Part shown: positions 1 to 40,587 of the stretch, in pieces | How the letters are laid out: the number at the start of each line of letters is the position of its first letter | How positions within the stretch are numbered: the stretch's first letter is position 1 | NCBI GenBank assembly: GCA_016789955.1 | Contig: JAEUPB010000026.1 | Location: 1 to 40,587, forward strand | From: Rubrivivax sp. | GTDB lineage: Bacteria; Pseudomonadota; Gammaproteobacteria; Burkholderiales; Burkholderiaceae_C | DNA: 40,587 nt | Reading direction: 5' to 3' | Made by a program: the position numbers and the translations under genes | The notes under the pieces: generated by a model | The model's database searches: none | What the model was told of the DNA's origin: nothing | What the model saw: the letters and a program-made list of their open reading frames with translations, nothing else

Positions 1-903
<903 letters not shown>

Positions 904-910
904 GGGTTCG

Positions 911-1681
911 ATGAACCGGAGTGCACTGCAGTTCGACCTGACGGGCCGCCGCGCGCTGGTGACGGGCGGCAGCTCGGGCATCGGCGAGGCGATGGCGCTG
1001 GCGCTGGGGGCGGCCGGGGCGCGCGTGCTGCTGGTCTCGCGCCGCGAGGCGGAACTCGACGCGGCGGCGCAGCGGCTGCAGGCGCAAGGCATCGACGCCA
1101 CCTGGCTCGCCGCCGACCTGGCCGACACCGCGGCGCTGCGCGCCTTGGTCGCCGCGGCCGAACAACGCCTCGGCGGCATCGACATCCTCGTCAACGCCGC
1201 CGGCGTGAACCTGCGCCAACCGTTCGCCGAGGTCACGCCCGAAGCGTGGCAGACGCAGATCGCGCTGCACCTGGGCGCGCCGTTCTTCCTCACGCAGGCG
1301 CTGGCGCCTGGCATGGCCGCGCGCGGCTGGGGGCGCATCCTGAACATCGCGTCGCTGCAGAGCTACCGCGCATTCCCGAACAGCGCGCCCTACGGCGCCG
1401 GCAAGGGCGGCGTGGTGCAGCTCACGCGTGCCATCGCGCAGGAGTGGGGGCCGAGAGGCATCACTTGCAATGCCATCGGCCCGGGCTTCTTCCCGACCCC
1501 GCTCACCGCGCCGGTGTTCGCCGACGCGGCGCTCGCGCAACGCCACGCGCAGCAGACCTGCCTCGGCCGCAACGGCGAGCTCGAGGACCTGCACGGCGCC
1601 ACCGTGTTCCTGTGCAGCGAGGCCAGCCGCTACGTCACCGGCCAGACGCTGATGGTCGACGGGGGGTACACCGCGCGATGA
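911..1681 (+). CDS. SDR family NAD(P)-dependent oxidoreductase
   Basis: This 256-residue classical short-chain dehydrogenase has every hallmark: cofactor loop TGGSSGIG at residues 18-25, NAAG in place of NNAG near 96-99, a Ser in NIASLQSY, and the catalytic Tyr/Lys pair in YGAGKGG. The C-terminal MVDGGYTAR is typical of gluconate 5-dehydrogenase and 3-oxoacyl-reductase-like members. Length is normal. It starts 7 bases after the HisD-like gene and its TGA overlaps the next ATG (ATGA at 1678-1681), so it is co-transcribed with an aminotransferase and a zinc dehydrogenase. The substrate is probably a hydroxy or keto acid or an alcohol of that pathway and cannot be read from sequence. No strong ribosome-binding site is visible, and coupling to the upstream gene is likely. 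Confidence 0.9.
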
Positions 1682-3000
1682 AACCGGCGCTGGATGCCTA
1701 CTGGATGCCGTACACGCCGAACCGGCAGTTCAAGGCGGCCCCGAAGCTGGTCGCGTCCGCGCAGGGCGTGGCCTACCGCACGCCCGACGGCCGCGAGGTG
1801 CTGGACGCGCTGTCGGGCCTGTGGTGCGTGGGCGCCGGGCACCGGCATCCGCGCATCGTCGAGGCGATGAAGCGGCAGCTCGACACGCTGGACTTCGCGT
1901 CGAGCTTCCAGGTCGGCCATGCGGCGGCGTTCGAACTCGGCGAGCGCATCGCCGAGCTCTCGCCGCCGGGGCTGGATCGCGTGTTCCTCACCAACAGCGG
2001 CTCGGAAGCCGTGGACACCGCGATGAAGATCGCGCTGGCCCACGCGCGTGCCTGCGGCCAGGGTGCGAAGCAGCTCTTCATCGGCCGCGAGCGTGGCTTC
2101 CACGGCGTGGGCTTCGGCGGCGTATCGGTGGGCGGCATGGTCAACAACCGCCGCGCGTTCGGCCCGGTGCTGCTGCGCAGCGACCACCTGCGCTCGACCT
2201 GGGACCCCGCCACGCAGGCGTTCGTGCGCGGCCAGCCCGAGCACGGTGGCGTGGAGATGGCCGATGAGCTCGAGCGGCTGGTGGCGCTGCACGATGCGTC
2301 GAACATCGCCGCGGTGGTCATCGAGCCGCTCGCCGGCTCCACCGGCGTGCTGGTGCCGCCGCGCGGCTACCTGCAGCGCATCCGCGAGATCTGTGACCGG
2401 CACGCGCTGCTGCTGATCTTCGACGAGGTCATCACCGGCTTCGGGCGCCTGGGCGCGATGTTCGCGGCGCAGGCGCTGGGCGTGGTGCCCGACATGATCG
2501 TGTTCGCCAAGACCGTCAGCAACGGTGCCGCCCCGCTGGGCGGCGTGATGGTGCGCCGCGAGCTGCACGACGCGGTGGTGCAAGGCCCGCCGCACCTGGC
2601 CGAGCTGATGCACGGCTACACCTGCTCGGGCCATCCGCTGGCCTGCGCCGCAGCGCTGGCGATGCTCGACGTGCTGCACGAGGAACGGCTGCCGCAGCGC
2701 GTGGCCGAGCTGGCGCCGCGCTTCGAGGCCCTCGTGCACGGCCTGGCCGACGCACCGGGCGTCGTGAGCATCCGCAACCTCGGCCTGGCCGCCGGCATCG
2801 AGCTCGCCCCCGACGCCGCCGGCCCCGGGCTGCGCGGCACGCGCGCGCAAGCCGCCGCGTTCGACCGCGGCGTGCTCACGCGCACGCCCGGCGACACGCT
2901 GGTCTTCGCGCCGCCCTTCGTCTCCACCGAACACGACCTCCAGCGCATGGCCGAGCGGCTGCGCCTGGCCATCACCGACACCGCAGGACCACCGGCATGA
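1678..3000 (+). CDS. Class III aminotransferase, beta-alanine/omega-amino acid:pyruvate type
   Basis: This 440-residue PLP enzyme of fold type I begins [14 protein letters not shown], the characteristic start of omega-amino acid:pyruvate aminotransferases. It has the phosphate-binding TNSGSEA (105-111), the [12 protein letters not shown] segment (142-153), the PLP-nitrogen Asp249 in [11 protein letters not shown] and the Schiff-base Lys278 in [11 protein letters not shown]. Members move the terminal amino group of beta-alanine or similar omega-amines to pyruvate, giving an aldehyde and alanine. The aldehyde or alcohol dehydrogenases on both sides could process that product, which is inference. 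The start overlaps the SDR stop by four bases and the stop overlaps the next start by four (ATGA at 2997-3000), indicating translational coupling. The taurine:pyruvate class is a close alternative. Confidence 0.9.
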
Positions 3001-3998
3001 GAGCTCTCGTCTACACCCAACCGAACGAAGTGCAGCTGCAGCAGCGCCCGATGCCGCAGGCCGAGGCCGGCGAGGTGGTGCTGCAGATCGAGGCGGTGGG
3101 CATCTGCGGCTCGGACCTGCACGCCTGGCACGGCCACGACCCGCGCCGCAAGCCCGGCCTCGTGCTCGGGCACGAATTCGTGGGCCGCATCGCCGAGTCG
3201 GCCGCGACCGGTTTCGACGTGGGCACGCGCTGGACGGGCAACCCGCTGATCACCTGCGGCACCTGCGAGTACTGCGTGCAGGGCCGCGACAACCTGTGCG
3301 CGAACCGCACGATGGTGGGCATGACGCGCCCCGGCGCATATGCCGAGTACATGAGCATTCCCGCGGCGTCGCTGATCGCGATGCCGCAGGACCTCTCCTC
3401 GCGCAGCGCGGCGCTCACCGAGCCCGCGGCCACCGCGTGGCACGCGATCAACCTGACGATGCGCGCGCTGGTGCGGCCCGTCCACGAGTGCCGCGTGCTG
3501 GTGATCGGCGGCGGCGCCATCGGCATGCTGGCGGCGCTGCTGCTGCGCCACCTGGGCGCGGCGTGCGTGACGCTGGCCGAACTCAACGCACTGCGCCGCG
3601 ACGCCGTGGCCCGCCACGCCGGCTGCGAGACCATCGACCCGCGCGGCGCGCCACCGGCCGATGGGGCCTTCGATGCCGTCATCGACGCCGTCGGCGCCAA
3701 GGCCACCCGGAACCAGGCGATCGCGGCCGTGAAGCCCGGCGGCGTGGTGATGCACGTCGGCCTGCAGGACTGGGCCAGCGAGATCGACATGCGCCGGCTC
3801 ACGCTGGCCGAGATCACGCTGCTGGGCACCTACACCTACACCACCGCCGACCTGCGCGCCACCGTCGACGCGCTCGCCCGCGGCGCCTTCGGCGACTTGT
3901 CGTGGGTGGAGGAACGGCCGCTGGACGCGGGACAGCAGGCCTTCCTCGACCTCGACCAGGGGCGCTGCGCGGCGGCCAAGGTGCTGCTGAGGCCCTGA
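2997..3998 (+). CDS. Zinc-dependent medium-chain alcohol dehydrogenase
   Basis: This 333-residue MDR protein has the catalytic zinc ligand Cys37 in GICGSD, His59-Glu60 in LGHEFVG, and the four structural-zinc cysteines Cys87, 90, 93 and 101 (CGTCEYC through DNLC). The Rossmann motif GGGAIG lies near 170. The family oxidises secondary alcohols or polyols (sorbitol and threonine dehydrogenase relatives) with NAD(P). It is the last gene of the four-gene operon and is followed by a GC-rich hairpin. With an HpsN-like HisD paralogue and an SDR upstream, the set resembles dehydrogenase groups that interconvert enantiomers of dihydroxypropanesulfonate. No sulfite-releasing enzyme or sulfonate transporter is in view, so that assignment is tentative. 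Confidence 0.9.
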   Translation: MRALVYTQPNEVQLQQRPMPQAEAGEVVLQIEAVGICGSDLHAWHGHDPRRKPGLVLGHEFVGRIAESAATGFDVGTRWTGNPLITCGTCEYCVQGRDNLCANRTMVGMTRPGAYAEYMSIPAASLIAMPQDLSSRSAALTEPAATAWHAINLTMRALVRPVHECRVLVIGGGAIGMLAALLLRHLGAACVTLAELNALRRDAVARHAGCETIDPRGAPPADGAFDAVIDAVGAKATRNQAIAAVKPGGVVMHVGLQDWASEIDMRRLTLAEITLLGTYTYTTADLRATVDALARGAFGDLSWVEERPLDAGQQAFLDLDQGRCAAAKVLLRP

Positions 3999-4003
3999 AT
4001 CCA

Positions 4004-4026
4004 GGCGCGGCAGTCAGTCCCGCGCC
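4004..4026 (+). terminator. GC hairpin after the dehydrogenase operon
   Basis: A perfect 7-base stem (GGCGCGG at 4004-4010, CCGCGCC at 4020-4026) encloses a 9-base loop and begins five bases after the TGA of the zinc dehydrogenase. There is no T-run, so it is either a weak intrinsic terminator or a 3'-end protecting structure. Confidence 0.4.
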
Positions 4027-4170
4027 GCGCCCGGCGGCCGCGGAGTGCACGGGTGTTGCTCTTTCGACCACGCAGCACATCCTTCGCGCCGGCGCTTGAC
4101 CGAACGCAAAGGTGGGCCCCGGTGCGGGCGGACGATGGTTTCAGTTTCCCCATCACCTTGGAGGCTGAAC

Positions 4171-4545
4171 GTGAACCGCCGTACCCACCCCCTCTACCGG
4201 TTGCTTGCCGTGGCATTCGCGGCGAGCCTGCCTGCCGCCTGCGCGCTGGGCCCGGAGACCACCGATCCCGGGTCACCCGTGGTCAACGAGGTGGCGGCGA
4301 AGGCCCTGGCGCACCGCAACAACTGCCTGCGCTGCCATGGCGTCACCAAGCCCAAGGAAGGCCCGACCTATGCCGAGGTGGCGGGCAAGTACCGTGCGAT
4401 GCGCGGCGCCGAGGACCGCCTGCACGAGCATCTCGTCAAGGGCGAGTCGCTGATGGCCGACGGGCACCGCGAGGACCACAAGATGATCCGCGCGCAGAGC
4501 GACGATCAGATCCGCAACCTGGTGCGGTGGATCCTGGCGCAGTGA
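4171..4545 (+). CDS. Small exported c-type cytochrome
   Basis: A single haem-binding motif CLRCH (52-56) sits in a protein of 124 residues, the size of class I cytochromes c551/c552. The N-terminus is a signal peptide (RLLAVAFAASLPAAC). Cys24 could be lipidated, although Pro at -3 makes a poor lipobox, so signal peptidase I cleavage is an alternative. The segment GPTYAEVAGKYR after the haem site is typical of the family, and Met residues in SLMADG or HKMIRA are candidates for the sixth iron ligand. I chose the GTG at 4171 because GGAGG at 4160-4164 is correctly spaced; the open frame extends further upstream but that part looks non-coding. It stands alone between a terminator-like hairpin and a convergent gene. 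Likely role: periplasmic or membrane-tethered electron carrier; partner unknown. Confidence 0.85.
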   Translation: MNRRTHPLYRLLAVAFAASLPAACALGPETTDPGSPVVNEVAAKALAHRNNCLRCHGVTKPKEGPTYAEVAGKYRAMRGAEDRLHEHLVKGESLMADGHREDHKMIRAQSDDQIRNLVRWILAQ

Positions 4546-4559
4546 GGCGATTCGCAGCG

Positions 4560-4589
4560 CCCGGGCTCGGCGCTGCCGAGCACCCCGGG
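4560..4589. terminator. Bidirectional terminator-like hairpin
   Basis: CTCGGC-GCT-GCCGAG forms a perfect 6-base stem with a triloop (4566-4580). It is flanked by CCCGGG on each side (4560-4565 and 4584-4589), which can extend the stem past a three-base bulge. It lies between the convergent cytochrome and PEP-CTERM genes, 15 bases after the former. No T-tract is visible. Confidence 0.5.
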
Positions 4590-4638
4590 ATACGTCGTCG
4601 TCAGGCGGCAGCCTGCACGACCCCGCCCACCCGGGACG

Positions 4639-5349
4639 TCAGCCCGCTCGGCGGCGGCGAGACGCGGCCGCCAGCCCCAGCCCGAGCAGCGCCACCGAGC
4701 CCGGTTGCGGCACAGCCGCCGCAGCGCTGCCGATGGTCAGGTCGTCGACGATGAAACCGCCCACGCCGGTCGCGCCACCGCCCGGCAACCCGAGATGCAC
4801 CGACTTGATCAGCGAATCGCTGGTCACGCCGAAGAAGAACTGGAGCGCGGCCCCGAAGGGCGCGGTCGACAGGGTGTACTCGGCCGTGGTGTCGTCGCCG
4901 AAGGTCACGAAGGCCACGTACGCCGGCCCGCCCGCGCCTGCGAAATCCGGAAAGTTGTCGTAGTCGAACCCGAAACCATAGACCCCGGATGCCGTTCCGA
5001 CACTGGTGCTGGTGAACGTCAGGCGGAAGCTGCCGTTGCACCCCGCACAGTACGCCGGGTCGACTCCTGCAACAGAGAAGACCAGGTTGGTGTTGAGATT
5101 GCCCGTCGCGGTGTAGTCGGTCTCGCCGAGCACTGCGCTCATGGCCGCGTCGGTCTGAGCGAAGTTGTAGCCCGCATTCGAGTAGTCGTCGGTGACCGAC
5201 GTGCCGAGCGCGGCCTGGTAACCCGCCCGGGTGGTGTAGGTGGTCGTGGCCGCCTGGACCGGCAGAGCCGCCATCAGCGCCGCGCCCGCCAGGGCCAGAG
5301 CAGCCCCGGTCCGATTCCATCCGCCTGACCGAACGTTCGTAAGCATCAT
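4639..5349 (-). CDS. PEP-CTERM sorting domain protein
   Basis: This 236-residue secreted protein has an N-terminal signal peptide (hydrophobic ALALAGAALMAALPVQA) and a C-terminal sorting signal made of VPQPGSVALL, a short hydrophobic stretch and a basic tail (SRRRRAG). PEP-CTERM proteins are exported, cleaved by an exosortase (EpsH/XrtA type) and usually associate with exopolysaccharide. The central part (about 45-205) is Thr, Gly, Phe and Asp rich and looks beta-structured; I do not recognise its function. Gln replaces the usual Glu of the PEP motif. Two ATGs at 5349 and 5346 follow a GGAG ribosome-binding site, and I use the first. No exosortase is in the window. Confidence 0.88.
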   Translation of the reverse strand: MMLTNVRSGGWNRTGAALALAGAALMAALPVQAATTTYTTRAGYQAALGTSVTDDYSNAGYNFAQTDAAMSAVLGETDYTATGNLNTNLVFSVAGVDPAYCAGCNGSFRLTFTSTSVGTASGVYGFGFDYDNFPDFAGAGGPAYVAFVTFGDDTTAEYTLSTAPFGAALQFFFGVTSDSLIKSVHLGLPGGGATGVGGFIVDDLTIGSAAAAVPQPGSVALLGLGLAAASRRRRAG

Positions 5350-5519
5350 GTATCGCTCCAGGTTGACTGCGGATGCGAGGGGCACCCACTTCTGGAACAT
5401 GCACGCAAGTTCCACGCCACCCAGGCGTCAGGTGCCGTGCACGAGGAGGGGCGGTGCGGGGCACCGGCTCGCGGCGACACACACTGTCAAGTTCACCGAC
5501 AGCGGCGCCCGGACTCGCA

Positions 5520-7088
5520 CTACCCCGCCAGCACCCGCTCGCGCAGCACCCGGTGCTGGATCTTGCCGGTGGCCGTGCGCGGCATCTGCGCCTCGTCGAT
5601 CACGCGGTAGGCACGCGGGCGCTTGTAGCCGGCGATGCGCTCGCGGCACCAGGCTTCGAGCGCGGCAGGCAAGGCGGCCGCATCGATGCCCTGCCCCGCG
5701 CGCGGCACCACCACCGCGAGCACGGTCTCGCCCCACTTCGGATCGGGCACGCCGACCACCGCCACGTCCTGCACCGCGGGGTGCGCGGCGAGCACGGACT
5801 CGACCTCGCTCGGGTAGATGTTCTCGCCGCCGCTGATGATCATGTTGCTCTTGCGGTCGACCAGGTGGATGTAGCCGTCGGCGTCGCGGCGCGCCATGTC
5901 GCCCACCGAGCACCACGCGCCGGCGAACGACTCGGCGGTCTTCTCCGGGTTCTGCCAGTAGCCGTCGAACACCCACGGTGTGCGCGAGTGCAGCTCGCCG
6001 ACCTCGCCGTCGGGCACCTCGCGACGCTCGGCGTCGAGCAGCCGGATCGGCCCGGTGCCGGCCCACTCGCGGCCCACCGAGCCGAGGTGGTCGAGCTGCT
6101 CGTCGGGCCGCAGCACGGTGACCCAGCCGGCCTCGGTGCTGCCGTACAGCTCGAACAGGCGGCCGTTCGGGAACAGCTCGAGGATGCCGAGCTTGGTCTC
6201 TCGCCGCGCCGGGGCGGAGGACACCAGCAGCTTCCCCACACGCGAGACATCGCAGCGCGCCTTCACCGCCGCCGGCAGGTCGAGCATCATGATGTAGTGC
6301 GTGGGCACCAGCGACGTGAAGGTGATGCGCTCGCGCGAGAGCAGCGCGAGCAGCGCCTCGGGGTCGAAGTGGCGGCGGTCGTCGACGACGATCGTGGCGC
6401 CCAGCATCGCGAAGGTCGCGCCGAAGTACAGCGAGTTGGCGTGGCACAGCGGCATCACGAGCAGCCCGGTGTCCACGCGCGTGAGGCCGAACTCCAGCGC
6501 CGTGGCCAGCCCGATCAGCGCGTTGCCCTCGTGGCTGCGCATCGCGCCCTTGGGTCGCCCGGTGGTGCCCGACGTGTACATCAGCGCGAACAGGTCGCGC
6601 GGCGACACCGGATGCGCCGGCAGCTCGGCCGCCGCGCCGGCGATCAGCGCCTCGTAGCCCTGCCACCCCGCGGGCGTGGCGCTGCCGCCGAAGTGCACGC
6701 AGCGCATGGCATCCACCGGCAGCTCGGCGCGGATGCCGTCGATCACCGCGCGCAGGTCGTCCTGCACGATCAGCGCGCGCGCGCCGCTGTGCTGCACGAT
6801 GTAGGCGATCTCGGGCCCCATCAGCCGGAAGTTCACCGGCACGGCCACGAGGCCCGCCCGCGCGAGCGCGACGTAGATCTCGAGCCACTCGCCGGTGTTG
6901 TAGGCCAGCAGCGCGACGCGGTCGCCGGGCACCAGGCCCAGGCCCAGCAGCCCCTGCGCGAGGCGGCTCGCGCGCTCGTGCCACTGCGCGTAGGAGGCGC
7001 TGCGGCGCGAGTCGCGCCAGCCGACCTTGTGCGGCATCGTGCGCGCGTGCGCGGCGATCGAGTCGGAAAGCGTCAGCAGCGTGCCCAT
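5520..7088 (-). CDS. AMP-forming acyl-CoA synthetase (class I adenylate-forming)
   Basis: This 522-residue ligase has the ATP P-loop YTSGTTGRPKG at 171-181, adenine motif YGSTEAGW, hinge region GDMARRDADGY and the catalytic Lys509 in TATGKIQ. It activates a carboxylic acid to the acyl-adenylate and then the CoA thioester in the cytoplasm. The substrate pocket cannot be read confidently; fatty, aryl and dicarboxylic acids are all used by such enzymes. Its ATG is only 28 bases after the stop of the ThDP enzyme gene on the same strand, so the two form an operon behind the divergent GntR regulator. This suggests that the CoA ester made here is made from, or acted on by, the neighbouring lyase. 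Confidence 0.9.
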   Translation of the reverse strand: MGTLLTLSDSIAAHARTMPHKVGWRDSRRSASYAQWHERASRLAQGLLGLGLVPGDRVALLAYNTGEWLEIYVALARAGLVAVPVNFRLMGPEIAYIVQHSGARALIVQDDLRAVIDGIRAELPVDAMRCVHFGGSATPAGWQGYEALIAGAAAELPAHPVSPRDLFALMYTSGTTGRPKGAMRSHEGNALIGLATALEFGLTRVDTGLLVMPLCHANSLYFGATFAMLGATIVVDDRRHFDPEALLALLSRERITFTSLVPTHYIMMLDLPAAVKARCDVSRVGKLLVSSAPARRETKLGILELFPNGRLFELYGSTEAGWVTVLRPDEQLDHLGSVGREWAGTGPIRLLDAERREVPDGEVGELHSRTPWVFDGYWQNPEKTAESFAGAWCSVGDMARRDADGYIHLVDRKSNMIISGGENIYPSEVESVLAAHPAVQDVAVVGVPDPKWGETVLAVVVPRAGQGIDAAALPAALEAWCRERIAGYKRPRAYRVIDEAQMPRTATGKIQHRVLRERVLAG

Positions 7089-7116
7089 CGTGGCGCCCCT
7101 CGGTCGACTGGATGCT

Positions 7117-8868
7117 TCAGGTGCGGCGGGCCTGCTCGGCCTCGTCCCACGCGGTGAGCGCCTGACGGTCGGGCACCCAGCCCAGGCCCTTGCCGGCGTC
7201 GGAGCTGAGCGCGTCCTGCGTCGTCACCACGTCGATCAGCGCCGGCGCGTTCGCCAGCGCGTCGCGGATCGCGCCTTCGAGCCGCGCCGGGTCGGTCACG
7301 CGCTCGGCGTGCAGCCCGAAGGCACGCGCCATCGCGGCGTAGTCGCTCCACGCCAGCGTGGTGCCCACGACGCGGCCGCCGTAGTTCATCTCCTGGTCGA
7401 GCCGCTCGATGTTCCACGCCGCGTTGTTCGAGACGATGAACACCGCCTTGGCACCGTGGCGCTTCGCGCTGTCGATCTCCATCGCGTTGATGCCGAAGGC
7501 CCCGTCGCCGGTGATCGCCACCACCTGCCGCCCGGGGTACAGCAGCGCCGCCGCCACCGCGTACGGCGTGCCCACGCCCAGGCAGCCGAAGGCGCCGGCG
7601 TCGAGGTAGCAGCGCGTCTCCAGGCCCATGCGCGCGAAGCTCAGCAGGTCGCCGCCATCGGCGATCGTGATCGCGTCCGGCCGCAGCACGCGCCTGAGCG
7701 CCGCGAAGATGCGGTTGGGGTGCAGGTGGCCGTCGCGGCCGGCGGGCGCAGTGGCCACCGCCTCGGCGTGCTTCGCGGCCCGCTTCACGTGCTCGGCACG
7801 CAGTGCGGCGGTCCACGCGGCGTCGAGCGCCGCGGACGGCCGGCCCAGCTCGCGTGCCAACGCCTGCAGCGCGAGCGCCGGGTCGGCGAGCAGCTCCACC
7901 TCGCCGCGGCGGTTGTCGCGCAGCTCGTCGGCGTGGTCGGCGATGCGCACGAAGCGCGCCTGGCGGAACACCGCGGGCGAGCCGTAGGCCATCTGGTAGT
8001 CGAGCTTGCGGCCGACCACGAGCACGAGGTCGGCCTCCTGCATCGCGCGCGCCCGCACCGCGCCGACCACCGACGCGTGCGCGGGGTCGACGAGGCCGCG
8101 GCTCTCCTGCGTGTCGAGGTACACGGCGCCGCTGGCATCCAGCAGCGCCTGCAGCGCGGCGGCGGCGCCGGCCGAGGCGCGCGCCCCGCGGCCGGTGACG
8201 ACCAGCGGCCGCTTCGCCTGCCGCAGCAGCCCGGCGGCGCGCGCCACCTCGCCCGCGTCGGGCTGCAGCGGCGGGCGGCGCGTCGCGCGCAGGTGTTCGT
8301 CGAGCACCAGCGCCGGGTGCACGGTCTCGCGCAGCACGTCGGTGGGGATCTCGAGGTACACCGGGCCCGGCGGGCCGCCGTCGCCCTCGGCCATCGCCCA
8401 GGCCTTGTCGAGGTCGCGCGCGATCTGCTCGGCCACGCGCAGCGTGCGCGAGGCGCGCGTCACCGGCGCCAGGATGGCCGCATGGTCGATGCCCTGCAGC
8501 GGGCCGAGGTCGTCCTGCGGGCGCGGCGGGCAGCCGCCGATGAGCAGCACCGGCACGCGCTCGAGGTGCGCGTTGGTCATCGCGGTGACGCAGTTCGTGA
8601 CGCCCGGGCCTGCCGTGGCCATCGCGATGCCGACGCCGCCGGCGAGCTGCGCATGCGCATGCGCCATGTGCACCGCGGCGCCCTCGTCGCGCACGTCGAC
8701 GATGCGCACGCCCAGGCGGTGCAGCCAGTCCCAGATCGGCTGGATGTGGCCGCCCTGAAGGCCGTAGATGCGGTCGACGCCACGGGCCACGAGGAAGCGC
8801 GCGACGATCTCGGCGACGCTGGCGTGCGCGGCGGTGGCGGGAGCAGGCGAGGCGGCAGCGATGGCCAT
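7117..8868 (-). CDS. ThDP-dependent enzyme (acetolactate synthase / 2-hydroxyacyl-CoA lyase superfamily)
   Basis: This 583-residue protein has the three-domain ThDP architecture. The N-terminal pyrimidine-binding domain carries catalytic Glu62 in [11 protein letters not shown], the middle domain lies at about 200-345, and the C-terminal pyrophosphate domain has the metal site [13 protein letters not shown] (454-466) ending in Asn481-Asn482. Such enzymes make or break C-C bonds next to a carbonyl. Pairing with an acyl-CoA ligase makes a 2-hydroxyacyl-CoA lyase or oxalyl-CoA decarboxylase-like role plausible, but sequence detail does not decide between these and an acetolactate or benzaldehyde lyase-like activity. 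The frame is open further upstream; I start at ATG 8868 because the region beyond is antisense to the regulator gene and a GGAG lies 9 bases upstream of this ATG. Confidence 0.85.
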
Positions 8869-8907
8869 GGCGGGCGTCTCCGGGATGTGGTGTGCGGAGT
8901 GTAGTAT

Positions 8908-8919
8908 TCTGAATTCAGA
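8908..8919. promoter_or_regulatory. Perfect 12-base palindrome, candidate GntR operator
   Basis: TCTGAATTCAGA is a perfect palindrome in an unusually AT-rich patch (about 8902-8927) of the 108-base space between the divergent ThDP gene and GntR gene. The flanks give weaker extended symmetry. Its location fits autoregulation plus control of the ThDP/CoA-ligase operon by the adjacent regulator, which is inferred from layout only. TAGTAT at 8902-8907 could be a -10 element for the plus strand. Confidence 0.55.
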
Positions 8920-8976
8920 GTTCTTTACGGGTTTTCGCGGATGCCGCGCCCTGCGGGCTCGCGAGAATGTCTGACC

Positions 8977-9636
8977 ATGAAGGCACTCACCGCCCCCTCC
9001 ACTCTCGTCGAGCAGGTGCGCGAGGCCATCCTCGCCGAGATCACGTCGGGGCAGATGGCCGCCGGCGAACGCGTCATCCAGGAGCAGATCGCGCAGGCGC
9101 TGGGCGTCTCGCGCCAGCCGGTGCAGCAGGCCCTGCTGCTGCTGCGCAACGAAGGCGTGCTGGCCGATGCCCCCGGGCGCGGCCTGGTGGTGGCGCCGTT
9201 GGACGCCGAACGCGTGCAGCACATGTACGACCTGCGCGCGGTGCTCGAAGGCCTGGCCTGCCGCCTCGCCGCCGAGCGCGGTGCTGCGCGCGCGGCCAAG
9301 CTGGGCCCGCCGCTCATCGACGCCGGCCGCAAGGCCGTGGGCGCCGGGTCGCTGGCGCGCATGGTGGCCGCCGACATGAAGTTCCACGACGCCATCTACG
9401 CCCTCAGCGGCAACCCCCTGATCGCCCCGACGATGGCCGGCCACTGGACGCAGACCCAGCGCGTGATGGGCGAGGTGCTCACGCGCGACGAGCAGCCGCG
9501 CGACATCTGGGACCAGCACGAGGCGATCCTTCAGGCCATCGTCAGCGGCGACGCCGACCGCGCCGAGGCGCTGGGGCGCCGGCACATCCAGCAGGCGGCG
9601 GGGTACATGGTGGCGAGGCTGGCGGCCCAGGGGTAG
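8977..9636 (+). CDS. GntR family transcriptional regulator, FadR/FCD subfamily
   Basis: The 219-residue protein has an N-terminal winged helix (about 8-72, with [19 protein letters not shown] as the recognition region) and an all-helical FCD ligand domain. The usual metal-binding residues are present: Asp133 and His137 in ADMKFHDAI, His181 in QHEAIL and His203 in RRHIQ. FCD regulators sense small carboxylic acids and usually repress adjacent catabolic genes. Here the divergent CoA ligase/ThDP operon is the obvious target, with a palindrome in the shared promoter. ATG 8941 is an in-frame alternative start; I prefer 8977 because the alignable domain begins right after it. Confidence 0.92.
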
Positions 9637-9660
9637 GCCTGGTGCAGCGCAGACCGGCCT
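9635..9660. terminator. Hairpin between convergent GntR and histidine kinase genes
   Basis: AGGCC-T-GGT (9635-9643) can pair with ACC-GGCCT (9653-9660) across a 9-base loop, with one bulged T. It starts at the GntR stop codon and lies in the 73-base convergent gap. It has no T-run, so function is uncertain. Confidence 0.3.
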
Positions 9661-9709
9661 CGCCGCGGACCCACCACACCTGCCGCGGGGATCGCCTCGT
9701 CGCAGGCTC

Positions 9710-12175
9710 CTAGTGCAGCCAGCGCCTCAGCATCTGCATCAGCGTCGGCGGATCGAAGGGCTTGCCGAGGAAGTCGTTCATGCCCGCTTCGAGACAGGCG
9801 CGCCGGTCGTCGTCGAAGGCGTTGGCGGTGAGGGCGACGATCGGGGTGTGGGCGTGGCGGGCCGTGCTGCGGATGCGCCGCGTGGCTTCGAGCCCGTTCA
9901 TGCGCGGCATCTGCACGTCCATCAGGATCAGGTCGTAGTCGGCCTCCTCGGCCATGGCCACGGCTTCCTCGCCGTCGGCGGCCACATCGACCACGTGCCC
10001 GTCCTGGCTGAGCAGGGCCTGGGCGATGAGGCGGTTGACCGCATCGTCCTCGACGAGCAGCAGCTTTTGCGGCGGCAGGGCCGGCACGACCTCGGCCCCG
10101 GGCGGGGCCGTGCTGACGGGGCTTTCGCCGCCGGGCCCGGCCGGCGCCTTCTCCAGCCAGGCGGTGAACCAGAAGCGGCTGCCCCGGCCGGGCTGGCTCT
10201 CCGCACCGGCGTCGCCGCCCATGGCCCGGGCCAGCCGGCGCGTGATGGCCAGGCCCAGGCCGGTTCCGCCGTGCGCGCGCGTCAGCGAGTTGTCGGCCTG
10301 CTCGAAGGGGCGGAACAGGCGCTCCAGCACCTCCGGCGCGATGCCCACGCCACTGTCGACGACGGAGAACTCCAGCAGCACGCGGCGCTCCTCTTCGCGC
10401 AGCACGTGTACGCGCAGCCGGATGTGGCCGGACGGGGTGAAGCTGACCGCGTTGGCCGCGTAGTTCAGCAGCGCCTGCTGCAGGCGCGTGGTGTCGCCCA
10501 GCAGCGGCACGTCGGGCTGCTGGATCTCGGTGTCGAGGTGCAGGCCCTTGGCCTCGGCGCGGTCGCGCACCAGGGTGGCCACGTCGGAGACCAAGGTCGG
10601 CAGCGAGACGCGGGCGATCGACAACTCGAAGCGGTCGGCGTCGATCTTCGACAGGTCCAGGATGGCATTGATCACGCGCAGCAGGTGCCCCGAGGCCGAC
10701 TGCACCTGGTCCAGCCGCATCGCCTGTTCGGGGCTCACCCCGGAGCGCCGGATCAGGTGGACCATGCCGGTGATGACGTTCAGCGGCGTGCGGATCTCAT
10801 GCGACATGTTGGCCAGGAACGAACTCTTGGCACGGTTGGCCTGGTCGGCCGCATCCTTGGCCCGGCTGAGCTCGCGCGTGCGTTCCTCGATCAGCTGCTC
10901 GAGGCCGTACCGATAGCGTTCCAGCTCGAGCTCGGTGCGGCGGCGCTGGCTGATGTCGCGGATGGCGCTCACGCGCAGCGTGCCGTCCACCGCCGGCAGC
11001 GGGCTGGCCGTGACCTCCACCGGGACGCTCTGGCCATCGGCGCGCACCGCCTGCGCCGGGGCCGCGGACAGGGCCGAGCCCGGCTCGACGCTCTGCAGCA
11101 GGCTCGGCAGGCTGCATCGCAGCAGGCTGTCCCGGTCGCGGCCGAACAGGCTCACGGCCTGCGAGTTCACGCGCAGCACGCGACCGGCTTCGTCACTGAC
11201 CAGCATCGCATCGGGCGCCGCCTCGAGCAGCGCGGCCAGCTCGCGCTCCGAAGCCTGGGCCCGGCGTTGCGCTCGGGCGGTCTGTCGCAGCCGGCGCTCG
11301 AGCAGGCGAAACAGCAGCAGCACCACCACCGCGAGCGCGAAGAAGCCGCCGCGCAGCCACCAACGCTCGGGCGCGTGCGGTGGCCAGCCGCCCTGGGGAA
11401 TGGCACCGATCTGCCACTGGCCTTGCGGCAGCGGCACCTCGGTGATGACCGGCGCCTGCGCGAACAGCGACTCCTGGCCGAAGAAGGTGGCGCCCTGGGC
11501 GCCCAGGGCGTCCTTGCCGCGCAGGGCAATCTCCAGCCCCTGGTCGGCTCGGCCCGGCCCGGCCAGGCGCGCCGTGGCGAAGAGACGGTCGACGTCGATC
11601 ACCGCCGACACCAGGCCCCAGAAGCGGCCCTCGGGGTCCCCCGGCGCCGGCAGGAAGATGGGCATGCGGATGATGACCCCGGTGCCGCCCTGCACCAGGG
11701 CCAGCGGCCCGGCGATGACGATCTTCCGGGTGCGCCGGGCACGATCGGCGGCCTCGAACTGCGCGGGCGTCGTCCGGTAGTCCAGGCCGATGGCGCGTGC
11801 GTTGCCGGCCAGGGGCACGACGTAGCGCACCACCATGTCGGGCGCCGCAGCGATGTTGCGCAACTGCGTGCGGCCTTCGAGCAGCAGGGGCTGGGCGGCG
11901 GTCTCGAACTCCTGCTGCGTCAGCTCGGGCTTCAGGTGGATCACGCTGACCAGGCCGCGCACCAGCTGCAGGTCGCTGTAGATCGTCGCTTCCAGGCGGC
12001 CGCGCAGCTCGCCGCTGCGTCGCTCGACCTCCGAGCGCACGCCCAGCAGATGGCGCTCGTCGTTGAGCTTCTCCGCGTAGGCGCCGGCCAGCAGCACGAG
12101 CACCACGGGAACCAGTGCGAGCCCGCGCAGCCACCCCATCGGCGGGCTCGAGGCGGTTCCGGGCACGCGCAGCAT
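9710..12175 (-). CDS. Hybrid sensor histidine kinase (CHASE-like sensor, PAS, HisKA, HATPase, REC)
   Basis: The protein has 821 residues. Membrane helices at about 17-33 and 275-291 bracket a periplasmic CHASE-like sensor. A PAS domain (about 310-410) and a coiled linker follow. The dimerisation domain has phospho-acceptor His459 in [14 protein letters not shown]; the ATPase domain has its N-box near Asn571, DSGVGI at 607-612 and GGTGLGLAI at 636-644; the receiver domain has acidic residues in VEDD and phospho-acceptor Asp753 in [11 protein letters not shown]. The receiver is at the C-terminus and there is no Hpt domain, so phosphotransfer to an external Hpt protein is likely. No separate response regulator adjoins it, making it an orphan. 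The ligand is unknown. Confidence 0.93.
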
Positions 12176-12311
12176 GTGTCTGGCATTGTGCGCAGATTCG
12201 AGTGGCGGCCGCCGTGGCGTCCGAGCACCACGTCAGCGTCGCGAGCATCGCCAGCGGTGGAGGCTCGAGCCTGGCCACGTGACGGCAGCGAGACCGCCGC
12301 CGCCCGCGCCG

Positions 12312-13502
12312 CTATGCGGCCGGCAGGCAGGCTTCGACCAGGCGCACCCAGTAGCTCGCCCCGGTCGACAGCACGCGGTCGTTGAAGTCGTAGCTGGGGT
12401 TGTGCACCATGCAGCCGCCTTCCGCGCCCTCGCCGTTGCCGATGAACACGTAGCAGCCCGGCACGCGCTGCAGGAAGAAGGCGAAGTCCTCGCTGGCGCT
12501 GATCGGAGCGGCGTCGGGAATCAGGCCCGCCTCGCCGAGCCACTCCCGCACGACCTCGCGGCAGAACGCGGTCTTCTCGTGATCGTTGTGCAAGGCCGGA
12601 TAGCCGCGCTGGTAGGTCACCTCGGCCCGCGCTCCGAACACGGCCGCCTGCGCGTGCGCGATCTCCGTGACGCGTTGCTGGAGCAGGTCCCGCACCTCGG
12701 GGCGAAACGCGCGCACCGTCAGCCGCAGTTCGGCGGTGTCGGGCAGCACGTTGGGTGCATCGCCGGAGAGGAAGGCTCCCACCGAGACGATCCCGGTGTC
12801 CAGGGGCGGCACGTTGCGCGACACCACCGTCTGCAGCGCCATCACGATGCTCGAACCGGCCACCACCGCGTCCACGGCCGCATGCGGCATGGCCCCATGG
12901 CCGCCCACGCCGCGCACCACGATGTCGACCCGGTCGCCCGCGGCCATCGCGTAGCCGGGCACGATGCCGAAGCGGCCCGCCGGGAGGCCGGGCATGTTGT
13001 GCATGCCGAACATCGCCTCGCAGGGGAACAGCTCGAGGAAGCCGTCGTCGAGCATGCGCTGCGCGCCGGCCTTGCCCTCTTCGGCCGGCTGGAAGACCAG
13101 GTGCACATGGCCGTCGAAGCGGCGCGTCGCGGCCAGGTGGCGCGCCGCCGACAGCAGCATCGCCGTGTGGCCGTCGTGGCCACACGCGTGCATCTTGCCG
13201 AACACCTGGCTCGCCCAGGCCTTGCCGCTGGTCTCGGCGATCGGCAATGCGTCCATGTCGGCACGCAGGCCGATGTGGCGCTCGGCCGACCCCGCGCTCA
13301 GCGTGCCCACGACGCCGGTGCCGCCCAGGCCGCGGTGCACGTCGTATCCCCAACGGGTCAGGCGTTCGGCCACCAGGTCGGCGGTGGCCACCTCTTCGTA
13401 GGCCAGTTCGGGCCGGGCGTGGATCTGGCGGCGGATCGCCACCATCTCTTCCTCGTGGGCTCGAACGCCTTCGAGCGCGGGCAGCGGTAGAGATGCGGTC
13501 AT
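12312..13502 (-). CDS. M20 family metallopeptidase/amidohydrolase (hippurate hydrolase type)
   Basis: This 396-residue enzyme has the M20D signatures RADMDALPI (80-88), MHACGHDGHTAM (104-115, metal ligands Cys107 and His109), FQPAEEG (138-143, catalytic and metal Glu141/142) and the late ISASEDFAFFLQ. The family removes N-acyl groups from amino acids (hippurate, N-acetyl or indole-acetyl conjugates) in the cytoplasm using two metal ions. Length is normal. It lies on the same strand 136 bases upstream of the sensor kinase and is divergent from the DUF1428 gene. The exact substrate cannot be told. Confidence 0.92.
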   Translation of the reverse strand: MTASLPLPALEGVRAHEEEMVAIRRQIHARPELAYEEVATADLVAERLTRWGYDVHRGLGGTGVVGTLSAGSAERHIGLRADMDALPIAETSGKAWASQVFGKMHACGHDGHTAMLLSAARHLAATRRFDGHVHLVFQPAEEGKAGAQRMLDDGFLELFPCEAMFGMHNMPGLPAGRFGIVPGYAMAAGDRVDIVVRGVGGHGAMPHAAVDAVVAGSSIVMALQTVVSRNVPPLDTGIVSVGAFLSGDAPNVLPDTAELRLTVRAFRPEVRDLLQQRVTEIAHAQAAVFGARAEVTYQRGYPALHNDHEKTAFCREVVREWLGEAGLIPDAAPISASEDFAFFLQRVPGCYVFIGNGEGAEGGCMVHNPSYDFNDRVLSTGASYWVRLVEACLPAA

Positions 13503-13630
13503 GGCGGCGGTGTCGACGGCGGCGTACGCCAGGAGATGCGGAGCCGGGATTCTGCAACCGCGGGTCCGGCCGGACCTTCGCGTCGCCGGCCGTGCCGGCA
13601 GTCACCCGGGATCTACAGACAGGAGTGCAG

Positions 13631-13996
13631 ATGTCCTACATCGACGGTTTCGTGATCGCGGTCCCCACCGCCAACAAGCAGAACTTCATCGAGCACGCGC
13701 GCCAGCTCGATCCGATCTCCTCGAACTGGGCGCCCTCCGCGTGATCGAGGGCTGGGGCGACGACGTGCCCGACGGCAAGGTCACCGACTTCCGCCGCGCG
13801 GTGCAGGCCGCCGCCGAGGAGACGGTGGCCTTCTCGTGGGTCGAGTGGCCGGACAAGGCCACGCGCGACGCGGCCATGAAGGATGATGGAAGACCCGCGC
13901 ATGGATCCGTGCGCTCCGGGCAACCCGCCCATGCCCTTCGACGGCAAGCGCATGATCTTCGGCGGCTTCGTGCCGGTGGTCGAAGTGAAGGCTTGA
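13631..13996 (+). pseudogene. DUF1428 (YbaA-like) gene with two compensating frameshifts
   Basis: Translation begins MSYIDGFVIAVPTANKQNF after a good AGGAG at 13621-13625. The family sequence then jumps frame at about 13715-13722 (one base apparently missing, so LELGALRVIEGWGDDVPDG is in frame -1). It jumps back at about 13879-13883, where MMEDPRMDP through MPFDGKRMIFGGFVPVVEV resumes the original frame to TGA 13994-13996. Patched together it is a complete DUF1428 protein of about 121 residues. As written, the first frame stops at 13742-13744. The net length change is a multiple of three. Two consensus errors or genuine decay would look the same. The family is a small dimeric alpha/beta protein of unknown role. 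Confidence 0.85.
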
Positions 13997-14166
13997 GCGG
14001 CGGGGCGGCGCCCCGGGGGAATGGCCGCCGGCCGCTGCCCCGGGGAGTACAGTCGACGCCCCATGGGGCGCGCTGGCATGTGACACCGCCCTGCCACGAG
14101 GTGCTTGAAGCGCCACCGGCGGAAGCGTCGCCCCTGACGGGCCAAGTCCAAGAGCGGAGTTGTCCC

Positions 14167-15231
14167 TTGTCCTCGACGATTCGATCCGATCCCCCGGCTG
14201 CCGATGCGGCCCCCGCACCCGTGGACCGACCGGCCGCCGATGCGCCGGCCTCACCGGCCGCCTACAACGCGGAGCATGCCGAGCTTCAGCGGCAGGGCGC
14301 CAAGGCGGCCGTCCGCGGGGAAGCGCGGGAGTCGAACCCGATGCTCGACGAGATCAACCGGCCGGTCTCGACCGGCGAGAGCCAGCAGGTGTGGTCGGGT
14401 CGGCGAGACGCGTGGGAGAGCGGCCACAGCTCGCAGCAAGTGCCGCAGGTCCTGCCCGTCGGCACCGCGCGTGGCAGCGCGGCCAACGATCGCACCCCGG
14501 ACGAGGCGAGCCTCGGTGTCACGCGCGTGCTGACCTACGCGGGCTCCCAGGGCCTCACCGCGGCCAGCGGTTTCTACTTCGAGCGCGACGGCCGCCTGTA
14601 CCTCGTCACCAGCCGACATGTGCTGTTCGACGGCCCGAGCGGCCATGCGCCCGACCGCATCGAGATCGACGTGCATACCGACCTGCGCGACCTGACCCGG
14701 ATGGCCACAGTGTCGATCCTCTTGTACCGCGACGGGGTGGCCGCGTGGCACCAGGCCCGCGATGGCGGCGGGGAGGTGGACGTGGCGGTGCTCGAGCTCG
14801 ACCGCGAGAAGATGCCGGCAGGCAGCCCCCTGCGCACCTTCGGGCCGCAGCACCTCGCGACCGGGTTCGATTCGTTCGATGTCGGCAGCCGTCTCGCCAT
14901 CCCCGGCTTCCCGCTCGGGTTCTACGACACCCTGCACCACCTGCCGGTGGTGCGCCAGGCGAGCATCGCTTCGCACTACGGTGTCCGCTTCCAGGGGCTC
15001 GGCTACTTCCTCACCGATGCCCGCATGCACCGCGGCAGCAGCGGCTCGCCGGTGCTGGCGCCCGTCCCGGGCGACGGCGGCGACCAGCCGCGCTGGTGCC
15101 TGCTGGGCGTGCATTCGAGCCGCATGGAGATGGCGTCGCGCGATGCCGTGCAGGACGAGTCGCTGGGCCTGAACTGCGCCTGGTACGCCGACGTGCTGAT
15201 GGCCCTGACGGAATCCCTCGACGCGCGTTGA
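14167..15231 (+). CDS. Trypsin-like serine peptidase, apparently cytoplasmic
   Basis: The protein has 354 residues. The chymotrypsin-fold domain occupies about 120-350 with the triad His in TSRHVLFDG, Asp in GEVDVAVLELD and Ser in MHRGSSGSPVL. The first 100 residues are Pro/Ala/Glu-rich and look disordered, with no signal peptide or membrane helix, which is unusual for this fold. I start at TTG 14167 because GGAG at 14156-14159 is seven bases upstream and no better start occurs nearby; GTG 14221 is an alternative. It stands alone. The region 13997-14166 upstream shows nothing recognisable. The 3' 229 bases are also open on the minus strand as the tail of a small membrane-protein gene. The substrate is unknown. 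Confidence 0.8.
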   Translation: MSSTIRSDPPAADAAPAPVDRPAADAPASPAAYNAEHAELQRQGAKAAVRGEARESNPMLDEINRPVSTGESQQVWSGRRDAWESGHSSQQVPQVLPVGTARGSAANDRTPDEASLGVTRVLTYAGSQGLTAASGFYFERDGRLYLVTSRHVLFDGPSGHAPDRIEIDVHTDLRDLTRMATVSILLYRDGVAAWHQARDGGGEVDVAVLELDREKMPAGSPLRTFGPQHLATGFDSFDVGSRLAIPGFPLGFYDTLHHLPVVRQASIASHYGVRFQGLGYFLTDARMHRGSSGSPVLAPVPGDGGDQPRWCLLGVHSSRMEMASRDAVQDESLGLNCAWYADVLMALTESLDAR

Positions 15232-15440
15232 CCGCCGCCGAGCTGCCGCCATCGCCACAGGTTCACCGGCAGCAGCACGAGGTGCAGCACCAGCACCGGC
15301 ATCAGCGCTGCCAGCACGCCGTAGCCGATGAAGGCCAGGTTGGTGCCGACGGCCAGCGCGCGCATCGTGCGCGCCTCGCGGCAGGCGAAGGTCGACACCA
15401 TCAGCGCGGCCGCAACCCAGCCCAGGAGCTCAGGAGGCAT
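15003..15440 (-). CDS. Small multi-helix membrane protein with an antisense-overlapping tail
   Basis: Residues 1-70 (MPPELLGWVAAALMVSTFACRE through LLPVNLWRWRQL) make three hydrophobic helices. They resemble the small YgjV-like or cyclic-nucleotide-domain-associated membrane unit, known as stand-alone proteins of about 80-90 residues or as N-termini of larger ones. The open frame then runs on for about 75 codons of Ser/Arg-rich sequence lying antisense to the protease gene, stopping at 15003. That tail does not look like a folded domain, and a native stop may have been lost. The ATG at 15440 overlaps the preceding PEP-CTERM-like gene by 11 bases; a GTG at 15482 is the other option. Its position suggests co-transcription with that gene and the kinase. 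Confidence 0.55.
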   Translation of the reverse strand: MPPELLGWVAAALMVSTFACREARTMRALAVGTNLAFIGYGVLAALMPVLVLHLVLLPVNLWRWRQLGGGQRASRDSVRAISTSAYQAQFRPSDSSCTASRDAISMRLECTPSRHQRGWSPPSPGTGASTGEPLLPRCMRASVRK

Positions 15441-16365
15441 ATCGGTCCACACGCTGCCGGCCGCCTCCGGTCCTGGCGGCACCGTGCGACAGCAGCGACA
15501 GCAGCCCGAGCAGCAGCAGCGCCGGGGAGGCGGGCAGGTCGATGCGGCCGGCCGGCGCGAGGCTGATCGGCATCTGGCGCCCGCTGTCGAACGCGAGGTA
15601 GGCCGGCCCTGGGGCCGCCGCGGCGCTGGCGCCCGCGGCCAGGAAGCCCGATGCCGCCGCCCGCACGTCGATCAGCTCGATCGAGTACGCCGCCAGGCTG
15701 TCCTCTCCAGAGCCGGCGATCGCGATGTGTGCACGCAGCCAGCCCTCGTCGCTGCTGTCGCGCACCCAGACGTCGCGCGAGCCGATGCCGTCCCACTCGG
15801 TCCCGCAGGCGTCGTAGTGGCTGTTGCGGTTCGGCGCACAGCCGAAGGTGCCGGTGGTGCGGCCGGCGAAGTCGCCGGCGCCGGGCGTGGTGTCGATGTA
15901 CGAGAGGCCATCGAAGTTGCCCAGCCACAGGTTGCGCCCGTTGTACAGGCTCCAGCTCGCTTCCATGCGGAACGCATGCGCGTCGGCCGCACCCGAGTGG
16001 CTGCCGGCGATGCGCCAGGTGAACGTCAGCTCGGTGCCCGCCGCGAGGCCGTGCACCGTGTAGTGAGTGCCGAACGGGTGGCCGGTGCCGGTGTCGGCGG
16101 CGATCGGGAATCCGGCGGTGAGGAAGGGGGGCCAGTTGGGGCCGACCAGCGCACCCAAGACCGTACCCTTCAGCTCGTCGGCCGACGCGGCAGCCACCTG
16201 CCCGTGGGCATCGGTGCCCGCTGCACTCACCGAGTAGCCGGGCGCGCTGTCGTGGCGCACGCCGCCCATCGTCACGTAGGCCGCCTGCGCCGCGCCGAGC
16301 CCGGCAGCCGAGAGCAGCGCCGCCGCGGCAGCGGCGCGAGCAAAGCTTCGGTTCGATCCCTGCAT
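15430..16365 (-). CDS. Secreted PEP-CTERM-like protein (LPASP variant)
   Basis: The 311-residue protein has a clear signal peptide (FARAAAAAALLSAAGLGAAQA, cut near 28). Its long Gly/Thr/Asp/Trp-rich beta-type body contains two close cysteines (FGCAPN and DACGTEW). The C-terminus has LPASPALLLLGLLSLL followed by a basic tail, matching the VPLPA-type exosortase sorting signal rather than the classical PEP motif. The start follows AGGGGA five bases upstream. It lies 141 bases downstream of the Ser/Thr kinase gene on the same strand. The mature domain is not one I can name; it may bind a surface polymer, by analogy with other PEP-CTERM proteins. Confidence 0.75.
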   Translation of the reverse strand: MQGSNRSFARAAAAAALLSAAGLGAAQAAYVTMGGVRHDSAPGYSVSAAGTDAHGQVAAASADELKGTVLGALVGPNWPPFLTAGFPIAADTGTGHPFGTHYTVHGLAAGTELTFTWRIAGSHSGAADAHAFRMEASWSLYNGRNLWLGNFDGLSYIDTTPGAGDFAGRTTGTFGCAPNRNSHYDACGTEWDGIGSRDVWVRDSSDEGWLRAHIAIAGSGEDSLAAYSIELIDVRAAASGFLAAGASAAAAPGPAYLAFDSGRQMPISLAPAGRIDLPASPALLLLGLLSLLSHGAARTGGGRQRVDRYAS

Positions 16366-16506
16366 GTCATCCCCTGTGTCGCCGAACCGGGCACGACATG
16401 CGCCCGCTTGCTGCTAGGAACGAGCCCGGACGGGTCTGTTGGACACGCCGGGCGCCCGCCCCCTACTTCGAGGGAGATGTCCGGTGCCGTCGCGGGTCGG
16501 TGGGGG

Positions 16507-19301
16507 TCAGCGGCCGGCCGCCCGCAACGCGCGCCCGTGCCAGTGCGCGGCCTCGGCCGCCCACGCGGTGTCCGGCCCGGCGTCGCGCCAGTAGCCGTCG
16601 GCCTCGGCGAGCGCGTCGAGCGCCAGGCGCGGCTGGCCGAGCGCCGCTGCAGGCTGGTCGTCAGCACGTCGACCGCCTCGCCGTGGCGGCCGGCCAGCGC
16701 GAGGTTGATGCCGATCTCGATGCGCACGAACAGCCGCTCGCGCTCGGCCAGCGGCGTTGTGCGCACCGCCGCGAGCGCACGCTCGAGCAGCGGCAGCGCC
16801 GCGGCCGGCCGGCCGGCGAGTCGCTCGACGATCGCCCGGTGCAGCAGCGGCCCGGTGAGCGAGATCCGCTCGCTGCGCGATAGCCGTTCGATCACCCCGT
16901 CCAGCTCGCCGGCGGCCTCGTCCAGCCGACCGAGCCAGCCGAGCGCCGCGGCACGCCTCATGCGCAGCGTCAGCTCGCGCTCCAGGCCCACGTAGCGCGG
17001 CCCGCGCTCCACGTCCAGCATCCGGTCGTACAGCGCCCGAGCCGGCTCGCCGCGACGCGCCTGGAGGTGCACGAAGGCCAGCGCGTCCAGCGCCACCAGC
17101 ACATGCGGCTCCTCGGGACCGTGGTGGCCGAGCAGGATGGCGAGCGCCCGGATCGCGTGCGACTCCGCCTCGCGCAGCCGGCCGACCCGCGCGGCCTGCA
17201 CCGCCAGGTTCTGCAGGAACTGCCCGACAGCTGCGGACTGCGGGCCGTAGTTGGCCGCGGCATCCTCCACCGAGCGTTCCATCAACACGAGAGCCTCTTC
17301 GAACTGGTCCGTGAGGGCCAGCTGGCGGGCGAGCAGCTGCCGCTTGTTGACCAGCGCCGGGTGGTGCGGCCGGTCGCCGTAGGCCGTCTCGGCATGGCGC
17401 ACCGCCTCGCGCGCGGCGTCGATGGCCGGGCCCAGCTGCGCCCGGCCGTCGAGCGACACCGCGATGATCTTCATCAGCTCGGCGCGCTCGCCATGCCGGG
17501 CGCCGCCACCCAGGCCGTCGGCGTGCGCGAGCAGGCGGCGCGCGAGGCGTTCCGCGTCGTCGAAGCGACGCTCCGACAGCGCCAGCTCGGCGCCGTGGAT
17601 GCCCGCCTGCAGCAGCAGATCGGGGTGCCGCGCCGGCGCCGCCTCGAGCGCCGGCCACACGCGGTCGTACGCCTCGCGCCAGCGCACGCGGTCGTCCAGC
17701 CCGCGCATCGCGCTCAGGTGCGCGACGCGGGCGCGCAGGGTCTGCGCGTGCCGTTCGCCGTGCAGGGCGAGCGCCTCGGCCAGCGCGTCGTTCGAGGCGC
17801 GCTCGGCGGCCTCCATGTCGTCGACACCGATCAGGCTCTCGGCCAGCACGTTGAGCACCTCGACGCGCTCGGCCGGGTGATCCGCCAGTTCCGTCGCCAC
17901 GCGGCCGTGCGCCCTCACCAGCAGCTGCGCCGCCGACGGCTGGCCACCGGGCCCGACGCCGGGATCGGCCTCGCGGAAGATCGAGGTCACGAAGCCGAGC
18001 GCGCGCTCGGCCCGCTGCTGCTCGGCGCGCGCGACCCCGGCCTGCCACAGCGCGACGCCCGCCCCGCCGACCACCACCAGGGCCATCGCGGAGCCGGTCA
18101 CGACGCCCAGCCGATGGCGGCGCACGAAGCGGCCGGCGCGGTAGCCCAGGCTCTCGGGCTGCGCCGCCACCGGGCGGTGCTGCAGGTGGCGCTCGAGGTC
18201 GTCGATCAGCGCCAGCGCGGTGGCGTAGCGCTGCTCGGGGCGCGGCTTGAGCGCCCGGGCGACGATGGCGTCGAGGTCCCCGCGCAGCGCGGCGCGGCGC
18301 GCGGCCGGCGCCAGCGCGCTCGGGCGCGGCACGTCGGCGCGCAGCACCGCCTCCTCGAGCGCCGCACGCGAGGCGCGCGTCACCGCGTACGGCCGCGCAT
18401 CGGTCAGCAGCTCGAAGAGCACGACGCCCAGCGAGTAGATGTCGCTCGCGGTGCCGAGCGGGCGCCGCAGCACCTGCTCGGGGCTCGCGTACTCGGGCGT
18501 GTACGCACCGCCGGCCTCGCGCGTGAGCTCGGTCTCCTCCGTCATGCCGTCGGCGAGCAGCTTGGCGACCCCGAAATCGAGCAGCCGGACCTCGCCAGCG
18601 GCGGTGACGAGGATGTTGGCCGGCTTCAGGTCGCGGTGCACGACGAGCTGCGCATGCGCGTACGCCACCGCCCGCGCCACCTGCAGGAACAGGTGCAGCC
18701 GCTGGGGCACCGGCAGCGCCCGCTCGCGGCAGTGCACGTCGATGCGCTCGCCCTGGACGTACTCCAGCGCCAGCCACGGCTGGCCGTCGGTGGCCACGCC
18801 GGCGTCGTACAGGCGTGCGATGTTCGGGTGCTCGAGCGTGGCCAGGATCTCGCGCTCGCGCGCCATGCGCTCGGCCAGGCCGGCACGCTTCCACGCGCCG
18901 TGCGGCAGCTTCAGCGCCACCTGGCGACCTTGCAGCAGGTCTGTGCGCTCGGCCAGCCAGACGCTGCCCATGCCGCCGCTGCCGAGTTCGCGGACCAACC
19001 GGTAGGGGCCGACGGTGTCGCCGGGCTGCTCGGCTGCGCTGCCCGGCCGCGGCGCGAACTGGCCGGTCTCCACCTTGGGCAGCGTATCGAGCAGGCGCAC
19101 CGCGGTGGCGGCGTCGGCACCGTCGGCATCGAGCGCATGGGCCAGCAGCGCACGCAGCCGCGGCCCGAGGCCGGCGGCTCGAGCATCGTCCAGCGTCTCC
19201 AGCCAGGCTGCGCGTCGCCCGGGCGGCAGCGCCAGCGCCTCGTCGAGCAGGCTGCGCAGCAGCGCCCATTCGTGCGGCGCGAGCTTGAAGGCCTCGTTCA
19301 T
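16507..19301 (-). CDS. Transmembrane Ser/Thr protein kinase with repeat-rich (TPR-like) domain; frameshift near 3' end
   Basis: The kinase domain spans about 98-375 with glycine loop LGSGGMGSVW, Lys131 in VALKLP, HRDLKPANI (222-230, Asp224), DFG at 242-244 and YASPEQ. A single membrane helix follows (398-418). The remainder of about 510 residues is helical TPR-like repeats, probably extracytoplasmic. Near 16650 the frame must shift by one base (one base apparently missing). Beyond it the alignable end LALDALAEADGYW through GRALRAAGR lies in the other frame and stops at 16507. Unshifted, the frame runs wrongly into the next gene to 16272. Corrected length is about 931 residues. The start at 19301 has GGAGG upstream. 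It follows the ECF sigma gene by 57 bases, the layout of kinase-controlled ECF factors. Confidence 0.85.
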
Positions 19302-19358
19302 GCCGTCCTCCGCGTTCTCGTTGCGGCCCGCCCCCCGGCGCGACCGCAGCACCCGGCG

Positions 19359-19892
19359 CTACTTCAAGGCATCGGCCAGGAACAGCCGGGCCTGCTCCCA
19401 GTCGCGCCGGACGGTGCGGTCGGTCACGCCGAGCGCGGCGCCGATCTCGACGTCGCTCATGCCGCCGAAGTAGCGCATCTCCACCACGCGCGCCATGCGC
19501 TCGTCCACCTGCGCCATCTCCTGCAGCGCCTCGTGCACGCGCAGGATGTGCTCCTCCTGCGCCGGCACGGCGTCGACGCGGTCGCCGGTCAGCGTGAGCA
19601 GCGCCACGTCGCCGCCGGCCCTGTCGGTCTGCCGCTGGCGCACCAGGTCGACGATGATCGATCGCATCGCCCTCCCCGCATAAACGAGAAAGCGTGGCCG
19701 ATCCGGAAACGAGACGCCGGCGCTGCGGCTGAGCTTCAGGTAGGTCTCGTGCACGAGCGCGGTGGTGTCGAGCACGGTGTTGCGGCCGCCGCCGCGCAGC
19801 CGCGCGCGCGCCACGCGGCGCAGCTCCTGGTAGGCCCCCGCGAACGCCTGCTCGACATCGAGCGGCGCGCCGGGTGGTTCGTCGTGCGACAC
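19359..19892 (-). CDS. ECF-type sigma factor (Sigma70_ECF group linked to Ser/Thr kinases)
   Basis: The 177-residue protein has sigma region 2 (about 13-90, with FLVYAGRAMRSIIVDLVRQR) and region 4 with a helix-turn-helix at about 145-167 (SDVEIGAALGVTDRTVRRD). There is no anti-sigma gene nearby. Instead a transmembrane Ser/Thr kinase follows directly. In known pairs of this sort (for example Vibrio EcfP/PknT) the kinase activates the sigma factor by phosphorylation; applying that here is inference. GTG 19892 is chosen because GGAGGTGAC immediately precedes it, although the frame is open further upstream. The genes downstream of the kinase are the first targets to consider. Confidence 0.88.
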   Translation of the reverse strand: MSHDEPPGAPLDVEQAFAGAYQELRRVARARLRGGGRNTVLDTTALVHETYLKLSRSAGVSFPDRPRFLVYAGRAMRSIIVDLVRQRQTDRAGGDVALLTLTGDRVDAVPAQEEHILRVHEALQEMAQVDERMARVVEMRYFGGMSDVEIGAALGVTDRTVRRDWEQARLFLADALK

Positions 19893-19994
19893 GTCACCTC
19901 CACGCTGGCGGTGCCGGGCCGCGGCACCGCGACGCATTCTGCCGCCGGGCCTTGCGGGGGGCTGTGCGCGGTCGTATCCGGGCAATCGGCGCCC

Positions 19995-21347
19995 TCACGC
20001 CGCCCGCCACCGCATCGCCACCCGCAACCCCGGCTCCGCACGCTCGATCACCAGCTCCCCGCCGTGCGCCTGGGCCACCAGCCGGCACAAGTACAGGCCC
20101 AGCCCCACGCCGCCACTGGCCCGCGTGCGCGCGGCGTCGGTGCGGAAGAACGGCTCGGCGAGCCGGGACAGGTGCTCGGCGTCCACGCCCGGGCCTTCGT
20201 CTCGCACGCCGAGTTCGATCGCGCCGCTGTCGGCGCGACGCAGGAACACGGTCGGCGGCGCGGCGGTGCCGCCGCCATGGCGCCGCGCGTTGTCGAGCAG
20301 GTTCCGGAGCAGCAGACGCAGCCGTGCGGGGTCGGCCTGCACGCTGCCGATACCAGGCTCCAGTTCCAGCCGCACCGGCACATCGACTGCGCCCTGTCCT
20401 TCGGCAGCCGCGGCACCGCCCTCCCCGTCCACTGCCACCGCCTCGCGCAGCAGCGACGGCAGGTCCACCGCTTCGGCATGCAGCGCAGCATGCCCCGCCG
20501 AGAGCCGCTCGCTCTCGAGCAGGTCGGTGATGAGGTCACGCATCTCGGCCAGGTCGTGCAGCAGCGCGTCGCGCGCGTCGCCTTCGGGCACCAGCTCGGC
20601 GTTGACGCGGGCGCGCGTCAGCGGGCTGCGCAGTTCGTGGCTGATGGCCAGCAGCAGCGCGCGCTTGGCGTCGAGCATGCCGTGCAGGCTGGCGGCCATG
20701 CGGTCGATGCGCTCGGCCAGTTCACCGAACTCGTCGCGCCGCTTCACGGCGATGGGCTGCGTGAAGTCGCCCGCGCCGTAGCGCGCGACGCCCGCGCCGA
20801 TGGCCTGCAGCGGCCGCAGCAGCCGCCGCACCGCGAGGAAGGCCAGCGCCGTCAGCCCCAGCAGCGCCGCGAGCGTCACGCCGCCGAACCAGCGCGGGCG
20901 CTGCTCCTCGCGCATCTCGGCCAGGCCGAAGGTGATGCGGTGGCCGTCGTCGGTGGTGCGCACCAGCAGCCCGGCAGCGGCGCGTGCGCCGGGCCGGCGG
21001 GCGCCGTCTTCCGGCGGCCGCGCCCACCCGCCCGCCGCGATGCCCGATTCGTAGCGCACCGCGGGGCCCTCGATGCGGATGGCCACCGGCAACCGCGCCG
21101 CGATGGCCTCGGCGCGGCGCACGTCCGGCGGAGAGCCGATCTCGGCGGCGAGGCGGTCGATCTGGTCCGAGACGATCGGCTGCGCCCAGCCCTGCCATGC
21201 GGCGCGCAGCGCGCGCTGCGTGCCCATCAGGAACACCGCGGTGGTGGCCAGCGCGAACACGATGAACAGCGTCACCAGCCGCCACTGCACCGAGTGCTTC
21301 CAGCGGCGCGCGGCATGCCAGCGGCGGTGCCGCTCCACCAGCGTCAT
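19995..21347 (-). CDS. Two-component sensor histidine kinase (CpxA/RstB-like)
   Basis: The protein has 450 residues. Membrane helices at about 23-42 and 155-173 flank a periplasmic segment of about 110 residues. HAMP follows (about 174-226), then HisKA with His237 in LLLAISHELRSPLTR, and HATPase with the N-box LLRNLLDNARRHGGG, DEGPGVD and GGVGLGLYL. The start overlaps the response regulator stop by four bases (21344-21347). It is the last gene of a four-gene operon that begins with a Spy/CpxP-like protein, so an envelope-stress or metal signal with CpxP-type feedback is the natural reading. The next gene downstream (ECF sigma) starts 102 bases later. Confidence 0.92.
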   Translation of the reverse strand: MTLVERHRRWHAARRWKHSVQWRLVTLFIVFALATTAVFLMGTQRALRAAWQGWAQPIVSDQIDRLAAEIGSPPDVRRAEAIAARLPVAIRIEGPAVRYESGIAAGGWARPPEDGARRPGARAAAGLLVRTTDDGHRITFGLAEMREEQRPRWFGGVTLAALLGLTALAFLAVRRLLRPLQAIGAGVARYGAGDFTQPIAVKRRDEFGELAERIDRMAASLHGMLDAKRALLLAISHELRSPLTRARVNAELVPEGDARDALLHDLAEMRDLITDLLESERLSAGHAALHAEAVDLPSLLREAVAVDGEGGAAAAEGQGAVDVPVRLELEPGIGSVQADPARLRLLLRNLLDNARRHGGGTAAPPTVFLRRADSGAIELGVRDEGPGVDAEHLSRLAEPFFRTDAARTRASGGVGLGLYLCRLVAQAHGGELVIERAEPGLRVAMRWRAA

Positions 21348-22039
21348 GCGCGCGCCCCGGCGAAGGTGTAGCCGGCGTTGCGCAGCGTCTTGATGCACTG
21401 CAGCGGCTCGAGCTTGCGGCGCAGCCGGCTGACGAGGATGTCGACCGCGCGCGAGTGGATGTCCTCGGCCGAACGGCCGCGCAGCCGCTCGAGGATGTCG
21501 TCGCGGCCGTGCACCTTGTTCGGCGCGGACGCCAGCAGCACCAGCAGCTCGAACTCGGTGCCGGTCAGCTCCACCGGCTCGCCCAGCCGCAGCACCTCGC
21601 GCCGCTCGAGGTCGATCTGCAGGCCGTCGTAGCGCAGCAGCGCGGCCGCATGCGGGGGCGCCGCCGCGGGGGCGGCCGGCGCCACGCGGCGCAGCACGGT
21701 CTGGATGCGCGCGAGCAGCTCGCGCGGCTCGAACGGCTTGGGCAGGTAGTCGTCGGCGCCGATCTCCAGGCCCACCACGCGGTCCATCACGTCGCCGCGG
21801 GCGGTGAGCATCACGATCGGCACGGCGCTGTCGCGGCGGATCGTGCGGCAGACCTCGAAGCCGTCGATGCCGGGCAGCATCACGTCGAGGATCACGGCGT
21901 CGATGCCGCCGGCGCGCAGCCGCTCCAGGCCCTGCTGCGGATGCGTGGCGTGCTCGAGCGCAAAGCCCGCGCGGGCGAGGTAGGTCGCCAGCGGCGGGCC
22001 CAGCCGTTCGTCGTCGTCGATCAGCAGCAGCCGCGGCAT
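21344..22039 (-). CDS. OmpR-family response regulator (CpxR/RstA-like)
   Basis: The 231-residue protein has a receiver domain with acidic Asp8-Asp10, phospho-acceptor Asp52 in VILDVMLPG, Thr79 in MLTARGD and Lys101 in PKPFEP. A C-terminal winged helix follows (about 135-229, with GTEFELLVLLA, RAVDILVSRLRRKL and TLRNAGYTF). A Pro/Ala linker separates the two. It is coupled to the sensor kinase by a four-base overlap and lies 26 bases after the ICMT-type gene. It probably activates its own operon from the region upstream of 23056; I found no clear CpxR-type GTAAA repeat there. Confidence 0.94.
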   Translation of the reverse strand: MPRLLLIDDDERLGPPLATYLARAGFALEHATHPQQGLERLRAGGIDAVILDVMLPGIDGFEVCRTIRRDSAVPIVMLTARGDVMDRVVGLEIGADDYLPKPFEPRELLARIQTVLRRVAPAAPAAAPPHAAALLRYDGLQIDLERREVLRLGEPVELTGTEFELLVLLASAPNKVHGRDDILERLRGRSAEDIHSRAVDILVSRLRRKLEPLQCIKTLRNAGYTFAGARA

Positions 22040-22065
22040 CGGCGGGGCGCCTTCCTCCGGAGTCC

Positions 22066-22599
22066 TCAGAACCAGCGCGGCACGTCGCCCGCGTAGTCAC
22101 TGTACCAAGCGCCATGCGCACGCCGCAGCGCGGCTTCCTCGCGCGGGATGTGCTGCGTCTGAACCATGGCGACGAACGCCGCCGCGGCCGGCGCCATCAG
22201 CGGCACGCCGGCGGCCAGGCCCGTGCCGAGCATCGCCACCGCGAGGCCGAGGTACATCGGGTGGCGGCTCCACGCGTAGGGCCCGTGATCGACGAACACG
22301 CGCCGGCCTGCCGCGAGCCCGGGCACGGCTGCGGCGCGCTGCAGCAACCGCCCTGCCCAGCCGGCCCACGCCAGGCCTGCGGCGATGGCCAGCGCGCCTG
22401 CCTCGGGGGCCTGGCCCCACGGGGCCTGCGCGCCCCACAGCGCGGCGTGCGCGCCCAGCGCGACCGCCGTGAGCAGCACCGCCCAGGCCGGTGCCGGCAC
22501 GGCCACCGCTCGGTGCAGCACCTCGCCGGACAGCCGGCGCGGGATGCGCGAGACCCCGCGTGCCGGGGCGGCGGCTGCGGCGGTGACGGCCTCAGCCAT
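22066..22599 (-). CDS. Isoprenylcysteine carboxyl methyltransferase (ICMT)-type membrane methyltransferase
   Basis: The protein has 177 residues with four to five membrane helices. The family signature GPYAWSRHPMYLGL (106-119) is followed by the C-terminal motif REEAALRRAHGAWYSDY. In this family these form the S-adenosylmethionine pocket at the membrane surface. Bacterial members have few known substrates, among them lipids, quinones or small thiols. The start overlaps the Spy/CpxP-like gene by eight bases and the stop is 26 bases before the response regulator, so it is an integral part of the stress operon. The target is unknown. Confidence is high for the family and low for the substrate. 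Confidence 0.85.
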   Translation of the reverse strand: MAEAVTAAAAAPARGVSRIPRRLSGEVLHRAVAVPAPAWAVLLTAVALGAHAALWGAQAPWGQAPEAGALAIAAGLAWAGWAGRLLQRAAAVPGLAAGRRVFVDHGPYAWSRHPMYLGLAVAMLGTGLAAGVPLMAPAAAAFVAMVQTQHIPREEAALRRAHGAWYSDYAGDVPRWF

Positions 22600-23056
22600 G
22601 CCAGCCCCGCCGCCCGCGCGCCATCATCTCGCGCAGCTGCGCCTGCTGGGCCGGGCGCAGGCTGTCGTAGAACTCGCCGAAGGCCTCCACCACCGGCGCG
22701 GTGGCGCCTTGCATCGCGCCGGTCTTGCCGTCGATCCAGGCGCGGGCGCCGGCGCGGTCGAAGGTGGCGCCGGAGACGAAGCCGGCCCACTGCGCGCGCG
22801 GGTCGCCGCCATCGACGAACTTCTTGCGCTGGTCCCGTACCACGCCGGCCAGGGCGGTGAGCTTGGCCTTCTGCGCGGCGTCGAGGTCGAGCTTGCTGCT
22901 GAACTTGTCGACGACGCGTTCGGAGAGCTGCGCCACGTCGGCATCGCTCATCGCGTGCCAGCGGTGATGCTCGCGGTGCGCGCAGGCGGCCATGCCGCCG
23001 AGCAGCACGGTGGCGCCGAAGGCGCCGATCAGGGTTCGCTTGAGCCAGGTCTTCAT
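22592..23056 (-). CDS. Spy/CpxP-like periplasmic protein
   Basis: The 154-residue protein has a signal sequence ending GMAACAHREHHRWH. Cys25 may be lipidated, and the mature N-terminus has a cluster of His residues that could bind metal. The rest is helical with the family's repeated L-x-x-x-Q elements (LDLDAAQKAKLTAL at about 56-69 and LRPAQQAQLREMM near 135). CpxP and Spy proteins sense metals or misfolded envelope proteins and act as chaperones or kinase inhibitors. It is the first gene of the operon with ICMT, response regulator and sensor; GGAG lies 8 bases before its ATG. The match to Spy/CpxP is by pattern only, as the protein lacks exact LTxxQ boxes. Confidence 0.75.
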   Translation of the reverse strand: MKTWLKRTLIGAFGATVLLGGMAACAHREHHRWHAMSDADVAQLSERVVDKFSSKLDLDAAQKAKLTALAGVVRDQRKKFVDGGDPRAQWAGFVSGATFDRAGARAWIDGKTGAMQGATAPVVEAFGEFYDSLRPAQQAQLREMMARGRRGWHG

Positions 23057-23239
23057 GTGATCGCTCCCGTCGAAGGGGGTGGTGGTCGACGGGTGTCATG
23101 GTCGCGAGGTGCTCGCGCGGCGTCCTTTCGGCGGGGTATCGCTGCGTAACGTTTGATGTCGTCGCGGGTGCGCGGCGCTGTTGCGGATGCGCGTTCGACG
23201 CCGCCGACGCCACCGGGCGCGCGCCTACACTGCGCGCCC

Positions 23240-24505
23240 GTGACGACGGCCGCCGCTGCTCCGACGCTGTCCACCGGCACCGCGGTGCTGGTGGCGGTGG
23301 TGCAGTTCCTGTTCGTCGGCACGTGGACGATCTACGTCGTCTACCTGCCGCAGCTGCTGCAGGCCGCCGGGCTGCCGGCGGCGTGGGCACCGCGGCTGCT
23401 GATCGTCGACCAGATCGTGTTCATGGCCTGCGACATCGCCGCCGGCCTCGCGGCCGACCGTGCGCTGCGCACCGTCGGGCGGCTCGGCGGCCTGGTGGCG
23501 ATGGTCACCGCGGTGTCGTGCGTCGCGTTCCTGCTGCTTCCGCACGCCACCGGGCTCGGTGCCGCAGCCGGGCCGCTGCTGCTCGGGCTGATGCTCGTGT
23601 GGGTGGTGACGTCGTCGGCGCTGCGCGCGCCGCCGTGGGCGCTGCTCGGCCGCCACGCGGCGCGGCCGGCGCTGCCGTGGCTGAACGCGATCACGCTGGT
23701 CGGCGTGGCGGCGTCGGGCGCGCTCGCACCCTATCTCGGCGTCGTGCTCAAGCAGTTCGATCCGCGGCTGCCGTTCGCGACCTCGAGCCTCGCGCTGATG
23801 GCGGTGACGGCGACGCTGGTGCTCGTCGACCGGCGACTCGCGGCAGGCCGCGGCGCCGGCGCGGTGCCTGCAACCCCGTCGGGCGCGGCGGCCACGGCGA
23901 CACCGACGCTTCCCAGCGGCGCCTTCCTCGGCTGGCTGCTCGGGACGCTGATGCTCGGGGCCGCGTTCCAGATCCACTTCTCGCTCAACGCGGCCCCGCA
24001 GTACCTGCGCCACGCCGCAGCGGCGCAGCTCGAATGGCTGATGCCGCTGTTCTGGGTCGGCTTCGCGGCCGGAGCACTGCCGGCGGGCGCGCTGTGCGCG
24101 CGCGTCGGCGCGCTCGGCGTGGCGGCGGGCGGTGCCGTGATCGGCGCGGTGGCCGCGCTGGTGGGCAGCTGGTCGCCGTCGCTGGAGGTGACGGTCGCCG
24201 CTCAGATCATCGCGGGCGCGTCCTGGGGCGCGATGCTGCCGGCGCTCTACACGTCGGCCGCCGAGCACGGCCGCACCGGGCGCGAGGGCCTCGCGCTCGG
24301 CGCGATGTGCGCCATGCTCGCGCTGGCCACGCTGGTGCGCATCGCCGCGGCGCTGGCCGGCTGGCCGAAGGACCCGGACATCGCACGCTGGCTCGCGTGG
24401 GGGCCGGCGATCCTGTGGGGTCTGGGCGCGTGGCTGCTGACGGTGCTGGCGCTGGGGGCGGCCACGCGCGAGCCGCCGAGGCCGCTCAACGCCCCCAGCG
24501 CGTGA
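23240..24505 (+). CDS. MFS transporter
   Basis: The 421-residue protein has about twelve hydrophobic helices in two halves joined by a Pro/Ala/Thr-rich loop near residue 215, the Major Facilitator layout. No substrate motif is recognisable. The open frame extends upstream to 23153, but that part is not hydrophobic or family-like, so I begin at GTG 23240. A TACACT at 23226-23231 lies only nine bases before it, so the mRNA may be nearly leaderless. The 3' end overlaps the convergent MATE gene by 20 bases. It is divergent from the Spy/CpxP operon. Confidence 0.8.
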   Translation: MTTAAAAPTLSTGTAVLVAVVQFLFVGTWTIYVVYLPQLLQAAGLPAAWAPRLLIVDQIVFMACDIAAGLAADRALRTVGRLGGLVAMVTAVSCVAFLLLPHATGLGAAAGPLLLGLMLVWVVTSSALRAPPWALLGRHAARPALPWLNAITLVGVAASGALAPYLGVVLKQFDPRLPFATSSLALMAVTATLVLVDRRLAAGRGAGAVPATPSGAAATATPTLPSGAFLGWLLGTLMLGAAFQIHFSLNAAPQYLRHAAAAQLEWLMPLFWVGFAAGALPAGALCARVGALGVAAGGAVIGAVAALVGSWSPSLEVTVAAQIIAGASWGAMLPALYTSAAEHGRTGREGLALGAMCAMLALATLVRIAAALAGWPKDPDIARWLAWGPAILWGLGAWLLTVLALGAATREPPRPLNAPSA

Positions 24506-25835
24506 GCTTCACCGCCGCGGCGGTCGAGAGCCCGTAGACCACCATGCCTGCGGCCACCATCGCGAAGTAGCCGGCCGGTGGCGCCTCGTGCGCCACGAGC
24601 CACCACCCCGCCCCGGCCACCAGCGCGAGCCGCACCGTGCCCGCCAGCACCGGCCCGAGCACGCGCCCGGAGCCCTGCGAGGCGAAGTACAGCGTGAGCC
24701 CGAGGCCGAAGAACGGGAACGCCGGCCCCACCACGCGCAGGTAGTCGCGCGCATGCGCCAGCACGCCCTCGTCGCGCGTGAACAGCGTGGCCCAGGCGTC
24801 GGGCACCAGCGCCACGCCACCGCCCAGCAGCGCGAGGTTCAGCGCCGACAGGCCGCCGGCGGTCCAGGCCACGCGCCGCGCGCGGGCCACGTCGCCCGCG
24901 CCGATCGCGAGACCCACCATCGGCACCGAGGCCACGCCGATGCCGAAGGCGATCGGGATCAGCATGAACTCGAGCCGCTGGCCGATCGAGTAGCCCGCCA
25001 GCGGCGCCACGCCCAGGTGCGCCACGAGGCCGGTGCAGATCAGCACCGCCAGCACCGATTGCAGCGGCGAGATGCAGGCGACGCCGCCGACCTTCAGGAT
25101 GTCGCGGCACAACGCGCCCTGCCACCGCACGCCGCCGAAGCGCAGCGGCAACCTGGCCGCCGGGCTGGCGGCACCGCGCCACAGCAGCGCCACGCCCAGC
25201 GCCGAGGCCGCCACCTGCCCCCCGGCCACCCCCGCAATGCCGTACGCTGGCAACGGCCCGGCTCCGAAGGCGAACAGCGCACCCAGCGCGATCTGCGCCA
25301 CGGCCGTCACGATGATCGCCACCGACGCCACGCGCATCTGCCCGCCCCCGCGCAGCACCGAGGCCAACGTGTTGGCCAGCCACATCAAGGGTGCGCCGGT
25401 GAAGGCGATCGTCGCGTAGCGCAGCGCCTCGTCGAGCACGGGGCCGCGGCCGCCGAGCCAGCCGTAGAACACCGGCCCGAGCGCCAGCATCAGCAGCGCG
25501 TGCACCACACCCGCGCCGGCACCGATGGCCACGGCGTGCACCGCCAGCGCACGCGCCCGCTCCGCCTGCCCGGCCCCCAGCGCACGGCTGATCGCCGAGG
25601 ACACGCCGCCACCCATCGCCCCGGCCGAAAGCATGCCGATCAGCATCACGAACGGGAACACCAGCGCCAGCGCGGCCAGGGGCACGGTGCCCAGCCGCCC
25701 GACATAGGCGGTCTCGGCCACGCCCACGGCCACGGTCATGGCCATCGCCATGACGTTCGGAACCGCCAGGCGCAAGAGCGTCGGCAGGATCGGGCCGTGC
25801 TTCAGGCGCTGCAGGTCGGGCGCCGCGGTCGTCAC
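24486..25835 (-). CDS. MATE family efflux transporter
   Basis: This 449-residue, twelve-helix protein has MATE features: an N-terminal block (ILPTLLRLAVPNVMAM through AETAYVGRLG) and an internal duplication in which both halves open with a similar segment. MATE proteins export cationic drugs, metabolites or toxic organics in exchange for Na+ or H+. The GTG at 25835 lies 19 bases after the stop of the HxlR regulator gene and has a purine-rich AGGGG upstream, so the two form an operon. HxlR proteins commonly sense reactive electrophiles, so an induced detoxification pump is a reasonable inference. Confidence 0.9.
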   Translation of the reverse strand: MTTAAPDLQRLKHGPILPTLLRLAVPNVMAMAMTVAVGVAETAYVGRLGTVPLAALALVFPFVMLIGMLSAGAMGGGVSSAISRALGAGQAERARALAVHAVAIGAGAGVVHALLMLALGPVFYGWLGGRGPVLDEALRYATIAFTGAPLMWLANTLASVLRGGGQMRVASVAIIVTAVAQIALGALFAFGAGPLPAYGIAGVAGGQVAASALGVALLWRGAASPAARLPLRFGGVRWQGALCRDILKVGGVACISPLQSVLAVLICTGLVAHLGVAPLAGYSIGQRLEFMLIPIAFGIGVASVPMVGLAIGAGDVARARRVAWTAGGLSALNLALLGGGVALVPDAWATLFTRDEGVLAHARDYLRVVGPAFPFFGLGLTLYFASQGSGRVLGPVLAGTVRLALVAGAGWWLVAHEAPPAGYFAMVAAGMVVYGLSTAAAVKLTRWGR

Positions 25836-25854
25836 GCGCACCCCTGGCCGACGC

Positions 25855-26370
25855 TCATCGGGCCCGCCGCGACGTCGCCGCCGCCACCGCGGCCGCGAAC
25901 GCGGCACGCTGCTGCAGCGCGCCCGGCTCGGACAGCACCTCGCTCGATCGGGCATCCACCGGTTCACCGCACTCGGCGCAGACCATCTGCGCGCGCAGGG
26001 CGTGGCCGCGACCCCGGTGCATCAGCTTCATCGGCACGCCGCCGCGCCGCCACGGGCCGCCCCAGCGCTCGCCCCATTGGCGCAAGGTCACCAGCACCGG
26101 CCACAGTTCCAGCCCCTTCTCGGTGAGGCGGTACTCATGGACCGCGGGCGTGTCGCGACACGGCACTTTCTCGAGGATGCCCTCGTCGACCAACCGCGCC
26201 AGCCGCAGCGACAACGATCGCGGCGACATGCCGCTGTGCAGACGCAGGCCTTCGAAGCGCCGGTTGCCGAGGAACAGCTCGCGCAGGATCACGAAGGTCC
26301 ACGCGTCGACCAGTTGCGCGGCCGCGCGGCCCACGGGGCACGGCTGCTCGGCGATCTCGCTGCGCTTCAT
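25855..26370 (-). CDS. HxlR family transcriptional regulator
   Basis: The 171-residue protein has the HxlR winged helix: CPVGRAAAQLVDAWTFVILREL, then RRFEGL, then SPRSLSLRLARLVDEGIL. The N-terminal Cys11 corresponds to the redox-sensing cysteine of YodB/HypR-type members. A C-terminal extension includes CAEC (C-x2-C), which may bind zinc or act as a second thiol switch. It heads an operon with the MATE pump and is divergent from the molybdopterin enzyme, so it probably controls both through the dyad at 26391-26414. Confidence 0.92.
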   Translation of the reverse strand: MKRSEIAEQPCPVGRAAAQLVDAWTFVILRELFLGNRRFEGLRLHSGMSPRSLSLRLARLVDEGILEKVPCRDTPAVHEYRLTEKGLELWPVLVTLRQWGERWGGPWRRGGVPMKLMHRGRGHALRAQMVCAECGEPVDARSSEVLSEPGALQQRAAFAAAVAAATSRRAR

Positions 26371-26382
26371 CGGCGCGGGGGC

Positions 26383-26414
26383 TTGCCGTTGTGCATATAA
26401 AAAGTATAGTGCAC
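26383..26414. promoter_or_regulatory. Promoter and candidate HxlR operator between divergent genes
   Basis: For the plus strand, TTGCCG (26383-26388) and TATAGT (26405-26410) are separated by 16 bases, a good sigma-70 promoter 41 bases before the molybdopterin gene ATG. The same stretch holds an imperfect dyad, GTGCATATA (26391-26399) and TATAGTGCAC (26405-26414), one base out of perfect symmetry. TATACT on the minus strand (26408-26403) could serve the HxlR/MATE operon. A repressor bound here would cover both promoters. Confidence 0.6.
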
Positions 26415-26450
26415 TGGCACCGCCGTTCCACCGCTTCCGGAGAGTCCCGC

Positions 26451-28763
26451 ATGACCGACCGCACCGAAGACCCCCGCTGGCAGCCCTCGGCCTGCATCCT
26501 CTGCGAGTGCAACTGCGGCCTGGAGGTGGAACTCGGCGGCGCCGACGGCCGCCGCCTCGTGCGCGTGCGCGGCGACGACGCGCACCCGGCGTCGCAGGGC
26601 TATGCCTGCGAGAAGGCCTCGCGCATCGATTACTACCAGAACGGCCCGCAGCGCCTGACGAAGCCGCTGCGCCGCCGGCCCGACGGCGGATTCGACGAGA
26701 TCGACTGGGACACCGCCATCGCCGAGGTCAGCGCACGCGCGATGGCGCTGGCGCAGCGGCACGGCGGCAGCAGCATCCTCTACTACGGCGGCGGCGGCCA
26801 GGGCAACCACCTGCCCAGCGTCTACAGCCGCCCGCTGCGCGCGGCGCTCGGCATGCGCTACCAGTCCAGCGCACTGGCGCAGGAGAAGACCGGCGCCTTC
26901 TACGTGGCTGGCTCGATGCTCGGCGGCCTCGTGCGCGCCGACTTCGAGCACTGCGAGGTGGCGCTGCTGATCGGCAAGAACCCGTGGCACTCGCACGGCA
27001 TCGCCCGTGCCCGGGTGACGCTGCGCGACATCGCCCGCGACCCGGCGCGCACGCTGATGGTGATCGACCCGCGGCTCAGCGAAACCGCCGAGATCGCCGA
27101 CGTGCACCTGCGCGTGCGCCCCGGCGCCGACGCCTTCCTGCTCGCCGCGATGGTGGCCACCGTCGTGCAGGAAGACCTCGTCGCCCACGCCTGGCTGCAG
27201 CAGCACGCCGATGGCCTGGACGACGTGCGCCCGCTGTTCGCCGCGCTGCCCATCGCCGACTACGCGGCCAAGGCCGGCATCGACGAAGCCACGGTGCGGG
27301 CCGCCGCGCGCCGCATCGCCGGTGCGAAGAGCGTGGCCAGCTTCGAGGACCTGGGCGTGCAGATGAACCGGCACTCCACGCTGGTGTCGTACCTGCACCT
27401 GCTGCTGTTGCTGCTCACCGGCCACTTCTGCAGGCCGGGCACGATGTTCCGCCCCACGGCGATGGCACCGCTGGTGGCCAGCGCCACCGGACCGGGCTCG
27501 CTGAAGCCCACGCCGGTGACGGGCGCGCACATCATCGGCGGGCTGATGCCGTGCAACGTGATTCCGGACGAGATCCTCACCGAGCACCCGAAGCGCTTCC
27601 GCGGCATGTGGGTGGAATCGGCCAACCCGGCTCACTCGCTGGCCGATGGGCCGCGCATGCGCGAGGCGCTGGCGGCGCTGGAGCTTCTGGTGGTGGTGGA
27701 CGTGTCGATGACCGAGACGGCACGCCTGGCGCACTACGTGCTGCCGGTGGCCAGCCAGCTCGAGAAGGCCGAGTGCACCTTCTTCAACTTCGAGTTCCCG
27801 CGCAACGTGTTCCAGCTGCGTCGCGCGCTGATGCCGCCGCCCGAGGGGCTGTTCTCCGAGGCCGAGCTGCACGCGAGGCTGCTCGAACGCGCCAGGGCCT
27901 TGCCCGAGCAGGCCGTCGCCGCGCTGCGCGACGCGTGGCCGCAAGGCCGTGCCGCGTTCCGCCGCGTGCTGGGCGAGCAGATGGCCGCCACGCCCACGCT
28001 GGCCGGGCTGCTGCCGGTGCTTCTGTACCGCGCCATCGGCCCGCTGCTGCCGACCGGCCTGGCCGAAGGCGCGGCGCTGTGGGCGCTGTGCCAGAACGCG
28101 GCGAAGCACCAGCGCGCGTCGCTGCAGCGCGCCGGGCATGGCGTGGACGCGGCCAGCGCGGCCGAGGTCGGCGATGCCCTCTTCGACGCGATGTTGTCGT
28201 CCCCGTCGGGCTTCGTCTTCAGCCAAGATGACTGGGACGAGTCGATGCGCCGCGTGGCCACGCCCAACGGCCGCATCCAGCTCGCGCTGCCGGAGTTCTT
28301 CGACGAGCTGCGAGCGCTGAACGACGAGCCGGCACCCGGCCCCACGGCCGACTGGCCGCTGGTGCTCTCGGCCGGCGAGCGGCGCTCGTACACGGCCAAC
28401 ACGATCATCCGCAATCCCGACTGGCGCCGCAAGGATCGTGATGGTGCGCTGCGCATCCACCCGGCCGATGCGGACTCGTTCGGCCTGGCGTCGGGTGACG
28501 CCGCGCGCCTCACCACGCCGCGCGGCTCGGCGATGGTGACGGTGGAACTCTCCGACCGCATGAGCCCGGGCCACGTGTCACTGCCGAACGGCCACGGCAT
28601 GGACTACGCGCCGGGTGCAGGCGCCGATGCGGCGCTGCACGGCACACCGCCGAACGAGCTGACGAGCGCCGACGCGCGCGACGCCTTCGCCGGCACGCCG
28701 TGGCACAAGTACGTGCCGGCTCGGCTGGAGCGCATCGCGGTGGCCGCTGCCGGAGACGACTGA
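26451..28763 (+). CDS. Molybdopterin-dependent oxidoreductase (DMSO reductase superfamily catalytic subunit)
   Basis: The protein has 770 residues. The N-terminal iron-sulfur domain has Cys15, Cys18, Cys22 and Cys53 (C-x2-C-x3-C-x30-C), with an extra Cys20. The molybdopterin domain follows (GKNPWHSHG, VIDPRLSETAEIAD, WVESANPAHS) and then the C-terminal dinucleotide-binding domain (about 650-770, with TANTIIRNPDW and SLPNGHGMDYAP). There is no Tat signal, so it is cytoplasmic. I cannot assign the metal-ligand residue with confidence. No FeS, membrane-anchor or chaperone gene adjoins it. The HxlR regulator is divergent and the glycosyltransferase follows after 20 bases. The substrate is unknown; formate-, thiosulfate- and aldehyde-type enzymes share this layout. 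Confidence 0.88.
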   Translation: MTDRTEDPRWQPSACILCECNCGLEVELGGADGRRLVRVRGDDAHPASQGYACEKASRIDYYQNGPQRLTKPLRRRPDGGFDEIDWDTAIAEVSARAMALAQRHGGSSILYYGGGGQGNHLPSVYSRPLRAALGMRYQSSALAQEKTGAFYVAGSMLGGLVRADFEHCEVALLIGKNPWHSHGIARARVTLRDIARDPARTLMVIDPRLSETAEIADVHLRVRPGADAFLLAAMVATVVQEDLVAHAWLQQHADGLDDVRPLFAALPIADYAAKAGIDEATVRAAARRIAGAKSVASFEDLGVQMNRHSTLVSYLHLLLLLLTGHFCRPGTMFRPTAMAPLVASATGPGSLKPTPVTGAHIIGGLMPCNVIPDEILTEHPKRFRGMWVESANPAHSLADGPRMREALAALELLVVVDVSMTETARLAHYVLPVASQLEKAECTFFNFEFPRNVFQLRRALMPPPEGLFSEAELHARLLERARALPEQAVAALRDAWPQGRAAFRRVLGEQMAATPTLAGLLPVLLYRAIGPLLPTGLAEGAALWALCQNAAKHQRASLQRAGHGVDAASAAEVGDALFDAMLSSPSGFVFSQDDWDESMRRVATPNGRIQLALPEFFDELRALNDEPAPGPTADWPLVLSAGERRSYTANTIIRNPDWRRKDRDGALRIHPADADSFGLASGDAARLTTPRGSAMVTVELSDRMSPGHVSLPNGHGMDYAPGAGADAALHGTPPNELTSADARDAFAGTPWHKYVPARLERIAVAAAGDD

Positions 28764-28783
28764 GACGTGTCAGCATTCTTGGC

Positions 28784-29476
28784 ATGCGCGTCGCCGTGAT
28801 CACGCCTTACCACCGGGAGCCGCTCGAGATGCTGCAGCGCTGTCACGCGAGCGTGGCAGCGCAGACGCTGGGCAGCGTCGAGCACCTGATGGTGAGCGAC
28901 GGCCATCCACACGCCGAGATCGACGCCTGGCCGGTGCAGCACGTGTGCCTGCCCCACTGCGGCGACATGGGCGACACGCCACGCGCCACCGGCGCCGCGG
29001 TGGCAGCCGCCCGCGGCGCCGACGCCATCGCCTTCCTCGACGCCGACTGCTGGTACGAGCCGCAGCACCTCGAACGCCTCGCCGCGCTGCTCACCGACGC
29101 CACACCGGTCGTGACCTGCGCGCGGCGGCTGTGGAAGCGCGACGGTTCGCCGCTGGGCACCGACGACGAGAGCGATGGCGCGGCGTTCAACGACACCAAC
29201 TGCTACCTGCTCGGCCGCCGGGCGTTCGGCTATGTGTCGGCGCTGCTGTTCAAGCGCGCCGACCTCGCGCTGGTGGGCGACCGCGTGCTATGGCAGGTGC
29301 TGCCGCGCGAATGGCGCGTGCGCTCGCCCGAGCCGACCGTGAACTACACGACGCACTTCGCGTACCACTACCAGCGCCACGGCCTCGTGCCGCCGCCGGA
29401 CAGCCGCGTGATCCACGCCGACGCGCAAGGCCGGTGGCATGCGACGACCTACGCCGAGGCGCCACGCCGGGCCTGA
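28784..29476 (+). CDS. Small family 2-like (GT-A) glycosyltransferase
   Basis: The 230-residue protein opens with the Rossmann-like MRVAVITPYHREP and HLMVSDGHPH. The metal/nucleotide-sugar motif is DAD (86-88) in IAFLDADCWYEP. It is shorter than usual, with a compact acceptor half containing CYLLGRRAF and VNYTTHFAYHYQRHG, and has no membrane helix. ATG 28784 is chosen because the fold starts there, although the frame is open upstream. It directly follows the molybdopterin enzyme gene, an odd pairing with no obvious functional link. Donor and acceptor are unknown. Confidence 0.8.
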   Translation: MRVAVITPYHREPLEMLQRCHASVAAQTLGSVEHLMVSDGHPHAEIDAWPVQHVCLPHCGDMGDTPRATGAAVAAARGADAIAFLDADCWYEPQHLERLAALLTDATPVVTCARRLWKRDGSPLGTDDESDGAAFNDTNCYLLGRRAFGYVSALLFKRADLALVGDRVLWQVLPREWRVRSPEPTVNYTTHFAYHYQRHGLVPPPDSRVIHADAQGRWHATTYAEAPRRA

Positions 29477-29506
29477 CCAGAGCCAGGGTCGCTCCTCGGG
29501 CCCGCG

Positions 29507-29848
29507 CTACGGCACGCCCACCGTGTGCCGCAGCGCGAGCCCCACCGCCACGCTCGCCGCGTTGGCCACCGCGCTCCACACGAGTGGCCGCCGCGCCCCG
29601 CGGTGCGCGAGCCACGCAGCCTCCACGCCGACCGCGAAGACCTCCGCCAGCGCGACCATCGGCCAGTAGCCGAGCGCGTCTTCGAACAGCGCCGGGAACA
29701 CGAACCACACGAGCGGATGCGTCAGCGCACTCGCGAGCAGCGCGCCGGCCCAGCTGGCCCGCACGCCGAGGCGGTAGATCGGCGCCTCGATGACCTCGGT
29801 GAGCACGAAGGCCGGCAGCCAGCCGACCAGGGCGGCCCACAGGCTCAC
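29507..29848 (-). CDS. Three-helix membrane protein, unknown
   Basis: The protein has 113 residues with three to four hydrophobic helices (LWAALVGWLPAFVLTEV, AGALLASALTHPLVWFV and YWPMVALAEVFAVGVEA) and a short basic turn HRGARRP. The GTG start at 29848 overlaps the stop of the upstream membrane-protein gene by four bases. I do not recognise a family. Conserved-looking polar residues inside helices (Glu in LTEVIEAPIY, His in LTHPLVW, two Glu in AEVFAVGVEAAW) suggest more than a simple anchor. It is last in a three-gene unit with tight overlaps and is convergent with the glycosyltransferase gene. Confidence 0.75.
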   Translation of the reverse strand: MSLWAALVGWLPAFVLTEVIEAPIYRLGVRASWAGALLASALTHPLVWFVFPALFEDALGYWPMVALAEVFAVGVEAAWLAHRGARRPLVWSAVANAASVAVGLALRHTVGVP

Positions 29849-30876
29849 GCCGCCGCCGGCCGCCGGCGCTCGACGACCAGCAGCGCGATCACCGCCAGCT
29901 CGAGGTAGCCGTGAAACGCCGCGAGCCGCAGGTAGCCGTCGCGCGCGGCCACCAGGTCGCACGCGCCCCACAGCGCGATGGCCGCCGCCAGCACCGCCGT
30001 GAGGGCCAGCGGCAAGGCGCCGAGGTCGGCGCGCAGCGCGAGCCAGCTGGCGCGGAACGAGCGCGGCACCGGGCGCTCGCGGGCATCCTCGGGCACCAGC
30101 CTCAGCCACACCGCGTAGTGCACGGCCTGCAGGAACGCGAAACACAGCAGGCCGCGGGCCGAGAACGTGGCATCGCCCAACGGCACGAGCACCTGCGCGT
30201 GCGCGGCGAGATCGATGCCGGTGGCCGGGGCGATCCAGCCACCGAGGCCCGACACCACCGGGTCCATCGCACCGCCGAGCAGCAGCGCCACGCCCGCACC
30301 CACGAGCGGCAGCACGCGGGCCGCGCGCCCGTCGCGCGGCCGCACGCGCCACCACAGCGCCAGCGCCAGCACGTTGTGCCCGTGCAGGAAGGCGATGACG
30401 AACAGCGCCTCGTCGGCGAGCGCGGCCACCGAGAACACGGCCCAGGCCGCAAGCACCATCGCCTTGCGCGCCGCATCACCCCGCGCAAGCACCGCCGCGG
30501 CCATCACCGCGAGCAGCCCCACGGCGGCCGGCGCCCCCAGGCCCACGGCCGCCAGCGGCAGCCCGGCCGCCACGCACAGCCGCGTGCGCCGGTGCAGGCC
30601 CGGCCGCACGACGAGGTAGCGCAGGTCGGCCAGCAGGTGCGGCACGCCCAGCAGCAGCGGGCCCAGCGCCAGCAGCCACAGTGGCACCGAGACCGTCAGC
30701 GCGAACGCCGCCAGCACCGAGAGGCTGCCGAACCAGGCCACGCGCCGCGCGCGGTCGGCGAACAGGCGCGGGCATCGCGGCAGCAGCCGCCGGAAGACGG
30801 CCGCGCGCACGGCATCGCCGCCGCCGAGCAGTGCGCGCAGCGGGCCGGGGATCGGCTCGCCGGCCGCGCGGTTCAC
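29845..30876 (-). CDS. Polytopic membrane protein with intramembrane His/acidic residues, unknown
   Basis: The protein has 343 residues and about eight to nine helices. Charged residues recur at membrane faces: His80/Asp84 in GVPHLLADLRYL, His165/His167 in AFLHGHNVLAL, His253 in LQAVHYAVWLRL, and His322/Glu326 in AAFHGYLELAV. The G-x-P-H-x3-D unit and the later histidines recall the Brp/Blh (bacterial carotene dioxygenase-like) arrangement, where His residues hold iron inside the membrane; this is a weak pattern resemblance, not an established homology. Its ATG and its stop both overlap neighbours by four bases (ATGA at 30873-30876, GTGA at 29845-29848), so the three genes are translationally coupled. 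Confidence 0.75.
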   Translation of the reverse strand: MNRAAGEPIPGPLRALLGGGDAVRAAVFRRLLPRCPRLFADRARRVAWFGSLSVLAAFALTVSVPLWLLALGPLLLGVPHLLADLRYLVVRPGLHRRTRLCVAAGLPLAAVGLGAPAAVGLLAVMAAAVLARGDAARKAMVLAAWAVFSVAALADEALFVIAFLHGHNVLALALWWRVRPRDGRAARVLPLVGAGVALLLGGAMDPVVSGLGGWIAPATGIDLAAHAQVLVPLGDATFSARGLLCFAFLQAVHYAVWLRLVPEDARERPVPRSFRASWLALRADLGALPLALTAVLAAAIALWGACDLVAARDGYLRLAAFHGYLELAVIALLVVERRRPAAA

Positions 30877-31271
30877 CGCGGACCGGACGCCGGGGCCGCA
30901 GGGATGGCTGCGGGCGCGGGTGTGCGCGACGCAGCACGCGCGGCCTCAGACGCCGCTGGCGCCGGTGCCGAGCCCGGCGCGGGCTTGCACCACACCTCCG
31001 TCCACACCGAGGCGCCGCGCGTCCGGCAGGCGCGCACCAGACCTTGCGGCTCGAACTGCTTCTGGCAGCCGTCGGCGTCGCGGAAGCTGCCGCGGCAGCT
31101 CACCGCAGCGCGCCCGGCGCAGGCCCTCTCGGGCGTGCAGGTCTCGACGTACCCCTTGGGCGGCGGGATGTCGGCCCGCGTCGGGCCGGCCAGCGCCAGC
31201 ACGAGGAACGGCAGGAGCGCGGCGAACCTGCGCAGCCTTGGGGGGAACACCGTGGCGGGAGCGTGCGTCAT
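30873..31271 (-). CDS. Secreted six-cysteine protein, unknown
   Basis: The protein has 132 residues. The signal peptide (about 1-33, LLPFLVLALAGPTRA) is followed by DIPPPKGYVETCTPERAC and a compact region with six cysteines (45, 51, 59, 69, 82, 95), enough for three disulfides. The tail of about 35 residues is Ala/Pro/Ser-rich. I chose ATG 31271 because GGAGG lies eight bases upstream; further in-frame starts exist at 31286 and 31298. It is the first gene of the overlapping three-gene unit. I cannot name the family. It is probably a periplasmic, or surface-exposed, disulfide-bonded module acting with the membrane partners. Confidence 0.75.
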   Translation of the reverse strand: MTHAPATVFPPRLRRFAALLPFLVLALAGPTRADIPPPKGYVETCTPERACAGRAAVSCRGSFRDADGCQKQFEPQGLVRACRTRGASVWTEVWCKPAPGSAPAPAASEAARAASRTPAPAAIPAAPASGPR

Positions 31272-31514
31272 CGCAAGGACCTCCATCTGGGCGCCCACGC
31301 GGCCGCGGGGATCGCCTCACGACGATAGCGCCGGCGTGGCACCGGGCGCCGCAGCCCTCGGTTGCGACCCCTGCGCGCCACACGCCGCAGCTACCCAGCG
31401 GCGGCGGTGACGAGGGCGCCTCGAATGCCGAGGCGCAATTGAAGATGCTGCGGATCGGGTTGTTCGGCGGGGATTGACGCCGCCCGCGCTGCTCACCGGG
31501 TGCGCGCAGAATCC

Positions 31515-32489
31515 ATGTCGATGAAGCGCCGCCACATCGCCGCCTGGTTCGGGGCAGCCCTGGCCGGAAGCCCGGCAGCAACAGCACAAACCGAGCGGCA
31601 GCGGCGGATCGGCGTCCTCTCGATCCTCCCGCGCGGTGCAGAGGGTCCCACCCCCTTCGAGGACGCACTGGCGCGCCACGGCTGGGTCGAGGGCCGCAAC
31701 CTGATCATCGAACGGCGCCATGCCGACGGGGCCACGGCCCGCCTACCGGCGCTGGCCGCCGAACTCGTCGCATCGCAGCCCGAGGTGATCTTCACCATGG
31801 CCGGCACACCCGGCGCGCGGGCTGCCAGAGCCGCCACCGACCGCATCCCCATCGTCTTCGAGGCGGTGAACGACCCGGTCGCCAGTGGTCTCGTCGCCAG
31901 CCTGGGCAAGCCCGGCGGCCTGCTCACCGGCTCGGCCACCTACACCCGGGCGCTCGATCCCAAGCGCATGCAGCTGCTCACCGAGACGCTCGCCCGGCCT
32001 GCCCGCATCGCGGTGCTGGACGCCGTGCGCACGGCCGAGCAGCGGGCGCGATCGGTCGACCCGTTCCCGGCACTGCCCGGGGTCACGCATGAGCTGTTCG
32101 AGATCCGCGGCGCGGCGGAACTCGAAGGGGCCTTCGAACGCATCACCCGCTGGAAGGCCACCGGCCTCGTCGTGATGCACACGCCCATGACATCGGCCAT
32201 CCCGGTCGAGATCACGCGGCTCGCGCTGCAGCATCGCCTGCCCGGCATCGCCGACGGCTTCCGGTTCGGCGAGAGCGGCATGCTGATGACCTACACCACC
32301 GACTTCATCGAGGCGTTCGAGCGCGGCGCCGAGTACGTCAGCCGCATCCTCGGCGGCGCCCGCCCGGCCGACCTGCCGGTGGTGCAGGTCTCGCGGTTCC
32401 ATTTCGTGGTGAACCAGCGCACCGCGCGTGAACTGGGCGTGCGCATACCGAGGTCGATCCTCGTGCAGGCCACGCGCGTGATCGAGTAG
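31515..32489 (+). CDS. ABC-type substrate-binding protein (ABC_sub_bind family), orphan
   Basis: The 324-residue protein has a Tat-like or Sec signal (KRRHIAAWFGAALAGSPAATA). The two-lobe family features are RIGVLSILPRG, the GWVEGRNLIIERR segment, VASQPEVIFTMAGTPGARAA, IPIVFEAVNDPVASGL and a late FRFGESGMLMTYTTD. These solute-binding proteins are numerous in Burkholderiales and often lack adjacent permease and ATPase genes, as here. The ligand is unknown. ATG 31515 is used; 31521 is equally possible, as no ribosome-binding site decides. The 243 bases before it (31272-31514) show no gene or clear promoter. The GH99/DUF5010-like gene follows after 68 bases. Confidence 0.88.
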   Translation: MSMKRRHIAAWFGAALAGSPAATAQTERQRRIGVLSILPRGAEGPTPFEDALARHGWVEGRNLIIERRHADGATARLPALAAELVASQPEVIFTMAGTPGARAARAATDRIPIVFEAVNDPVASGLVASLGKPGGLLTGSATYTRALDPKRMQLLTETLARPARIAVLDAVRTAEQRARSVDPFPALPGVTHELFEIRGAAELEGAFERITRWKATGLVVMHTPMTSAIPVEITRLALQHRLPGIADGFRFGESGMLMTYTTDFIEAFERGAEYVSRILGGARPADLPVVQVSRFHFVVNQRTARELGVRIPRSILVQATRVIE

Positions 32490-32557
32490 CGGCGGGACCC
32501 CGCCGCATATCGTCGAGGATCGGCCCGCAGCCGGTTCGGGCACAGGGGGAGAGACGC

Positions 32558-34270
32558 TTGTCGAGACGCTTCGTGTGGGCGATCGCCCTGCTCGCGGTGC
32601 CGCTGGCCCACGGCCAGTCGGTGTTCGACGGCACGCGGCTGCGCATGCCGGTGGTGACGGTGGGCGACCAGCGCTACGCGGCCGACCTGGCGCTGGTGGA
32701 CGGCGCCACGCTGACCTTCCGCCTCGATCCCGCGTCGCTCGGCCTGCTCACCGGCGGCAGCGGCACGGTGGCCACCGATCCCGTGTTCGCAGAGGGTGCG
32801 CTGAACGTGCCGCTGGTGCGCATCGGCAACGACAACTACGCGGCGGCTCTCGACCTCGTGAACCCGGCCGACTTCACGTTCCGCGTCCGGCCGGGCTCGA
32901 TCCGGGCGCTGGGCCCGAGGACGCGCGCGCCGTTCCGCAAGGAAAGCCGCATCGTCAGCACGAGCTTCTTCCACTGGTTCGCCGCCAACGGCGGCCAGCG
33001 CAGCGGCCCGTGGGTACCGCTGGAGGGGCGGGCGAACTGGGAAGGCACGCCGACGTGGTGGCAGTCGCAGATCAAGCAGGTGATGTCCGCCAACATCGAC
33101 GTGATCAACGTGCACCTGATCCCGACCACGGAAGAGCGTCGTATCACGCTGTTCATGGGCCTGAAGGCGATGCTCGACGCGGGCTGGGACATCCCCTCCG
33201 TGGCGCCCTTCCTCGACCCGCTGATCACCTGGGATGGGCAACCGAAGGTCGACCTGGCCACCGCGGCCGGCAAGCAGGCCGTGGCCGACCAGTACCTGCG
33301 CTTCTACCGGCAGTACTTCCAGTACGTCGATCACCCCGCCGCCGCGTCGAAGGTGGCCACGATCGACGGGCGCCCGGTGCTCACCACCTGGCACTTCGTC
33401 GTCAACATGACCAACATCGGCTCGATGACGCGCGACGACCTGTTCGTGCCGCTGCGCGACGCCTTCGCCGCGCGGGCATCGATCTTCGGCCGGCCGCCGT
33501 ACATGGTCACCACCGCGCTGAACCTGCCGGTGGTGAGCTTCTCCGACGAACGCGTGGCCACGTTCGAGGTCAACCAGCACTACCACGAGACCACGCACAA
33601 CGGCGTCACCGCCGTGCAACTCAAGCCAGGCTACTGGGACCAGAACGTGCGCAACCCCGGCAGCTTCCTGCCGCGCGCCGGCGGCACGCACTACGCGCAG
33701 GCCTGGGACCGCGTGCACGCCGGCGTGCAGCGCGTCTACGTGGAGAGCTGGAACGAGTACGACGAAGGCACCGGCATCTACGCCGGCTCGGTGGCGCCGC
33801 AGTTCATCGCGCCCGGCAGCGGCAACCGCAACACCGACAGCTGGTCGGCGAGCGGCGACCCGTTCGAGTACATCCGCACCACGGCGCGCGGCGCGGCCCG
33901 TTTCAACGACCGGCCCGCGCTCGACGCGCTGGTGCTTTCGCACACGCTGCCGGTGCGCATCGCCGCAGGCAGTACGGTGGCCGCAGAGGTGCGCATGCGC
34001 AACCAGGGCGACGAGTCGTGGACGGGCGCCGCCGGCTTCCGCTTCGCGCAGGTCCCGGGCGACCCGGTGTCGTTCGGCAGCGGCGCACCGGTCATCGACA
34101 CGCAGGACGAGATCCCGCTCTACGGCGGCATCTTCCGCGGGCGGCCGGTGACCTTCACCGTGAGGCTGACGGCCCCGGCCACGCCCGGCCGCTACCTGGT
34201 GCGCTGGCAGATGGCCAAGTCAGCGCAGGCCTTCGGTGAGACGCTCACCACGGCGATCGAGGTGTACTGA
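32558..34270 (+). CDS. Secreted GH99/DUF5010-like TIM-barrel protein with C-terminal beta domain
   Basis: The protein has 570 residues. A signal peptide (FVWAIALLAVPLAHG) precedes two copies of a repeat of about 29 residues (29-57 and 83-111; compare MPVVTVGDQRYAADLALVDG with VPLVRIGNDNYAAALDLVNP). A barrel domain follows (about 125-430) with VESWNEYDEGTGIY, the acidic motif seen in GH99- and WbsX-type glycoside proteins, and then an Ig-like C-terminal domain. The start is TTG 32558, preceded by GGGGGAGAG; no ATG or GTG fits the signal peptide. It likely acts on a surface or extracellular glycan. It is convergent with the CoA ligase gene. Confidence 0.8.
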   Translation: MSRRFVWAIALLAVPLAHGQSVFDGTRLRMPVVTVGDQRYAADLALVDGATLTFRLDPASLGLLTGGSGTVATDPVFAEGALNVPLVRIGNDNYAAALDLVNPADFTFRVRPGSIRALGPRTRAPFRKESRIVSTSFFHWFAANGGQRSGPWVPLEGRANWEGTPTWWQSQIKQVMSANIDVINVHLIPTTEERRITLFMGLKAMLDAGWDIPSVAPFLDPLITWDGQPKVDLATAAGKQAVADQYLRFYRQYFQYVDHPAAASKVATIDGRPVLTTWHFVVNMTNIGSMTRDDLFVPLRDAFAARASIFGRPPYMVTTALNLPVVSFSDERVATFEVNQHYHETTHNGVTAVQLKPGYWDQNVRNPGSFLPRAGGTHYAQAWDRVHAGVQRVYVESWNEYDEGTGIYAGSVAPQFIAPGSGNRNTDSWSASGDPFEYIRTTARGAARFNDRPALDALVLSHTLPVRIAAGSTVAAEVRMRNQGDESWTGAAGFRFAQVPGDPVSFGSGAPVIDTQDEIPLYGGIFRGRPVTFTVRLTAPATPGRYLVRWQMAKSAQAFGETLTTAIEVY

Positions 34271-34289
34271 GCGCCCTGGCCGGACGCTC
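34269..34289. terminator. Small hairpin at convergent gene ends
   Basis: GAGCG (34269-34273) pairs with CGCTC (34285-34289), overlapping the stop codons of both convergent genes. CC/GG inside can extend it past one bulged A. The stem is short and has no T-run. Confidence 0.3.
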
Positions 34290-36289
34290 TACCCGGCGCG
34301 CCGCGCAGCGTACGCCTCGAACCACTCGAACGCCTGCGGATTCGCGCAGGCGTCCTTGTTCACCACGTCGGCCAGCGCCCGGCCCAGCAGCAGCTTCTTC
34401 ACCGGCAGCTCCTGCTTCTTGCCGGTGAGCGTGCGCGGGACCTCGGCGACCTGCTCGATGGTGTCGGGCACGAAGCGCGGCGACAGCGTCTCGCGGATGC
34501 GCTGCCGGATCGCGCTCTGCAGCGGCTCGTCGAGCCCCAGGCCCTCGCGCAGCACGACGAACAGCGGCATGAAGGCCGGCCTGCCGAGGTACTCGATGTC
34601 GACGACGAGGCTGTCGATCACCTCCGGCAACGCCTCCACCGCCGCGTACAGCTCGGCGGTGCCCAGGCGGTGGCCGTGCCGGTTCAGCGTGGCGTCGCTG
34701 CGGCCGTAGACGATGGCGCCGCCGCTGGGCGTGACGCGCAGCCAATCCCCGTGCCGCCAGACGCCGGGGTACATGTCGAAGTAGCTCGACAGGTAGCGCT
34801 GGTGGCCGGGGTCGTTCCAGAAGTACAGCGGCATGCTGGGCATCGGCTGCGTGCACACGAGTTCACCCACCGCGTCGATCACCGGCCGGCCCTGCTCGTC
34901 CCAGGCGTGCACGTCGGCGCCCAGGCAGCGCGCCTGCATCTCGCCGGCCACCGTGGGCAGCTCGGGCGTGCCGGCGAGGAAGGCGCTGGCGAAGTCGGTG
35001 CCGCCGCAGATCACGGCCCACCAGATGCCCTCGCTCACCTCGCGCCAGCCCCATTCGTAGGCTTCCACCGGAAGCGGCGAGCCGGTGGAGCCGAGCGCGC
35101 GCAGCCGCGACACGTCGGTGCTGCGCCGCGGCGACACGCCGGCCTTCAGGCAACCCGAGAAGTAGGCGGCGCCGGCGCCGAGGAAGGTGACCTGCGTCTG
35201 TTCCGCGTAGCGCCACAGCGTGTCGGGCTCGGGGTACGACGGGTGGCCGTCGTACACGCACACCGTGGTGCCCGACAGCAGCGTCGAGACGACGAGGTTC
35301 CACATCACCCAGCCGGTGCTGCTGTACCAGTGGAAGCGGTCGCGGCCGGGCTGCATGTCCAGGTGGAAGACCTGGTTCTTCAGCATCTCCAGCAGCACGC
35401 CGCCGTGGCCGTGCACGATGGGCTTGGGCAGCCCGGTGGTGCCGCTGCTGTAGACGACCCACAGCGGATGGTCGAAGGGCAGCGGCTCGGGTGTCACGCG
35501 GTCGGCCGTGGCCAGCAGCGCGGCATACGTCGTCATGCGGCCGGCCCAGCCCCACGGCGGCAGCATCACGAACGGGCCGCCCGGCGCGCCGGCGTCCTGC
35601 AGGCACGGCACCATCACCAGCGTGTGCACGCTGGGCAGCTCCCCCAGCAGTTCGGCCACGAGGGCGCGGCGGTCGTTGACCTTGCCGCCGTAGACGCTGC
35701 CGTCGCAGGCGATCAGCACGGTGGGCTCGATCTGGCGGAAGCGGTCGCGCACGGTGCCCACGCCCATGTCGGGCGCGGTCAGGCTCCACACCGCGCCCAG
35801 CGACGCGCAGGCGAGGAACGCCACCATCGTCTCGGGCACGTTGGGCAGGTAGGCGGCCACGCGGTCGCCGCGCTGCACGCCCAGCGCGCGCAGCGCGGCG
35901 GCGCAGGCGGCCACCTGGTCGAGCAGCTCGGGCCAGCCGATCTCGCGGCTGGCGTTCTCGCGCTGCAGCCGCTCGTTGCGGAACAAGAGGGCCGGGCCTG
36001 CCGAAGCCCGGTAACGCTGCAGGTGGCCGGCGTAGTTGACCTGGGCGCCTTCGAACCAGCGCGCGCCCGGCATCGCGGCGTTCGACAGCACGGCGGTGTA
36101 CGCCGTGGGCGACTCGATCCGGAACCACTCCCACATCGCCTGCCAGAAGTCGGCCAGGTGCTCCACCGACCAGCGCCGCAGCGCCTCGTAGTCGGCGAGC
36201 TGCACGCCGCGGGTGCGGGCCAGCCACTCGCGCAGCCGGACGGTGTTGGCCACGGGCGGCGGGGCATTCTCGGTGGGGGGCATCGTCAT
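34289..36289 (-). CDS. Acetoacetate-CoA ligase (acetoacetyl-CoA synthetase)
   Basis: The 666-residue adenylate-forming enzyme has the N-terminal ACAS block (FWQAMWEWFRIESPTAY, then WFEGAQVNYAGHL), ATP loop YSSGTTGLPKP (280-290), STGWVMWNLV, HGDWLRVTPSGG, YGRSDATLNRHGHRLGTAE and a catalytic Lys near 624 in LTGKKQELPVKK. The length and these segments fit acetoacetyl-CoA synthetases, which charge acetoacetate for polyhydroxybutyrate turnover, ketone use or leucine-type catabolism in the cytoplasm. ATGs at 36289 and 36283 are both possible. It is divergent, with 96 bases between, from a MaoC/CitE gene pair that also handles CoA esters. Confidence 0.92.
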   Translation of the reverse strand: MTMPPTENAPPPVANTVRLREWLARTRGVQLADYEALRRWSVEHLADFWQAMWEWFRIESPTAYTAVLSNAAMPGARWFEGAQVNYAGHLQRYRASAGPALLFRNERLQRENASREIGWPELLDQVAACAAALRALGVQRGDRVAAYLPNVPETMVAFLACASLGAVWSLTAPDMGVGTVRDRFRQIEPTVLIACDGSVYGGKVNDRRALVAELLGELPSVHTLVMVPCLQDAGAPGGPFVMLPPWGWAGRMTTYAALLATADRVTPEPLPFDHPLWVVYSSGTTGLPKPIVHGHGGVLLEMLKNQVFHLDMQPGRDRFHWYSSTGWVMWNLVVSTLLSGTTVCVYDGHPSYPEPDTLWRYAEQTQVTFLGAGAAYFSGCLKAGVSPRRSTDVSRLRALGSTGSPLPVEAYEWGWREVSEGIWWAVICGGTDFASAFLAGTPELPTVAGEMQARCLGADVHAWDEQGRPVIDAVGELVCTQPMPSMPLYFWNDPGHQRYLSSYFDMYPGVWRHGDWLRVTPSGGAIVYGRSDATLNRHGHRLGTAELYAAVEALPEVIDSLVVDIEYLGRPAFMPLFVVLREGLGLDEPLQSAIRQRIRETLSPRFVPDTIEQVAEVPRTLTGKKQELPVKKLLLGRALADVVNKDACANPQAFEWFEAYAARRAG

Positions 36290-36385
36290 CGTGGACGTGA
36301 GCGTAGCGCGGCGCCGCGGCGGCCCGCATGCGTACCATCACCGCCTCCCTTCCCCGCACACACGCAACCCCACGAGGACGACGAC

Positions 36386-36844
36386 ATGGCAGGACGATGG
36401 TTCGAGCAGTTCGAGGTCGGCCAGGTGTTCGAGCACGAGATCCGGCGCACCGTCACCGAATCCGACAACACCTGGTTCTGCGCCGCCACCTACAACCCGG
36501 CGGCCATCCACATCGACCACGAGTACTGCAAGGGCACCGAGTGGGGCCGCCCGCTGGTGAACAGCCTGTTCACGCTGGGCCTGGTGATCGGCCTCTCGGT
36601 GCAGGACACCACGCTGGGCACCACCGTGGCCAACCTCGGCATGACCGACACGCGTTTCCCCAAGCCGGTGTTCCACGGCGACACGATCCACGTGCGCACC
36701 ACGGTGAAGGAGCTGCGCGAGAGCAAGAGCCGGCCGACTGCCGGCATCGTCACCTTCCTGCACCAGGGGTTCAACCAGCACGGCGACGAGGTGTGCACCT
36801 GCACGCGCCAGGCACTGATGCTGCGCAAGCCGGAGGCGGCATGA
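36386..36844 (+). CDS. MaoC family dehydratase
   Basis: This 152-residue single hot-dog domain has the hydratase motif around NPAAIHIDHEYCKGTEWGRP, in which the Asp/His pair polarises water for hydration of an enoyl-CoA, and FPKPVFHGDTIHV, typical of MaoC and mesaconyl-CoA hydratase-like proteins. A GAGG lies upstream of ATG 36386. Its stop overlaps the CitE-like start by four bases (36841-36844). This pair recurs in proteobacteria and suggests hydration of a branched or mesaconyl-type CoA followed by lyase cleavage; the exact substrate is inference. Confidence 0.9.
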   Translation: MAGRWFEQFEVGQVFEHEIRRTVTESDNTWFCAATYNPAAIHIDHEYCKGTEWGRPLVNSLFTLGLVIGLSVQDTTLGTTVANLGMTDTRFPKPVFHGDTIHVRTTVKELRESKSRPTAGIVTFLHQGFNQHGDEVCTCTRQALMLRKPEAA

Positions 36845-37743
36845 AGGCCGGCGCGCAGGGCGCGCGGAAGCTGCGCTCGATGCTGTTCGTGCCCGCGGAC
36901 AGCGAACGCAAGCTGGCCAAGGGCGAGGCCAGCGGAGCCGACGCGCTGATCCTCGACCTGGAGGACGCGGTGGCCGAGTCGCGCAAGGGCGTGGCGCGCG
37001 AGATGGCGGCGACGTACCTGGCGGCGCGTGCGGCCTCCGGCAGCGCCGGGCCGGCGCTCTACGTGCGCATCAACCCGCTCGACACGGCCTACGCGATGGC
37101 CGACCTCGCCGCGGTCACGGGCCCGGGCCTGGCCGGCATCATGCTGCCCAAGACGCGCTCGGCCGCGTGCATCGCGCGGCTGTCGCACGGGCTCGATGCG
37201 CTGGAGGCGCGCGCCGGCCTCGCACCCGGCCGCGTGGCCATCGTGCCGGTGGCCACCGAGACCGCCGAGGCGATGCTCACGATGCAGAGCTTCGTCGGTG
37301 CGGGCCTCGTGCGTCTGGCCGCCGTGACCTGGGGTGCCGAGGACCTGTCGGCTGCGGTGGGCGCGATGTCCAATCGCGACGAGGACGGCTCCTACGCGCC
37401 CCTGTACCAGTGGGCCGGCGCGCTGTGCCTCGCGGCGGCCGCCGCGGCCGGGGTGGCGCCGCTGGACACCGTCTACACCGACTTCCGCGACAGCGCCGGC
37501 CTGGCCACTGCCTGCCGTGCATCGCGCCGCCGGGGCTTCCGCGGGAGGATCGTGATCCATCCCGACCAGGTGGCGGTGGTCAACGAAGCCTACTCGCCCA
37601 CCGCGGCGGAGATCGAGCACGCGCGGCGCATCGTGGCCGCCTTCGCCGACAACCCCGGCGCGGGCGCGCTCAGCCTCGACGGCGTGATGATCGACCGGCC
37701 GCACCTGGTGCAGGCCGAGCGCACGCTGGCGCAGCTCGGCTGA
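36841..37743 (+). CDS. HpcH/HpaI (CitE-like) CoA ester lyase
   Basis: This 300-residue TIM-barrel protein has RSMLFVPADSERKL, the metal-binding LILDLEDAV, ALYVRINPLDT, the Glu of VPVATETAEAM and GRIVIHPDQVAVVNEA, all typical of malyl-, citramalyl- or beta-methylmalyl-CoA lyases. These cleave a 3-hydroxy-acyl-CoA into acetyl- or propionyl-CoA plus glyoxylate or pyruvate with Mg2+. It is translationally coupled to the MaoC gene. With the acetoacetyl-CoA synthetase divergent, the region looks devoted to C4-C5 CoA ester breakdown. Confidence 0.92.
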   Translation: MKAGAQGARKLRSMLFVPADSERKLAKGEASGADALILDLEDAVAESRKGVAREMAATYLAARAASGSAGPALYVRINPLDTAYAMADLAAVTGPGLAGIMLPKTRSAACIARLSHGLDALEARAGLAPGRVAIVPVATETAEAMLTMQSFVGAGLVRLAAVTWGAEDLSAAVGAMSNRDEDGSYAPLYQWAGALCLAAAAAAGVAPLDTVYTDFRDSAGLATACRASRRRGFRGRIVIHPDQVAVVNEAYSPTAAEIEHARRIVAAFADNPGAGALSLDGVMIDRPHLVQAERTLAQLG

Positions 37744-37744
37744 T

Positions 37745-37789
37745 CGTGCTGCGGGGCTGCTCGGGCGGCGTCGCGCAGGTGGCAGCACG
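37745..37789. repeat. Perfect 8-base inverted repeat with 29-base loop
   Basis: CGTGCTGC (37745-37752) and GCAGCACG (37782-37789) are exact inverted copies starting one base after the CitE-like stop and ending 28 bases before the next gene. It could be a long-looped transcript-end structure or a protein-binding dyad; the loop is itself GC-rich and may fold. Confidence 0.4.
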
Positions 37790-37817
37790 TCCGGGCTTGC
37801 ACGGTTAAGCTCGACCG

Positions 37818-38879
37818 ATGGCTGCAGCTCTCGACTACCCCTACCCCGACCCGCCGGCCCCCGGCACGCAACTCGAAGTGGCGCCGGGCGTGCGCTGGCT
37901 GCGCATGCCGCTGCCCTACGCGCTGAACCACATCAACCTGTGGGGCCTCGACGACGGCGAGGCCGGCTGGGCCCTCGTGGACACCGGCACGCGCACCGAG
38001 GCCACGGCCGCGGCGTGGCGCCAGCAGTTCGCCAACGCGCCCGATGCGCGGCCCCTCTCGCGCGTGTTCGTCACGCACATGCACCCCGACCATGTCGGCA
38101 TGGCCGGCTGGCTGACGCGGCGCTTCGGCGTGCGGCTGTGGATGACGCGGCTCGAGTACCTGAGCTGCCGCGTGATGCTTTCCGACACCGGCCGCGAGGC
38201 GCCGCAGGACGCCACCGGCTTCTACCAGCGCGCCGGCTGGAGCGAAGCCGCGATCGAGACCTACCGCGCGCGCTTCGGCAACTTCGGCAAGCACATCCAC
38301 CCGCTGCCCGACAGCTTCCGCCGCCTGCATGACGGCGAGGTGATCCGCATCGGCGCGCACGACTGGCGCGTGATCGTCGGCCACGGCCACTCGCCCGAGC
38401 ATGCGTGCCTGTACAGCGCCACGCAGAAGCTGCTGGTCTCGGGCGACCAGGTGCTGCCGCGCATCTCGTCGAACGTGTCGGTGAACCCGATGGAGCCTGA
38501 CGCCGACCCGATGGCCGACTGGCTCGCGTCGCTCGACAAGGTGCAACGCGAGGTGCCCGACGACGTGCTGGTGCTGCCCTCGCACGGCGAGTGCTTCCGC
38601 GGCCTGCACGTGCGCATCGACGCGCTGCGCCGCGGCCAGCATGTGTCGCTGGATCGGCTGCGGCAACGCCTCTCGGAGCCGCGGCGCGCGATCGATGTCT
38701 TCGGTGCGCTCTTCGCCCGCGCCATCGACGACAGCGACGTGCCGCTGCTGGGCATGGCCACCGGTGAGTCGCTGGCCTGCCTGAACCATCTCGTGCACCG
38801 GGGGGAGGCGACGGTGGAACTGGATGAGGCCGGGGTCGCGTGGTATCGCGGCGCAGGCCCGTCAGGAGCCGTCGCCTGA
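37818..38879 (+). CDS. MBL-fold metallo-hydrolase
   Basis: The 353-residue protein has the metallo-beta-lactamase-fold signature HMHPDH (87-92), further ligands in VIVGHGHSPEH and SGDQVLPRIS, and a C-terminal helical extension (about 245-340) as in glyoxalase II-like and related hydrolases. It binds two metal ions in the cytoplasm and hydrolyses a thioester or similar bond. Placement 74 bases after the CoA-ester lyase makes a thioester substrate attractive but unproven. Its last 18 bases overlap the end of convergent mnhG. Confidence 0.88.
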   Translation: MAAALDYPYPDPPAPGTQLEVAPGVRWLRMPLPYALNHINLWGLDDGEAGWALVDTGTRTEATAAAWRQQFANAPDARPLSRVFVTHMHPDHVGMAGWLTRRFGVRLWMTRLEYLSCRVMLSDTGREAPQDATGFYQRAGWSEAAIETYRARFGNFGKHIHPLPDSFRRLHDGEVIRIGAHDWRVIVGHGHSPEHACLYSATQKLLVSGDQVLPRISSNVSVNPMEPDADPMADWLASLDKVQREVPDDVLVLPSHGECFRGLHVRIDALRRGQHVSLDRLRQRLSEPRRAIDVFGALFARAIDDSDVPLLGMATGESLACLNHLVHRGEATVELDEAGVAWYRGAGPSGAVA

Positions 38880-39200
38880 CGGCTTCCGGGCCGGCAGCGG
38901 CGGCCGTGCCGCCGGGTCGAGCTTCAGTGCCGCCTGCACGAGCAGGTGCGCCGACACCGGCGCGGTGAGGAACAGGAACAGCGTGATCAGCAGCTCGTGC
39001 CAGCTCGGCGCGCCGTGGAACGTGAACCACAGCCCCGAGGCCACCAGCACGCAGCCCACGCCCAGCGTCGTGGCCTTGCTCGGCCCGTGCAGCCGGCGGT
39101 AGAAGTCGGTGAACTTCGCCAGGCCCCACGAGCCCACCAGCGCGAAGGCCGCGCCGGCCACCAGCAGCGCGGTCACGACGATCTCCAGCAGCAGCGTCAT
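38862..39200 (-). CDS. mnhG: Na+/H+ antiporter (Mrp) subunit G
   Basis: The protein has 112 residues with three helices. The N-terminal GSWGLAKFTDFYRRLHGPSKATTLGVG and a later LFLFLTAPVSAHLL are the hallmarks of MrpG/MnhG. It is the last gene of the antiporter operon, overlapping mnhF by four bases. The basic/proline tail (PPLPARKPSGDGS) is ordinary. Mrp complexes exchange Na+ or K+ for H+ in alkali or salt stress and need all subunits. Confidence 0.93.
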   Translation of the reverse strand: MTLLLEIVVTALLVAGAAFALVGSWGLAKFTDFYRRLHGPSKATTLGVGCVLVASGLWFTFHGAPSWHELLITLFLFLTAPVSAHLLVQAALKLDPAARPPLPARKPSGDGS

Positions 39201-39472
39201 TCGGCGATGTCCCCGCGGATCATGAACTTCGCCAGCACGACCGTGCCGACGAAGCCGAGCAGGCCGATCAGCAGCGCCACCTCGAAGTAGCTCTTGTCGG
39301 CCAGCCACAGCCCGGCCACCACCAGCATCGCCAGCGCGTTGACGTAGAGCGTGTCCAGCGCCAGCACGCGGTCGGCCAGGCCGGGCCCGGTGAGCAGCCG
39401 CCAGGCGTTCAGCGCCAGCGCCAGCGCGAACGCGGCGACGATCCACGGCAGCACGACGGGCAGCAACGTCAT
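39197..39472 (-). CDS. mnhF: Na+/H+ antiporter (Mrp) subunit F
   Basis: The protein has 91 residues and three helices, with the MrpF signature RLLTGPGLADRVLALDTLYVNA and a C-terminal EVALLIGLLGFVGTVVLAKF. The Asp pair in the first segment is conserved in the family and placed near the cation path. Both ends overlap neighbours by four bases. Confidence 0.93.
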   Translation of the reverse strand: MTLLPVVLPWIVAAFALALALNAWRLLTGPGLADRVLALDTLYVNALAMLVVAGLWLADKSYFEVALLIGLLGFVGTVVLAKFMIRGDIAE

Positions 39473-39975
39473 TCGAAGATCTCCGCCAGCGGCGCCTCGT
39501 AGCGCCGCTTGATGTCGTCCACCAGCGCGGCCGCGGCCGCGTCGTCGGGGCAGTGCAGCGCGTGCACGAGGAGGTGGCGCCGGTCCTCGCTGAGCTCGCT
39601 GGACAGCGTGCCCGGCGTCATCGTGATGATGCCGGCCAGCGCGACGATCGCGTGCGGGTCGCGCAGGTCCAGCGGCACCCACACGAAGCGCGATCGGATC
39701 GCGGCCTCGGGGCCCAGCACGCGCCGCGCGACGTCGACGTTGCTGACGACGATGTCGCGCAGCACCACCACGGCCAGCCGCGGAACCGTGCCAAAGGCCT
39801 TCAGCCGCGGCCGCTCGGGCCGGAAGCGCTCGGAGATCCACGGCACCACCAGCGCGCAGGCCGCCGCCAGCAGCAGGTTGCCCGGCGACGCCGACTGGTT
39901 GAGCATCAGCCAGGTCACGAACAGCAGCGCCGAGATCAGCGGCGCGGGCAGCAGGGCGCGCAGCAGCCGGCGCAT
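39469..39975 (-). CDS. mnhE: Na+/H+ antiporter (Mrp) subunit E
   Basis: The 168-residue protein has N-terminal helices (LLFVTWLMLN, NLLLAAACALVVPWI), then the MrpE segment VLRDIVVSNVDVARRVL and the well-kept ITMTPGTLSSEL. The ATG at 39975 shares its A with the mnhD stop (TGATG); a GTG one codon earlier (39978) is the alternative. It functions in assembly and activity of the membrane complex. Confidence 0.92.
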   Translation of the reverse strand: MRRLLRALLPAPLISALLFVTWLMLNQSASPGNLLLAAACALVVPWISERFRPERPRLKAFGTVPRLAVVVLRDIVVSNVDVARRVLGPEAAIRSRFVWVPLDLRDPHAIVALAGIITMTPGTLSSELSEDRRHLLVHALHCPDDAAAAALVDDIKRRYEAPLAEIFE

Positions 39976-40587
39976 CACTTCAGTTCCCCGCGCTCGCGCA
40001 TCTCGCGGCGCACGTCATGGGCCGGCGGCACCGGGCGCGCACCGAGCACCGCGTCGACGTAGGCCGTGCGCTCGACCATCTGGCGCGCCGCCGCCTGCGT
40101 GTAGGCGCCCAGCGGCCCGGCCGCCGCCGCCGTGGCCAGCACCGCGCCCAGCAGGCCCACGAGCGCCAGCGGCCGCGCCGTATGTCGCCCGCCGCCGTGC
40201 GCAGGCACCGGGCCCGGCTCCTCGGGCATCGGTGCCGCGGTTCCGGCGGCGGCCGGCTTCCAGAACAGCGTCGAGCCGGCCCGCGCCAGCGCGACCATCA
40301 TCGCCAGGCTCGAGCCCAGCACCAGCGCGATCACCGCCACCGCCAGGTCGGTGCCGCCGGCGGCCTGCAGCAGCAGGGCCTTGCCGAGGAACCCGGCCAG
40401 CGGCGGCACGCCGGCCATGGCCACCGCGGCCAGCAGGTAGGCCGCGCCCAGCGGCGCCCAGGCGGCCGTGCCGCCTGCCAGCGCCGACGGTTCGAGGCGA
40501 TCGCTGCCGCCTCGCGCCGCGGCGACGCGGTCGGCCAGCAGGAACCAGGCCGCCGCCACCAGCGTGCTGTTGACCAGGTAGAAGAGC
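39975..40587 (-). CDS. mnhD: Na+/H+ antiporter (Mrp) subunit D, C-terminal part; 5' end outside window
   Basis: About 203 residues of the C-terminal region are present, opening FYLVNSTLVAAAWFLLADR and followed by AYLLAAVAMAGVPPLAGFLGKALLL. Both are typical of MrpD and the related NuoM/NuoN proton-channel subunits, where the Pro and Lys in GVPPLAGFLGK are family features. The remainder holds further helices and a cytoplasmic tail (VPPAHDVRREMRERGELK). Gene order D-E-F-G with short overlaps matches known operons; A, B and C should lie beyond the right edge. Confidence 0.92.
   Translation of the reverse strand, partial: LFYLVNSTLVAAAWFLLADRVAAARGGSDRLEPSALAGGTAAWAPLGAAYLLAAVAMAGVPPLAGFLGKALLLQAAGGTDLAVAVIALVLGSSLAMMVALARAGSTLFWKPAAAGTAAPMPEEPGPVPAHGGGRHTARPLALVGLLGAVLATAAAAGPLGAYTQAAARQMVERTAYVDAVLGARPVPPAHDVRREMRERGELK

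Follow-up and report, generated by a model that had tools for sequence, protein, structure and literature searches.

What do three overlapping genes accomplish that encode a small exported protein (P1), a polytopic membrane protein with conserved histidines (P2) and a second, smaller membrane protein (P3), and do their products catalyze a reaction or transport a substrate? This question is raised by a minus-strand locus in a Rubrivivax sp. contig of 40,587 nucleotides (subsequently designated the window, i.e. the whole stretch of DNA that was analyzed). An earlier note, which was made from the sequence, had described exact four-base overlaps between the genes, and indeed the stop codon of the one gene and the start codon of the next share a GTGA at both joints (Table 1). 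Read from these overlaps, the three proteins may be produced in fixed proportion. The flanking genes, named by eye, are located on the plus strand, with a glycosyltransferase-like gene reaching up to position 29476 and, from position 31500 onwards, a gene resembling those for substrate-binding proteins, and therefore the three minus-strand genes represent a unit of their own. The remainder of the window includes a histidinol-dehydrogenase-like frame (16-903, plus strand; judged by eye) with an in-frame stop at 394-396 near the contig end, a tRNA-Ser gene with anticodon gga (2282-2377, minus strand) and a molybdopterin-oxidoreductase-like gene (26391-28763, plus strand), for which the plasmid matches listed share about 51% identity or less.

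Table 1. Coordinates of the three genes and their features in the window.
Feature	Position	Strand	Basis
P1, exported, 132 aa, with six Cys and a Pro/Ala tail	30873..31271	-	open reading frame and sequence; homologue in locus L157 with 47% identity over 66 aa
P1 residues 34-38, DIPPP, predicted mature N-terminus	31158..31172	-	cleavage judged by eye; common to other partners
P1 residues 45-95, six-Cys stretch	30987..31139	-	all six align in the L157 homologue
GTGA overlap, P1 stop/P2 start	30873..30876	-	sequence
P2, polytopic protein, 343 aa, GTG start, 10 predicted membrane helices with N- and C-terminus predicted inside	29845..30876	-	model and topology
P2 residues 80-86 (H80, D84, R86)	30619..30639	-	conservation, 59 loci
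P2 residues 165-168 (H165, H167, N168)	30373..30384	-	conservation, 59 loci
P2 residues 250-257 (Q250, H253, Y254, W257)	30106..30129	-	conservation, 59 loci
P2 residues 315-326 (Y315, H322, E326)	29899..29934	-	conservation, 59 loci
GTGA overlap, P2 stop/P3 start	29845..29848	-	sequence
P3, four-helix membrane protein, 113 aa, GTG start	29507..29848	-	model and open reading frame

The earlier note could name no family for any of the three proteins. This was borne out by searches of Pfam, NCBIfam, PHROGs and PADLOC, in which P1, P2 and P3 remained without match. Even at E 10, no Pfam or NCBIfam family, including enzyme families, was found for P2, and no Pfam family was common to more than one of 25 aligned P2 family members at E 1. 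With the anti-phage defence models of PADLOC, neither P1, P2 and P3 nor an MFS-like protein from a related locus (L158, see below) matched any family at E 1. Confident structural models were obtained for P2 and P3, and these had no significant match among solved folds. Within the four libraries searched, P2 and P3 may thus represent new families with a new architecture, the activity of which may be ordinary transport. Both are conserved families that lack a model in these libraries as well as a significant solved-fold match, and yet they carry polar residues within the membrane that do not vary, usually a sign of chemistry or transport.

To follow conservation of P2, contigs were scanned with six P2 peptide patterns, an approach that reaches close relatives only and delivered 25 loci. 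The window, all of these 25 loci and 33 loci fetched from profile hits in Myxococcota and Planctomycetota together provided 59 distinct P2 loci, which cover part of the profile hits; seven fetched repeats of other loci were dropped. The earlier note had taken His/Asp, His-x-His, His and His/Glu on successive helix faces as suggestive of an intramembrane metal centre. These residues, H80/D84, H165-x-H167, H253 and H322/E326, are distributed over four helices in the model, and their histidines are largely retained. No exchange of H80, R86 or H167 occurs in 59/59 loci, while H253, Y254, P262, Y315, H322 and E326 are kept in 58/59, the single gap being a copy cut by the contig end. Residue 84 is Asp in 56 loci and Glu in three, and N168, Q250, W257 and H165 are retained in 58, 57, 56 and 54 of the 59 loci, respectively. 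Even the three remotest relatives (L106-L108) retain H80, R86, Y87, H167, H253, Y254, Y315, H322 and E326. The inside loops of P2 contain a total of 30 Lys/Arg residues and the outside loops none, which according to the positive-inside rule places both ends of the protein inside, and consequently the four His-bearing helices run in the same direction. Counted from the outer helix end, H80 is found at residue 15 of 25, H167 at 11 of 22, H253 at 17 of 29 and H322 at 14 of 28. Taking helix positions and the positive-inside rule together, the histidines are hence predicted to reside at similar depth rather than on different sides, and in the model their positions are compatible with one mid-membrane site.

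P2 has its main distribution outside the phylum of the host. The tree contained 24 of the pattern-scan loci, 20 of which are labelled Myxococcota and one each Verrucomicrobiota, Planctomycetota and Pseudomonadota (the last by its title), while one is without phylum label. The single locus labelled Pseudomonadota (L007) lies on a contig that reappears in a Myxococcota sample. Profile surveys detected P2 in 60/377 Myxococcota, some of them with a weak or incomplete match (G309 at E 8e-4; G388), in 8/246 Planctomycetota, among them the query's own genome, and in 1/240 Verrucomicrobiota and 1/349 Pseudomonadota, which are the query's own and the window's own genome, respectively. P2 was absent by profile from the first-look candidates of the 348 other sampled Pseudomonadota; absences in these surveys, and in the P3 survey below, are soft, as 6 to 16 first-look candidates were scored per genome. 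P2 was likewise not found in 60 relatives of the host, 36 of them of the same genus. A maximum-likelihood tree was built from 58 P2 proteins (L021 was left out; L104 and L105 are near duplicates), and there the window copy is part of a supported set (100/99) with five Myxococcota. As P2 occurs in Myxococcota, but in no other sampled Pseudomonadota, the best reading of the sequences is that the window copy was probably acquired horizontally from Myxococcota. One window gene has its best match on an Azoarcus plasmid (68%), and two other window genes point to no one group. Rather than by acquisition, the finding may be explained by a mis-binned contig; the genome is listed as 79.6% complete.

As described in the earlier note, P1 possesses six Cys (residues 45, 51, 59, 69, 82 and 95) and a Pro/Ala tail, and its signal-peptide-like start, delimited by eye, ends with TRA directly ahead of DIPPP. 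A disulfide-bonded periplasmic component, as suggested there for the module, is not the general rule, since the partners in L026 and L103 are devoid of Cys. What is shared instead is the mature start. Judged from the sequences, the constant of the exported partner is a putative mature N-terminus Asp-(Ile/Val/Leu)-x-P, which applies where a partner was seen (26/59 loci, some of them loosely). A scan for the D-[ILV]-x-P motif returned 22 hits near P2 versus 17 elsewhere in 852,475 bases (both strands), corresponding to an about 16-fold higher density near P2. Eighteen of the 22 represent loci with the motif upstream of P2 and two are tandem second copies; one hit is downstream and one looks false (L005 at -799). 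Among the 17 hits elsewhere, at least three look like real partner-type genes (L002 at -1465, L011 in divergent orientation, and L084). With partner classes assigned by eye, 21/59 loci carry a D-[ILV]-x-P-type gene just upstream of P2, including L026, which was missed by the scan, and L098 and L103 with looser starts. In other cases the gene is found just downstream of P2 with a looser start (L008, L009), downstream of P3 (L100) or divergently oriented (L011), or its start is unclear (L118). No such partner was seen nearby in the remaining 33/59 loci by motif scan and eye; four of these (L019, L020, L091, L112) encode a different small protein, which is exported and contains Asp, Cys and Pro-Pro.

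The partners vary in length and Cys content across loci. In L026, the partner is encoded about 40-180 bases before P2 and combines a short M-F-L-A-D-I-P-P-P beginning with a single membrane helix and a C-terminal end rich in Arg; as read, it is without clear signal peptide and its N-terminus may lie outside uncleaved. Tandem P1-type genes precede P2 in L002, L003, L004 and L006, some with and others without a C-terminal anchor. The remote P2 relatives from Planctomycetota (L106, L107, L130) are accompanied by an exported partner in which an AD[IV]-type start is followed by LysM-like sequence (by eye), unlike the small Cys-rich partners. When all open reading frames within 9 kb of P2 were compared all-against-all across the 59 loci, P3 and P1-type genes were the widely recurring neighbours among the at least 45 clusters listed, which also contained antisense frames, a protein-kinase-like family without a fixed position and small clusters with members from about five loci. 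In five loci, a prolipoprotein diacylglyceryl transferase-like gene (by eye) is present at a distance of about 3-4 kb from P2; in L083, it is located at about +3.9 kb on the opposite strand.

P3 had been taken for a three-helix protein, which has to be corrected: the model comprises four helices (residues 3-29, 33-59, 61-82 and 88-110). Twelve residues are invariant in 18 aligned rows, namely W10, T17, E21, T43, H44, P45, W48, E69, E76, N96, S99 and G103. The genes are found together elsewhere, with P3 directly following P2 in 42/59 loci and an in-frame four-base overlap in 31 of these 42 adjacent pairs; two of the 17 loci lacking an adjacent P3 end at the contig. Among 16 genomes in which P2 has no adjacent P3, 12 hold P3 somewhere, in two cases beside another P2 copy (G483, G629) and in two as weak hits only (G627, G515), while four have none. 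By profile, P3 was detected in 79/282 Myxococcota, a sample taken as G262, G264 and G268-G547 as inferred from handle numbers. It is present in 38/40 genomes with P2 versus 41/242 without a P2 hit (Fisher P ~1.5e-22, kinship not corrected), and computation thus shows that the association of P3 with P2 at genome level persists where the two genes are not linked. In loci lacking P2, P3 is directly preceded by a P1-like gene (L172) or by a small exported-looking gene (L170), or it directly follows a longer protein, as is the case in seven P3-only loci (L159, L160, L161, L163, L167, L169, L171). The C-terminus of this second recurring P3 neighbour reads Y-x-C-D-R-G-x-F or similar. The P3-only loci fit a role of P3 as adaptor for exported proteins and weaken a strict three-part definition of the module.

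A handle on function is provided by two loci, L157 (G311) and L158 (G356), in which P1-type and P3 genes flank not P2 but a gene for a protein of 362-368 aa. The two middle proteins share 46% identity, and the L157 protein aligns with MFS_1 via residues 39-301 on profile positions 35-333 of 347, albeit at E 0.062 and 12.6 bits with a cut-off of 33.4. Its counterpart from L158 matched neither an NCBIfam family nor a PDB sequence. The P1 of L157 is a relative of the window P1 (47% identity over 66 residues, E 2e-19), ADIPPP and all six Cys included, and both joints in L157 consist of an ATGA overlap. Accordingly, as judged by sequence comparison, the same P1 type and P3 apparently go with two unrelated middle proteins, which makes us lean to transport over catalysis. 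Of the original proposal of an enzyme or transporter, it is therefore the transporter that gains from the swap, although this leaning derives from two loci. The window P1 is closest to that of L157, whereas the window P2 is closest to those of L002-L006, and thus parts appear to have been exchanged between modules.

We tentatively favor, at somewhat less than even chance, that P1, P2 and P3 constitute one inner-membrane complex with a transport-type core. We infer that P2 would serve as core of such a complex and move a small cargo, i.e. a metal ion, a proton-coupled solute or a lipid, with the cargo or a proton being bound at the His cluster. P1 would be the extracytoplasmic partner that docks via its N-terminus, and P3 would act as adaptor linking P1 to either core, P2 or the MFS-like protein. 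Arguments for the complex are the computed adjacency and co-occurrence of P2 and P3, the slot swap, the motif at the partner start and the predicted topology of P2. A broader formulation, possible but more doubtful, is a modular machine in which an exported D-[ILV]-x-P protein docks via P3 to at least two unrelated cores, either MFS-like or of the new P2 fold with a four-His metal or proton site. Several findings speak against the transport complex. The swap is confined to two loci and the MFS assignment remains below the Pfam cut-off; moreover, four conserved His plus Asp and Glu fit a metal enzyme equally well. P2 itself has no detectable relation to MFS, a D-[ILV]-x-P-like partner was not seen near P2 in 33/59 loci, and the L026 partner, as read, is without clear signal peptide. 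The 41 sampled genomes with P3 but without a P2 hit, and the longer neighbour in seven P3-only loci, argue that P3 is not specific to a P1-P2-P3 complex.

The main rival, which we consider rather unlikely, holds that P2 is a metal-dependent membrane enzyme, an oxygenase or hydrolase whose substrate would be a lipid or a hydrophobic compound. His and acidic residues would hold a metal mid-membrane, and P1 and P3 would be accessory. Conservation of H80, R86, H167, H253, Y254, Y315, H322 and E326 near mid-membrane on four co-directional helices speaks for such an enzyme, and the G-x-P-H-x-x-x-D stretch of P2 resembles the one in Blh proteins. However, P2 belongs to no enzyme family of Pfam or NCBIfam, the comparison with Blh was negative, and it is difficult to see why an enzyme should share its slot with an MFS-like protein.

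It is improbable that P2 and P3 mature, sort or anchor P1 by recognizing its conserved N-terminus or signal-peptide junction and subsequently modifying or releasing the protein. The window P1 carries no C-terminal anchor, no match of P2 to CPBP or other protease models was found, and the middle protein can be MFS-like. In addition, P2 is restricted to 60/377 Myxococcota, whereas MYXO-CTERM is phylum-wide, so P2 is not a general sorting enzyme. In favor of maturation, the D-[ILV]-x-P start is enriched beside P2, several P1 relatives have MYXO-CTERM-like tails, two of seven scanned scoring above the curated cut-off, and P3 also follows other exported-looking proteins. Least probable, and in our view very unlikely, P2 and P3 act together and P1 is a separate mobile operon passenger sharing no function with them: partner length and Cys content differ and no partner was seen near P2 in 33/59 loci, but the motif is enriched beside P2 and the window and L157 share the same P1 type, with four-base overlaps in both.

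Among known systems, the myxosortase/MYXO-CTERM pathway resembles the module in the MYXO-CTERM-like C-terminus of some P2 partners. Of the seven P1 relatives scanned, the L023 protein scored 20.4 against a cut-off of 20 (TIGR03901) and the 60-aa P1 of L070/L099 scored 16.6 against 15.85 (TIGR03382); the other five were below. The window P1 was rejected as a MYXO-CTERM protein, as it ends with a Pro/Ala tail instead of a C-terminal Cys motif, helix and Arg cluster and had no NCBIfam match, and P2 as a myxosortase as it had no CPBP match and no Pfam or NCBIfam family at E 10. The myxosortase study describes MYXO-CTERM as universal in Myxococcota and proposes that MYXO-CTERM proteins are lipidated by an inner-membrane enzyme still to be identified (PMC11980579). 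P2 is too rare to be this enzyme, and the window P1 is without the tag.

Brp/Blh proteins, the beta-carotene 15,15'-dioxygenase family (PF15461), are polytopic like P2 and likewise combine a G-x-x-H-x-x-x-D stretch with additional His on other helices. In contrast to the HS/HA-type motifs of the four Blh proteins compared, P2 has QxxHY and FHGxxE. A relation to Brp/Blh, which the earlier note had suggested to look for, was not detected: hhalign of 25 P2 rows with 4 Blh rows gave a probability of 0.4% over 30 columns, P2 did not match PF15461 at the Pfam cut-off (28 bits), and at E 1 none of the 25 aligned P2 family members hit PF15461. PF15461 is above cut-off in 4/200 other genomes and in 0/1 for the window's genome. 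The G-x-x-H-x-x-x-D membrane-helix stretch is common to the P2 (residues 77-84), Blh and MFS-like alignments, and these families are without detectable kinship.

Ceramidase/PAQR-type membrane zinc hydrolases are likewise polytopic; one of their helices contains a His with an acidic residue at a spacing of four, and a late helix contains a further His. P2 shares the His/acidic spacing as well as the late-helix His; neither group was among the Pfam families for P2 at E 10.

The MFS-like proteins of L157 and L158 show no detectable kinship to P2: P2 lacked an MFS_1 match at E 10, a profile probability of 0.2% to the two MFS-like proteins was obtained, and no significant fold match was found. What they have in common with P2 is the operon position, flanked by P1-type and P3 genes, which in L157 also overlap the middle gene by four bases. 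It is this swap that offers a handle on the function of P2, and the partner start shared among the loci makes the docking hypothesis directly testable.
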